Shown: one piece after another, positions 1 to 48,359 of the stretch
Layout: every line of letters starts with the position of its first letter
Numbering within the stretch: position 1 is the first letter of the stretch
Source: an uncultured Rhodospirillaceae bacterium
GTDB lineage: Bacteria; Pseudomonadota; Alphaproteobacteria; UBA8366
Direction: 5' to 3'
Length of the DNA: 48,359 nt
Assembly: GCA_913043025.1 (NCBI GenBank)
Contig: CAJWLM010000022.1
Coordinates: forward strand, 1-48,359
The notes under the pieces: generated by a model
The model's database searches: none
Seen by the model: the letters and a program-made list of their open reading frames with translations, nothing else
What the model was told of the DNA's origin: nothing
Program-made: the position numbers and the translations under genes

Positions 1-327
1 ATAGCGTTTGTTTGGTCGCACGGTATTTCCCAACTCTGTATGTGTCTAAAAAAAATGATGCAAGGTAGCATGCAATTGTTTGTAATACTCCAATGATTGG
101 AGAACAGGATAGTTTTTTAGTAATCGGAGGGAGTAAGTAAATTTGGTACTGTCGTCTATTATTTATAAATATACTGTGAAAAAATCATGCGAATGTACGA
201 TTAAAGGTTAAAAGACCCTCTCAATTATTCTCGGATATCTTTTTTTATTCTCACACCAAAACAAATTTATCTGTGACGATTGGTCTAAAATAGGGTAGCT
301 AAAGAAAAACATTGTAGGAGCTTAACA
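1..327. other. Non-coding stretch upstream of the selenoprotein candidate
   Basis: This is AT-rich sequence without an open reading frame I can support on either strand. The last part contains the ribosome binding site AGGAG (316-320) for the ATG at 328. A TAAAAT at about 286-291 could be a -10 box, but I see no convincing -35 element. Confidence 0.5.
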
Positions 328-738
328 ATGACCAAACATTTTCTGCGTATGGCGACGTTTTGTGTTTTACTGATCGGTGGGCCTGCGGTAGTGCAGGCAG
401 AAACTGATTGGATCGTCTATAAGCCAGGCGTTGTAAAAGAGGTTGTAGTAAAAGGGGATACTGTTCTTCTTGGCTACCTGTCTACTTGGTGAGGAACCTG
501 CGCGCAGCAAAAAAGCGTGCTTAAGGAGCTCCGTGCGAGCCACCCGAAATACAATAAAATTATTAAATTCATTCTTGTCGACTGGGACAATTTCAACTCA
601 CACGCTGTTACAACTAGTCGTGCCATTCCACGGAGGTCTACTCTTGTACTATTAAAAAATGGGAAAGAGGCTAGTCGGTTGGTCGCGGAGACGAATATTA
701 AGAAGATAAAAACGTTTCTAGATAACGGGCTAAAATAG
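328..738 (+). CDS. Exported thioredoxin-like selenoprotein (UxxC), UGA-encoded selenocysteine
   Basis: The frame opens at ATG 328, seven bases after AGGAG, and runs 136 codons to TAG 736-738, broken only by TGA at 490-492. Residues 1-24 form a Sec signal peptide (MTKHFLRMAT..., cleavage after VVQA), so the product should act in the periplasm. The TGA is residue 55 in W-U55-G-T-C58, the place of the first cysteine of a thioredoxin CxxC motif. Downstream, the fold continues without damage: helix after the motif, the strand FILVDWD, the cis-proline segment AIPRRSTL (P101), and a final strand and helix. From memory, cysteine homologues in Rhodobacterales carry WCxTC followed by a similar VPRRSTL segment. 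Sec is inferred, since no sel genes lie in this window. The alternative is a nonsense mutation or a sequencing error in a TGC/TGT codon. The intact downstream frame and the adjacent hairpin argue against decay. Confidence 0.78.
493..532 (+). promoter_or_regulatory. Bacterial SECIS-like stem-loop after UGA 490-492
   Basis: The stem GCGCGC (500-505) pairs with GCGTGC (515-520), six pairs including one G-U, around a nine-base loop AGCAAAAAA (506-514). The second loop base, 507, is G. Lower pairs are possible: 497-498 with 525-526, and 493-495 with 530-532, separated by internal loops. Bacterial SECIS elements are hairpins inside the coding region just after the UGA, with a G among the first loop bases, which SelB reads. 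Only 13 bases lie between the UGA and the loop, slightly shorter than typical. A competing four-pair hairpin (506-509 with 518-521) exists. Confidence 0.6.
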
Positions 739-771
739 TAGTTTCCCTAACAAAAGCTCGTTTAGAATTTT

Positions 772-1155
772 TTAACACCCTTTATATTTTTTTCGAACGC
801 ATTCGCGTGCAAGCTCCTGTGCTTTCTCAAGTTGGGACGCGGTCATTCTTTTGGCGATTACATCCCTATTTGCGGTGGCATTTTTGTGTCCTGACGACGC
901 GGCTATATTTGACCACAAATGTGCATACACATGGTCCTGTATAATACCGTGTCCCAGGGCATACATAAGGCTGAGATTATATTGTGCAGAAACGTGCCCC
1001 TTCTCAGCCAGCGGTTTCCATTCTTGTAAGGCAATCGCATAATTCCCTGCTTTATATGCCGCAACGCCTTTAAAAAAGTCACCACTCCAACTTGGACTCG
1101 TGCTCGTAAGAAACACGGCTATGCTGAAACAAAGTGTTATTAACATGTTTTTCAT
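772..1155 (-). CDS. Small secreted Sel1-repeat protein
   Basis: The protein has 127 residues, starting at ATG 1155. The N-terminus is a signal peptide (MKNMLITLCFSIAVFL...SWSG), followed by the motif FKGVAAYKAGNYAIALQEW and at least one full Sel1 (TPR-like) repeat around residues 43-75 (PLAEKGHVSAQYNLSLMYALG). A second degenerate repeat follows (YAHLWSNIAASSGHKNA). The C-terminus ends in the cysteine-bearing tail ARECVRKKYKGC, also found in the next Sel1 gene. Sel1 repeats mediate protein-protein contacts; a specific partner cannot be read from the sequence. It is convergent with the thioredoxin-like gene, with only 33 bases between them. Confidence 0.85.
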   Translation of the reverse strand: MKNMLITLCFSIAVFLTSTSPSWSGDFFKGVAAYKAGNYAIALQEWKPLAEKGHVSAQYNLSLMYALGHGIIQDHVYAHLWSNIAASSGHKNATANRDVIAKRMTASQLEKAQELARECVRKKYKGC

Positions 1156-1224
1156 TTTTAAATTTTGCCAATTAAAAGGTATTTTATGAAATTTGGTAAA
1201 ACCGTTTTTCGTCTTAGCACTTTA

Positions 1225-2145
1225 TCACTTGGCGTTATCTCCGACTAACCAATATTCTTTTGCAAATCCAATTCGGTAGGCCTGCCTACTTTTCCATGTG
1301 CCAAAACCGGTTCCATGCCAGTCAATACATACCAAGCCAGGCCATCTCAATTGATTTTTGTCTCCGTGATACCGCCCATATAAGTTACCGTTCATATCAG
1401 ACCATGACCGCACTGTACCAAATTGCTTTGTTGGTGGATGGATCTCTTTATCACCCCAAGCCTTATTCCAATTTGGGTTTTTGAAAACATACATACCTTC
1501 GTAGATATTTTGAGTGGAGAGCACTACAAAATCAGACTGTTTAGCGCAACCTTTGAGTCTTTTGTGTATACATTCCCGCGCGAGTTTTTTGGCAGTGGTT
1601 AGGTCTACGGGTGTCAAATATTTTTCAAGAAGATCTCTATTTTTAGCGGCATTTTTATTTCCGTGCAGCGAAGCTACATTCCACCACATATGAGCATAAA
1701 TGTAGTTTTTAGTGATGCCTTTCCCTTTTGCGTAAGCGTGCCCAAGATTATACTGAGAAGGGGCATATCCCTGCTGAGCAGCGAGTTGAAACCATTTAAC
1801 CGCAGCCACCAAATCTTGTGGTTCAGCATTACTGGTTGAGATCATTACACCAAGATTATGCTGCGCGTTAGCATTTCCTTGTTTAGCAGCGAGTTTATAC
1901 CACTTCCTCGCAGCTTTAAGGTCCTGGGGAACACCTAACGCCCTTCTATACATTTGGCCAAGATTATACTGGGAAGAAGCGTGCCCCTGTTGGGCAAGCG
2001 GTCTCCATTCCTCCAATGCAGTTTTGTAATCACCAGCACCGTAAGCAGTTAAGGCTTTTTCGAGGTCATTACTCCAACACGCATTGTCAGTGCCAAAATG
2101 TAGAAGTATGACCACAAAAATTATTTTGGTTAATTTTTTGAACAA
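1225..2145 (-). CDS. Secreted Sel1-repeat protein with extra C-terminal domain
   Basis: The protein has 306 residues; the start I can support is TTG at 2145, giving MFKKLTKIIFVVILL, a signal peptide ending near ACWS. Residues about 28-180 hold four Sel1 repeats (PLAQQGHASSQYNLGQMYRRALGV; LAAKQGNANAQHNLG; LAAQQGYAPSQYNLGHAYAKG; YAHMWWNVASLHGNKNA). The end of that part, LARECIHKRLKGC, matches the tail of the neighbouring 127-residue protein, suggesting duplication. Residues about 210-306 form a further tryptophan-rich, probably beta, domain (FKNPNWNKAWGD, WSDMNGNLYGRYHGD) that I do not recognise. It is likely periplasmic and its function is unknown. Confidence 0.85.
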   Translation of the reverse strand: MFKKLTKIIFVVILLHFGTDNACWSNDLEKALTAYGAGDYKTALEEWRPLAQQGHASSQYNLGQMYRRALGVPQDLKAARKWYKLAAKQGNANAQHNLGVMISTSNAEPQDLVAAVKWFQLAAQQGYAPSQYNLGHAYAKGKGITKNYIYAHMWWNVASLHGNKNAAKNRDLLEKYLTPVDLTTAKKLARECIHKRLKGCAKQSDFVVLSTQNIYEGMYVFKNPNWNKAWGDKEIHPPTKQFGTVRSWSDMNGNLYGRYHGDKNQLRWPGLVCIDWHGTGFGTWKSRQAYRIGFAKEYWLVGDNAK

Positions 2146-2330
2146 CTAAACCTATCAAAATTCTTATCTAACTCAGAGATCATTAGAAGCAGTCTTTTAT
2201 CATGATCTCTTATTTTCCTGGTGCCATCTTGCTTATTCTTAGTTTAATGCATCATAATAAAACGTTACAGCCATCGTACGTTAAATGCGTGAATACTCAG
2301 TAGGTAAAGATGTAGCATTTGGGGAGATCC

Positions 2331-3434
2331 ATGCCAGTAAGCAAACAAACACTCAACATTTGGATTGCGTCATGTGCGCATGTGCATAGTGACCTGCTCC
2401 ATAATCGGCGTAGTTTTGCCGAAGCAGTTGAGCAAAGTGAAAATGGGGGCAGGGAAGGTGGTCCACCTTTCGATTGGGATATAATGCTTTATCTTGGTGA
2501 TTTCGTCGGGACGCATCACCCGCCAACAGACAAAGAGGCTGAAGCCGTTTTGGCTCAACTCAATTCGGTACAGAAACACACAAAATCGCAGATTTACTCA
2601 ATTGCCGGCAATATAGATGCAAGTGGGCCGAATGAAAAAACACAATGGTGGTTTCGTAAATATATTGATCCGACAGGAGAATGTCCGGAGTTATCCGGTG
2701 TGAAAAATGAAGAGAGACCTTATCCGGTTGTTGGTACGTGGGAACGATATCGGTTCAATATTGGAAATGTATCTGTCTTAATGATGGGTGACCGGAACGA
2801 TGGCGGCCCGCCGCAGGGTCGTGCCGAAAAAGGTGGGTGGCCGGCGGGTGCAATCACTGATGAGACATTTGCTTGGTGGCGAAAAGCGGTAGAGAATAAT
2901 GATGACCAGATAATGATTACCTGTGCACATCATCTCCTCCGGGATACGACCACGGCAACGGCACCATTTGAAGGAGTTAATGGCGGTTACCATAAGCGTT
3001 ATGATGACGCTGAAGGTGCTTCTTATCTGTATTTTGTTGGTGAGGATGCTAATACGGACCAATTCGAGGATGTATTCAAAAATAATGTTGGCAAGCTATC
3101 CTTTTGGTTCGGTGGTCATACTCACACTCACCCAGATGATCTTTATGGAGATAAAAGTCTTGTTGAAAAACGCTGGGGTACAACTTTTTGTAACGCCGCT
3201 GCTCTAACCCGTCACCATGGTAGCTTTGACCAAAATTTCACTCAGGAAGGCCAACCTTTACGAACTGGTACACCAATGAGTAGATTGCTAACTTTCACCG
3301 AGGGATCTCAAGAGGCAATCCTTAAGTGTTATTTGCATACATCAGATCACGCGCCGCAGGGCTGGTATGAGCCACAGGAACGCGTCATTAAATTACCGCA
3401 GCCATTTAGCTTCGATAGTAAGAGGATTGGCTAG
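2331..3434 (+). CDS. Calcineurin-like metallophosphoesterase
   Basis: The protein has 367 residues. ATG 2331 follows GGGGAGA and is preferred to the in-frame TTG at 2319. Motifs of the calcineurin-like phosphoesterase superfamily appear in order: CAHVHSD (residues 15-21), YLGDFVG (54-60), GNID (93-96), CAHH, and near the C-terminus GGHTHTH. Together these bind two metals. The substrate cannot be told; enzymes of this fold cleave phosphomonoesters or diesters. There is no signal peptide, so it is cytoplasmic. A methyltransferase and a dioxygenase follow on the same strand, suggesting one transcription unit. Confidence 0.85.
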   Translation: MPVSKQTLNIWIASCAHVHSDLLHNRRSFAEAVEQSENGGREGGPPFDWDIMLYLGDFVGTHHPPTDKEAEAVLAQLNSVQKHTKSQIYSIAGNIDASGPNEKTQWWFRKYIDPTGECPELSGVKNEERPYPVVGTWERYRFNIGNVSVLMMGDRNDGGPPQGRAEKGGWPAGAITDETFAWWRKAVENNDDQIMITCAHHLLRDTTTATAPFEGVNGGYHKRYDDAEGASYLYFVGEDANTDQFEDVFKNNVGKLSFWFGGHTHTHPDDLYGDKSLVEKRWGTTFCNAAALTRHHGSFDQNFTQEGQPLRTGTPMSRLLTFTEGSQEAILKCYLHTSDHAPQGWYEPQERVIKLPQPFSFDSKRIG

Positions 3435-3543
3435 AGGGAAAATAATGACGTTTCGTTTGTCAGCGGTCTATTTTCTTAAGTACGTCCTCTGTGTTCCGCT
3501 GGACCAACGAGTTTAAACACAAGGGAAAGGATCATATTGTCTC

Positions 3544-4203
3544 ATGGATGACCCAATCGGCAGTCACCCAACCAGGGCAGAACAATTAGATATTTTAGCA
3601 ACTATGATCACAGACCAAGCAAAACCAAATGATTGTGTTCTCGATCTTGGTTGTGGAACTGGCTACGTTGCATCGCTGATTTTAGAAAAGCGCAGCGATC
3701 TTTACTTCACTGGTGTTGACATAAAGGCAGATTCAATAGTCGAGGCTAAAATCAATCTTACCTCTCATAAAGACAGGACTGAGTGGTTTGTTGGTGACCT
3801 TGAAGCGATTGAAGAGATCGAAATTTCGGATGTGTGTTATCAATTTATTATTACAGCTTTAACTTTCCATGATTTACCAGATAGCGCCAAACGTGATGTA
3901 ATCTCGTTCGCTTCAACACGTCTGCCTTCGGAAGGATTTTTCTTTCTCTATGACCGAATCCGCCTTACGGAGAAAAGCTTCTTTCCTTTGCAGAAGTCTA
4001 TTTGGAATAGGATTAACAGTATTTATGGCCGGGGCATGCGCTCAGCAGAAAGTTTTGAGGCTTATGAGGCAGATATTATGCCGAACAATAGGCCCGGGTG
4101 TTTAGATGATTATATAAAATGGTTCGGTGAGGCAGGTATGAAAGCCCAGATTTTGCACCTGCACGGCAATGTAGCCCTCATAGGTGGTTCAAAGGTAGGT
4201 TGA
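3544..4203 (+). CDS. Class I SAM-dependent methyltransferase
   Basis: The protein has 219 residues. Motif I for S-adenosylmethionine binding is VLDLGCGTGYVAS (about 32-44), followed by the acidic residue at the end of strand 2 (FTGVD) and a motif-IV-like segment (QFIITALTFHDL). The fold is the usual Rossmann-type methyltransferase; the acceptor substrate is unknown. AAAGGA lies about 16 bases upstream of the start. The stop codon is one base from the GTG start of the next gene, so the two are probably translated from one mRNA. Confidence 0.88.
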   Translation: MDDPIGSHPTRAEQLDILATMITDQAKPNDCVLDLGCGTGYVASLILEKRSDLYFTGVDIKADSIVEAKINLTSHKDRTEWFVGDLEAIEEIEISDVCYQFIITALTFHDLPDSAKRDVISFASTRLPSEGFFFLYDRIRLTEKSFFPLQKSIWNRINSIYGRGMRSAESFEAYEADIMPNNRPGCLDDYIKWFGEAGMKAQILHLHGNVALIGGSKVG

Positions 4204-4204
4204 C

Positions 4205-5044
4205 GTGTCTATAGGAATAAATAAAGCCGCTAATGCAATTGGCGCTGAGATAAGTGGCGTAGATTTATCAAAGCCTATTGAACCTCAAACTGTTTCTGAA
4301 ATTCGTCAGGCATTTTTGGATCATTGTGTGATTTTCTTCCGTGATCAAACTTTAACAGACGATGATCTTATGAGAGTAGGGCGGTATTTTGGTGAGCTGC
4401 AACCGTTACCACCACACCGTCAATTCCCTGGCATGTATCCTGAGTTGCTAATAGTCGAGAAAAAACCAGAAGATGTGATCAACTTTGGTTGGGAATGGCA
4501 CTCTGATACAAGCCACCTTCCAATTCCGTCTTTAGGATCAATTCTGTATGCCTTAGAGGTTCCTAAAAAGGGTGGCGATACTTTATTTGCCAACCAGTAT
4601 GTTGCTTATGAAACACTTAGCGAAGACATCAAAGAAAAGATAAACCCTTTGAATGCGATACACGCAAATGGGCGTATTCATAATACATTAAAGAACAATC
4701 GGATCCCCAAGAGGGGTGAGGAAGTTGCGTCCGCGGGTCATTCCGACGCGTGGTCAACGCATCCTGTCGTCCGCACACACCCTGAAACAAAAAAGAAGGC
4801 TCTTTATGTGAACTTAACGCACACTGAGTCTATCGAGGGTATGAGTGTCGCTGAAAGCCAAGATTTGCTGCATTTTCTTTATGAGCATTCAACCCAAGAC
4901 AAGTTTACATGCCGCTTCAAGTGGCAAAAAGGGTCAATTGCCTTTTGGGACAATCGCTGTTGTCAACATGCAGCCCTTAATGATTATCCTGGGGAATACC
5001 GATTAATGCACCGGGTGCAGATTAAAGGCACTAAGCCCGCGTAG
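4205..5044 (+). CDS. TauD/TfdA family Fe(II)/2-oxoglutarate dioxygenase (first copy)
   Basis: The protein has 279 residues with a GTG start one base after the methyltransferase. The facial triad of the TauD/TfdA family is visible: H99 and D101 in WHSD, and distal H255 in DNRCCQHAA, with R270 in the C-terminal LMHRVQ segment as the likely 2-oxoglutarate-binding arginine. Family members hydroxylate substrates such as taurine, alkylsulfates or aryloxyacetates so that they fall apart. The real substrate is unknown. It is one of three members of the family within 9 kb. Confidence 0.9.
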   Translation: MSIGINKAANAIGAEISGVDLSKPIEPQTVSEIRQAFLDHCVIFFRDQTLTDDDLMRVGRYFGELQPLPPHRQFPGMYPELLIVEKKPEDVINFGWEWHSDTSHLPIPSLGSILYALEVPKKGGDTLFANQYVAYETLSEDIKEKINPLNAIHANGRIHNTLKNNRIPKRGEEVASAGHSDAWSTHPVVRTHPETKKKALYVNLTHTESIEGMSVAESQDLLHFLYEHSTQDKFTCRFKWQKGSIAFWDNRCCQHAALNDYPGEYRLMHRVQIKGTKPA

Positions 5045-5115
5045 TTAGAGGATAGGACAAGGTGTCAATCAGTGGTCCACAAAACTTTTTCTTAAACTTA
5101 TCTTTAGGCTACATT

Positions 5116-5205
5116 TGGCGGAGAGAGGGGGATTCGAACCCCCGATAGGTTTAACCCTATGCCGGTTTTCAAGACCGGTGCATTCAACCACTCTGCCATC
5201 TCTCC
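5116..5205 (-). tRNA. tRNA-Ser(UGA)
   Basis: Read on the minus strand, the acceptor stem GGAGAGA pairs with TCTCTCC, followed by discriminator G and an encoded CCA (5116-5118). The anticodon loop CTTGAAA is flanked by the stem ACCGG/CCGGC region and gives anticodon UGA. A long variable arm typical of class II serine tRNAs and the T-arm motif GGTTCGAATCC are present. The anticodon reads serine UCA codons; this is not a selenocysteine tRNA, whose anticodon would be UCA. Confidence 0.96.
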
Positions 5206-5339
5206 GAACTTTGGCGTAACACAACTATTCCACCAGGTTATAAATATATGACCGTATCTTGCTAGGAAATTCAATATTTACTGCTTATCGAGCTCCCACA
5301 GTCTTTTTGCTCGAGGGATATTATCTTTTATGAATGGTT

Positions 5340-6226
5340 CTACAGAACGTTCAAAATATTATTTGCCATAGTAGGATGATTGTCAGCAATATTTGTCCTG
5401 CGCAGAATGCGAGGATATTTATCAATAGGGTAAGGGCTCGCTCGATGCAAACAGGCACGGTTATCATACATCACTAAATCGCCGACCTGCCATTTGTGAT
5501 CATATGTAAATCTTTTTTGACCAGCAAACTTCAGCAACATCTCCAATTCTTTGCAGCTTTCTGCTTTATCTTCCCCTTCTATGTAGGCTGCATATGAACT
5601 CACATAGAGGGCTTTTTGCCCGTTTACAGGATTTACCCGCATCATTGGATGTCGTACGGGTGGGAATTTTTTTGCCTCTTCATCACTAAGAAATTTAATA
5701 TTCATGTGGCGACGAGAATGTGCGTAGTGATGAACGGCTGTTCTATTTTGAAAACGCTTCTGGTCCTCTTTGGACAGTCCATTCCAAGCAGCTCTGAGGG
5801 GGTGGCAAATTGTGTATGGCCACCCTCAGGCGGAACGATACACGCCCGAAGAATTGAGGCAATGGAAGGGATTGATTTATAGGACCCATCGGTGTGCCAC
5901 ATCCTTTGACCTTTTCGGAAGCGCGCGCGAGGTTCGTTAGCTTTATATAAATTCCCTTCTTTGTCATAGTTTATTACAACATTTATATTAGGTCGGTGGT
6001 GATAGCTCCCAAAGTTTTTGCGCGGCCGTTCGGATACACCAAAGTATTCGGTAAAAGCGATATGTGCCTCGTCTGTTATGAATTGTTTTGGAAAGAAAAG
6101 TAAGGAATTCTCCTCGAATGCTTCCCTCAGTATATCTATCATGCCGCGGTTAAGCTTCTGTGATAGATCAATGTTGGTTATTTTCGCTCCAAATACTGGA
6201 GTTAATCGACAAATACTTGGTTGCAC
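5340..6226 (-). pseudogene. TauD/TfdA dioxygenase split by a one-base frameshift (second copy)
   Basis: The upstream part (6226 to about 5800, GTG start after AAGGAGGA) carries the family N-terminus and WHTDGSYKS with the first His and Asp. In the same frame it then runs into nonsense ending at 5702. The other frame continues the protein: AWNGLSKEDQKRF, HHYAHSRRH, then PPVRHPMMRV and the distal histidine in NRACLHRASP, ending at 5340. The switch falls at or near a run of five C on the coding strand (G5798-5802 on plus). A sixth C would join both halves into one protein of about 295 residues. It is either a recent pseudogene or an indel error in the homopolymer. All catalytic residues survive across the two parts. 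Confidence 0.8.
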
Positions 6227-6419
6227 TGTCTTCCTCCTTGTTCGAATTAATATACAGTAAGGAGTGGGTGCTTGATAATACAGAGTAGGGGATTGGCTTT
6301 AGATATTGAGTGCTACAATGTAGCTGTAGGTTTCGTAAAGAAGTGCAGCAAAGGTAAAATGATCATCGCCAATTTGGATGGGTTACAGCGAATACCGGAT
6401 TTACGATAGAGGATAAATT

Positions 6420-7346
6420 ATGGAAACAAAGTACATCGGTGGTCCCGAAGGGCTCAAGGCATCAATCGTTGGAGTTGGATGCAACGCATTCGGCAAGCGA
6501 ATTGATGAAGCAGCTACACATGCTGTAATTGATGCAGCGCTGGAAGCCGGCATAAACTTTTTCGACACTGCCGAAACGTATGGAGGGGGGCTTTCGGAAG
6601 AATTTATTGGAAATGGTCTGAAGGGCAGACGAGATGAAATGGTTCTCGCTACTAAATTTGGTCACAGTCATTCTAATGTTGAGGGAAAGAAAAAGGGCTC
6701 GCCTGAAAATGTAAAGGCAACAGCGGAAAAGGCTTTAAAAGCATTGAAAACAGACCGAATTGACTTGTTTCAGCAGCATCGGCCAGATCATGAAACCCCT
6801 GTTTCTGAAACTCTGGGAGCTCTTGACGAATTAGTTAAGGAAGGGAAAATACTATTTTATGGTTGTTCATATTACACGGGCCTAGAAATGCAGGAAGCTG
6901 TTGATGAGGCTGCACGATGTAGTTTGAAAGGTTTCGTTACAGCTCAAAATAGTTGGAATATGCTAGCACGAGACATTGAGAAGGATCTCATTCCGGTTTG
7001 TGAACATAATAATATTGGCCTTCTTCCCTACTACCCTATAGCCAAAGGACTTCTGACTGGCCGTTATAAAAGAGGCGACGAACCCGAGGCGGGCAGCCGA
7101 ATGGATGGTGCTAATGACATTGAAACAGCGGATTTCGACTTGTTAGAACGTCTGGAAATATTTGCGAGGGACAATGGCTATGATTTATTAACGCTCGCCA
7201 TTTCTTGGCTCGCAGCGCAGCCCTGCATTGCGTCGGTAATTTCTGGTGCATCTAAACCCGAGCAATTGTTAGCAAACGCAAATGCTTCGCGTTGGAAACT
7301 AAGTGCTTCAGATATGGAAGAGGTTGACCGACTTTTGGCAGAGTGA
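6420..7346 (+). CDS. Aldo/keto reductase
   Basis: The protein has 308 residues. The aldo/keto reductase tetrad is present: D49 (FFDTAETYG), Y54, K79 (LATKFG) and H120 (FQQHRPD). The C-terminal part (SVISGASKPEQLLANA) is the NADP(H)-binding segment of the family. Such enzymes reduce aldehydes and ketones or work in reverse; the substrate is not evident. It precedes the acyl-CoA gene set by 84 bases and is transcribed in the same direction, so it may belong to the same pathway. Confidence 0.9.
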   Translation: METKYIGGPEGLKASIVGVGCNAFGKRIDEAATHAVIDAALEAGINFFDTAETYGGGLSEEFIGNGLKGRRDEMVLATKFGHSHSNVEGKKKGSPENVKATAEKALKALKTDRIDLFQQHRPDHETPVSETLGALDELVKEGKILFYGCSYYTGLEMQEAVDEAARCSLKGFVTAQNSWNMLARDIEKDLIPVCEHNNIGLLPYYPIAKGLLTGRYKRGDEPEAGSRMDGANDIETADFDLLERLEIFARDNGYDLLTLAISWLAAQPCIASVISGASKPEQLLANANASRWKLSASDMEEVDRLLAE

Positions 7347-7430
7347 CCAATTTGATAGCCAATTGTCATGAGACTGTAACGTAAATATTATGCACCCATG
7401 GTGCATGATTTGGTTGATTTGGAGATATGA

Positions 7431-8582
7431 ATGGAAGAGACGGGTGCCTGGGAATTGCCATCTGAATTGGTGTTGCTACGGGATAATATCAAAAAATTCA
7501 TGAGAGGAGATGTATGCCCCGCAGAGGAAACGCTGGAACACGATTCTTATAGAATGCCAAACACATTGTTAGAGCCCTTGCAAAAAAAAGCAAAGGAGGA
7601 ACTTGGTGTTTGGTGCATGAATACCCCAAAAGAATATGGCGGCAGTGAGCTCTCTCTGCTAGCACAAGCGGTAGTGGCTGAGGAGGCTGCACAATGTAGA
7701 ATGGGTGCTTACGTTCCCGCTTGCGGTGCCTTCGGAGTTGATCCGCCAAACGTGATATTTGATGGATCTAAGTTGCAGATTGAAGAGTACGGGAAACGCA
7801 CCATTGAGCAAGGATTGAAGGCATTCGTCGCTATTTCTGAGCCTGGTGGCGGCGCCGATCCCGCCAGAGCAATTCAGTGCAAGGCTCAGTTGAAGGGCAA
7901 TCAATATGTTTTAAATGGTACAAAGCTCTGGATAACCGGAGCCGAAGCTGCAGAGTGGGGAATTGTGTTTGCTCGTACCGATAATGGAATAACATGTTTC
8001 ATTGTTGATAAAGGAATGGAGGGGATAGAAACTCGGCCAGTTCCAGTTATCCGGTCCTACTCTCCATCAGAAGTAAATTTTGTAGACTGTAAAGTTCCAG
8101 TGGAAAATTTGCTCGGCGAGGAGGGTAAAGGGTTTGCTCTTTGCCAGAAATGGTTAGTTCACATGCGTATTCCATATTCAGCCAACGTTATTGGCATTGC
8201 CCAGCGTTCTCTTGAGCTAGCCATAGAGTGGGCAAAACAACGTGAAACTTTTCGATCAAAGCTCGCTGATAAACAGGCGGTGCAATGGATGATTGCCGAC
8301 TCAGAAGTTGAAATTAGAGCAGCACGATTATTAACTTATCAGGCAGCTTGGCAGGCCGACCTTGGGCACGATGTAAAGGTTGCAGCATCTATGGCAAAAC
8401 TTTACAGCACGGAAATGGCCGGTCGTGTAGTTGATCGCTGTATTCAAATTTTTGGCGGTATGGGTGTTGCTGCGGAAATGCCTCTAGAGCGTTGGTACCG
8501 AGAAATGCGTATTAAGAGAATAGGTGAAGGACCATCTGAAGTGCACAGAATGGTTATCGCTCGTGACTTGTTAAGAAATTAG
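7431..8582 (+). CDS. Acyl-CoA dehydrogenase family protein
   Basis: The protein has 383 residues, the normal family length. It shows the N-terminal helical domain, the middle beta domain with AISEPGGGADPARAI and LNGTKLWITGAEAAEW (FAD contact region), and the C-terminal helical domain with QIFGGMGVAAEMPLERWYREMRI. E366 in IGEGPSE sits where many family members carry the catalytic base. FAD-dependent alpha,beta-desaturation of an acyl-CoA is expected. Fourteen bases separate it from the crotonase gene, so the two are probably cotranscribed. Confidence 0.92.
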   Translation: MEETGAWELPSELVLLRDNIKKFMRGDVCPAEETLEHDSYRMPNTLLEPLQKKAKEELGVWCMNTPKEYGGSELSLLAQAVVAEEAAQCRMGAYVPACGAFGVDPPNVIFDGSKLQIEEYGKRTIEQGLKAFVAISEPGGGADPARAIQCKAQLKGNQYVLNGTKLWITGAEAAEWGIVFARTDNGITCFIVDKGMEGIETRPVPVIRSYSPSEVNFVDCKVPVENLLGEEGKGFALCQKWLVHMRIPYSANVIGIAQRSLELAIEWAKQRETFRSKLADKQAVQWMIADSEVEIRAARLLTYQAAWQADLGHDVKVAASMAKLYSTEMAGRVVDRCIQIFGGMGVAAEMPLERWYREMRIKRIGEGPSEVHRMVIARDLLRN

Positions 8583-8596
8583 TAGGATGGACGGAT

Positions 8597-9373
8597 ATGT
8601 CGATTGATTTTGAATTGCGTAATGATGGTATTGCGATCATTACAATGAATAGGCCTGATCAGCTGAATGCACTCGACCAAGCGCATTATCAGGGCTTGTC
8701 AGAAGCATGGCAACGAGTGCGAGACGATAGCGACGTAGTATGTGCTATCGTAACCGGTGCAGGCGAACGGAGTTTTACAACTGGCGCTGATATAAAAAAT
8801 GTACTGACTAATCCAGACGAATTAAGTGACATGTGGATAACGCAGCGTGATCAACTTTTGAACCGAGGCCTAGAAGTTTGGAAGCCAATAATTGCCGCTA
8901 TTAATGGGTATTGCTTAGGTGGCGGTATGACGATGCTTTTCGCAACTGACATTCGTATAGCCGCTGATCACGCAACTTTTGGGCTTTCGGAGGTTAAACG
9001 AGGGGTCGTTCCGGCAAACGGCGGAACTCAGCGTGTTTTGAGCCAATTACCATACGCCATCGGGATGGAAATGCTTCTTACCGGAGATAGATGGGATGCG
9101 GAAACCGCTGCAAAATGGGGACTTATAAACAAAGTCGTGCCAGCTGATGAACTAATGGATGCTGCACTTGGATACGCTTCGAGGGTTGCCTCAAATGCTC
9201 CTCTTGCACTGCAGGCAGCGAAAGAGCTGGCGGTGAGAGCGAGAGAAATGGATTTGACAACTGGGCTTCGCGTGGAAGCTTTGACGCAGCGCCTGTTAAA
9301 GTTCACCGAGGATGCGAAAGAGGGCCCGGCGGCATTTAAAGAAAAACGGTCTCCTAACTTTAAAGGAAAATAA
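8597..9373 (+). CDS. Crotonase (enoyl-CoA hydratase/isomerase) family protein
   Basis: The protein has 258 residues. The oxyanion-hole segments are SFTTGADIK (about 59-67) and INGYCLGGG (102-110). In classic enoyl-CoA hydratases two glutamates act. Here the first position, just after GGG, is T112 (GGGMTML in place of the usual GGGCEL), while the second is kept as E132 (FGLSEVKRG). This suggests a single-acid crotonase, such as an isomerase or a hydratase with altered chemistry, rather than a standard beta-oxidation hydratase. Its neighbours are the acyl-CoA dehydrogenase upstream and the CoA-transferase three bases downstream. Confidence 0.9.
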   Translation: MSIDFELRNDGIAIITMNRPDQLNALDQAHYQGLSEAWQRVRDDSDVVCAIVTGAGERSFTTGADIKNVLTNPDELSDMWITQRDQLLNRGLEVWKPIIAAINGYCLGGGMTMLFATDIRIAADHATFGLSEVKRGVVPANGGTQRVLSQLPYAIGMEMLLTGDRWDAETAAKWGLINKVVPADELMDAALGYASRVASNAPLALQAAKELAVRAREMDLTTGLRVEALTQRLLKFTEDAKEGPAAFKEKRSPNFKGK

Positions 9374-9376
9374 TAA

Positions 9377-10573
9377 ATGACAAAAGATCACTATCCTTTA
9401 GAGGGCGTCACCGTCCTCGATTTTGGGCAGGTTTACCATGGTCCGTATTGTGGTTTCCTGCTTGCTATGGCGGGGGCACACGTTATTAAGATTGAACCTA
9501 AAACCGGTGAACATCTTCGCAACAGGGGGACTGGCGATATTATCACGCTTCCTTTTGCGATGCTTAATTCAAATAAAAAATGTGTGACACTCAATATAAA
9601 AACCGATCGTGGAAAAGAGATCTTAAAAAAGATGGCTAAAAAAGCCGACGTGCTGATGGAGAACTTTGCACCAACGGTCATGGATAGGCTTGAACTCGGC
9701 TACGATGTCATGAAAAAGGTCAACCCGAAGCTGATTTATGCATCGGGGTCTGGTTTTGGGCGCAGTGGTCCTCATCGCGACAAGCTGGCAATGGATCTGA
9801 CTGTGCAAGCGGTTTCCGGTGTGATGAGTGTTACTGGCGAGATGGATGGCCCTCCATTAAAAGCAGGCGCAGCATTTTGTGATTTTATGGCTGGTATCCA
9901 CCTTTACGCAGGAATAACTACCGCTTTGTTTGAACGCGAAAAAACCAACGAGGGGCGGTTGGTAGAGATTTCTATGGAAGAGGCCGTATACCAAAGCCTG
10001 GGATCAAACCTTGGTATTGTTTACAACACAAAAAAAGCTGCCCCGCGTACAGGGAACCGGCATGGTGGGCTCTCGCTATGCCCCTACAATGTCTATGAAA
10101 GTAAAGAGGGGCATGTGGCCATCATTTGTTCGAATGATGCCCATTGGCAGCGACTGTGTAGTGCAATGAAACGTCCCGATTTAGCTGACGAAGAGAATTA
10201 CAAACGAAACATGGGTCGTGTAGCAGAAATGGATACAATCGATACAATTATTAACGATTGGACCAAGACCTTAAGCGATGAAGAAGTTGATCAGTTGAAC
10301 GATAAATTTGGTGTTCCGTCTGAACGTATACGCGATCTATTAGAGGTAATGAATGATCCACACATGCATCAACGTGGAGCTCTTCAGCATATGGATCACC
10401 CTGAGATGGGCGATATTGTTGTTCCGCATTCAGCATTGCGTTTTCCTGAAACACCATTACTCCCTCTTGAACCGAGTGGGTTGATTGGTGCCCATAACGA
10501 TGAAATATATGGCGATTGGTTAGGGCTGAGTATGGAAGAAGTAGGTGAACTTAGAGCCGAGGAAGTAATTTAA
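9377..10573 (+). CDS. CaiB/BaiF class III CoA-transferase
   Basis: The protein has 398 residues, full length for the family. It begins with the typical LEGVTVLDFGQVYHGPYCG. The catalytic aspartate of class III transferases is D169 (AAFCDFMAG), the same number as in formyl-CoA transferase. The enzyme moves CoA between a thioester and a free acid through an aspartyl-CoA intermediate, activating the pathway substrate. Its stop codon overlaps the start of the thiolase-like gene by one base, so translation is probably coupled. Confidence 0.93.
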   Translation: MTKDHYPLEGVTVLDFGQVYHGPYCGFLLAMAGAHVIKIEPKTGEHLRNRGTGDIITLPFAMLNSNKKCVTLNIKTDRGKEILKKMAKKADVLMENFAPTVMDRLELGYDVMKKVNPKLIYASGSGFGRSGPHRDKLAMDLTVQAVSGVMSVTGEMDGPPLKAGAAFCDFMAGIHLYAGITTALFEREKTNEGRLVEISMEEAVYQSLGSNLGIVYNTKKAAPRTGNRHGGLSLCPYNVYESKEGHVAIICSNDAHWQRLCSAMKRPDLADEENYKRNMGRVAEMDTIDTIINDWTKTLSDEEVDQLNDKFGVPSERIRDLLEVMNDPHMHQRGALQHMDHPEMGDIVVPHSALRFPETPLLPLEPSGLIGAHNDEIYGDWLGLSMEEVGELRAEEVI

Positions 10574-11706
10574 TGCGGGGCAAGGTTGTTATTGCAGGAG
10601 TAGGGCACACTGTATTTGGCAAGCTCGAGGGGCGTTCGCCCGTATCTTTGAATGTTGAAGCTTGTCGGAAAGCACTCAACGACGCATCAATCTCAAAAGA
10701 TGAAATTGATGCAGTGCTGGTTAAATACCCTACATCAAAATTTCAATCCAAATTCGGCCAGACCGTTGCTGAGGCGCTTGGTATCATGCCGCGGATCGGT
10801 GGTGTTTGGGATCAAGCAGGGGCGTCCGGTATTTCGATGATCTCATTTGCAGCTATGGCGATAGAGCATGATCAATGTGAGGTAGCGCTAGTTTGCATGG
10901 CCGATAATCCCCGAACGGGCACTCGGTCTGCATATGCCAAGCCACGTGGTGGTGCTGATGGCTCGGGAACCCATGGTTGGGTCAGTACTACGGCGGGCTA
11001 TGCGATGATCGCACGACGGCACATGGGAGAGCACGGCACCACAGAGGAACAGCTCGCCGCGGTCGCCATAAATAATCGCGCCAACGGAGCAAAAAATCCG
11101 AACGCGCAACTCCAGATTCCGATCACGCTGGATGATTACCTCCAGAGCCGTTTAATTGTCGATCCCTTGCGCCGGGACGATTGCTGTTTGATTTCAGACG
11201 GCGGCGCAGCGGTTGTAGTGATGAGCGCCGAGCGCGCCAGAAAAGCTGGGGTCGAAAAGCCGGTTCCTATCCTTGGGTTTGGTCAAGGTCAGACCTCTTG
11301 GGAGGTTGCGCAGCGGCCGGATCTTACACGTACAATGGCGCATAAGTCAGGCGCAACTGCGTTTAAAATGGCGGGAGTGAGCCCAAAAGACATTGACGTT
11401 GCACAATTTTACGATTGCTTCACGATCACACCGATCATGTCGCTCGAAGATTACGGCTTTTGTAAACATGGGGACGGCGGCTCATTCGTCAGCGATGGTG
11501 GTATTGGTTGGGATGGCGGATTACCCTTTAATACTTCTGGCGGACTTTTGTCTGAAACGGGGATGCCTGGAATGCAGCTTGTGATTGAGGGTGTACGCCA
11601 GATGCGGGGCGAAGCCAACCTTCAGGTCAGAAATGCGAAAAAGGGCATCGTTAGTAATCAAGGGGGTGAGATGCATACTCATTCTACCCTGATTCTTGGT
11701 CAATAG
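10573..11706 (+). CDS. Thiolase-fold protein lacking the nucleophilic cysteine
   Basis: The protein has 377 residues of the SCP2/thiolase superfamily, recognisable from IAGVGHTVFGKLEG at the start, AQFYDCFTITPIMSLEDYGFC near 275-295, and the end SNQGGEMHTHSTLILG. The usual acyl-accepting cysteine (about residue 85) is absent: the segment reads DQAGASGISM. The C-terminal Cys-Gly-Gly-type motif is also missing. Members with these changes pair with a DUF35 protein. The best-known example is the Ltp2-ChsH2 retro-aldolase of steroid side-chain degradation, which splits a beta-hydroxyacyl-CoA without thiolysis. The next gene here is exactly such a DUF35 protein. Aldolase-type cleavage is therefore inferred, not shown. 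Confidence 0.88.
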   Translation: MRGKVVIAGVGHTVFGKLEGRSPVSLNVEACRKALNDASISKDEIDAVLVKYPTSKFQSKFGQTVAEALGIMPRIGGVWDQAGASGISMISFAAMAIEHDQCEVALVCMADNPRTGTRSAYAKPRGGADGSGTHGWVSTTAGYAMIARRHMGEHGTTEEQLAAVAINNRANGAKNPNAQLQIPITLDDYLQSRLIVDPLRRDDCCLISDGGAAVVVMSAERARKAGVEKPVPILGFGQGQTSWEVAQRPDLTRTMAHKSGATAFKMAGVSPKDIDVAQFYDCFTITPIMSLEDYGFCKHGDGGSFVSDGGIGWDGGLPFNTSGGLLSETGMPGMQLVIEGVRQMRGEANLQVRNAKKGIVSNQGGEMHTHSTLILGQ

Positions 11707-11716
11707 GAGTAAAAAA

Positions 11717-12130
11717 ATGGACGACGATTTCCCACTCCCTGAAGTAGATCAAACAAACAAACCTTTTTGGGACGGATTATCAGAGGGAAGATTGCTTTTC
11801 CAGAAATGCGATGATTGTAATTATTCTTGGCTTCCAGCCCGTCAAGAATGTCCTAAATGTTTAGGGGCTAATTACACATGGATAGAGGCATCGGGCAGTG
11901 GAGTTATGACAAGTTGGGTTGTTTATCACACTGCATTTATACCAGCCTATAAAGATAGACTTCCCTATAATGTAGCTATAGTAAAGTTGGCCGAAGGGCC
12001 TCAGATGGCTACTAATATTGTTGGTGAAACAGATTATTCTAATTTTAGCATCGATCATCCCGTTGAACTCGCCATCGAAAAAGAGCATGGGGTTAATGTA
12101 GCCCGATTTAGACTGATTGGCGCTGAATGA
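11717..12130 (+). CDS. Zn-ribbon/OB-fold (DUF35) partner of the thiolase-like protein
   Basis: The protein has 137 residues from ATG 11717, which follows AGGAG; an in-frame upstream start at 11696 would overlap the thiolase gene more. A rubredoxin-like zinc ribbon is given by C31, C34, C45 and C48 (CDDC...CPKC). The following OB fold contains GSGVMTSWVVYHTAF and LPYNVAIVKLAEGP. Proteins of this type bind thiolase-fold partners and shape the acyl-CoA site. Adjacency supports a heteromeric complex. The stop overlaps the start of the next dioxygenase by four bases (ATGA). Confidence 0.92.
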   Translation: MDDDFPLPEVDQTNKPFWDGLSEGRLLFQKCDDCNYSWLPARQECPKCLGANYTWIEASGSGVMTSWVVYHTAFIPAYKDRLPYNVAIVKLAEGPQMATNIVGETDYSNFSIDHPVELAIEKEHGVNVARFRLIGAE

Positions 12131-12972
12131 CAGGAATCAAAATTATTCCTTTGATGGCAAAGATCGGTGCTGAGGTAGCCGGTCTGGATCTCAGAGATAC
12201 CATGTCCGATGCCCAGAGTGAGATTGTGCGCAATGCTCTTGCCAACTACGGTGTCATTTATCTACGTGGTCACAAATTAGAGCCTAAGAAGCAAGTTAGT
12301 TTTACAAGAGTTTTTGGTGAGCCTGCAATAAATCATAATGCAAAAAAATTTGGGATAAACGGTAGTCCTGAGATTTACCGGATCTCAAATATCGTGGAAA
12401 ATGGCAAACCCATTGGAACAGCTAAAGCCGGAACTGAATGGCACTCGGACATGTGTTACGCAATGAGACCGGCTAAAGCAACTATGCTGCATGCAAGAAA
12501 AGTTCCACAGCTTAACGGTTTCGCGTTAGGTGATACTTCGTTTGCTAATACTGCCGCCGCTTGGGATGCACTACCGATCACGTTGAAAGAAAAAATTTCG
12601 AATTTGAGAGTTATTTACGATTTTACGCGCCGAAAACGTGGAGCTAAACCTTCTAAAGCCGCTATTCAGCAATATCCCCCAGTGTCGCACCCTCTTGTAC
12701 GTTCGCATCCAATTACCGGTCGTAAGAGCCTTTATGTGTCTGGAGAAAGTGCTGGCATTGAGGGTAAAAGTGAGGAGGCGGGTAGAATTATTATAGAGGC
12801 CCTCGCCAGCCATATCGTACACCCGGCATTTGTATATAGGCACAGCTGGAGGCAGGGGGATGTCGTTGTGTGGGACAATTGTACATGTCAGCACAAAGCT
12901 GAGGTGGATTACGATCTTCCACTAGAAAGGCTCATGTGGCGGACCACCGTAAAGGGTAGTGTTCCGAAATAA
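12127..12972 (+). CDS. TauD/TfdA family Fe(II)/2-oxoglutarate dioxygenase (third copy)
   Basis: The protein has 281 residues. The metal triad is H106 and D108 (WHSDMCY) and H256 (CTCQHKA), with R272 in LMWRTTV as the likely 2-oxoglutarate contact. The segment PPVSHPLVRSHPITGRKSLYVS is family-typical. The start overlaps the DUF35 gene, tying this oxygenase to the acyl-CoA operon rather than to the copies upstream. The substrate is unknown. Oxidative release of a side group before or during CoA-thioester processing is a guess from context. Confidence 0.9.
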   Translation: MTGIKIIPLMAKIGAEVAGLDLRDTMSDAQSEIVRNALANYGVIYLRGHKLEPKKQVSFTRVFGEPAINHNAKKFGINGSPEIYRISNIVENGKPIGTAKAGTEWHSDMCYAMRPAKATMLHARKVPQLNGFALGDTSFANTAAAWDALPITLKEKISNLRVIYDFTRRKRGAKPSKAAIQQYPPVSHPLVRSHPITGRKSLYVSGESAGIEGKSEEAGRIIIEALASHIVHPAFVYRHSWRQGDVVVWDNCTCQHKAEVDYDLPLERLMWRTTVKGSVPK

Positions 12973-13007
12973 ACTAGATGCAAATTTAAGGGAAAAGGTA
13001 TTTACGT

Positions 13008-14099
13008 ATGGTTCCCAAAATTCGAATTGGTTTGGTGGGCGCTAGTGCTAGCGGCACTTGGTCCTCCCGGGCTCATATGCCGGCTTTAAAGGCAAGTGAG
13101 GAATTTGAATTAACGGCGGTTTGTACAACTAAACCTGAAAGTGCTGAGGCTGCTCGACGAGCCTTTGATGCTAAACTAGCTTTTCACGATTTTAATAAAA
13201 TGGTCAAGTCCACAGAGATTGATGCTGTGGCTGTGGTTGTGAGGGTTCCATCTCATTTTAAACCTGCTAAAGCCGCCATTGAGGCAGGGAAACACGTCTA
13301 TTGCGAATGGCCATTAGGTAAGACTACGGAAGAGGCGGAGACATTAACAACGCTAGCTAGAAAAAGGGGAATTATCACTGCAGTTGGATTACAGGCTCGA
13401 GCCTGTCCGGAAATACAATACATGAAGGGACTTATTGAGGATGGCTATTTAGGAGAAGTTCTTTCAGTTCATTGTCATATAGTGCGGGACGGTGTTCTTT
13501 CTCGTCCCTCCCATCGCACTTGGCAAAGAGATATTAAACTTGGCGCTAACTCATTGACCATATTGAATGGCCATACCATAGATGCGTTGCAGTATGTGGC
13601 TGGCGCAATTGCAAAAATTTCGGCCATTGTCGATACACGCGTTTCAAATTGGCTCGATACAGGAAGCAACCAAACGGTAACGGTTACGTCTCCAGACCAC
13701 ATTTTTATTCAAGGAGAGCTTTTGAACGGTGCGCCCATGACATCACACACTGCTGTTATTCCCTTCGCTGGAAGCGGGTACCGTATGGCTATCTATGGGG
13801 ATAAAGGCACGTTGGTTATCAAGGGAGATGATTCAGTACAGCTTACAAAGCTCTCTCTTTTTGGTGCAAAAGGTAATAACAATTTAAATGTAATAGCTGT
13901 TCCGGATAGTCTGAAGCTGGTTTCGGCGGAGACGCCGAAGGGTGAGCCATTTAATGTTGGTCAAATGTATTCTGACTTTGCGCGTTCCATAAATGAGAAA
14001 AAACAATATGTCCCATCATTCTCTACTGCTGTCGGTCTTCATCATTTGATTGATAAAATTCAGAATGCATCCAGCAAACGATGTATGAATTCGGTGTAA
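13008..14099 (+). CDS. Gfo/Idh/MocA family oxidoreductase
   Basis: The protein has 363 residues. The N-terminal Rossmann domain begins IRIGLVGASASGTW, and the family signature EAGKHVYCEWPLGKTTEEA lies near residues 85-105. In many members the second motif reads EKP; here it is EWPL, as in a known subgroup. The C-terminal alpha/beta domain follows. NAD(P)-dependent oxidation of a sugar, inositol or similar polyol is typical; the substrate is not deducible. It is last in the catabolic run, 35 bases after the dioxygenase. Confidence 0.88.
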   Translation: MVPKIRIGLVGASASGTWSSRAHMPALKASEEFELTAVCTTKPESAEAARRAFDAKLAFHDFNKMVKSTEIDAVAVVVRVPSHFKPAKAAIEAGKHVYCEWPLGKTTEEAETLTTLARKRGIITAVGLQARACPEIQYMKGLIEDGYLGEVLSVHCHIVRDGVLSRPSHRTWQRDIKLGANSLTILNGHTIDALQYVAGAIAKISAIVDTRVSNWLDTGSNQTVTVTSPDHIFIQGELLNGAPMTSHTAVIPFAGSGYRMAIYGDKGTLVIKGDDSVQLTKLSLFGAKGNNNLNVIAVPDSLKLVSAETPKGEPFNVGQMYSDFARSINEKKQYVPSFSTAVGLHHLIDKIQNASSKRCMNSV

Positions 14100-14260
14100 G
14101 TAAAATCGAACTACAAATGCAAAAACTTAAACACCCCTGCCTACTTCAACGCGGAGACAAAATATGTTGTTACTAGTATTAAAAATAATTTTGGTAAAAC
14201 ATGTCGATATGCGGGTATAAGTTTATTTATTACGGCTATAAATACCTGAGAGCATAAAAA

Positions 14261-16009
14261 ATGAGATATGGGACCTTTCTTTCCAGATACAAAATTCGTC
14301 ATACGAAGATAAGCTATAATGATCTCACGCCAAAGCCTGATAGTGAGAGAATTGAGTCTCTTCGACCCGCACGAATAAAGGTTTCTCTGCGTTACGCGTT
14401 GGGCCTTTTGCGGCCCTACCTTCAAACTCGTTTTATGGAGCAAGTAAAGGCTGTTGTTCCTCTGGCACTCTATGCCACGTTATTTCAGATTTTTGTTCTT
14501 CAGTACCCAGTTCAAGCAGCCACGACGCTGTTAGTAGGTTTGTTAGCCGTAATAGTAGGGCTGGCAGCATTTATGGAAGGCTTAAATTCGGGTCTCATGC
14601 CCTTTGGCAATGTTATAGGGTCTAATCTTCCTCAAAAAGCATCGATGCCAGTTGTCCTAATAATAATAGGTATGCTTGGGGTAGGAGTCACTTTTGCGGA
14701 ACCTGCCATTGGAGCACTTCAGGCTTTTGGGTCATCAGTTGACGTTAAACAGGCCCCATATCTCTTTGAGGTTCTCAATAACTGGACCGTCCCATTGGTG
14801 TTGATAGTAGGAGCGGGTGTTGGCTTGGCTGCAATCTTCGGCACTCTCCGTTTTGTGTACGGGTGGTCTTTAAAGCCATTGATATTTTTTGCGTTAGCCC
14901 CGTCAGCATTGCTCACTATTTATTTTTGGACTGTGCCTGACCTAAAAAGTGTATTGGGCTTAGCTTGGGATTGTGGTGCTGTAACTACCGGACCTGTCAC
15001 CGTGCCGCTCGTTTTAGCCATGGGAATAGGAATAGCCAACTCAGCAGGGAAGGGGGGGTCAACACTATCCGGGTTCGGCATCGTTACCTTGGCCTCGTTG
15101 TTTCCGGTGACGGCTGTGCTGCTGCTGACATTATTTGTGTTTTTTCAGATTACACCGGCAGAAATTATTGCCAACGCGAACGCTGCGAGCGCTTCGGCAG
15201 GTTCCGTTGTTTCAATGTGGGACCAGACACCGGCTGTAGAGATCGTTCTGGGTGTTAGGGCTATATTGCCACTGGTCATATTTCTGTTTTTGGTTCTCTT
15301 TTTTATATTGAAAGTCAAACTTTCAAACAAATTAGTTACAATTTATGGTTTGGTCTTGTGCGTTGTTGGAATGTGCATTTTCAATTTAGGTCTTACCTAT
15401 GGTTTGGGGGCAATTGGAACTCAGACGGGCCAATCTTTGCCGGCTGCATTTATACAACTACCAATTATAGAATCATCACCGATCTTCTCAAAAGAGATAG
15501 GGATTGCACTAGTGATTGGCTTCGCCTTAATCCTTGGTTTTGGTGCCACGCTTGCCGAACCCGCGTTAAACGCTCTTGGGCTGACTGTTCAGAAACTTAC
15601 AAATGGTGCATTCAAGAAATCGATGTTGATGTACAGCGTAGCAAGCGGGGTTTCGATTGGTATTTCGTTAGGGGTTGCTAAGCTTGTTCTCAACTTAGAC
15701 CTCGCAACAATTCTGTTGCCTCTCTATGGATTAGGTGTTGTGCTAACAATTTTTTCGTCCGAGGAGTTTGTTAACGTTGCCTGGGATAGTGCTGGCGTTA
15801 CAACTGGTCCTGTCACCGTTCCTTTGGTCTTAGCTATGGGGCTCGGCCTCGGTAGCGCAGTATCCGCTGTAGAGGGTTTTGGGATTTTATCATTAGCGAG
15901 TATCTGCCCAATAATAGCCGTTCTCTCTATGGGAATTATTATACAAATTAACCAAAGCCGAAATTCTTCAAAACAAAATGCAGAACTAAAGGAAATCGAG
16001 AATGCCTGA
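14261..16009 (+). CDS. DUF1538 multi-pass membrane protein
   Basis: The protein has 582 residues with an N-terminal cytosolic stretch of about 65 residues and then many hydrophobic segments. The protein is internally duplicated: GVTFAEPAIGAL and GATLAEPALNAL match, as do AVTTGPVTVPLVLAMGIG and GVTTGPVTVPLVLAMGLG, so it is two copies of one membrane unit. This is the DUF1538 family, presumed transporters of unknown cargo in the inner membrane. The gene overlaps the next, PII-like, gene by eight bases, so translation is likely coupled and the PII-like protein may gate it. Confidence 0.87.
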   Translation: MRYGTFLSRYKIRHTKISYNDLTPKPDSERIESLRPARIKVSLRYALGLLRPYLQTRFMEQVKAVVPLALYATLFQIFVLQYPVQAATTLLVGLLAVIVGLAAFMEGLNSGLMPFGNVIGSNLPQKASMPVVLIIIGMLGVGVTFAEPAIGALQAFGSSVDVKQAPYLFEVLNNWTVPLVLIVGAGVGLAAIFGTLRFVYGWSLKPLIFFALAPSALLTIYFWTVPDLKSVLGLAWDCGAVTTGPVTVPLVLAMGIGIANSAGKGGSTLSGFGIVTLASLFPVTAVLLLTLFVFFQITPAEIIANANAASASAGSVVSMWDQTPAVEIVLGVRAILPLVIFLFLVLFFILKVKLSNKLVTIYGLVLCVVGMCIFNLGLTYGLGAIGTQTGQSLPAAFIQLPIIESSPIFSKEIGIALVIGFALILGFGATLAEPALNALGLTVQKLTNGAFKKSMLMYSVASGVSIGISLGVAKLVLNLDLATILLPLYGLGVVLTIFSSEEFVNVAWDSAGVTTGPVTVPLVLAMGLGLGSAVSAVEGFGILSLASICPIIAVLSMGIIIQINQSRNSSKQNAELKEIENA

Positions 16010-16367
16010 CCGTCACATAGTAGAACTGACCGATGTAAAGCTCATTACATGCGTTTTGCAAAACGGTCTAGCTGAGGAAGTCTTAGAAGCGGCAAAAAAT
16101 GTTGGGGTGCAGGGGGCAACCGTCAGTTTTGCCCGAGGCACGGGTATTCGTGACCGCATGGGTTTAATGGGTGTTACAGTCGATGAGCAAAAGGAAGTGA
16201 TACGAATTATCGTCTCGGAAGAACAGGCACCGCGGGTTTTTGACGCGATGTATTTAGCAGGAAAGCTCGACACTCCAGGAAAAGGAATAATGTATATAGC
16301 GGATCTTAATAGTGTCGCAACATACGTTCCTGAGGATGTTCTGAACTCAGCGACGGATAAGGAGTAG
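16002..16367 (+). CDS. PII-like signalling protein
   Basis: The protein has 121 residues. It has PII (GlnB) superfamily features: the opening strand VKLITCVLQNGLAEEVLEAAKNVGVQGATVSFARG, a short loop region GTGIRDRMGLMGV in place of the long T-loop, and the closing PGKGIMYIADL. PII proteins are trimers that sense nucleotides and bind membrane transporters such as AmtB. The overlap with the DUF1538 gene suggests a dedicated regulatory partner. The uridylylation-site tyrosine region of GlnB is not recognisable, so it is not a classical GlnB/GlnK. Confidence 0.82.
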   Translation: MPDRHIVELTDVKLITCVLQNGLAEEVLEAAKNVGVQGATVSFARGTGIRDRMGLMGVTVDEQKEVIRIIVSEEQAPRVFDAMYLAGKLDTPGKGIMYIADLNSVATYVPEDVLNSATDKE

Positions 16368-16374
16368 AATAACA

Positions 16375-16662
16375 ATGCTACTCGAAATTGGATCAATGCT
16401 ATCAATAGATGCCGGGACGAAAGTTTTCGACAAGCTCAAAAACCACGACAAGGTACAGTATATTTTTCACGAAACTGGCAGAAGTGATGACCTGTTCGAT
16501 GACAAGCAATTCGGTGAGTTTGGTGAGGCGTCTATTTTGACAGTCTTAGTGGACGAAACCAATAAAGATGAAATATTTACTGAGATTTTTGAGACCGCAA
16601 ATTTGCATAACTCTGAAACGGGTATTGTGTTCACTGGCAAGCAGGTGTCTGAACAGTTGTAA
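16375..16662 (+). CDS. Second small PII-like protein
   Basis: The protein has 95 residues, with GGAGT upstream of ATG 16375. The sequence alternates strand and helix in a ferredoxin-like manner (MLLEIGSMLSIDAGTKVFDKL, ASILTVLVDETNKDEIFTEIFETA) and ends SETGIVFTGKQVSEQL, which resembles the closing strands of PII proteins. Eight bases separate it from the preceding PII-like gene. I take it as a divergent PII-like paralogue, perhaps forming hetero-oligomers; the fold assignment is weaker than for its neighbour. Confidence 0.6.
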   Translation: MLLEIGSMLSIDAGTKVFDKLKNHDKVQYIFHETGRSDDLFDDKQFGEFGEASILTVLVDETNKDEIFTEIFETANLHNSETGIVFTGKQVSEQL

Positions 16663-16771
16663 TGCGACGTTACACCAAATTATAGTGCTTTAATTATGTA
16701 AAAATATAAGTTCGATAGTAAAAGCATTTTTGGTCTGATTCTTGGTAAGTCTTTGTTTCAAGGAGGCAACA

Positions 16772-18235
16772 TTGAGGGAGCTACCTTTCGAAACAAAAGC
16801 AGATGAAACGCCCCGAGACGAATGCGGGGTATTTGGGATATATGGTCACCCTGATGCGGCCGCTATCACAGCGTTGGGACTTCATGCGCTTCAGCATCGA
16901 GGGCAAGAGGCTGCTGGCATAGTAAGTTTTGATGGGTCTCATTTTTTTGCCGAGCGGCGTTTAGGGCTTGTTGGCGATAATTTTACTAAACCAGCAGTCC
17001 TGAGCCAACTGGCCGGACAATCAGCTATCGGCCATGTACGTTATTCCACCACCGGTGACACAATACTTCGAAATGTACAGCCGCTATTTGCAGACCTTTC
17101 GAGTGGAGGATTTGCTATAAGTCACAATGGGAACCTGACAAATGCGCGCACCCTAAGAAACCAGCTTGTAAATGCGGGCTCGATATTCCAATCGACGACC
17201 GATACCGAAACAATAATGCAACTTGTCGCGAACTCCGAACGGGATGGGATTTTACATCGAATTATTGACTCCCTGTTTCAAATTGAGGGCGCTTATGCAT
17301 TTTCTATTTTAACAAATAAGAAACTTATCGGGGCGCGGGACCCGATAGGCATTAGGCCTTTAGTGCTGGGTGAACTAAACGGAGCTTATATCCTTAGCTC
17401 AGAAACCTGTGCTCTTGATATGGTTGGCGCAAATTTCATCCGAGAAATTGATAATGGCGAAATAGTAGTAATCACTGAAAGTGGTATTGAGAGTTTCAAA
17501 CCCTTTCCAGAACAAAGCTTACGACCATGCATCTTCGAATATATATATTTTTCGAGACCTGACAGTATTGTTGGCGGAGAAAATATATATGATTGCCGAA
17601 AGGCGATGGGCCGACAGCTCGCGCTAGAATCCGGTATAGAAGCAGATATGGTTATTCCGATACCGGACAGTGGAGTACCTGCAGCTTTGGGATACTCTGA
17701 AACATCGAAGATACCTTTTGAACTTGGGATTATACGGAATCACTATGTGGGACGGACATTTATCGAGCCGCAGCAGTCGATCAGGTCGTTGTCAGTCAAA
17801 TTAAAACACAATGCTAATCGGTCCTTATTTAAAAATAAGCGTGTAGTATTAATAGATGATTCGATAGTCAGGGGCACTACATCGACAAAGATTGTGCAAA
17901 TGGTTCGTGAGGTGGGAGCCTCAGAGGTTCACATGCGCATTGCCGCACCTCCTATAAGGTTCCCAGACTTTTACGGTATAGATACACCAAAAAAACAAGA
18001 CCTATTGGCCGCTAACTATTCTTTAGAGGAGATGCAATCGTACATTGGTGCTGATAGTCTAGCCTTCCTGAGTGTTGACGGTCTTTACAAAGCAATGGGA
18101 CATCCGAATGGTCGAGAAGCTGCGGCTCCAGCATTCACCGATCATTGCTTCACAGGAGATTACCCAACTTTTCTTCGCGATCAAAAGAATGAAAAAGAGA
18201 TTCAGCAACTCTCGTTTCTTTATGAAAGTAACTAA
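16772..18235 (+). CDS. purF: Amidophosphoribosyltransferase
   Basis: The protein has 487 residues from TTG 16772, chosen because AAGGAGG ends five bases before it; a longer in-frame start at 16742 lacks such a site. The short leader ending PRDE precedes C18 (CGVFGIYGH), the N-terminal nucleophile released by propeptide cleavage. The glutaminase domain includes LQHRGQEAAGI. The PRPP-binding motif VVLIDDSIVRGTTS lies near residue 365. It catalyses the first committed step of purine synthesis: PRPP plus glutamine to phosphoribosylamine. The nth gene follows eight bases downstream. Confidence 0.96.
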   Translation: MRELPFETKADETPRDECGVFGIYGHPDAAAITALGLHALQHRGQEAAGIVSFDGSHFFAERRLGLVGDNFTKPAVLSQLAGQSAIGHVRYSTTGDTILRNVQPLFADLSSGGFAISHNGNLTNARTLRNQLVNAGSIFQSTTDTETIMQLVANSERDGILHRIIDSLFQIEGAYAFSILTNKKLIGARDPIGIRPLVLGELNGAYILSSETCALDMVGANFIREIDNGEIVVITESGIESFKPFPEQSLRPCIFEYIYFSRPDSIVGGENIYDCRKAMGRQLALESGIEADMVIPIPDSGVPAALGYSETSKIPFELGIIRNHYVGRTFIEPQQSIRSLSVKLKHNANRSLFKNKRVVLIDDSIVRGTTSTKIVQMVREVGASEVHMRIAAPPIRFPDFYGIDTPKKQDLLAANYSLEEMQSYIGADSLAFLSVDGLYKAMGHPNGREAAAPAFTDHCFTGDYPTFLRDQKNEKEIQQLSFLYESN

Positions 18236-18243
18236 GCTTACAA

Positions 18244-18897
18244 ATGATTAAGTCGGAAAGAGCAAGCTTTATATCTAAAAAGCTCAACGAGATTTATCCC
18301 GACATTCCAATTCCACTCAATCATCAGAACCAGTTTGAATTACTTATTGCTGTCCTTCTTAGCGCTCAGTGTACAGATGAACGCGTGAACATGGTGACTC
18401 CCGATCTTTTTGCTAAGGCAAAAAACTCCTTAGAGATGTCAGAATTGGCTGTTGAAGAGATATATCAGATGATACGTTCTTGCGGATTAGCACCACAAAA
18501 ATCTAGAGCTATATCTAACCTCTCCAAGATTCTTATCGCAAAATTTGACGGCGAGGTTCCCGAAAGTTTTGAACAGCTTGAGAATCTGCCTGGTGTCGGT
18601 CACAAAACTGCTAGTGTAGTCATGTCCCAAGGTTTCGGTCATCCTGCCTTTCCAGTGGACACTCATATTCACAGGCTTGCACAGCGTTGGCGGTTGACAA
18701 GTGGCAAAAATGTTACCCAAACAGAAAAAGATTTAAAACGATTATTTCCACAAAGTTCCTGGAATAATCTTCATTTGCAAATAATTTACTACGGGCGTGA
18801 ACACTGTCCTGCGAGAGGTTGTTTCGGGCTTGATTGCATCATTTGTAAAGCGTGTTACCCAAACAGAAAAAGGCCTATCAAAACAAAAAAGGCGTAA
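18244..18897 (+). CDS. nth: Endonuclease III (DNA glycosylase/AP lyase)
   Basis: The protein has 217 residues. The helix-hairpin-helix LPGVGHKTASVV carries catalytic K121, and the conserved D139 is in PVDTHIHRL. These define the bifunctional glycosylase/AP lyase that removes oxidised pyrimidines in base excision repair. The C-terminal cysteines are C188, C193, C198, C201 and C204, spaced unlike the classic C-x6-C-x2-C-x5-C cluster of E. coli Nth, so cluster ligation may differ. Confidence 0.93.
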   Translation: MIKSERASFISKKLNEIYPDIPIPLNHQNQFELLIAVLLSAQCTDERVNMVTPDLFAKAKNSLEMSELAVEEIYQMIRSCGLAPQKSRAISNLSKILIAKFDGEVPESFEQLENLPGVGHKTASVVMSQGFGHPAFPVDTHIHRLAQRWRLTSGKNVTQTEKDLKRLFPQSSWNNLHLQIIYYGREHCPARGCFGLDCIICKACYPNRKRPIKTKKA

Positions 18898-18969
18898 TTG
18901 AATTTGTGTCATATTGAGTGCTGCACAAAAACTTTTGTAATGATTGCCGATTGTTTAACTTGCTAGGTG

Positions 18970-19764
18970 TTATTCAGCAAAAGCTTTTTCTATGACATAA
19001 TCACCAGGGCTACTATTTGAGCCTTCTTGTAAGCCGGCTTCCTCAACGATCGCAGCAGTATCCTTGATCATTTCCATTGAACCGCAAATCATAACTCGGT
19101 CTGATTCCGGGTTCAGATTCTCGATGTCGAGATCTTCAAAGAATTTGCCTGTTGTCATGAGTTCAGTGATTCTTCCAGTGTGCTCATGGTCTTCTTGTGT
19201 GGTTGTTCCATGGTAAATAATGCGATCGAGCACTGTTTCGGATAGCAATGGATCGGTCTTCAAACCATTAATAAGCTCTACTCCATATTGTAGATCTGCA
19301 ACATGTCGGCATGTATGGGTCAAAATCACTTGGCCGTATGCCTCATACGTCTCTGGGTCCCGTATAATACTGGCAAAGGGAGCTATCCCAGTCCCTGTTG
19401 AAAATAAAAACAACCTATTCCCGGGTTTGAGACAATCTAAAACGAGAGTGCCAGTTGGTTTTTTACCCAAGATAAGCTCATCTCCAGGTTTGATATGCTG
19501 CAGTCGCGATGTCAGGGGGCCGTCCTGAACTTTAATTGAATAAAAATCTAGCCCCTCATCCCAAAATGGGCTTGCAACGGAATATGCTCGAAGCAGCGGT
19601 TTTCCATCTACTGGAAGGCCTAACATTATAAATTCACCTGACCTGAAACGAAAACTTGCAGGCCTGGCAGCACGGAATGAAAAAAGGGATTCCGTCCAAT
19701 GGTGAATGCTCTCAATAGTTGTTACGCTCAAGGAATCAGGCAATTTTATTGGTTTGGCGTCCAT
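18970..19764 (-). CDS. fpr: Ferredoxin/flavodoxin-NADP(+) reductase
   Basis: The protein has 264 residues. The FAD-binding motif RAYS is at 59-62. The NADP(H) domain starts with FSTGTGIAPFASIIRD (121-136), includes VMICGSMEMI, and ends YVIEKAFAE, the short C-terminal form of bacterial Fpr. It passes electrons between NADPH and ferredoxin or flavodoxin, often for oxidative stress defence or iron-sulfur work. A Fur-box-like palindrome lies about 120 bases upstream. Confidence 0.93.
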   Translation of the reverse strand: MDAKPIKLPDSLSVTTIESIHHWTESLFSFRAARPASFRFRSGEFIMLGLPVDGKPLLRAYSVASPFWDEGLDFYSIKVQDGPLTSRLQHIKPGDELILGKKPTGTLVLDCLKPGNRLFLFSTGTGIAPFASIIRDPETYEAYGQVILTHTCRHVADLQYGVELINGLKTDPLLSETVLDRIIYHGTTTQEDHEHTGRITELMTTGKFFEDLDIENLNPESDRVMICGSMEMIKDTAAIVEEAGLQEGSNSSPGDYVIEKAFAE

Positions 19765-19880
19765 TAAATAGGCTCCGATAGGTGCAACCGGGATTGGAAC
19801 AAAAACGTATGCCCCTTGTTTCTCATAGGCAGTACATCCAATTTGAGCCGGTTACTTAGTTGTTCAGCTTCGGTTTATAA

Positions 19881-19905
19881 TATTGATAATAATTCGCATT
19901 CGCAA
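19881..19905 (-). promoter_or_regulatory. Fur-box-like palindrome upstream of fpr
   Basis: The plus strand reads TTGATAATAATTCGCATTC then GCAA, an AT-rich imperfect dyad resembling GATAATnATT(A/C)nC-type ferric uptake regulator sites. It lies about 120 bases before the fpr start on the minus strand. Iron-responsive control of fpr would make sense. The match is by eye only. Confidence 0.35.
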
Positions 19906-20187
19906 TCTGAATGATTTCATAACTTACTCGAACGTGAATAAGTATTCAGTTTCCTGGTGAAACCGCAACCAGTAAATCGTTTCTTTGCGGGAAAGTATCC
20001 TCCTTATACCGTGATTACTTTTACTAACAACAAATTCGTGCTTCGTGCGCTAAGATTATGTCCCATAACTAAGCCGCCTTTGTTACTTGCATAAATAATT
20101 CTAATCAGTTCAGAATTTTATCAAGAAGCGTGGGCAATGTTATGGCTTCTCTTGGGGGGGCGGTCACAACTTTAAATTTCAACATAA
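19906..20187. other. Gene-free stretch between ilvA and fpr
   Basis: No supportable reading frame is seen on either strand, apart from the beginning of a plus-strand frame that is a shadow of ilvA. The part nearest ilvA may hold its transcription end, but no clear hairpin with a T-run is seen. Confidence 0.5.
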
Positions 20188-21717
20188 TTAATCGTTTGAT
20201 GGGGTTTGAAGAAAAATTTGATAGGCTGCGTTATCGCTTTCTCGAAAATAGGGGTAGCCCAGATTGTCTAGGAATTCCCGAAATTGTGCAGCTCCACCTC
20301 TCGGAACTTGTATTCCACAAAGAACCCGGCCAACAGCAGCCCCATGATTGCGATAGTGAAAAAGACTTATATTCCTTTTATTGCCCATCTTGGTAAGAAA
20401 ATTCATTAATGCACCGGGTCGCTCCGGAAACTCAAATCGATATATCTCTTCATCCATCGCCCCAAGTGGTTGCCCTCCTACGAGATGGCGTATATGCGTT
20501 TTTGCCATTTCGTTATTTGTTAGATCAACTACTGGGTAACCTTTCTTTTTTAATAATTTGAGGATTGTCAAACGCTCTAAGTCTCCGTCGCTTAATTTTA
20601 CCCCAAGTAATATTTGAGCATTGGTATTATTGGTATAACGATAGTTAAATTCTGTAACGTTTCGTTTGCCAAGTATGCGACAAAATTTTCTGAAGCTACC
20701 CTTCTTTTCAGGAATGGTGACGGCCATTAGGGCTTCGCGGGCTTCACCAATCTCGGCGCGCTCAGATATGTATCGTAGACGATCAAAATTAGTGTTGGCT
20801 CCGGTATTGACTGCAATCAACGTCTGGCCCTTCAGTCGTTCACGCGCCGCATATATTTTCATTCCTGCTATAGCTAAAGCACCGGATGGTTCGGCGATAA
20901 CACGTGTATCATCGAATAAATCTTTGATTGCTGCACACATCTGATCAATATCTGCAACTACGATATCGTCAATACATTTCCTTGCTAGTCGAAATGTTTC
21001 TTTCCCTACTTGTGCCACTGCCACGCCATCAGCAAATGTACCAACTTCATCTAATACGATGCGACGGCCTTTCTTTAATGAGTGATACATCGACGCTGCA
21101 TCCGATGCTTCTACACCGATGACCTTTATCTCAGGCCGAACCATTTTAACATAGGCAGCCACCCCGGCGGCGAGGCCACCGCCGCCAACCGGGACAAATA
21201 TGGCATGTACAGCTCCCATGTGTTGACGGAGTATCTCCATGCCTACTGTTCCCTGGCCAGCGATAACCTCGGGATCATCGAAAGGGTGAAGAAAAGTAAG
21301 CCCATTTCTTTTCATAAGCTCCATTGCTTTGCTATATGCTGCAGAGAAATCATCACCATATAAAATAACTTTTGCGTCGCGTTTGCGGACGGCCGCAACT
21401 TTTATCTCGGGAGTAGTCTGCGGCATGACGATAGTTGCCGGTACTTTCAAGGTTGATGCTGCCAGCGCAACCCCCTGTGCATGATTGCCTGCTGAGGCCG
21501 CTATTACCCCTTTCCGGCGCAAATTTTTGGGTAGGCTAACCATTTTATTGTAAGCCCCCCTCAACTTGAAAGAAAAGATCGGCTGTAAGTCCTCTCTCTT
21601 AATGAGCACGCTATTCGAGAGTTTCGCTGAGAGTCCAGGTGCAGGATCAAGAGGTGATTCTATAGCTACATCATACACTGGAGCTTTAAGAATTTTGTTT
21701 AGATACTTTTGAGGCAT
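20188..21717 (-). CDS. ilvA: Threonine ammonia-lyase, biosynthetic
   Basis: The protein has 509 residues from ATG 21717; the frame continues to a TTG at 21786, but the ATG gives the family length (about 514 in E. coli). PLP-binding lysine K51 is in IFSFKLRGAYNKM. AAGNHAQGVA and PVGGGGLAAGVAA are the phosphate and glycine-rich loops. Residues from about 325 on form two ACT-like regulatory units (EKKGSFRKFCRILG..., FPERPGALMNFLTKMG). The enzyme deaminates threonine to 2-oxobutyrate for isoleucine synthesis and is normally inhibited by isoleucine through the ACT part. Confidence 0.95.
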   Translation of the reverse strand: MPQKYLNKILKAPVYDVAIESPLDPAPGLSAKLSNSVLIKREDLQPIFSFKLRGAYNKMVSLPKNLRRKGVIAASAGNHAQGVALAASTLKVPATIVMPQTTPEIKVAAVRKRDAKVILYGDDFSAAYSKAMELMKRNGLTFLHPFDDPEVIAGQGTVGMEILRQHMGAVHAIFVPVGGGGLAAGVAAYVKMVRPEIKVIGVEASDAASMYHSLKKGRRIVLDEVGTFADGVAVAQVGKETFRLARKCIDDIVVADIDQMCAAIKDLFDDTRVIAEPSGALAIAGMKIYAARERLKGQTLIAVNTGANTNFDRLRYISERAEIGEAREALMAVTIPEKKGSFRKFCRILGKRNVTEFNYRYTNNTNAQILLGVKLSDGDLERLTILKLLKKKGYPVVDLTNNEMAKTHIRHLVGGQPLGAMDEEIYRFEFPERPGALMNFLTKMGNKRNISLFHYRNHGAAVGRVLCGIQVPRGGAAQFREFLDNLGYPYFRESDNAAYQIFLQTPSND

Positions 21718-22100
21718 GGCCAAAGCTACCGTTCGCAGACTAGGGAAGCTTGATTTAGCTGAACCTTCCACAGCGGTGCAAGGCAATTATTTGATTATGA
21801 GGTTTTGATAATTTATTGAAGGTGAAAATCCACAGAAGATATTCCAATCCTGACACATTTTTCAAAGAAGCAGTAAAAACTTATATAAAGTCTATTCTTT
21901 TTGATTTTACAAACGTCAGGATTGTACGTTCCGGCAGTGGTCAAATATCCGGTTTTTAGCCTAATATTTGAGGCATTGATCTATCGCTGTTGGGAAGGGG
22001 GGCTCGAAAGTTAGTGGTGTCTTTAACTCCATGCCACAGCATCGTACTTCAAATTTTTCCATGCCAGTCCTTTTAAGCACCATCATACGGCATTAATTTT
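21718..22100. other. Gene-free stretch upstream of ilvA
   Basis: The sequence is AT-rich with no supportable gene. It should contain the ilvA promoter (read leftward) and the end of the arylsulfotransferase-like transcript. I see no clear attenuator, leader peptide or terminator. Confidence 0.45.
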
Positions 22101-23444
22101 TCAGGCTTTATCCTCCATTGGCGTAATTCTAAATTGACCATTGGGTGGGGGTATTACAGCGCGCTCAGTTGATGCCTCTACTTGAGGGACCCAATCGTAA
22201 GGGACCCTGTAGCCGCGGAAAGCATTGCTGGCAAATAATGTTTTCGATTCAAGAAGGTTGTGTGGACTAACATACTCCCAAACAATCTCGCATTTTGGTG
22301 TTACTTCAATAATTCTGCCGTGACGAGACTCCGTGATTAATGTATTCCCATTTGGAAGACGTTGTGCTCCGCTTTGGTAGCGACTGTAAAAACGTGATTC
22401 TTCACCGTCCGCAAAACCTTGGTCTAATGCTGTGAACTGCCAAACTATTTCAAGGGTTATAGGATTAATTTCCAAAACACGAGAATGATCTCGAAGGGTA
22501 TTCCAGGTTCCATCTGGTGCCCCTGGATTGGGAGCACCATAACCAGCGGCTCCTCCATTATCAAAAACCAAAATATTTCCCGCGCCAGGGAGGCCTTTTG
22601 GAATTATGTGAGCGTGGTGTGGCCCAATAACGCATTCGATTTTTTGCAAGTCTGGGTCGCGATCGTAGTATGGGCCGATTTGCCAAACTATATCACCAGT
22701 CTTCTTTTCTATTATGTAAATCATGGTTGCGCGATCATCAGTAATTATATTTTCTGGATGAAAGCGCTCATCGCCTGCGTCAAACCACTTATTTGGGCCA
22801 ACATAGGAACAGGTGTTTTGGAAAACGCCATTTTGATTTCTACAGCGTCTCATAAGGGCATTTTTTGCTTCGGCACTCCATCCAAACTGCTCGAAATTCT
22901 CAGCGGGCATCCATTCCCAAACGATTTCGCCATCCCAAGACACTTCAACCATACGTGTTGCACGTGGTAGATAATCACGGGTCACCTCAGGCCATTCTCC
23001 GGTTCGGTAACTTAAAAACAGAGTTTTCGCATTTTTTATTTTTGGAGCTTGGCCTGGCACATAGTAGCCGACTGGACAACCTTCTCGAACGACATCGTGA
23101 TTTTGTCGTGCAACCCACACCTTTTCGCCATTGTTGTTCATCTGATCGGCTTTAAAAAAGCGCCATTCTTGTTCGCCATCCCAACCTTCCTGAACAAGAT
23201 CGTCTGCTCCAAGTATGTGATCGTATTTCTCATTTACCCGACCTGTTTGCCCTCCAAGTACGCTTCCATTTGGAAGTAGGTTCACCATATAGTTATTAAA
23301 TTGGGGCCAATTCTTAAGTTCATGACCGTTCATATCTATTAGTACAGCTCCGACGCCTTTTTTTGCGGAAGGGTAAATGGTAAGTCCATTGAAGCACTTA
23401 TCCGGCTGGTAAATTGTTGTCCCAGTGGGAAATACAGTTTGCAT
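22101..23444 (-). CDS. Arylsulfotransferase (ASST) family protein, apparently cytoplasmic
   Basis: The protein has 447 residues with a beta-propeller-like pattern of repeats: GHELKNWPQFNN, WDGEIVWEWMPAE, TGDIVWQIGPYYD, TLEIVWQFTALD and KCEIVWEYVSPHN. Conserved histidines lie in RQNHDVV, IGPHHAHIIPKG and SRHGRIIEV, the kind of positions used by aryl-sulfate sulfotransferases, which move sulfate between phenols through a histidine. Classical ASST enzymes are periplasmic; this one lacks a signal peptide (MQTVFPTGTTIYQPD). It is divergent from a sulfite/sulfonate exporter gene, hinting at sulfur metabolism. Confidence 0.82.
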   Translation of the reverse strand: MQTVFPTGTTIYQPDKCFNGLTIYPSAKKGVGAVLIDMNGHELKNWPQFNNYMVNLLPNGSVLGGQTGRVNEKYDHILGADDLVQEGWDGEQEWRFFKADQMNNNGEKVWVARQNHDVVREGCPVGYYVPGQAPKIKNAKTLFLSYRTGEWPEVTRDYLPRATRMVEVSWDGEIVWEWMPAENFEQFGWSAEAKNALMRRCRNQNGVFQNTCSYVGPNKWFDAGDERFHPENIITDDRATMIYIIEKKTGDIVWQIGPYYDRDPDLQKIECVIGPHHAHIIPKGLPGAGNILVFDNGGAAGYGAPNPGAPDGTWNTLRDHSRVLEINPITLEIVWQFTALDQGFADGEESRFYSRYQSGAQRLPNGNTLITESRHGRIIEVTPKCEIVWEYVSPHNLLESKTLFASNAFRGYRVPYDWVPQVEASTERAVIPPPNGQFRITPMEDKA

Positions 23445-23533
23445 ATAATAGTCTCACAAAGCAGTTGACGAAAACTTAAGAAAACATAGCAGCAATAACT
23501 GATCTACACCTAATTAGGCGGGCCGTTGCAAAA

Positions 23534-24259
23534 ATGGAAATGATCATCATACAACTTACCGTTTTAAGCGCAGCTGTTTTACAAGCTGCACTGGGGGTAG
23601 GCTTTGGTGTGCTCGCGGGACCTATACTGCTACTGCACTTCAAAAGTGTAGACGCTGTGTTCATAAGCATTTTATTAAACTTACTTATAGCCGTAATGCT
23701 TGCTCCACGGCTCCAAGCCCAAAGGGCAGCAGGTATATTTCCCAGTTTGGCGGTTGGCACTCTCGTCGGCTTGCCGTTTGGTGTTTGGTTTTTAAACATT
23801 ATTGAATTTAACACTCTACAATTTATTGCGGGGATAAGCGTTTTATTAGCAGCGGCTTCAATTTTTGGTAAAATAACTTCACGAAATAAGAAACTAGACT
23901 CCACAGGATTTACCTTGTTCATTGGATGGGTTGCAGGGCTCATGGGTGGGGCCCTGGGTATGCCAGGGCCAATACCCGCTGGATGGATGGCATTTCGCGG
24001 TTATGTAAAGGATACCATACGCGCAACACTGATCACGTTGTGTGTCATTTCTTACGGTGGGGCTATATTACTGCATGGCTTTTTGAGCGATATAGCCTCA
24101 TCAGTATTCTTGCAAGCCTTGTCATTAGCGCCAGCAACTATCGTCGGCCTTTATATGGGTAACAAACTGACCCAAATTTTAAGCGAGAAGTTTTTTCGTA
24201 TTTTAATTACGGTTATACTTGTGTGCTCAGCGGGATCGCTATTTTGGGACCTCCTGTGA
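23534..24259 (+). CDS. TauE/SafE family anion exporter
   Basis: The protein has 241 residues with about seven to eight membrane helices. The N-terminal LQAALGVGFGVLAGPILLLHF and the repeated GWVAGLMGGALGMPGPIPAGWMAF in the second half are the two family repeats. TauE/SafE proteins export sulfite, sulfoacetate or similar organosulfur anions. Divergent placement next to the ASST-like gene and nearness to TauD-type oxygenases fit release of sulfite, but the cargo is inferred. Confidence 0.86.
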   Translation: MEMIIIQLTVLSAAVLQAALGVGFGVLAGPILLLHFKSVDAVFISILLNLLIAVMLAPRLQAQRAAGIFPSLAVGTLVGLPFGVWFLNIIEFNTLQFIAGISVLLAAASIFGKITSRNKKLDSTGFTLFIGWVAGLMGGALGMPGPIPAGWMAFRGYVKDTIRATLITLCVISYGGAILLHGFLSDIASSVFLQALSLAPATIVGLYMGNKLTQILSEKFFRILITVILVCSAGSLFWDLL

Positions 24260-24329
24260 GACACTCCCGCTAGTAAAAATAATTGTAATTTGTTTAAAAA
24301 ACACCCCCGCGCTTCGCCAAAACAATTCA

Positions 24330-24350
24330 AAACGGGCTTCAATCCCGCTT
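24330..24350 (-). terminator. Possible intrinsic terminator after the CoA-transferase gene
   Basis: On the minus strand AAGCGGG pairs with CCCGTTT (one G-U) around a seven-base loop, followed by a T-rich stretch. It lies about 50 bases past the CoA-transferase stop, between two convergent genes. Confidence 0.45.
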
Positions 24351-24400
24351 AAATTTGCATACAAAAACTGTGCAATCCGCTCAAAATTAAAAAGAATATG

Positions 24401-25594
24401 TCAAATTACATTACGGGCGCGCAAATCGGCAATGTCCTCAGCATTATAACCAGCCTCAGTAAGTATCTCATCTGAATGCTCACCAGCTTCCGGTGGGGCT
24501 TTCACAAAATCATGGGGTGTTCGTGACATTCGAATAGCCTGATTTACTAAACTGATTTCACCAAGCGCCTCAGAATTCACGGTTTTTTGCATCTCGAGGT
24601 GTTTTACTTGTACATCCTCAAATGTCTTGTCGATCGAGTAAATTTGTCCGCACGGAACCCCTTGTTCGTTGAGTTTTTCTACCCACTCGTCACTTGATTT
24701 ATGTTTTAAGATTTCTGCTATTTCAGCATTCAATGCATCCCTGTTCTTTGATCGGGCTTCCGCTTCTTTGTAGTCGGGATGTTCAATCCATTCCTCGTGC
24801 CCAACAGCTACCGCAAAACGTTGCCAAATTAAATTGCCCGCTACTGCTAAATTGATGAAGCCGTCAGTCGTTTCGAACACACCTGTTGGAATTGATGTAG
24901 GGTGATTGTTGCCGGCCTGTTGAGGAACCTCTCCTGATAATGTCCAACGGGCCCCTTGAAAATCGAGCATAAATATCATTGCTTGAAGAAGTGATGTTTG
25001 GACCCATTGTCCTTTACCAGAGCTTTCACGCTCAAGAAGAGCAATCATTATACCTTGGGCACACAACATACCCGCGCATAGGTCCGCAATTGGAATTCCA
25101 ACGCGAACAGGTCCATTTCCTGGCAGACCTGTGATCGACATCAACCCGCCCATACCTTGCGCAATCTGATCGAACCCCGGCCGTTTTGCATAAGGTCCAT
25201 CTTGGCCAAATCCTGATATTGAGCCGAGTATGATTTCTGGATTGATGGCTTTGAGGCTATCATAGTCGATACCCAGGCGGCTTTTAACGTCAGGGCGGTA
25301 ATTTTCAACAACAACATCTGCATCTACCACCAAACGCTTAAATACTTTGAGGCCGTCCTCTTCCTTAAGGTTTAGCGTCAAACTACGTTTATTTCGATGC
25401 AAATTCTGGAAGTCGGGACCATGCCGCGCTCCGCCCAGGGCATTTCCGCCCTCGAGCGCTGGCGGTAATTCAATTTTTATTACATCAGCACCCCAATCCG
25501 CTAATTGACGAACACAGGTAGGGCCTGATCTCACACGTGTGAGATCAAGAACCTTATATTTTGATAGAGCGTGGCTAGCAGCTTCGAATGGCAT
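24401..25594 (-). CDS. CaiB/BaiF class III CoA-transferase (second copy)
   Basis: The protein has 397 residues from ATG 25594, preferred because GGAGGA precedes it; the frame extends to 25633. The opening LSKYKVLDLTRVRSGPTCVRQLADWGADVIKIE is typical. The catalytic aspartate is D171 (IPIADLCAGM). It is divergent from the liv transporter genes. Function: CoA transfer to an organic acid, possibly one imported by that transporter, which is an inference from position only. Confidence 0.92.
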   Translation of the reverse strand: MPFEAASHALSKYKVLDLTRVRSGPTCVRQLADWGADVIKIELPPALEGGNALGGARHGPDFQNLHRNKRSLTLNLKEEDGLKVFKRLVVDADVVVENYRPDVKSRLGIDYDSLKAINPEIILGSISGFGQDGPYAKRPGFDQIAQGMGGLMSITGLPGNGPVRVGIPIADLCAGMLCAQGIMIALLERESSGKGQWVQTSLLQAMIFMLDFQGARWTLSGEVPQQAGNNHPTSIPTGVFETTDGFINLAVAGNLIWQRFAVAVGHEEWIEHPDYKEAEARSKNRDALNAEIAEILKHKSSDEWVEKLNEQGVPCGQIYSIDKTFEDVQVKHLEMQKTVNSEALGEISLVNQAIRMSRTPHDFVKAPPEAGEHSDEILTEAGYNAEDIADLRARNVI

Positions 25595-25728
25595 ACGACA
25601 TCCTCCGAGTTTGAGATAATCGAGATCTAGCACGGGAAATGGCTGTTAGCCAGCATGGAAGCGGTTGCAGTCGCACTCCGGATGTGTTCGACTTTATTTG
25701 ATTCGGGGTCCTGGGGTCCAATTCTGCG

Positions 25729-26643
25729 ATGGAATATTTTACTCAGCAGCTTATCAACGGGCTTACGCTTGGCTCAATCTATGGATTGATCGCCATAGGA
25801 TACACTATGGTTTATGGAATCATAGGGATGATAAATTTCGCTCATGGTGAAATTTTCATGATTGGCGCCTTTATTGCCCTAATTTTTTATCTTCTTTCGG
25901 AAACAATGGGCCTAACGTATGTACCATTTGCTCTGATATTGGTCCTTTTACTTTCGATGATTTTCACTGGGGCCTATGGGTGGGCAGTTGAAAGACTTGC
26001 TTATAGGCCTCTTAGGGGCTCATTTCGCCTTGCGCCTCTCATCTCAGCTATCGGCATGTCGATAGCGCTCCAAAATTACGTTCAATTGACCCAAGGGGCC
26101 CGTTCGAAAACACTCCAGCCATTGATAGAGGGTGAGTTTACATTCTGGCAAATAGGAAACTCTAGCGTTGTTTTAAGTTTCATGCAGATAATCATAGTCG
26201 GAACAACCGTTTTGCTTATGACTGTTTTCTCCGTTCTTATTGCGAAGACCTCCCTCGGCCGTGCTCAGCGCGCATGCGAGCAAGACCTTGTAATGGCGGC
26301 TCTAGTTGGCATAGACGTTAATAAAACTATTTCATTAACATTTGTTCTAGGGGCAATGCTTGCGGCTGTAGCAGGTATGATGGTGTTACTGAACTACGGC
26401 GTAATAGATTTTTACATCGGTTTTTTAGCAGGCATTAAAGCTTTTACAGCGGCTGTCCTTGGCGGCATCGGATCACTACCGGGTGCTATGTTAGGAGGAC
26501 TACTCATTGGTTTAATTGAAACTTTTTGGTCAGCGTACTTCACGATTGAGTACAAAGATGTTGCTGCTTTCTCGATCCTGATAGTTGTACTTATATTTCG
26601 GCCATCAGGCTTGCTCGGCAAACCAGAGATTGAAAAGGTTTGA
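25729..26643 (+). CDS. livH: Branched-chain amino acid type ABC transporter permease (LivH)
   Basis: The protein has 304 residues with about eight membrane helices. It begins MEYFTQQLINGLTLGSIYGLIAIGYTMVYGIIGMINFAHGE, the LivH signature. A conserved loop near the end, GFLAGIKAFTAAVLGGIGSLPGAMLGG, contacts the ATPases. It forms the inner-membrane channel with LivM. Its end overlaps livM by four bases. Confidence 0.95.
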   Translation: MEYFTQQLINGLTLGSIYGLIAIGYTMVYGIIGMINFAHGEIFMIGAFIALIFYLLSETMGLTYVPFALILVLLLSMIFTGAYGWAVERLAYRPLRGSFRLAPLISAIGMSIALQNYVQLTQGARSKTLQPLIEGEFTFWQIGNSSVVLSFMQIIIVGTTVLLMTVFSVLIAKTSLGRAQRACEQDLVMAALVGIDVNKTISLTFVLGAMLAAVAGMMVLLNYGVIDFYIGFLAGIKAFTAAVLGGIGSLPGAMLGGLLIGLIETFWSAYFTIEYKDVAAFSILIVVLIFRPSGLLGKPEIEKV

Positions 26644-27959
26644 CTGTGTCTGCGGGGCAAAAAAACCGAAGTGATAAAAACTTGGGTGCACATCTGCGCG
26701 ATGCAGGGTTAACCGCACTAATTTGTCTCCCATTAGCATTTCCCATGTTCGGTTTTCAATTGGTTCCTGGAGGGGAGGGAGGAAATGTTAAGACTTTTGG
26801 GACAAGTGTTGAGCTCAGGTTTTTTTGGGTCATTATCGCGCTGATTGTTATTTTTCTCGGACGCCTTCTTATTTCTCTCTTAAGCAGCAAAGCGTTTAGT
26901 AAGCAAGTAGTCGGCGCTCAGCCAAGAAGTGTCAACACGCAATCTATGTCTAGTATCACGCCTTGGCTTGGGCCGGGGATTTTGGGTGTAGCTCTTCTTT
27001 GGCCATGGTTTCCTTTTGTTGACCGGTGGCTGGTTGATCTTGGTATTTTAGTTTTGACTTACATTATGTTGGGCTGGGGTCTCAATATCGTTGTAGGTCT
27101 TGCCGGCTTGTTAGATCTTGGATATGTGGCATTTTATGCAGTCGGTGCGTATTCTTACGCACTTATAGCGCTCAATTTTGACCTCACATTTTGGCAATGT
27201 CTTCCCCTGGCGGGTATTTTTGCTGCAATGTTTGGAATTCTCCTTGGATTTCCAGTTTTGCGGTTAAGGGGTGATTATTTAGCCATTGTAACGCTTGGGT
27301 TTGGTGAGATTATTAGAATTGTGCTCCTAAATTGGAGTGATCTTACAAACGGCCCAGATGGTCTAAGCGGTATCCCTCGACCGACGTTTTTTGGGTTGCC
27401 ATTCAAAAATGACGGTAGTGGCACAAATTTTCATTCCTTTTTTGGCCTGGAATATACATCAATGCACCGGATTATATTCTTATATTATCTAATCTTGGTC
27501 CTTGCACTGATTACAAACTTTGTAACAGAACGGATCAGGCTACTACCGGTTGGACGAGCCTGGGAGGCTTTGCGAGAAGACGAGATAGCTTGCAGGTCAC
27601 TCGGTATTAATCCACGTAATACTAAATTAACTGCATTTGCTATAGGTGCAATGTTCGCGGGTTTTGCGGGTTCATTTTTTGCGACTCGTCAGGCTTTCAT
27701 TAGCCCAGAAAGTTTCACATTTATTGAGTCCGCTATAATTCTGGCCATCGTTGTACTCGGTGGCATGGGAAGCCAGATGGGTGTAGTTTTGGCGGCTATT
27801 TTTTTGATCGGTATGACGGAGTTATTTAGGGAATTAGAACAGTTTCGAATGCTGGCTTTTGGTGCCGGGATGGTTGCTATTATGATTTGGCGCCCGCGCG
27901 GTCTTCTAACAAAGCGAAAACCCAGCATTCGTATTGCGCACACTGTGGATTTTAAATAA
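26640..27959 (+). CDS. livM: Branched-chain amino acid type ABC transporter permease (LivM)
   Basis: The protein has 439 residues; the start is TTG 26640 or GTG 26646. The family core begins around residue 130 (LGWGLNIVVGLAGLLDLGYVAFYAVGAY) and includes GDYLAIVTLGFGEIIRIVL and GINPRNTKLTAFAIGAMFAGFAGSFFATRQ. The N-terminal 120 residues add two or three extra helices, as in the longer LivM variants. Confidence 0.94.
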   Translation: MTVSAGQKNRSDKNLGAHLRDAGLTALICLPLAFPMFGFQLVPGGEGGNVKTFGTSVELRFFWVIIALIVIFLGRLLISLLSSKAFSKQVVGAQPRSVNTQSMSSITPWLGPGILGVALLWPWFPFVDRWLVDLGILVLTYIMLGWGLNIVVGLAGLLDLGYVAFYAVGAYSYALIALNFDLTFWQCLPLAGIFAAMFGILLGFPVLRLRGDYLAIVTLGFGEIIRIVLLNWSDLTNGPDGLSGIPRPTFFGLPFKNDGSGTNFHSFFGLEYTSMHRIIFLYYLILVLALITNFVTERIRLLPVGRAWEALREDEIACRSLGINPRNTKLTAFAIGAMFAGFAGSFFATRQAFISPESFTFIESAIILAIVVLGGMGSQMGVVLAAIFLIGMTELFRELEQFRMLAFGAGMVAIMIWRPRGLLTKRKPSIRIAHTVDFK

Positions 27960-27968
27960 GGCGGCCTT

Positions 27969-28820
27969 GTGAAAAATCCTATCCTTAGAGTCGAAAACTT
28001 AATCATGCGATTTGGCGGGCTCGTTGCTGTTGACGATGTATCTTTTAATATTTTTGAAGATAGGATCACTGCGCTTATCGGCCCAAATGGAGCTGGTAAG
28101 ACCACTGTTTTCAATTGCGTTACCGGGTTTTATCGTCCCAGCGCAGGTCAAATTACAATGCGAGTAGGAGATCGCACACACAGATTAGAAAAACTTGAAG
28201 GTTTTAAGATAGCGCAAAAAGCTAAGATAGCGCGAACCTTTCAAAATATTCGTTTGTTTCCAAGAATGTCAGTTTTGGAGAATCTTATTATAGCTCAGCA
28301 CAACGAATTAATGCGGGCCTCCGGTTTTAGTCTTTATGGATTGCTAGGTCTGTCTGGCCATTTGAAGGCTGAGTCTAACGCAGTGAAACTAGCAGAAAAT
28401 TGGCTCAATAAAATAAATCTTATCGATCTAGCAGATATTGAGGCAGGAGAATTACCTTACGGCAGTCAAAGGTTGCTCGAAATTGCGAGGGCAATGTGCA
28501 CCAAACCGAAACTACTGTGTCTCGATGAACCTGCGGCCGGTTTGAATGCATCAGAGTCATCTGACTTAGCAAAACTGATCAAGGATATTCGTGATCGAGC
28601 TAAGTGTGCAGTTCTTCTAATTGAACATGATATGGGTGTTGTGATGAAAATTTCGGACCATGTAATTGTGCTTGATCATGGAGCAAAAATTGCCGATGGT
28701 CCACCGGTGGCAATAAAAAAGAATAGAGCAGTTATCAAAGCTTATCTCGGCGAAGACGATGAAAATGGTGGGAGCCCTCCGTCGATATCGGCTTGTTCCC
28801 GCAACGCGCTAGAAAATTAG
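27969..28820 (+). CDS. livG: ABC transporter ATP-binding protein (LivG)
   Basis: The protein has 283 residues with a GTG start. Walker A is GPNGAGKTT, the signature region is LPYGSQRLLEIARAM, and Walker B is LLCLDEPAAG, followed by the H-loop LIEHDM. The C-terminal tail (about 20 residues, DENGGSPPSISACS) goes beyond the usual length. It powers the liv transporter together with LivF. Confidence 0.95.
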   Translation: MKNPILRVENLIMRFGGLVAVDDVSFNIFEDRITALIGPNGAGKTTVFNCVTGFYRPSAGQITMRVGDRTHRLEKLEGFKIAQKAKIARTFQNIRLFPRMSVLENLIIAQHNELMRASGFSLYGLLGLSGHLKAESNAVKLAENWLNKINLIDLADIEAGELPYGSQRLLEIARAMCTKPKLLCLDEPAAGLNASESSDLAKLIKDIRDRAKCAVLLIEHDMGVVMKISDHVIVLDHGAKIADGPPVAIKKNRAVIKAYLGEDDENGGSPPSISACSRNALEN

Positions 28821-29536
28821 TGTCAGGTATGGCGTGTTTATCAATCAAAGGACTAAGAAGCGGCTATGGTAACATAGAGGTGTTAAAAGGGATAAGTATT
28901 GACGTTAATGCTGGCGAAATTGTCACGTTGATTGGGGCCAACGGCGCCGGAAAAACTACTTTGCTTATGACAATCTGTGGCAGCCCACGTGCGTCCTCTG
29001 GCGAAATATTATTTAATGATTGTAATGTAGTAGCAAAGGCGACACATGAGATAATGGGTCTGGGTATTTCTCATTCCCCTGAAGGGCGGAGAATATTTCC
29101 GCACATGACTGTTTTGGAAAATCTACAGCTAGGATCCTTTACGAAGCATTTTTCGGAAAAAAGACTACGACATGTTTATGATCTGTTTCCTGTGCTTTAC
29201 GAGCGGAAGCAACAGAGGGGAGGTACTTTATCCGGGGGAGAGCAGCAAATGTTGGCCATCGGTCGCGCTTTTATGGCACGGCCACAATTATTGCTGTTAG
29301 ACGAGCCTTCACTCGGTTTAGCACCGTTGATGGTCAAACGGATATTTGAAGCGATTAATGAAATAAATGAGGTGCATGGCACGGCTATACTTCTCGTTGA
29401 ACAAAACGCACTACAAGCATTACGCCTAGCAAACCGCGGATATGTTTTGGTTAATGGCAAAATATTATTGGCTGGCAGTGGCAAAGAATTGCTTACGAAT
29501 AAGGATATTCAGAAAGCTTATCTTGAGGGAGCTTAA
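28820..29536 (+). CDS. livF: ABC transporter ATP-binding protein (LivF)
   Basis: The protein has 238 residues from GTG 28820, which overlaps the livG stop by one base (TAGTG); ATG 28829 is an alternative and the frame is open further upstream. Walker A is GANGAGKTTLL, the signature LSGGEQQMLAIGRAFM, Walker B LLLLDEPSLGL, H-loop LLVEQN. It is the second ATPase of the transporter. Confidence 0.95.
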   Translation: MSGMACLSIKGLRSGYGNIEVLKGISIDVNAGEIVTLIGANGAGKTTLLMTICGSPRASSGEILFNDCNVVAKATHEIMGLGISHSPEGRRIFPHMTVLENLQLGSFTKHFSEKRLRHVYDLFPVLYERKQQRGGTLSGGEQQMLAIGRAFMARPQLLLLDEPSLGLAPLMVKRIFEAINEINEVHGTAILLVEQNALQALRLANRGYVLVNGKILLAGSGKELLTNKDIQKAYLEGA

Positions 29537-29626
29537 TAAAGTTCAAGATCATTTTATTGCTCGTGCCTGTAGTGTGCTATGGATAGATCTAAATGAAAGA
29601 ATGTCGTAGTTAGGAGGACCTGCTAA

Positions 29627-30754
29627 ATGAGCAAAAAATTGACAATAATACTTGCACTCGCTGTCGTTGGCCTTGGAATATATATATTTGGAGACAAAGG
29701 CGAAAAATATAGCCCTGAAAGTATTACTATTGCCGTCGTAGGTCCAATGACTGGTCAGCAAGCTACCTTCGGTGCGCAGATGAAAGCTGGTGTTGAACAA
29801 GCTGTCATAGATGTAAATGCTGCAGGTGGTGTTCTAGGAAAACAGATCAAACTAGCAATCGGCGATGACGCATGTGATCCAAAACAAGCTGTTGCTGTAG
29901 CAAATAAGATGGCGGGGAAAGGCATAAAGTTGGTGGTCGGACATTTTTGTTCAGGCTCTTCAATTCCCGCATCAAAGGTCTACTCGGAGGAGGATATTCT
30001 GATGATCTCGCCGGGGTCTACAAATCCTAAACTTACTGATGAGGGTGATTACAATGTGTTCAGGACCTGTGGGCGTGATGACCAACAAGGCGCAGTGGCA
30101 GGCAAATATATTGCGGAACATTTTAAGGGGAAACGGATAGCTGTGATTCATGACAAGACTGCGTACGGTAAAGGCCTAGCTGACGAGACAAAAAAATCAA
30201 TGTATAAGGCTGGCTTAAAAGAAGCGCTTTACGAAGCGTATACCGCAGGTGAAAAGGATTACTCAGCACTCGTCTCCAAGCTCAAATCAGAATCTATAGA
30301 TGTTCTTTTTGTAGGGGGATACCATACAGAAGCTGGATTGATTATGCGGCAAATACGGCAACAGGGGATGTCAACTGTGCTTGTATCGGGCGATGCGCTA
30401 ACCACAAGCGAGTATTGGGGCATAACAGGCAAGGATGGTGAAGGAACTTTGATGACTTTCAGCCCGGATCCACGCAAAAACCCTGCTGCTGCTAGGGTAG
30501 TAAAGTCTATGAGGTCAAACAATATAGAGCCAGAAGGCTACAATCTTTACTCTTATGGGGCGGTTCAAGCTTGGGTGGCTGCTGTAACTTTGGCAAAAAG
30601 CACAGAGCCTAAAAAGGTCGCTGCCACTCTTCGTAGTACTTCTGCGGAAACAGTGTTGGGTAGGATTGGCTTTGATAAGAACGGTGATGTCAATGCGCCT
30701 GGCTATGTTATGTATGAGTGGAAAGGTGGCACATACGACTACGTAGAAAAGTAG
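29627..30754 (+). CDS. Branched-chain amino acid type periplasmic substrate-binding protein
   Basis: The protein has 375 residues after a strong AGGAGG site. A hydrophobic N-terminus (KKLTIILALAVVGLGIYIFG) exports or anchors it. The Leu/Ile/Val-binding fold begins ITIAVVGPMTGQQATFGAQMKAG, and ligand-region segments such as VVGHFCSGSSIPAS and ISPGSTNPKLTD are family-typical. It delivers the substrate to LivHMGF. Family members bind amino acids, amides or aromatic acids, so leucine is not certain. Confidence 0.93.
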   Translation: MSKKLTIILALAVVGLGIYIFGDKGEKYSPESITIAVVGPMTGQQATFGAQMKAGVEQAVIDVNAAGGVLGKQIKLAIGDDACDPKQAVAVANKMAGKGIKLVVGHFCSGSSIPASKVYSEEDILMISPGSTNPKLTDEGDYNVFRTCGRDDQQGAVAGKYIAEHFKGKRIAVIHDKTAYGKGLADETKKSMYKAGLKEALYEAYTAGEKDYSALVSKLKSESIDVLFVGGYHTEAGLIMRQIRQQGMSTVLVSGDALTTSEYWGITGKDGEGTLMTFSPDPRKNPAAARVVKSMRSNNIEPEGYNLYSYGAVQAWVAAVTLAKSTEPKKVAATLRSTSAETVLGRIGFDKNGDVNAPGYVMYEWKGGTYDYVEK

Positions 30755-30769
30755 TTGGGGACCTGAGCT

Positions 30770-31969
30770 TTGTTTTCTATGACAGCACGGTGTTGGCTGT
30801 TTTTAGCCATATTTTTTTTCAGCGTGAGCAGTGCTGCGAGTGAGCAACTTACTAATTTTGATGATTGGTTAGCTGACTTCCGAGCCTCTGCCTCTGCCGC
30901 AGGAGTTTCAGAGCGCACGCTAAGTGCTGCGCTAGATGGGACAAAGCCATTGCCTGACGTTATAACAAAAGATCGTCGGCAGGCAGAATTTACACTTTCC
31001 TATTGGCGGTATATGAAAAGGGTAAACTCAAGGCGTGTTCAAAAGGGAATAAGTCTTTTAAAAACTCATAAAAGTTTACTTCAGCGTGTAACTAATAAAT
31101 TTGGAGTGCCAGCCCACTATCTGATGGCCTTTTGGGGTTTAGAAAGCAATTTTGGAAAAAGCTTTGGGGGGTACCGAGTTATTCCTGCGCTGGCTACACT
31201 GGCCTATGACGGTCGGCGGTCGAGATTCTTTCGCGCGCAATTACTAGCAGCACTTAAGATTGTTGATAATGGCGATATCACCCTTCAGAGTATGCGGGGC
31301 TCCTGGGCGGGAGCTATGGGGCATTTCCAGTTTATCCCAACCACTTATCAAGCCTACGCAGTTGATTTTGATGGCGATGGGAAGAGAGATATTTGGAATA
31401 ATATGGCTGATGCTTTTGCCTCGGCAGCTAACTACCTGTCTTCATTAGGCTGGGATCCCAAACAAAAATGGGGGCGAGAAGTAAAGCTCCCCGAACATTT
31501 TGATTTTTCAGAAGCAACGCTTAGCGATTGGAAACCGCTATTCGAATGGAATAAAGGAGGCGTAAAGCGAATCAGTGGTGCTAGTTTACCTAATATCGAC
31601 ATCAAAAGTTGGTTGGTAGTACCGGCGGGACATAAAGGGCCGGCTTTTGCAGTGTATCCCAACTTTAGACGCATCATGCGATGGAATAATTCTATTCTTT
31701 ACGCAATCTCAATCGGTCATTTAGCAGATAGGTTAAGGGGCGCCGGACCAATAAGTATTGCTCGCCCCAAAAATTATCGACGAGTAAGTGTTGAAAAAGT
31801 GAAAGAAATTCAGGCAAGGCTTAATTCAATGGGGTTTTCTGCCGGCAACCCAGATGGAGTTGTTGGCAAAAACACAAGGTCTGCTATTAGAAATTTTCAA
31901 AAGCTAAAAAATATGCCCGCTGATGGACACATAACAATAAAATTATGGGAACGCGTTGTTGGAAAATAA
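30770..31969 (+). CDS. mltB: MltB-type lytic murein transglycosylase with peptidoglycan-binding domain
   Basis: The protein has 399 residues. A signal peptide (residues 1 to about 24) directs export. The catalytic glutamate is E125 in FWGLESNFGKSFGGY. The family segment SWAGAMGHFQFIPTTYQAYAVDFDGDGKRDIW follows. Residues about 335-399 form a PG-binding domain (VKEIQARLNSMGFSAGNPDGVVGKNTRSAIRNFQ). It cleaves the MurNAc-GlcNAc bond leaving anhydro-MurNAc. The envelope genes rlpA and a D,D-carboxypeptidase follow. Confidence 0.94.
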   Translation: MFSMTARCWLFLAIFFFSVSSAASEQLTNFDDWLADFRASASAAGVSERTLSAALDGTKPLPDVITKDRRQAEFTLSYWRYMKRVNSRRVQKGISLLKTHKSLLQRVTNKFGVPAHYLMAFWGLESNFGKSFGGYRVIPALATLAYDGRRSRFFRAQLLAALKIVDNGDITLQSMRGSWAGAMGHFQFIPTTYQAYAVDFDGDGKRDIWNNMADAFASAANYLSSLGWDPKQKWGREVKLPEHFDFSEATLSDWKPLFEWNKGGVKRISGASLPNIDIKSWLVVPAGHKGPAFAVYPNFRRIMRWNNSILYAISIGHLADRLRGAGPISIARPKNYRRVSVEKVKEIQARLNSMGFSAGNPDGVVGKNTRSAIRNFQKLKNMPADGHITIKLWERVVGK

Positions 31970-32050
31970 TGTGTTATTGCTCGATATCCTGTCGCTGTTT
32001 AAACTAGTTACTTGCGATCGCAATATATTTGGGAAAGCGGTCAGGTGGAG

Positions 32051-33097
32051 ATGGTTGTAAATAAATTTTTAAATATAGTTATTATACTGCTGTTGTCTGT
32101 GATACTCGCAAACTGTTCAGAGACACAATTCATCGCTAATTTGATGAAAGTTGGCGCTGACAATGTCGGGCAAACTGGGGGCGGTCGCTACAAGGTTGGA
32201 GGGCCTTATCAAATAAAAGGCATTTGGTATCGACCTCGAATTGATTACCAATACGACCAGACTGGCATCGCTTCATGGTATGGACCTCAGTTCCATGGCA
32301 AGCTCACCGCTAATGGCGAAATCTTTGATATGAACCTTGTGAGTGCAGCGCACAAAACATTACCTATGCCAAGTATGGTGCGGGTGACTAACTTACGCAA
32401 TGGCAAGGCTTTGAATATTAGACTTAATGACCGGGGGCCATTTGCTCATGGCAGGATAATTGATTTGTCTAAGCGAGCCGCTCAATTACTTGGTTTCGAA
32501 AGGGCAGGGACGGCACCGGTTCGAGTCCAATTGCTCGAGCGTGAGAGTAGATTACTCGCCTCTGCTTCCCAAGGTGTAGTATTACCCGGCACTCAATTGC
32601 CCGGTGCCGGGCCAGTAGATGCAAACTCAAGCGCTCAGGCTCCAAGGTCAGCACCAAGTGTGTCCGTGACGCGACAAGCATTACCGCCGCCTACCGGCAC
32701 TCAATCCTCACCTCAATCCTCACCTCAATCCTCACCTCAATCCTCACCTCAATCCTCAATCAATGGGAAAGATGAGGCGGATTCGTTACCTGATAGAAAA
32801 AGGTCTCGTCTGGCTGAAACAATAAAATTATCAGATGAAAAAGTATCGAGAGTAGCTGTCAAAGCTAACACTCAAATATACGTTCAAGCTGGAGCTTTTT
32901 CGAAATTTGTGAATGCTAATCGAATTCATGTTCAATTAGGTTCGTTGGGGCCTTCAATCATCAGTAGGACAAAGAAAGGGAAAGGAAGGCTCTTTAGGGT
33001 ACGTCTCGGTCCATATCCTGATGTGAAAACTGCCGATGGAATTTTAGCACGCGTCATGGGTTCAGGCTTTCCGGGGGCACGTATAGTAGTTGATTAA
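32051..33097 (+). CDS. rlpA: RlpA-like septal lytic transglycosylase, lipoprotein, with SPOR domain
   Basis: The protein has 348 residues from ATG 32051 (GGTGGAG upstream). The N-terminus is hydrophobic and ends ILANC22, a lipobox with an unusual asparagine before the cysteine. The double-psi beta-barrel covers GIASWYGPQFHGKLTANGEIF to LNDRGPFAHGRIIDLS. A linker rich in Pro, Ser and Gln follows, including the SSPQ repeats at 32701-32758. The C-terminal SPOR domain (about 275-348, IYVQAGAFSKFVNANRI) binds denuded glycan at the septum. Confidence 0.93.
   Translation: MVVNKFLNIVIILLLSVILANCSETQFIANLMKVGADNVGQTGGGRYKVGGPYQIKGIWYRPRIDYQYDQTGIASWYGPQFHGKLTANGEIFDMNLVSAAHKTLPMPSMVRVTNLRNGKALNIRLNDRGPFAHGRIIDLSKRAAQLLGFERAGTAPVRVQLLERESRLLASASQGVVLPGTQLPGAGPVDANSSAQAPRSAPSVSVTRQALPPPTGTQSSPQSSPQSSPQSSPQSSINGKDEADSLPDRKRSRLAETIKLSDEKVSRVAVKANTQIYVQAGAFSKFVNANRIHVQLGSLGPSIISRTKKGKGRLFRVRLGPYPDVKTADGILARVMGSGFPGARIVVD
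32701..32758 (+). repeat. 12-base tandem repeat inside rlpA
   Basis: The unit TCAATCCTCACC occurs 4.8 times in perfect copies, coding (S-S-P-Q)n in the disordered linker between the DPBB and SPOR domains. Copy changes by multiples of 12 keep the frame, so the linker length can vary without loss of function. Confidence 0.97.
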
Positions 33098-33182
33098 AAG
33101 TATTTTTAAGTAAGATGTTTGGGCATATTACAATTGCCCGACGAACCTCATACAGCATGACAAAAATGGATAATAATTACTG

Positions 33183-34334
33183 ATGAAAAGTTCAAGGAAG
33201 GTTTCAGCGCCCGCACTATGTTTGCTTATAGGATTGTTATCAGCTGTAATGTGCACATCTGTGGTGGCTCTGCCAACCAAAGCAAAACAGGCATTGGTTG
33301 TTGACTACAGCACAGGTCGTACATTGTTGGCGAAAAATGCCGATACTCCAATGCATCCTGCGTCTATGACTAAAATGATGACTGCGTTCATGGTTTTTGA
33401 TCGCCTTAAGTCAGGCACGCTATCTCTCGAAACAAAATTTCGAGTGAGTAAACGTGCATGGAAAAAGGGTGGCTCGCGGATGTTCCTTAAAGTGAACGAC
33501 GCAGTAAGTGTTGAAGATCTTATAAGAGGAATCATCGTCCAGTCAGGAAATGATGCATCAATTGTAATTGCAGAAGGAATTTCAGGTAGCGAGGAAAATT
33601 TTGCACGTGAGATGACCGAAAAAGCGCTTGAAATTGGGATGAAAAATACAACTTTCAAGAATGCATCAGGTTGGCCCGATGAAGAACATCTCACCACAGC
33701 AAGAGACTTGGCTACGTTGATAGATACAACGATACGTGAATTTCCTGATTTTTATCGTTATTATGCTGAGGCAGATTTTAAGTATGCAAATATTAACCAG
33801 AAAAATCGTAATCCTCTGTTGGGGCTTGGTATAGGAGCAGACGGATTAAAGACAGGGCATACTGAGGTTGCTGGTTATGGTTTGGCTGCTTCTGCAGTTC
33901 GGAAGAACAGGAGAATAATAGTTGTTGTTAACGGCCTACAGTCCAAGCGAGACCGTGCCCGGGAGTCGAGGTACCTGCTCAATTGGGCATATAGGACGTT
34001 TGATACGTATCGTTTATTTGTCGCTGGAGAAACTGTAGCAGATGCCTCTGTCTGGCTAGGGGCCGCTAACACTGTGCCATTAATACTCGAACGTGATCTT
34101 TTTGTGACAATAAAAAAACGGGCTAGAAAACAGCTTAGGGTTGTAGCCAAATTTACTGAGCCTATCACTTCTCCTGTCCGTCGGGGTGACAGGCTTGGTG
34201 TCCTTGTTGTCAATGCCCCCGGTGAAAATAAGATGGAACTACCACTAATAGCCGGTGCTAGTGTTGCGGAGCTTGGTCGCATGGGGCGGTTAAGCGCCCT
34301 CATAAATCACTTGCTGTGGGGAAAAAGTCAGTAA
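33183..34334 (+). CDS. D-alanyl-D-alanine carboxypeptidase (PBP5/6-like)
   Basis: The protein has 383 residues. The signal peptide ends about residue 30. The serine peptidase S11 motifs are S61-M-T-K64, S120-G-N122 and K222-T-G224. A C-terminal beta domain follows from about residue 285 (FVTIKKRARKQLRVVAKF). It removes the terminal D-Ala of peptidoglycan stem peptides in the periplasm. The end overlaps the presumed leader of tmk closely: tmk starts ten bases after the stop. Confidence 0.95.
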   Translation: MKSSRKVSAPALCLLIGLLSAVMCTSVVALPTKAKQALVVDYSTGRTLLAKNADTPMHPASMTKMMTAFMVFDRLKSGTLSLETKFRVSKRAWKKGGSRMFLKVNDAVSVEDLIRGIIVQSGNDASIVIAEGISGSEENFAREMTEKALEIGMKNTTFKNASGWPDEEHLTTARDLATLIDTTIREFPDFYRYYAEADFKYANINQKNRNPLLGLGIGADGLKTGHTEVAGYGLAASAVRKNRRIIVVVNGLQSKRDRARESRYLLNWAYRTFDTYRLFVAGETVADASVWLGAANTVPLILERDLFVTIKKRARKQLRVVAKFTEPITSPVRRGDRLGVLVVNAPGENKMELPLIAGASVAELGRMGRLSALINHLLWGKSQ

Positions 34335-34344
34335 CGGAGCAGGT

Positions 34345-34983
34345 ATTATTTCAGGACAGTTCGTAACGTTTGAAGGTGGCGAGGGTGCTGGAAAATCGAC
34401 CCAAGCTAATCTACTAGTAGAGTCTCTCAGGCAGTGCGGGTTTGGGGCTATTGCTACTCGTGAACCCGGCGGTGCGCCGGGCGCAGAATTAATAAGAGGG
34501 CTACTTGTAGAAGGAGAGGGGGACCGTTGGGCGCCATTCACTGAAACTTTGCTGCATATCGCAGCACGATACGAACATATTTTCAATACAGTGCGTCCGG
34601 CTCTCGAAGCGGGTTCTTGGGTTGTGTGTGATCGTTTTCTGGACTCAACGAGGGCTTACCAGGGCTACGGGCTAGGCCAAAACCTCAGTACAATTGATGA
34701 AATACATGAATTAGTTCTCCCTGGTATTGTGCCTGATCTGACGTTTTTAATCGATCTCGATGTTAGAACGGGTCTAGATCGTACCCGATTACGTGGCGAC
34801 CAGACTGGTACTAGATACGAAGAGATGGATATTGATTTTCACCAGCGTGTCCGAAGAGGGTTTCTGGATATTGCAGCAAGTGACCCTGATCGTTTTGTGG
34901 TGTTGGATGGCAATCTTTCAGTTGAGGAGATAGCGAATAAAGTGGTCAGCTCAGTTGGGCAACATTTTAGTATAAGCTTGTAA
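34345..34983 (+). CDS. tmk: Thymidylate kinase, apparent AUU start
   Basis: The protein has 212 residues when started at ATT 34345. The Walker A motif FEGGEGAGKSTQ begins at residue 9, so the start must be close. From the stop at 34303 to the P-loop there is no in-frame ATG, GTG or TTG; only ATC 34306 and ATT 34345 or 34348 are available. GGAG at 34336-34339 fits an AUU at 34345 or 34348. Other motifs: TREPGG, DRFLDSTRAYQGYG and the LID region RLRGDQTGTRYE. The enzyme phosphorylates dTMP to dTDP. holB follows three bases later. Confidence 0.9.
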   Translation: MISGQFVTFEGGEGAGKSTQANLLVESLRQCGFGAIATREPGGAPGAELIRGLLVEGEGDRWAPFTETLLHIAARYEHIFNTVRPALEAGSWVVCDRFLDSTRAYQGYGLGQNLSTIDEIHELVLPGIVPDLTFLIDLDVRTGLDRTRLRGDQTGTRYEEMDIDFHQRVRRGFLDIAASDPDRFVVLDGNLSVEEIANKVVSSVGQHFSISL

Positions 34984-34986
34984 ACG

Positions 34987-36093
34987 ATGAACGAAGTGTC
35001 TTTGCCGAGTAAGACTTATGAGCTAATTGGCCATGAGTCTGCCGAGAAACAATTTATCGATGCGTGGCAATTAGATCGCGTGCCTCATGCCTGGCTTATT
35101 TCAGGCCTTGAGGGAATTGGTAAGGCCACTTTGGCTTATCGAATCGCACGCTTCGTTTTAAAAGCCGATAACAAAGAGATAATTAAGAATGAGTCTCTGT
35201 TTGGCGACAACACCGAGGAAGTGTCGCTGCAATTATCTGTTAGCAAGGATTTACCTCATTGCAAACAAATTGAGGCAGGCGCACATCCCGATTTAAGGGT
35301 ATTAGAGCCAGGTTGGATTAATCCTAAAACTGGCCGGGCATCTCAGAAAATTGTGATTGACCAGATTCGTAAAAGTACAGGGATTACAAATCTTACGACG
35401 GCTGGTTGGAGAGTGATAATTATAGACCCTGCCGATGCCATGAACATAAATGCAGCAAATGCGTTACTGAAAAGCCTTGAAGAGCCACCCTTAAAAACAC
35501 TTTTTTTACTTGTAAGTCATGCACCAGGACGGCTCCTACCGACAATCAGATCGCGTTGTCGACGTTTAGAATTACAGCCACTTTCAGCAGAAAAGATAAA
35601 ATCATTTTTAAGCCGGACGGAGATGAAAAAAAAATCCATAGCCGGCGTCGCAAATCTTTCGGGCGGCAGTATAGGCAAAGCTCTGCAGCTTGCAACAGGA
35701 AGTGGCTATGATCTTTATGAGGCATTCTATCGTGTAGTTTCTAGTTTGCCAAAACTAGACATTCAATCAGTCCACGACCTAAGTGACTTAGCCTCACGTA
35801 AGAACGAAGATGGCACAGAGACTTTTGCAATGCTCGTAAATTTGATCCCTGATTGGATTGGAAGCCTAATTTTAATTTCTGCGGGTGGTAAAATTGAGAC
35901 AGAAGTTATCGTGGGTGAAAATGAATTAAAATTACGTTTGTTTGAAGGAGGTGCTTCTCTTGATAGTTGGTTAAGGGTGTGGGAAAAGACACGCGATTTG
36001 CTTTCCGGAGTTGAACGAGTAAACCTTGATCGAAAGCAAGTGCTTATCGAATGTTTTTCGATGTTAGCTTCTGTTTCTTCAGCAAATAAATAG
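34987..36093 (+). CDS. holB: DNA polymerase III subunit delta'
   Basis: The protein has 368 residues of the AAA+ clamp-loader type. The degenerate P-loop is SGLEGIGKATLAYRIA (39-54). VIIIDPADAMNINAANALLKSLEEPP is the Walker B and sensor region, and the SRC motif is in TIRSRCRRLEL. It is part of the clamp loader that places the beta clamp at replication forks. The tmk-holB-metG-tatD order is a common bacterial arrangement. Confidence 0.94.
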   Translation: MNEVSLPSKTYELIGHESAEKQFIDAWQLDRVPHAWLISGLEGIGKATLAYRIARFVLKADNKEIIKNESLFGDNTEEVSLQLSVSKDLPHCKQIEAGAHPDLRVLEPGWINPKTGRASQKIVIDQIRKSTGITNLTTAGWRVIIIDPADAMNINAANALLKSLEEPPLKTLFLLVSHAPGRLLPTIRSRCRRLELQPLSAEKIKSFLSRTEMKKKSIAGVANLSGGSIGKALQLATGSGYDLYEAFYRVVSSLPKLDIQSVHDLSDLASRKNEDGTETFAMLVNLIPDWIGSLILISAGGKIETEVIVGENELKLRLFEGGASLDSWLRVWEKTRDLLSGVERVNLDRKQVLIECFSMLASVSSANK

Positions 36094-36129
36094 AGCGGAA
36101 ATAGCAAATAGGGTGTACACGAAATAGCT

Positions 36130-37680
36130 ATGGCTCATAAAAAAACATATTACGTTACTACGCCAATTTATTACGTGAATGACGCCCCCCACATCGGGCA
36201 CGCATACACGACCTTATCATGTGATGTACTGGCACGATTTAAACGTCTTGACGGGTTTGAAGTAAAATTTCTGACTGGAACCGATGAGCATGGCCAGAAA
36301 GTAGAAAAGGCCGCTGCGGTTGCTGGTGTGGATCCTCAGAAATTCACCGATGATGTGTCTGCTAATTTTCGTAAATTAGCTGAAGTAATGAACTTTAGTT
36401 TTGATGATTTTATTCGGACTACAGAAAAAAGACATAAAATTTCTGCACAGGCGCTTTGGGATAAACTTGTTGAAACTGGTAACATTTATCTCGCTTCCTA
36501 TTCCGGATGGTATGCCGTCCGCGATGAGGCGTTTTATACAGAAGCTGATTTGAAGGATGGTCCAGACGGAGAGAAGCTTGCACCGACCGGAGCAGAGGTG
36601 GAATGGGTTGAAGAGCCTAGTTATTTTTTTCGACTTTCAGCGTGGGAAAAAACTCTGCTAACATTTTATGATGAGCACCCTGAATTCGTTATGCCACAAA
36701 GCCGCAGAAATGAGGTCATAAGCTTCGTAAAAGGCGGCCTTAATGATCTCTCAATATCACGCACTACGTTTCAGTGGGGTATCCCAGTACCTGAGAATAA
36801 TGATCATATAATGTATGTGTGGTTAGATGCCCTAACGAACTACATCACGGCAGTAGATTTTCCAGATCAAAAGAGTATTGACTACAAAACATTCTGGCCG
36901 GCTGATTTACATATGGTGGGAAAGGATATTCTTCGTTTCCATGCAGTCTACTGGCCCGCTTTTCTGCTAGCCGCAGGCCTCGAACCGCCCAAACGTATAT
37001 TTGCTCACGGTTGGTGGACAAATGAGGGTCAAAAGATCTCTAAATCAATTGGTAACGTGATCGACCCCTTAGTTTTGGTTAGAAACTACGGTCTTGATGC
37101 TGTGCGGTATTTTCTACTCCGCGAAGTTCCTTTTGGGAATGATGGTGATTTTTCACACCAATCGATGGTGCGGCGTCTTAATGGCGAGTTGGCTAACGAT
37201 CTTGGTAATCTTTGCCAGCGAGTACTTTCTATGATCGCTAAGAACTGCAGCGGTGAAGTACCACCACACCAAGATTTTCTTCCTTGCGACCTGGAGCTAA
37301 TCAAAAAGGGATCTGCAATGCTAGTCATTATGCGCGAGCAGTTAGACTATCAAAAATTTAATCGTGCGTTGGAAGAGATTTGGAGTGTCATAGGCGAAGC
37401 AAACCGATATGTGGATGCGATGGCACCATGGGCCTTGCGGAAAGAGGATCCAAACCGTATGTGCACGGTCCTATATGTTTTGGCTGAAACTATTCGATAT
37501 ATAGGCCTCGTCGTTCAGCCATTTATGCCCGATGCCAGTAGTAGGATACTGGATCTCCTTGCGGTCGATCCAACGAAACGCGGATTTAAAGATTTTGATG
37601 CAGCCCTCATTGCAGGTACTTCTTTGCCAATGCCCGAACCTGTATTTCCAAGATTTATTGAAGATGGGCAGACTACGTGA
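36130..37680 (+). CDS. metG: Methionyl-tRNA synthetase
   Basis: The protein has 516 residues. HIGH motif H21-H24 (TTPIYYVNDAPHIGHAYTT) and the KISKS motif in GQKISKSIGN are both exact. It is the shorter form, without a C-terminal tRNA-binding (EMAP) domain. The anticodon-binding helical domain covers about residues 370-500. It charges tRNA-Met. The stop shares bases with the tatD start. Confidence 0.97.
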   Translation: MAHKKTYYVTTPIYYVNDAPHIGHAYTTLSCDVLARFKRLDGFEVKFLTGTDEHGQKVEKAAAVAGVDPQKFTDDVSANFRKLAEVMNFSFDDFIRTTEKRHKISAQALWDKLVETGNIYLASYSGWYAVRDEAFYTEADLKDGPDGEKLAPTGAEVEWVEEPSYFFRLSAWEKTLLTFYDEHPEFVMPQSRRNEVISFVKGGLNDLSISRTTFQWGIPVPENNDHIMYVWLDALTNYITAVDFPDQKSIDYKTFWPADLHMVGKDILRFHAVYWPAFLLAAGLEPPKRIFAHGWWTNEGQKISKSIGNVIDPLVLVRNYGLDAVRYFLLREVPFGNDGDFSHQSMVRRLNGELANDLGNLCQRVLSMIAKNCSGEVPPHQDFLPCDLELIKKGSAMLVIMREQLDYQKFNRALEEIWSVIGEANRYVDAMAPWALRKEDPNRMCTVLYVLAETIRYIGLVVQPFMPDASSRILDLLAVDPTKRGFKDFDAALIAGTSLPMPEPVFPRFIEDGQTT

Positions 37681-38468
37681 TGCTCGTCGATAGTCATTGT
37701 CATTTGGATTACCACGAACGAGATGGTGATTTAGACTCTGTTCTTGCGAGGGCACGTGAATCTGATATTCGTACAATCGTAACCATCTGTACAAAAATTA
37801 GTAAAGCAAAATCAGTGCAAGGGCTTGCTTCACGGCACGATAACGTTTGGTGCACTGTTGGCGTTCATCCTCATGAGGCAAGCCTTGAATGTCAAAAAAA
37901 TCCATCTGAGCTTATTAAATTAGCCGAATGTGAGAAGGTTGTCGGTATCGGGGAAAGCGGCTTGGACTATTACTACGAAAATGCATCGAGAGACGATCAA
38001 AAAAAGAGCTTTCGCACCCATATTGAGGCAGCTCGTTCTACCGGACTACCAATTGTCATTCATTCGCGTGACGCCGATGAAGATTGTGCCAATATCCTAA
38101 AGGATGAAATGCAAAATGGTTACTTTTGTGGAGTGATGCATTGCTTTTCTAGTGGGCTTAGTTTGGCACAAACCGCCCTTGAGCTCGGCTTGTACATCTC
38201 GATTTCAGGAATAATCACATTCAAGAAATCAGAAGAATTACGGAGTATCGTTGCAGACGTTCCACTGGAAAGATTACTCGTAGAGACGGATGCACCTTAT
38301 TTGGCGCCCGAGCCTCATCGCGGCAAGAGAAATGAACCTTGCTATATGTCCCACACCGCAAACACTTTGGCAGCCCTAAAAAATGTCGATGCAAAAGTTT
38401 TGGCAAGTACCACAACGAAAAATTTTTTCTCTCTTTTTAGTCGGGCACAAGCCCCCGGTTCGCCATGA
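37680..38468 (+). CDS. tatD: TatD family metal-dependent hydrolase (DNase)
   Basis: The protein has 262 residues from ATG 37680, overlapping the metG stop (TGATG); GTG 37677 is possible. Metal-binding motifs include DSHCHLD, GESGLDYY, HSRDA and ETDAPYLAPEPHRGKRNEP. The TIM-barrel amidohydrolase family has 3'-5' exonuclease activity linked to DNA repair. Its end overlaps the next gene (ATGAG). Confidence 0.94.
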   Translation: MLVDSHCHLDYHERDGDLDSVLARARESDIRTIVTICTKISKAKSVQGLASRHDNVWCTVGVHPHEASLECQKNPSELIKLAECEKVVGIGESGLDYYYENASRDDQKKSFRTHIEAARSTGLPIVIHSRDADEDCANILKDEMQNGYFCGVMHCFSSGLSLAQTALELGLYISISGIITFKKSEELRSIVADVPLERLLVETDAPYLAPEPHRGKRNEPCYMSHTANTLAALKNVDAKVLASTTTKNFFSLFSRAQAPGSP

Positions 38469-39235
38469 GGGTTACCGTCCTAGGTTGTGGAAGTTCTGCC
38501 GGCGTGCCGCAAATTAATGGTGGATGGGGTGTTTGTGACCCTGCAAATCCAAAAAATAGGCGGCGGCGTTCTTCAATTTTAATGCAGAGCAAAACAACTG
38601 ATTTACTCATAGATTGTCCACCTGATTGTCGAGAACAATTATTGAGTATAGGCCTCGAGCGTGTTGACGGAGTGTTATTTACCCATGCGCATGCTGATCA
38701 TTGCCACGGCATTGATGACCTTCGGTGGATTAATATGGCAATGGGCAAAGATATTCCTGTTTATGGTCGCTCGGACCATCTAGATCTCATAGAGCATAAG
38801 TTTTCATATGCTTTTGAGCCGTTAAAAGAGGGAGCTAAACGCTTCTATTACAAGCCAATGCTTGTGCGAAATGATGTAATGGATAGCTGCCAGGTAGGGG
38901 ACCTTGATCTCACCGTATTTGAACAAGACCACGGCTTCTCTTCCACGCTGGGGATTCGTGTAGGTGACTTCGCCTATTCGACTGATGCAGTCAAGCTTAA
39001 CGAAGCTGCATTTACGGCACTCGAAGGGGTTAAAGTTTGGATCGTTGATTGTTTTCGGTATGAACAGCATCATACCCATTCATGGCTTGAACAAACTTTG
39101 GAGTGGATCGAAAGAGTTAATCCCGAGAGAGCATTTCTTCATCACATGGGTAGGCAAATGGACTATGACACTGTAATGCGTGATACGCCCCGACATGTTG
39201 AACCGGGTTATGACGGAATGATTATTGATGTATAA
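38465..39235 (+). CDS. MBL-fold metallo-hydrolase (PhnP-like)
   Basis: The protein has 256 residues. It begins VTVLGCGSSAGVPQINGGWGVCDP, and the metal-binding motif is THAHADHCHGIDDLRW. HHMGRQMDYD gives a further ligand near the end. This group resembles PhnP phosphodiesterases and usually sits behind tatD in alphaproteobacteria. It may act on cyclic phosphodiesters, but its substrate is unknown. It closes the housekeeping operon. Confidence 0.9.
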   Translation: MRVTVLGCGSSAGVPQINGGWGVCDPANPKNRRRRSSILMQSKTTDLLIDCPPDCREQLLSIGLERVDGVLFTHAHADHCHGIDDLRWINMAMGKDIPVYGRSDHLDLIEHKFSYAFEPLKEGAKRFYYKPMLVRNDVMDSCQVGDLDLTVFEQDHGFSSTLGIRVGDFAYSTDAVKLNEAAFTALEGVKVWIVDCFRYEQHHTHSWLEQTLEWIERVNPERAFLHHMGRQMDYDTVMRDTPRHVEPGYDGMIIDV

Positions 39236-39270
39236 ATCGTCGAATTCTGGAACCTGCATCTAATGTCCTG

Positions 39271-40116
39271 CTACTGCTGTAGCTTTGTCCTCGTCCACCA
39301 ACGTGTTTTTATCTGCAGGCGGATGAATACTAATACAAAAATGGCCGTAAAGACCAATATGACCGTTGGTGCCGGTGCGCTATCGAGATAAAAACTTGCA
39401 TAGGTGCCAGAAAGCATTGAAAAAATGCAGATACCAACGGATGCTAAGAGCATGGTGCTGAATTTTTTGGAGATTAGAAATGCGATTGCACCAGGCGCAA
39501 TCATCAATCCGATAGCCAATATTAAGCCCGTAGTGGCAAGTGTCGCAACGACGGTGAGAGTCATGGCAGCCAACAGAGTATAATGAATGATATCGTTGGA
39601 CAGCCCGGCTGTTTGGACCTGTGTCGGATCGAAGCTGTGCAATACGAGATCATGCCATTTAAGGAGCAAGCCGATAACAACTACAATTGAGACAACACCA
39701 GTGGAAATAATATCATCGGTTCCAATTCCCAAGATATTTCCAAAAAGGATATGATCGAGATGTACATTGGTATTGATTGAAACGTATAAAATAATGCCAA
39801 GGCCGAACATGCCAGAAAATACAATACCCATGATTGAATCTTGTTTGACACGGCAACGATCGGACAAATAGCCGGTCGCAATCGCGCACATCATTCCCGT
39901 TGCGAAAGCACCTACAATAAGGGGAAGCCCAAAGATATATGCAATGACAACGCCCGGCAGGACAGAGTGACTAACGGCATCTCCCATCAGCGCCCATCCT
40001 TTTACCACTAAAAAACAGGAAAGTAGAGCAGTTGGTATAGCGACGATTAGTGAAATCGTAAACGCCTTCTGCATAAATGGAAATTTGAAGGGCAATAGAA
40101 GAACGTCTAGGTCCAC
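39271..40116 (-). CDS. Metal ABC transporter permease (second, SitD/MntB type)
   Basis: The protein has 281 residues with about eight to nine membrane helices of the ABC-3 permease family (FTISLIVAIPTALLSCFLVVKGWALMGDAVSHSVLPGVVIAYIFG; ATTGLILAIGLMIAPGAIAFLIS). It is transcribed last in a four-gene metal uptake operon, 33 bases after the first permease. It forms a heterodimeric channel with that permease. Confidence 0.93.
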   Translation of the reverse strand: MDLDVLLLPFKFPFMQKAFTISLIVAIPTALLSCFLVVKGWALMGDAVSHSVLPGVVIAYIFGLPLIVGAFATGMMCAIATGYLSDRCRVKQDSIMGIVFSGMFGLGIILYVSINTNVHLDHILFGNILGIGTDDIISTGVVSIVVVIGLLLKWHDLVLHSFDPTQVQTAGLSNDIIHYTLLAAMTLTVVATLATTGLILAIGLMIAPGAIAFLISKKFSTMLLASVGICIFSMLSGTYASFYLDSAPAPTVILVFTAIFVLVFIRLQIKTRWWTRTKLQQ

Positions 40117-40149
40117 AGGTGATTTATCCTTCCTCGCTCTCGAAATGAG

Positions 40150-41016
40150 TTAGATTGCTCGACTTTGAGCATCGGATAATGCTCGTGCACGACGGCTTGC
40201 TATTAGGCCGTATTTGCGAGCAAAAGTGAAGACCGCTAAAAATATTAACGTTTGAAGAACGACGATAATGCCGCCAGTGGCGCCATCTAAAAAGTAACTG
40301 GCATATGTGCCTCCAAAGCAAGTTACTGTGCCGATTATTACTGAAACTGCGATGAGACGTGGAAAACTATCGCATAATAAATGCGCTGTGGCTCCGGGTG
40401 TTATGACCATTGCAACCACAAGGAATGCTCCAACAGTCTGCATTGCTGCTACGATACACGCCGAAAGCAAAATGAAAAAAACTGATTTTAAGAAACGAGG
40501 CCTAAGACCCAAGATTGCTGCCTGATTTTCATCAAAAAAAGTAAGCATCAGGTCTTTCCATTTAACCAATAATACAGCGAGTGCCACAAATCCAATTATT
40601 GCAAGCTGTAGTGTGTCACTCGGAGTTATTGCCAGGATATTTCCCATGATTATGGTTTGTACTTGGATGCCGACGGGATTAATTGAAACTACAAAAAGTC
40701 CGATACCAAAAAAAGAGGTGAAAATAAGTCCAATTATTACATCTGTTTTTAGGCCCGAACGTCCTGATAAAAAAAGCATTGATAATGCTGCTAGGCTTCC
40801 AGCTGCAAATGCTCCGAGTGCAAAAGGTAGACCGAGAAGGTAAGCGCCCGCTACCCCCGGCACAACCGAATGAGCTAAGGCGTCGCCAATCAATGCCCAG
40901 CCCTTCAACATTAAATAAGCTGAGAGAAAAGCGCACACGCCACCAACAAGTGATGACACCCACATTGCATTGATCATATATGAGTAAGTGAAGGGTTGGA
41001 GGAGTGTGTCGATCAT
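40150..41016 (-). CDS. Metal ABC transporter permease (first, SitC type)
   Basis: The protein has 288 residues of the same ABC-3 family (LMLKGWALIGDALAHSVVPGVAGAYLLG; MQTVGAFLVVAMVITPGATAHLLC). Its start overlaps the end of the ATPase gene by four bases, so expression is coupled. The two permeases are clear paralogues of each other. Confidence 0.93.
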   Translation of the reverse strand: MIDTLLQPFTYSYMINAMWVSSLVGGVCAFLSAYLMLKGWALIGDALAHSVVPGVAGAYLLGLPFALGAFAAGSLAALSMLFLSGRSGLKTDVIIGLIFTSFFGIGLFVVSINPVGIQVQTIIMGNILAITPSDTLQLAIIGFVALAVLLVKWKDLMLTFFDENQAAILGLRPRFLKSVFFILLSACIVAAMQTVGAFLVVAMVITPGATAHLLCDSFPRLIAVSVIIGTVTCFGGTYASYFLDGATGGIIVVLQTLIFLAVFTFARKYGLIASRRARALSDAQSRAI

Positions 41017-41912
41017 TCGTCGTGGTCAGTAGTTTGAACTTCGTCGCCATACTGCACAAACGGTCTTTCGTCGTCAGTGAGGATCGTAACGTTCCGTTCG
41101 TCGCCATCGGTATGTAGAGTTTGAGCTGGTATCGTAAGATGCCGCAATACACCCTCAAATGTACGTTCTAGATTTTCGCGAGTGAAGACCTGCTGAGTTG
41201 GACCGTATCCAATGACAGTTTGATTAATAAGGACTGACTGATCACAAAACTCAGGCACCGTCCCTAGATTGTGCGTTGAAATAAGTATCACGCATCCTTC
41301 GTTACGAAGGTCACAAAGTAGTTCAATCATCTGAGTTTCGGTTCGAACATCTACGCCAGCAAAGGGTTCGTCGAGTAAAATAACTTGCGCATCCTGCGCT
41401 AATGCGCGCGCTAAAAACACACGCTTGCGTTGGCCGCCCGATAATTCCCCAATTTGGCGTGTTCGGTATTCATGCATTCCGACGCGCCTTAGAGCCTCAT
41501 CAACTATTTCTTCATCGTATTTGCTTGCTTTCCGAAGGAATCCCATTTTGCCATAGCGCCCCATCATCACTACCTCTTCGACTAATACTGGGAAGTTCCA
41601 ATCGACGTCCTCAGATTGTGGTACGTAGGCGACGTAATTTTTTTTGAGCGCTAATTTGATTGCCAGATTTAATATCCGAATCTTTCCGCCATCAACCGGC
41701 AGAAATCCCATAATGGCTTTGAATAAGGTTGATTTTCCTGCGCCGTTTACACCAACTAATGCGGCAATTGAACCTCGAGGGATTTCAAAAGTAGCATCCC
41801 AAAGCGCTGTATGGCCATTCCTATAGGTGACATTAATGCCGCGCACAGAAATACCATCACCAGAGTATTTCTCTAGCTTATGGGCTTGAGGGGTATCATT
41901 TCTGTTATTCAA
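41013..41912 (-). CDS. Metal ABC transporter ATP-binding protein
   Basis: The protein has 299 residues. Walker A GVNGAGKSTLFKA, signature LSGGQRKRVFLARALAQ, Walker B VILLDEPFAGVD and H-loop STHNLG are present. The C-terminal tail (about 240-299) is acidic and His-rich (HTDGDERNVTILTDDERP) and longer than usual. It drives the uptake system with the flanking permeases. Confidence 0.94.
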   Translation of the reverse strand: MNNRNDTPQAHKLEKYSGDGISVRGINVTYRNGHTALWDATFEIPRGSIAALVGVNGAGKSTLFKAIMGFLPVDGGKIRILNLAIKLALKKNYVAYVPQSEDVDWNFPVLVEEVVMMGRYGKMGFLRKASKYDEEIVDEALRRVGMHEYRTRQIGELSGGQRKRVFLARALAQDAQVILLDEPFAGVDVRTETQMIELLCDLRNEGCVILISTHNLGTVPEFCDQSVLINQTVIGYGPTQQVFTRENLERTFEGVLRHLTIPAQTLHTDGDERNVTILTDDERPFVQYGDEVQTTDHDE

Positions 41913-41999
41913 TTTTAGGTATCTTCAAACATTGAGTGTTAAACCTTGTAAAAAATTCTTTTTTTTCTCAATAAGTAGGTCTGATATTGTTAACATAAA

Positions 42000-42938
42000 T
42001 TAAGGGTGATTGTGTGTCTTTGCTGTTAGGCCGTCTGCGATAATTCGTGACGTCACTTTTAGTAAATCCAAATATGTGGGCACTTTTCCTTCGGGCCCAC
42101 TGAGCGAATCAACGAATAGTGCTCCTCCGTAATGGGCTCCTGTCTCTCTTGCAATTTGTTTTGCAGGTGCTGTATTCACAGTGCTCTCGCAGAAAATAAC
42201 TGAAATATTATAAGAACGCACTTTGTCTATGACTGAGCGAACCTGCTGTGGTGTTCCAACAGTATCGGCATTCATGGGCCATAAGTATAACTCTTTCATG
42301 CCATAATCACGGGCAAGATAGCTAAACGCTCCCTCGCAGGTAACAAGCCATCGCTGTGACTTGGGTATGGCTGTAATCATAGCTCTCAATGGTCCAATGG
42401 TTTGGCGTAGCTGTTTTTTATATTTGAGCGCATTCCTCGAATACACTGCGGCGTTGCCTGGGTCGTATCTAGAAAGTGCATCTTCAATATTCGTTATATA
42501 AATGAGGGCGCTTTCTAATCCCATCCAGGCATGCGGATTAGGTTTCCCTTTATACGAGCCAGATCCAATAGGAATAGGTTGAATACCATTAGAAATGATC
42601 ACTGAGGGTATGTCACCGAGATTGGAAAGGAATTGTTTAAACCATAGCTCCAAACCCATGCCGTTCCACAAAATGAGGTCTGCATCCGAAGCGCGAACAA
42701 GATCGCCTGGAGTAGGTTGATACCCATGAATTTCAGCGCCGGGCTTAGTAATGGATACGATTGTTGCAGCGTCACCGGCAACATTAGCCGCCATATCCGC
42801 TATAACTGTGAACGTTGTTACAACTTTCAGTTTTTTTGCGTTAGCCGTGGAGATTGCTGAAGATGCAAAAGAAAAAAATAATGCAACAAGCGTCGCAAAT
42901 TGGCAGATCTTACAGTATCGAAATATAGTACCCAGCAT
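42000..42938 (-). CDS. Metal-binding periplasmic protein, Mn/Fe type (cluster A-I)
   Basis: The protein has 312 residues. The signal peptide ends about residue 34. The four ligands of the PsaA/MntC/SitA group are H71 (AEIHGYQPTPGD), H136 (NPHAWMG), E202 (TCEGAFSYLARDYG) and D277 (FVDSLS). ZnuA-type proteins instead use three histidines and a histidine-rich loop, which is missing here. Manganese or ferrous iron is thus the likely cargo. It is first in the four-gene operon; 87 bases separate it from the ATPase gene. Confidence 0.92.
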   Translation of the reverse strand: MLGTIFRYCKICQFATLVALFFSFASSAISTANAKKLKVVTTFTVIADMAANVAGDAATIVSITKPGAEIHGYQPTPGDLVRASDADLILWNGMGLELWFKQFLSNLGDIPSVIISNGIQPIPIGSGSYKGKPNPHAWMGLESALIYITNIEDALSRYDPGNAAVYSRNALKYKKQLRQTIGPLRAMITAIPKSQRWLVTCEGAFSYLARDYGMKELYLWPMNADTVGTPQQVRSVIDKVRSYNISVIFCESTVNTAPAKQIARETGAHYGGALFVDSLSGPEGKVPTYLDLLKVTSRIIADGLTAKTHNHP

Positions 42939-43138
42939 TGCTTACTCAGATTAAAAAAGTATAACTATCAGTATATTAGCAATGTATGGAGCCATTGGGA
43001 ACTGCTCTTAAATCATGCATGGTATCATTTGCCACCCTTTTACAGGATCTATTATTTTCCATAATATCTATTATGCGAATTAAAACAATCCCAGTTTATT
43101 ATCGATAATCAGCAAAAGCTGTTTACTAAGGCTGTTCC

Positions 43139-44638
43139 CTACCAAGTCACCTTGGCTTTAAAGTACGGGCCCAGGTACCCAACAATTGTGGTGTCTAACC
43201 GACCATGCGAATAGCCATCAGGTTCGCGCATAAAGTCATGAAGCCCGAGCCAGTGTTGCGTAGTGAAGCCTATCTCCAGTGCACCGTGCACGACATCGTA
43301 AATATTGTGCTCATACGCAAGCGCAATATTTGCATCTATAACCGGCACAACATGAAATTTCAGGCTGTCAAAGTTAGCTGTGTATGAAGTAATAGCATGT
43401 TTTAATTCGTTATACGATTTGACAGAGCTCGCACCCGACAATATAGAGGCGGTAACATCAAACCGCCCTTTCAAACCGGCCACAATAGGCTGGTCAATGG
43501 ATGCGCCGAAGGTTGGTCCGGCTCCTAAAAACCACACCTCATTGTCACTTACAATTTCAGGGCGGCGATTACCCACACCTTTAGACACAACAACATCCAG
43601 CGTCCTGTAGATGCCCCCTATCCTGACACCCCCTTTTGCGGCTAATTGAGGCACGCTATCAAAGGTATACTCAGCGTCAACGTCTATAGAACTAACGATG
43701 GTTGAACTTTGTGCGGCAAAAGTGCGGCCATCTTCGACGTCAAAGTTTCCCGGTGTATTTCCTCGATAACCGATGTTTAAACGTTGTCTGCCTGTACTAG
43801 TACCATTGATATTTACAACGTTACCACTCCTAGTCACATCGCCGTGATGGGAATACATCGAGAAAAATCTACCATTGCCGCCCACACTCCAATTGCTGTT
43901 TGGCAAAGAATATCGGAGCTGGCTCTCATACCCGCTGTGGAATTCCGGTCTGATGCGTTGTCGGGCACCCGGCACATTGTCCATACCAACTGTACCTTTG
44001 ACCGGTTTAATAAAATTCTGATCCTCGAACGAGCGCATATGCAGCGCACGGCCACTCACCTCCCAACGGTTCTTCTTGGCGTTCTTTTTCTCCTGCACCG
44101 TTTGTTCCGCAACAGCCCCCCTGCTCTCCGCATACCGTGGTCGTGTTCCCGCAGCCGACAGAGGATCCACCAACGCAACCTGCACCGGTGTATCCGATAC
44201 CGGCATCCAACCAGCACTCTTTCTTGTCTGCGGCACCGGTTTCTTTAATGCCACTTTCTGTGTGGTTGGCTGTGTCGTTGGCGGTCGTATGAGCGTGAGT
44301 TTTTGTGGTTCTGCAACGCGCTTTTTTATGGGCGTATCCATCGTTGTGCGCTCGATGTCGGCTAAATGCAGTTCTACCGATGGATGTTCCCGGTTCACCC
44401 GCACAACGGTGAGCTTATCTTCTAAGCGGGATAGGTTAATAAGCGTATTGAGCTCCTCCTGAAGCTCTTCCACGCTGTAAAGAGATGCTCGTAACGTATT
44501 GTTTTGAATGGAAGTAATCTGCTCCTGCAGCGCCTGTATACGGTGCGAGAGTTTTTCAGAGGACAGCTCCCGGGCCTCTACCGATGCGCTGCTTATGCTG
44601 ACCAGCAACGTAAACAATAGGACTAAAAGCCTAGGCAT
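43139..44638 (-). CDS. Outer-membrane beta-barrel protein with N-terminal coiled coil (Lpg1974-like)
   Basis: The protein has 499 residues. The signal peptide ends near VEA-R. Residues about 27-75 form a coiled coil (LSHRIQALQEQITSIQNN). A Pro/Thr-rich linker follows, then from about 195 a beta-barrel of alternating polar and hydrophobic strands (WEVSGRALHMRSFEDQNF, SWSDVGG-like strands), ending in the aromatic C-terminus FKAKVTW as outer-membrane porins do. The opening of the barrel resembles the Legionella major outer-membrane protein family (Lpg1974). Pore function is inferred. Codon use looks more GC-rich than in the neighbours, hinting at a different history. Confidence 0.7.
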   Translation of the reverse strand: MPRLLVLLFTLLVSISSASVEARELSSEKLSHRIQALQEQITSIQNNTLRASLYSVEELQEELNTLINLSRLEDKLTVVRVNREHPSVELHLADIERTTMDTPIKKRVAEPQKLTLIRPPTTQPTTQKVALKKPVPQTRKSAGWMPVSDTPVQVALVDPLSAAGTRPRYAESRGAVAEQTVQEKKNAKKNRWEVSGRALHMRSFEDQNFIKPVKGTVGMDNVPGARQRIRPEFHSGYESQLRYSLPNSNWSVGGNGRFFSMYSHHGDVTRSGNVVNINGTSTGRQRLNIGYRGNTPGNFDVEDGRTFAAQSSTIVSSIDVDAEYTFDSVPQLAAKGGVRIGGIYRTLDVVVSKGVGNRRPEIVSDNEVWFLGAGPTFGASIDQPIVAGLKGRFDVTASILSGASSVKSYNELKHAITSYTANFDSLKFHVVPVIDANIALAYEHNIYDVVHGALEIGFTTQHWLGLHDFMREPDGYSHGRLDTTIVGYLGPYFKAKVTW

Positions 44639-44802
44639 TCCTTCTCCTCCAGAAGAACATTATCAAGCTCTTATGATTCGCCTGTCCCTGTGAAGTGTTG
44701 AAACAGGAGGATAGCGGGGATAACTGGGATGAGGCGGTAGTATCCCCTTAACCCTAAAAAGTAGTTTAATTACACTTCATCTTTGGTTATGGTCTCATTA
44801 AT

Positions 44803-44873
44803 CCCAAACGAATGTTTGGATTGGAATAGCAACGACCTAATCGTTCTGGTGTAGTAACGACCTGATACGTTCT
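44803..44873 (+). promoter_or_regulatory. Dyad elements upstream of the orphan gene (candidate operators)
   Basis: There is an inverted repeat CCAAAC-GAAT-GTTTGG at 44804-44819. Next come two near-identical tandem elements: AACGACCTAATCGTTCT (44831-44847), itself a dyad AACGA/TCGTT, and AACGACCTGATACGTTCT (44856-44873), a dyad AACG/CGTT. Their start-to-start spacing is 25 bases. They lie 66 to 135 bases before ATG 44939 in the divergent promoter region, so they could bind a dimeric regulator. Confidence 0.45.
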
Positions 44874-44938
44874 TATCCTCCAAATCCCGACGTTCTCTTT
44901 GTGGATTGCTTGTTGAGCAATTTTGGAAAGGGAATTAC

Positions 44939-45628
44939 ATGTCTATTCAAATCTATAGTGATATCACCTTTGTATTTGGGCCCGCAAATGGGGATAGATA
45001 CGAGGCTATAAAATCCCACGCACTGCGCAATGGGACAAGTTTTTCCAAAGCATTTCGTGACCATGTGGAATGTATTTTTGTCTCTATAAAAGGGGAACGG
45101 CTTTTGGACGATCTCTTCTCCCTTTGTTTCAGAAAAAAGATAAAGATCAACAGAATTTATCCAACATATCAGATACGGGCGAACCCGGATGATAGGCTTA
45201 AGAAGTTCTACCTTCGTCCTGAGGACAGGTTTGCAGAACTGCCCGCACTAATAATCTACCCACCAGAATTCACAACCGAGGCAGGCTCAGAGCTCAGTTT
45301 CCCAATACAATTTGAGGATGCACAGTTTGTAATTGAAGCGATACGAGAGGCATTCTGTTTTGACTGGGTGGATATATTTGGCACCTATGAAGGTGCAATT
45401 GATTTTGAGGATGTGCTCAGCGAAGGAGAGAAAGTTGAGTTTATAGAGACTGCGAATGGAAGCTGGGCATCTGCATATAAATACAGAGGATTATATTTCT
45501 ATTTTGATGAAGTTCAAAACCTGGGACCATTCACGCAATATTCAGACGTTCAGGCAAAGTTTGATGAAATATCTGATCATGTTCAAAATGATGGACGTAA
45601 CAAAGTCTCATATCATTTAAAAAATTAG
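44939..45628 (+). CDS. Hypothetical protein
   Basis: The protein has 229 residues from ATG 44939 (GGAAAGGGA five bases upstream); the frame is open back to 44906, but without a ribosome site. I do not recognise the family. It is soluble, without signal peptide or membrane segments, and acidic towards the C-terminus. Visible segments are MSIQIYSDITFVFGPANGD, LLDDLFSLCFRKKIKI, ALIIYPPEFTTEAGSEL and AYKYRGLYFYFDEVQNLGPF. The repeated aromatic residues suggest a mixed alpha/beta fold. It is divergent from the outer-membrane protein and precedes two tiny ORFs. Confidence 0.75.
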   Translation: MSIQIYSDITFVFGPANGDRYEAIKSHALRNGTSFSKAFRDHVECIFVSIKGERLLDDLFSLCFRKKIKINRIYPTYQIRANPDDRLKKFYLRPEDRFAELPALIIYPPEFTTEAGSELSFPIQFEDAQFVIEAIREAFCFDWVDIFGTYEGAIDFEDVLSEGEKVEFIETANGSWASAYKYRGLYFYFDEVQNLGPFTQYSDVQAKFDEISDHVQNDGRNKVSYHLKN

Positions 45629-45714
45629 TTGCCGAAAAAATTTAAATATCGAACTGGGATCACCGGAGCACAAATGGTTGTGACCCGTAATTTTTGATTG
45701 AAAGGATAAAGACG

Positions 45715-45915
45715 GTGGCGGTTACAAAAGTTACATTGGTGGACAGCCCGGAGAAGATGCGGTCGCAGGGGGGTCAGTTCTCGATACTGACCGGGGCGAA
45801 CTTGAAGACTTCTTCGGAAAACTCATCAGCGAAGCAAAAAACCGAGGCTCAGGCTCATCCGGAGCCACAGTCTTTAATTGCCAAATCGGCACAAACCAAA
45901 TCAACGGACGGATAA
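45715..45915 (+). CDS. Small hypothetical protein
   Basis: The protein has 66 residues from GTG 45715, with GAAAGGA about nine bases upstream; a TTG at 45694 is in frame. The sequence (MAVTKVTLVDSPEKMRSQGG... then Ser/Lys/Gln-rich) looks unstructured and matches no family I know. The stretch is more GC-rich than the surroundings. A different frame is also open here (45702-46046), but it has no start codon. It may be cotranscribed with the next small ORF. Confidence 0.45.
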   Translation: MAVTKVTLVDSPEKMRSQGGQFSILTGANLKTSSENSSAKQKTEAQAHPEPQSLIAKSAQTKSTDG

Positions 45916-45921
45916 CATACG

Positions 45922-46086
45922 ATGAGTACGTTGGAGCAAGAGCTGGCGGAAGAGCTGCAGGAACACGGCGAGGACGACTTCGTGGTAAAGCAGCTGCGTC
46001 GCCAAATCGCAGCGAAGAACAGCGGCCAAAGCGCATTTGATTTATACGTGACCGGCGCAGTTAAAAAGGCACCGCCGCAGTCGTAA
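45922..46086 (+). CDS. Small hypothetical alpha-helical protein
   Basis: The protein has 54 residues: MSTLEQELAEELQEHGEDD then FVVKQLRRQIAAKNSG, a charged amphipathic helix, and a short tail ending KKAPPQS. Six bases separate it from the stop of the previous ORF, in the same frame. GGACGG is a weak ribosome site. The strong terminator 50 bases downstream supports transcription through this gene. Function is unknown. Confidence 0.5.
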   Translation: MSTLEQELAEELQEHGEDDFVVKQLRRQIAAKNSGQSAFDLYVTGAVKKAPPQS

Positions 46087-46137
46087 ACACACAAACCATA
46101 GCAATGGCCTCGAAAATCAGAAGAAAGGCCGTTAACG

Positions 46138-46175
46138 CTCCTCCCCTCTTTCCTTGGGGGAGGAGTTTGTTTTTT
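46138..46175 (+). terminator. Strong intrinsic terminator
   Basis: CTCCTCCCC (46138-46146) pairs perfectly with GGGGAGGAG (46157-46165) around a ten-base loop, followed by TTTGTTTTTT. This is a textbook factor-independent terminator for the small-ORF unit. A weaker stem AATGGCC/GGCCGTT lies just before it. Confidence 0.92.
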
Positions 46176-46199
46176 AGGAGCGCACTCACTAAACTACAC

Positions 46200-46283
46200 G
46201 CGACAGCAATGATCATTCGCGCGGGGTTTGATCACTTAAGCCCATAAGGCCACCCGCCTGCTCAGTGTCTGGGCTGCTGTCGC
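46200..46283 (+). ncRNA. Candidate structured small RNA (unclassified)
   Basis: The outer stem GCGACAGCA (46200-46208) pairs with TGCTGTCGC (46275-46283), nine pairs. Inside, GCGGG (46221-46225) pairs with CCCGC (46253-46257), enclosing CTTA/TAAG (46235-46238 with 46245-46248). GCTCAG (46260-46265) pairs with CTGGGC (46269-46274) around TGT and stacks directly on the outer stem. A T-rich stretch follows. The arrangement resembles a three-way junction. It is not a tRNA: no T-arm consensus is present. No family is recognised. It could also be an unprocessed DNA-level dyad. Confidence 0.3.
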
Positions 46284-46398
46284 TTTATTCTTCACTATTC
46301 CCTGAAGTTTTAACAAAATACCGTTATGAAAATGGAGCCGCCGTTGGTATTGTTCTGGTATTTTTCAGAAATATCGCACGTGTAATGGAAAACGAGCT

Positions 46399-46680
46399 AT
46401 GCATTATATGATGGAATGGAAGTTAAGGACTGGGTTTGTTGGGAATGCGTTTGAGAAATTTTTGGGTACGGGTGCTCCATTTGAAGGGGTTAACATGATC
46501 GGCCGATATCATGCTCCGGGCTCCGTAAATGGATGGATTTTGCTTGAAACAGATGATTTATCGGCAGTTTATAAACATGCAGCCGAATGGGCAGAATTTT
46601 TAGATTGGACTACCACTCCTGTCTTAAATGACGAAGAGGCTGGAATTGCTGCATCTCAGGTAATTAAAACTACTGCTTAG
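46399..46680 (+). CDS. DUF3303 domain-containing protein
   Basis: The protein has 93 residues. The sequence MHYMMEWKLRTGFVGNAFEKFLGTGAPFEGVNMIGRYHAPGS then GWILLETDDLSAVYKHAAEWAEFLDWTTTPVLNDEEA fits the small DUF3303 family, a ferredoxin-like (dimeric alpha/beta barrel type) fold of unknown role. It is soluble and cytoplasmic. There is no clear strong ribosome site; GAG lies close to the ATG. Confidence 0.8.
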   Translation: MHYMMEWKLRTGFVGNAFEKFLGTGAPFEGVNMIGRYHAPGSVNGWILLETDDLSAVYKHAAEWAEFLDWTTTPVLNDEEAGIAASQVIKTTA

Positions 46681-46703
46681 TTTTCTACTCTTCTTTTTTA
46701 GCC

Positions 46704-46877
46704 ATGATACAGATAATTATCGCATCCATATTAATTATAGCGTTGATAATATTTGGAATTCGCGTATTCCCCAGAGTGCTTCCTTATATTCAACAGCTTA
46801 TACGAAATCCAATCGTACAAGCATTACTGTTTAGGGGATTATGGCGTTTGATTAAACGAATCATCTTTAGGCGATAG
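46704..46877 (+). CDS. Small membrane protein
   Basis: The protein has 57 residues: one hydrophobic helix (MIQIIIASILIIALIIFGI) followed by a basic tail with LLFRGLWRLIKRIIFRR. The positive-inside rule places the tail in the cytoplasm. It lies 23 bases after the DUF3303 gene. The pattern is typical of small single-pass proteins, but the ribosome site is weak, so expression is uncertain. A CGATAGT/ACTATCG hairpin spans the stop codon. Confidence 0.5.
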   Translation: MIQIIIASILIIALIIFGIRVFPRVLPYIQQLIRNPIVQALLFRGLWRLIKRIIFRR

Positions 46878-47143
46878 TTGCGATAAAAGTACTATCGTAA
46901 AGCCCTTACCCGTGGACAAGTTCCGTATGTAGGATCGCTCATAGCTGGCGATGCGTGAGGGAGCTATCTTCAATAATAAGACATTGTTCTCTGCTCCCCG
47001 TGACAATTTCAATGCGAATGCGTGTACTGTAAATTCTCCAGTACACAGAGAAACTGTCAATGAGGGTAGATGTGGATAAGTGAGTTTGTTGGGAGGTGCC
47101 CTCCCCCTACACAACTCGTTTGTTATTTGGCACAATGCGCGAC
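46878..47143. other. Non-coding stretch with several inverted repeats
   Basis: No gene is seen. Inverted repeats include GTGTACTG (47022-47029) with CAGTACAC (47039-47046) and GGGAGG (47091-47096) with CCTCCC (47100-47105). Neither is followed by a T-run, so they are not clear terminators. They could be operator or RNA elements before the Sel1 gene. Confidence 0.5.
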
Positions 47144-47199
47144 GAAACCTGACCGCAACACTTTGCCTGACGATTGTCGTACTTCTTGGAGGAACTTGA
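47144..47199 (+). pseudogene. Remnant of a Sel1-type signal peptide
   Basis: The frame AAC 47146 to TGA 47197 reads NLTATLCLTIVVLLGGT, the hydrophobic core of the leader typical of Sel1 proteins in this window, without its start codon. The DNA at 47144-47171 matches the leader at 47847-47873 in 23 of 27 bases. It ends in the ribosome binding site region of the functional Sel1 gene that follows. Confidence 0.55.
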
Positions 47200-47202
47200 A
47201 CT

Positions 47203-47661
47203 ATGAAAAAATTATTAGTCCCATTTTGCCTAACCCTCATCATCTTTATCGGAAGTGTGGGGGTGAGTGAGAGTGCTAATTTCCAAAAGGGTTTAAACGC
47301 ACTCCAGAAGAAAGACTACGCAACTACTTTGCGTGAATGGAAACCCCTTGCCGAACAGGGACATGCCCCTGCCCAGAGCGGTCTGGGTATGATGTACTTC
47401 ACAGGACAAGGTGTTTCAAAGGATTATAAGACTGCGGTGAAGTGGTTCAGACTTGCTGCGGAACAGGGACATTTACTTGCCCAGGCTAATCTGGGTTGGA
47501 TACACTATAAAGGAATAGGTATTTCTCAAAACCATGAGATTGCGTTGAAGTACCACAGACTTGTTTTGAAAAATGATGCTGCCAACAAAAAACAAAAAGA
47601 CCTTGTAAGGGGCTATATCAAAAATAGTGAGCAAGAATTAAAAAGCCTAAAAGGTAAATAA
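47203..47661 (+). CDS. Secreted Sel1-repeat protein
   Basis: The protein has 152 residues from ATG 47203 with GGAGGA about nine bases upstream. A signal peptide (MKKLLVPFCLTLIIFIGSVGVSES) precedes FQKGLNALQKKDYATTLREWKPL. At least two complete Sel1 repeats follow (AEQGHAPAQSGLGMMYFTGQGV; AEQGHLLAQANLGWIHYKGIGI). It is exported and likely acts as an adaptor in the periplasm. It belongs to the same expanded family as the two genes at the left end of the window. Confidence 0.9.
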   Translation: MKKLLVPFCLTLIIFIGSVGVSESANFQKGLNALQKKDYATTLREWKPLAEQGHAPAQSGLGMMYFTGQGVSKDYKTAVKWFRLAAEQGHLLAQANLGWIHYKGIGISQNHEIALKYHRLVLKNDAANKKQKDLVRGYIKNSEQELKSLKGK

Positions 47662-47841
47662 AAAAGTAAACTGAGTAAGGATTATAGGGTTTTGTAGTAT
47701 TCTAAATTTGGTTGGTAGTGTGTTTGGATATGGGACCCGTTAAGTCAAATGCGTTCCGTTAGACTTTTAGGGTAGACGGTCTGTTGTAGTCCTCTCACAC
47801 TTCTCTTACTCACACACCCAAAATCCCCTAAAATCATTCTT
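47662..47841. other. Gene-free stretch after the Sel1 gene
   Basis: No gene or clear terminator is seen. The stretch probably contains the promoter side of the degenerate leader ORF that follows. Confidence 0.4.
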
Positions 47842-48021
47842 ATGAAAAACCTAACCGCAACACTCTGTTTGACCTTTGCTCTATCACTAAGTGCCATCGG
47901 CGCCCGCTCTGTTAATCTCCGTTTCGGCGGGCGTTGCCGTTGTGGGCTGAGGGTTCGCGATATAGCTACCAGTATTGGCGATGCGGTAGGATCACGCTGT
48001 CACAGAATTCCCGAAAACTGA
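47842..48021 (+). pseudogene. Sel1-type leader fused to unrelated short tail
   Basis: The 59-codon frame starts MKNLTATLCLTFALSLSAIGA, a Sel1-family signal peptide. It then continues as VNLRFGGRCRCGLRVRDIATS..., with no Sel1 repeat. An inverted repeat CGCCCGC/GCGGGCG lies at the junction. This looks like the 5' end of a lost Sel1 gene; expression of the short frame as a secreted peptide is possible but unsupported. Confidence 0.5.
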
Positions 48022-48220
48022 GTCCGTTTTTCGAAATCAAATCGCTCCCCGAATTTCGATTAAAGTTTTTTTTGACCATTGGCATCGACAAATAAAAAAT
48101 AATAAAATTAATTCAAAATAATGGCTTATCTACAATAATATTACATCTATGTAATGATAACGGTGTATGAAGGCTCCAAAAGTGTCGTTTGTTTCATCTT
48201 CTAGTTACCACGAGGGTTAA
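48022..48220. other. Intergenic region before the aminotransferase gene
   Basis: AT-rich sequence with no gene. GAGGG four bases before ATG 48221 is the ribosome site of the next gene. Confidence 0.5.
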
Positions 48221-48359
48221 ATGCCAAGAAATCGCGTTATTGAAGATTTGAATCCGCCGCCGCGCCTGCTCATGGGGCCCGGGCCGGTTGACGTCGATCC
48301 GCGCGTATTGCGGGTCATGTCGATGCCTATGCTTGGTCAATTCGACCCTGCCTTCACCG
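48221..48359 (+). CDS. Class V aminotransferase (alanine-glyoxylate type), partial
   Basis: The first 46 codons are in the window, running off the right edge. MPRNRVIEDLNPPPRLLMGPGPVDVDPRVLRVMSMPMLGQFDPAFT is the start typical of serine/alanine-glyoxylate aminotransferases: MGPGP followed by LGQFDP. These PLP enzymes form glycine from glyoxylate. The lysine that binds PLP lies outside the window, so the exact substrate is open. Confidence 0.85.
   Translation, partial: MPRNRVIEDLNPPPRLLMGPGPVDVDPRVLRVMSMPMLGQFDPAFT

Follow-up and report, generated by a model that had tools for sequence, protein, structure and literature searches.

What does a TGA codon stand for when it opens the active-site motif of an otherwise intact thioredoxin-like gene? 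The question is raised by a frame running on the forward strand from an ATG at 328 to a TAG ending at 738 (136 codons) of the window, by which we mean the whole 48,359-nt stretch of DNA that was analysed. The window is a complete contig (G000:C22) of a 3.08-Mb genome, G000, which is 97.4% complete; the host is a marine bacterium, and its named close relatives are metagenome-assembled genomes (MAGs) recorded as Rhodospirillaceae (Alphaproteobacteria). The preliminary description of this DNA had reported a 136-codon frame interrupted once, by a TGA where the first residue of a CxxC motif is expected. Such a frame is indeed present: its sole internal stop is the TGA at 490-492 (codon 55), in the context ...GYLSTW-U-GTCAQQ..., where U is the first position of a U-G-T-C motif. 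A probable ribosome-binding site, AGGAG, lies at 316-320, 7 nt 5' of the ATG, and codons 1-24 (328-399; MTKHFLRMATFCVLLIGGPAVVQA) specify a probable export signal, judged from this sequence and five other clade members, with cleavage likely after A24. The TGC at 499-501 encodes Cys58, the second redox residue of the UGTC motif, which is invariant in a 28-row alignment and presumably has a resolving role. We propose that the gene product almost certainly contains selenocysteine (Sec) at position 55, because related genes keep an in-frame TGA exactly where other bacteria have cysteine. With an in-frame TGA as its Sec codon, the gene would therefore be shortened by gene-calling software.

The distribution of this codon among relatives carries the main weight of the argument. 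The preliminary description had advised aligning cysteine homologues through residue 55, and in that alignment TGA occupies one column in all 16 distinct TGA-form genes, six from the window's clade and ten from another alphaproteobacterial clade; the 30 other rows, corresponding to 29 distinct genes, all have cysteine there. Retention of the UGA in at least two species was taken as a criterion for Sec, and the 16 genes come from family codes f1, f71 and f151 and from two named MAGs. A search of 98 relatives returned a match in 22 genomes, four of which have one in-frame TGA at the same codon position. Besides G000 these are one congener out of two, at 71% identity, and, from the eight further genomes that share its family code, two at 63 and 62%. 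From the weak matches of this search L014 (realigned as L048) and L015 alone entered the alignment, and the others showed no stop; L015 is the same gene as L063 and was left out of the trees. The same four TGA genomes were recovered from 43 genomes of the order. Across the class (385 genomes) a match was found in 19 and a TGA in five, namely G000 and four genomes from two other family codes, and across the phylum (398 genomes) there were 13 matches, 12 of them without TGA. All eight matches among 15 genomes of the order of G228 have one TGA, and six of these are new. Finally, seven loci came from GTDB contigs, comprising two more TGA forms (L041 and L044, placed in the window's clade with a support of 99/100), two that correspond to loci already found and three cysteine forms in Shimia, which also belongs to the Alphaproteobacteria.

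Is the host equipped to read UGA as selenocysteine? The sel genes that the preliminary description had proposed to look for are all present in G000, each over its cut-off: selA (29084-30424, 578.7 bits), selB (30470-32347, 442.2 bits) and tRNA-Sec (32593-32685, 71.2 bits) stand consecutively on contig C4, and selD (309 bits) is on contig C2. A second selenoprotein gene is located downstream of tRNA-Sec. It belongs to the UGSC family (L030:14480-15028, equivalent to G000:C4:34480-35028; NF041046, 149.5 bits, cut-off 125) and has the motif context ...AIGD-U-GSCTSC...; its TGA form also occurs close to the sel genes in three (G002, G003 and G007) of the nine other genomes examined. The selA gene was over the cut-off in eight of eight TGA-form genomes and two of 14 cysteine-form genomes, a count that covers the genomes other than the six new ones from the order of G228 and the MAGs L041 and L044. 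The two cysteine-form genomes that have a thioredoxin of this type despite selA being over the cut-off are G137 and G314. The selB gene was over the cut-off in 23 of the 98 relatives, and at the thresholds used the window-type gene was not found in five selB-bearing genomes of the window's family code. An Rfam scan of the window matched a tRNA-Ser alone.

Other explanations of the in-frame TGA can be weighed against these data. Since TGA is one base away from a Cys codon, the gene might be a pseudogene or carry a sequencing error in which such a codon was mutated or misread; the preliminary description had considered that resequencing might show TGC or TGT at 490-492, or that related strains might hold further inactivating mutations. 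Close relatives keep TGA instead, the codon is common to 16 genes from separate assemblies, and a second internal stop occurs in none of the 16. Over codons 56-136 dN/dS is 0.05-0.15 in the nine of 15 pairs of the window's clade for which it could be computed, synonymous sites being saturated in the other six, and the frame downstream of the TGA is under purifying selection. The codons that follow the TGA are themselves conserved: among same-residue pairs of five window's-clade genes (excluding L013, nearly a duplicate of L012), codons 56-73 show the same codon in 104 of 137 cases, compared with 105 of 258 for codons 1-54 and 154 of 423 for codons 74-136. None of 20,000 permutations was as high for codons 56-73, a segment whose upper border was set after the alignment had been viewed. 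Reassignment of TGA to another amino acid would also leave the frame open 3' of the TGA, as is seen, but TGA acts as an ordinary stop in the window, where it ends 11 of 38 ORFs (38 picked from a list of 61); moreover, the 30 other rows have Cys, not Trp, at this column and the full sel set is present. A reassigned code, a pseudogene and chance read-through were rejected on the conserved TGA column, the dN/dS values, the codon conservation and the lack of further stops, and we assign a negligible probability both to the pseudogene or error and to the altered code. UGA decoding is often inefficient, and the UGA might instead serve mostly as a stop, with occasional read-through, so that the main product would be a short, 54-residue exported peptide. 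This seems hardly more credible, given that amino-acid change in the window's clade is as low 3' of the TGA as in the mature part 5' of it. In the predicted model residues 1-54 end between strand 45-51 and helix 56-71, and a product that stops before this helix could therefore not form the thioredoxin fold.

What might direct the insertion of Sec at codon 55? The codons just 3' of the TGA are kept beyond the needs of the protein, and RNAalifold, applied to six genes, predicts two hairpins on the forward strand in this region. Hairpin A (500-520, with 500-505 pairing with 515-520) has its loop 13 nt past the UGA, and two of its six pairs are broken in some sequences. Hairpin B (528-540, GCUC-CGUGC-GAGC) is a candidate SECIS. 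It takes the form GCUC-CGUG(C/A)-GAGC in the window's clade, and its counterpart in the other TGA clade, G(A/G)UC-CGUGN-GAUC, lies 18 nt closer to the TGA, on different residues. The joint motif, GNTC-CGTGN-GANC, occurs once in each of the 16 TGA genes, with a spacing from the TGA of 38-39 nt (window's clade) or 20-21 nt (other clade), and in none of the 30 cysteine rows. Ten genes served to define it, and six found later proved to carry it at the expected place; these six share a family code with earlier ones and, as near relatives, are not independent. Random synonymous recoding, carried out for seven of the 16 genes, yields the motif at P ~0.003 (window's clade) and 0.02-0.04 (other clade); these values do not multiply because the genes are related. 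The motif is absent from the 20-kb sel region, the UGSC gene included.

When 54 nt are folded, the minimum-energy structure contains hairpin B or its counterpart in 13 of 16 genes (not in L011, L095 and L097), and folding energy showed no excess over shuffles in the seven genes out of 16 that were examined, where z ranged from -0.02 to -0.88. Of the four pairs of hairpin B, three are invariant and one has changed on both sides; the covariation is not significant, as 310 of 500 shuffles match the count of both-side-changed pairs and 32 of 500 the covariation score. The bacterial SECIS model has a loop of 3-9 nt, a stem of 4-16 bp, a G in the first two loop positions, a distance of 16-37 nt from the UGA and an energy of -7.5 or lower, and a subset of bacterial SECIS elements fails it (PMC13188914). 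The preliminary description had suggested a bSECISearch run; compared by hand with the published model, the window gene did not conform in spacing, as its stem and loop are within the model and its distances, 39 nt for hairpin B and 13 nt for hairpin A, are outside 16-37 nt. The other TGA clade is within the model at 21 nt. On balance, hairpin B is likely to act as the SECIS.

The two hairpin positions suggest either two events of Sec gain or one relocation. In the best tree there are two Sec clades among the cysteine genes, with two changes, and a single Sec clade appears in 1% of 200 bootstrap trees. We do not claim two origins, because a single clade survives the AU test with the Sec column masked (p-AU 0.336). 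Tentatively, and as an idea that we hold to be possible rather than likely, Sec may have been gained twice or the SECIS re-sited, the same SelB-recognised hairpin, GNUC-CGUGN-GANC, having arisen at two sites of homologous genes that are separated by 18 nt, share their codon phase and fall on different residues. In the window's clade a second helix between the UGA and the hairpin would then let the 39-nt spacing work, and the Sec form would run without a dedicated CcdA.

What kind of protein is produced? With Cys read at codon 55, the translation scores 37.4 bits against Pfam Thioredoxin (PF00085; cut-off 23.5), and the predicted model, with a mean pLDDT of at least 94 in every ten-residue block from residue 31, matches thioredoxins (best solved structure Z 17.3 over 103 residues), which bears out the thioredoxin fold past the TGA noted in the preliminary description. 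The equivalog model of thioredoxin proper was not reached (TIGR01068, 36.3 against 96.8 bits), nor was PF13098 (12.6 against 27 bits), and none of the NCBIfam models was at cut-off for the window protein. Nine positions are invariant in the 28 rows when Sec is read as Cys: W54, residue 55, C58, Q61, D87, T105, E114, R117 and T122. A cis-proline opposite the active site is typical of thioredoxins. Its place, inferred from the alignment, is taken in the window protein by Ser104 (codon 104, 637-639), the residue before strand 105-110, and Ser, Ala or Gly stands there in 46 of 46 rows, going by alignment and not coordinates; with the cis-proline apparently replaced by serine, reactivity may therefore differ from that of thioredoxin. 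The protein is probably exported, to judge from its N-terminus: all six members of the window's clade have a signal-like N-terminus ending in (A/V)QA. An N-terminal RRxFL, which we take to resemble twin-arginine export signals, is found in seven of 30 cysteine rows (L045-L047, L080, L083, L089, L090) and four of ten genes of the other TGA clade (L051, L093, L094, L097); all six members of the window's clade lack it, and the export route may therefore differ between clades.

The window gene belongs to the already known UxxC thioredoxin-fold selenoproteins, since UxxC thioredoxins and thiol:disulfide-interchange proteins are families listed in earlier surveys (PMC13188914, PMC1088965, PMC2398784). 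The preliminary description had called an exported version uncommon; this is only partly right, as UxxC thioredoxin-like and thiol:disulfide-interchange selenoproteins already figure in PMC13188914 and PMC2398784. For a CcdA-linked or periplasmic thioredoxin selenoprotein, no published title was found in the literature searched (titles and abstract openings). With the Trx selenoprotein of Table 1 in PMC13188914 (PF00085, UxxC), the window protein shares the fold, a PF00085 score over the cut-off and Sec at the first position, but it has a signal-peptide-like N-terminus, Ser at the cis-Pro place and the low TIGR01068 score given above. One listed thiol:disulfide interchange selenoprotein has the domain PF13098, whose cut-off the window protein does not reach (PMC13188914). 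Trx-like 2 (thiol disulfide interchange protein, cd02953, UxxC), with 22 selenoprotein sequences from Global Ocean Sampling (PMC2398784), is like the window protein marine, UxxC and of the thiol:disulfide interchange class; compared by description only, it may be the same family. The cysteine forms of Shimia (L045-L047), CcdA-linked thioredoxin-like proteins, are 38-40% identical to the window protein and share with it an IPRRST stretch and a signal-like N-terminus, whereas they have Cys for Sec, a CcdA-like gene ~0.7 kb upstream and no hairpin motif. DsbD and ScsB electron relays have a C-terminal thioredoxin-like domain. The window protein would resemble this domain as a thioredoxin-fold shuttle for a DsbD-type membrane transporter; unlike it, the protein is separate and soluble, has Sec for Cys and, when relatives were scanned, reached no more than 16.7 bits with the DsbD model.

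Where would the electrons come from? Within 1.5 kb of the gene, a CcdA motif is present throughout the other TGA clade (ten of ten genes) and in 22 of 30 cysteine rows, the latter being a low count because the motif misses at least one clear neighbour (L062); seven CcdA-type neighbours were scanned and all pass DsbD_TM. The donor in the other TGA clade and most cysteine-form relatives is probably this adjacent CcdA-like gene. In the window's clade the search for a CcdA motif around the gene was negative for all six members, for one of which the window offers only 327 nt upstream. A CcdA protein query of 11 genomes (including G000, G002 and G005, not G009) found in G000 only a 704-aa protein, encoded on another contig (G000:C7:78237), with DsbD_N, DsbD_TM (passed) and Thioredoxin_7 domains. 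We infer that the window selenoprotein may be re-reduced by this DsbD-like protein or by a CcdA too diverged to be found. The neighbours of the window's clade include no clear partner. A 371-aa protein (2319-3434, forward strand), with no Pfam match at E 0.001, accompanies the gene in G000, G002, G005 and G009, its counterparts in the last three being 85-92% identical, and is absent from the L041 and L044 stretches; it names no client. Beside the copies in G005 and G009, but not the others, lie DUF4149 and two unknown proteins. Two Sel1-repeat-like proteins on the reverse strand (772-1155, below the Pfam cut-off, and 1225-2145) adjoin the gene; their counterparts next to the gene in G002 are 90% and 87% identical. 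Farther along, the overlapping reverse-strand ORFs at 5340-5705 and 5702-6226 both match one 295-aa protein of G009 (L033:9861-10748); the pair is a frameshift, either real or an assembly error.

Based on these observations, we propose a working model in which an exported thioredoxin-fold selenoprotein takes part in a reductive periplasmic relay and its UGA is decoded via a downstream hairpin; as a whole, this explanation appears to us quite probable. SelB and tRNA-Sec would insert selenocysteine at the UGA (490-492) under the guidance of a hairpin in the RNA immediately 3' of it, most likely that at 528-540. In the exported protein, the selenol of Sec55 would attack a periplasmic client at a disulfide or an oxidised thiol, and Cys58 would resolve the mixed bond, giving a selenenyl-sulfide. 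This would be reduced by a CcdA/DsbD-type membrane transporter with electrons from the cytoplasm, which in the window's genome would be the 704-aa DsbD-like protein, the sole one found. The reductive direction of the relay and its donor are put forward with somewhat less assurance, as rather likely. A true selenoprotein might also have peroxide removal or repair as its chief role, for example as partner of a peroxidase or sulfoxide reductase. Sec often serves peroxide chemistry, CcdA-linked thioredoxins in other bacteria feed peroxidase or sulfoxide reductase-type enzymes, and the neighbour shared by four genomes points to no client. We consider it unlikely nonetheless, as the UxxC motif on a plain thioredoxin fold suits a thiol-disulfide carrier and no peroxidase family was over the cut-off in the family scans.

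What would a selenoprotein of this kind imply? The 16 TGA and 29 cysteine genes, with the motif at two distances, constitute a natural experiment on the limit of the SECIS-UGA distance, and the same set of genes bears on whether Sec was gained once or twice. The finding raises the question of how a periplasmic selenol stays reduced and whether it needs a CcdA of its own. It adds a well-supported, probably exported UxxC selenoprotein family, spread under three family codes of one class, whose TGA-form members standard gene calling would truncate.
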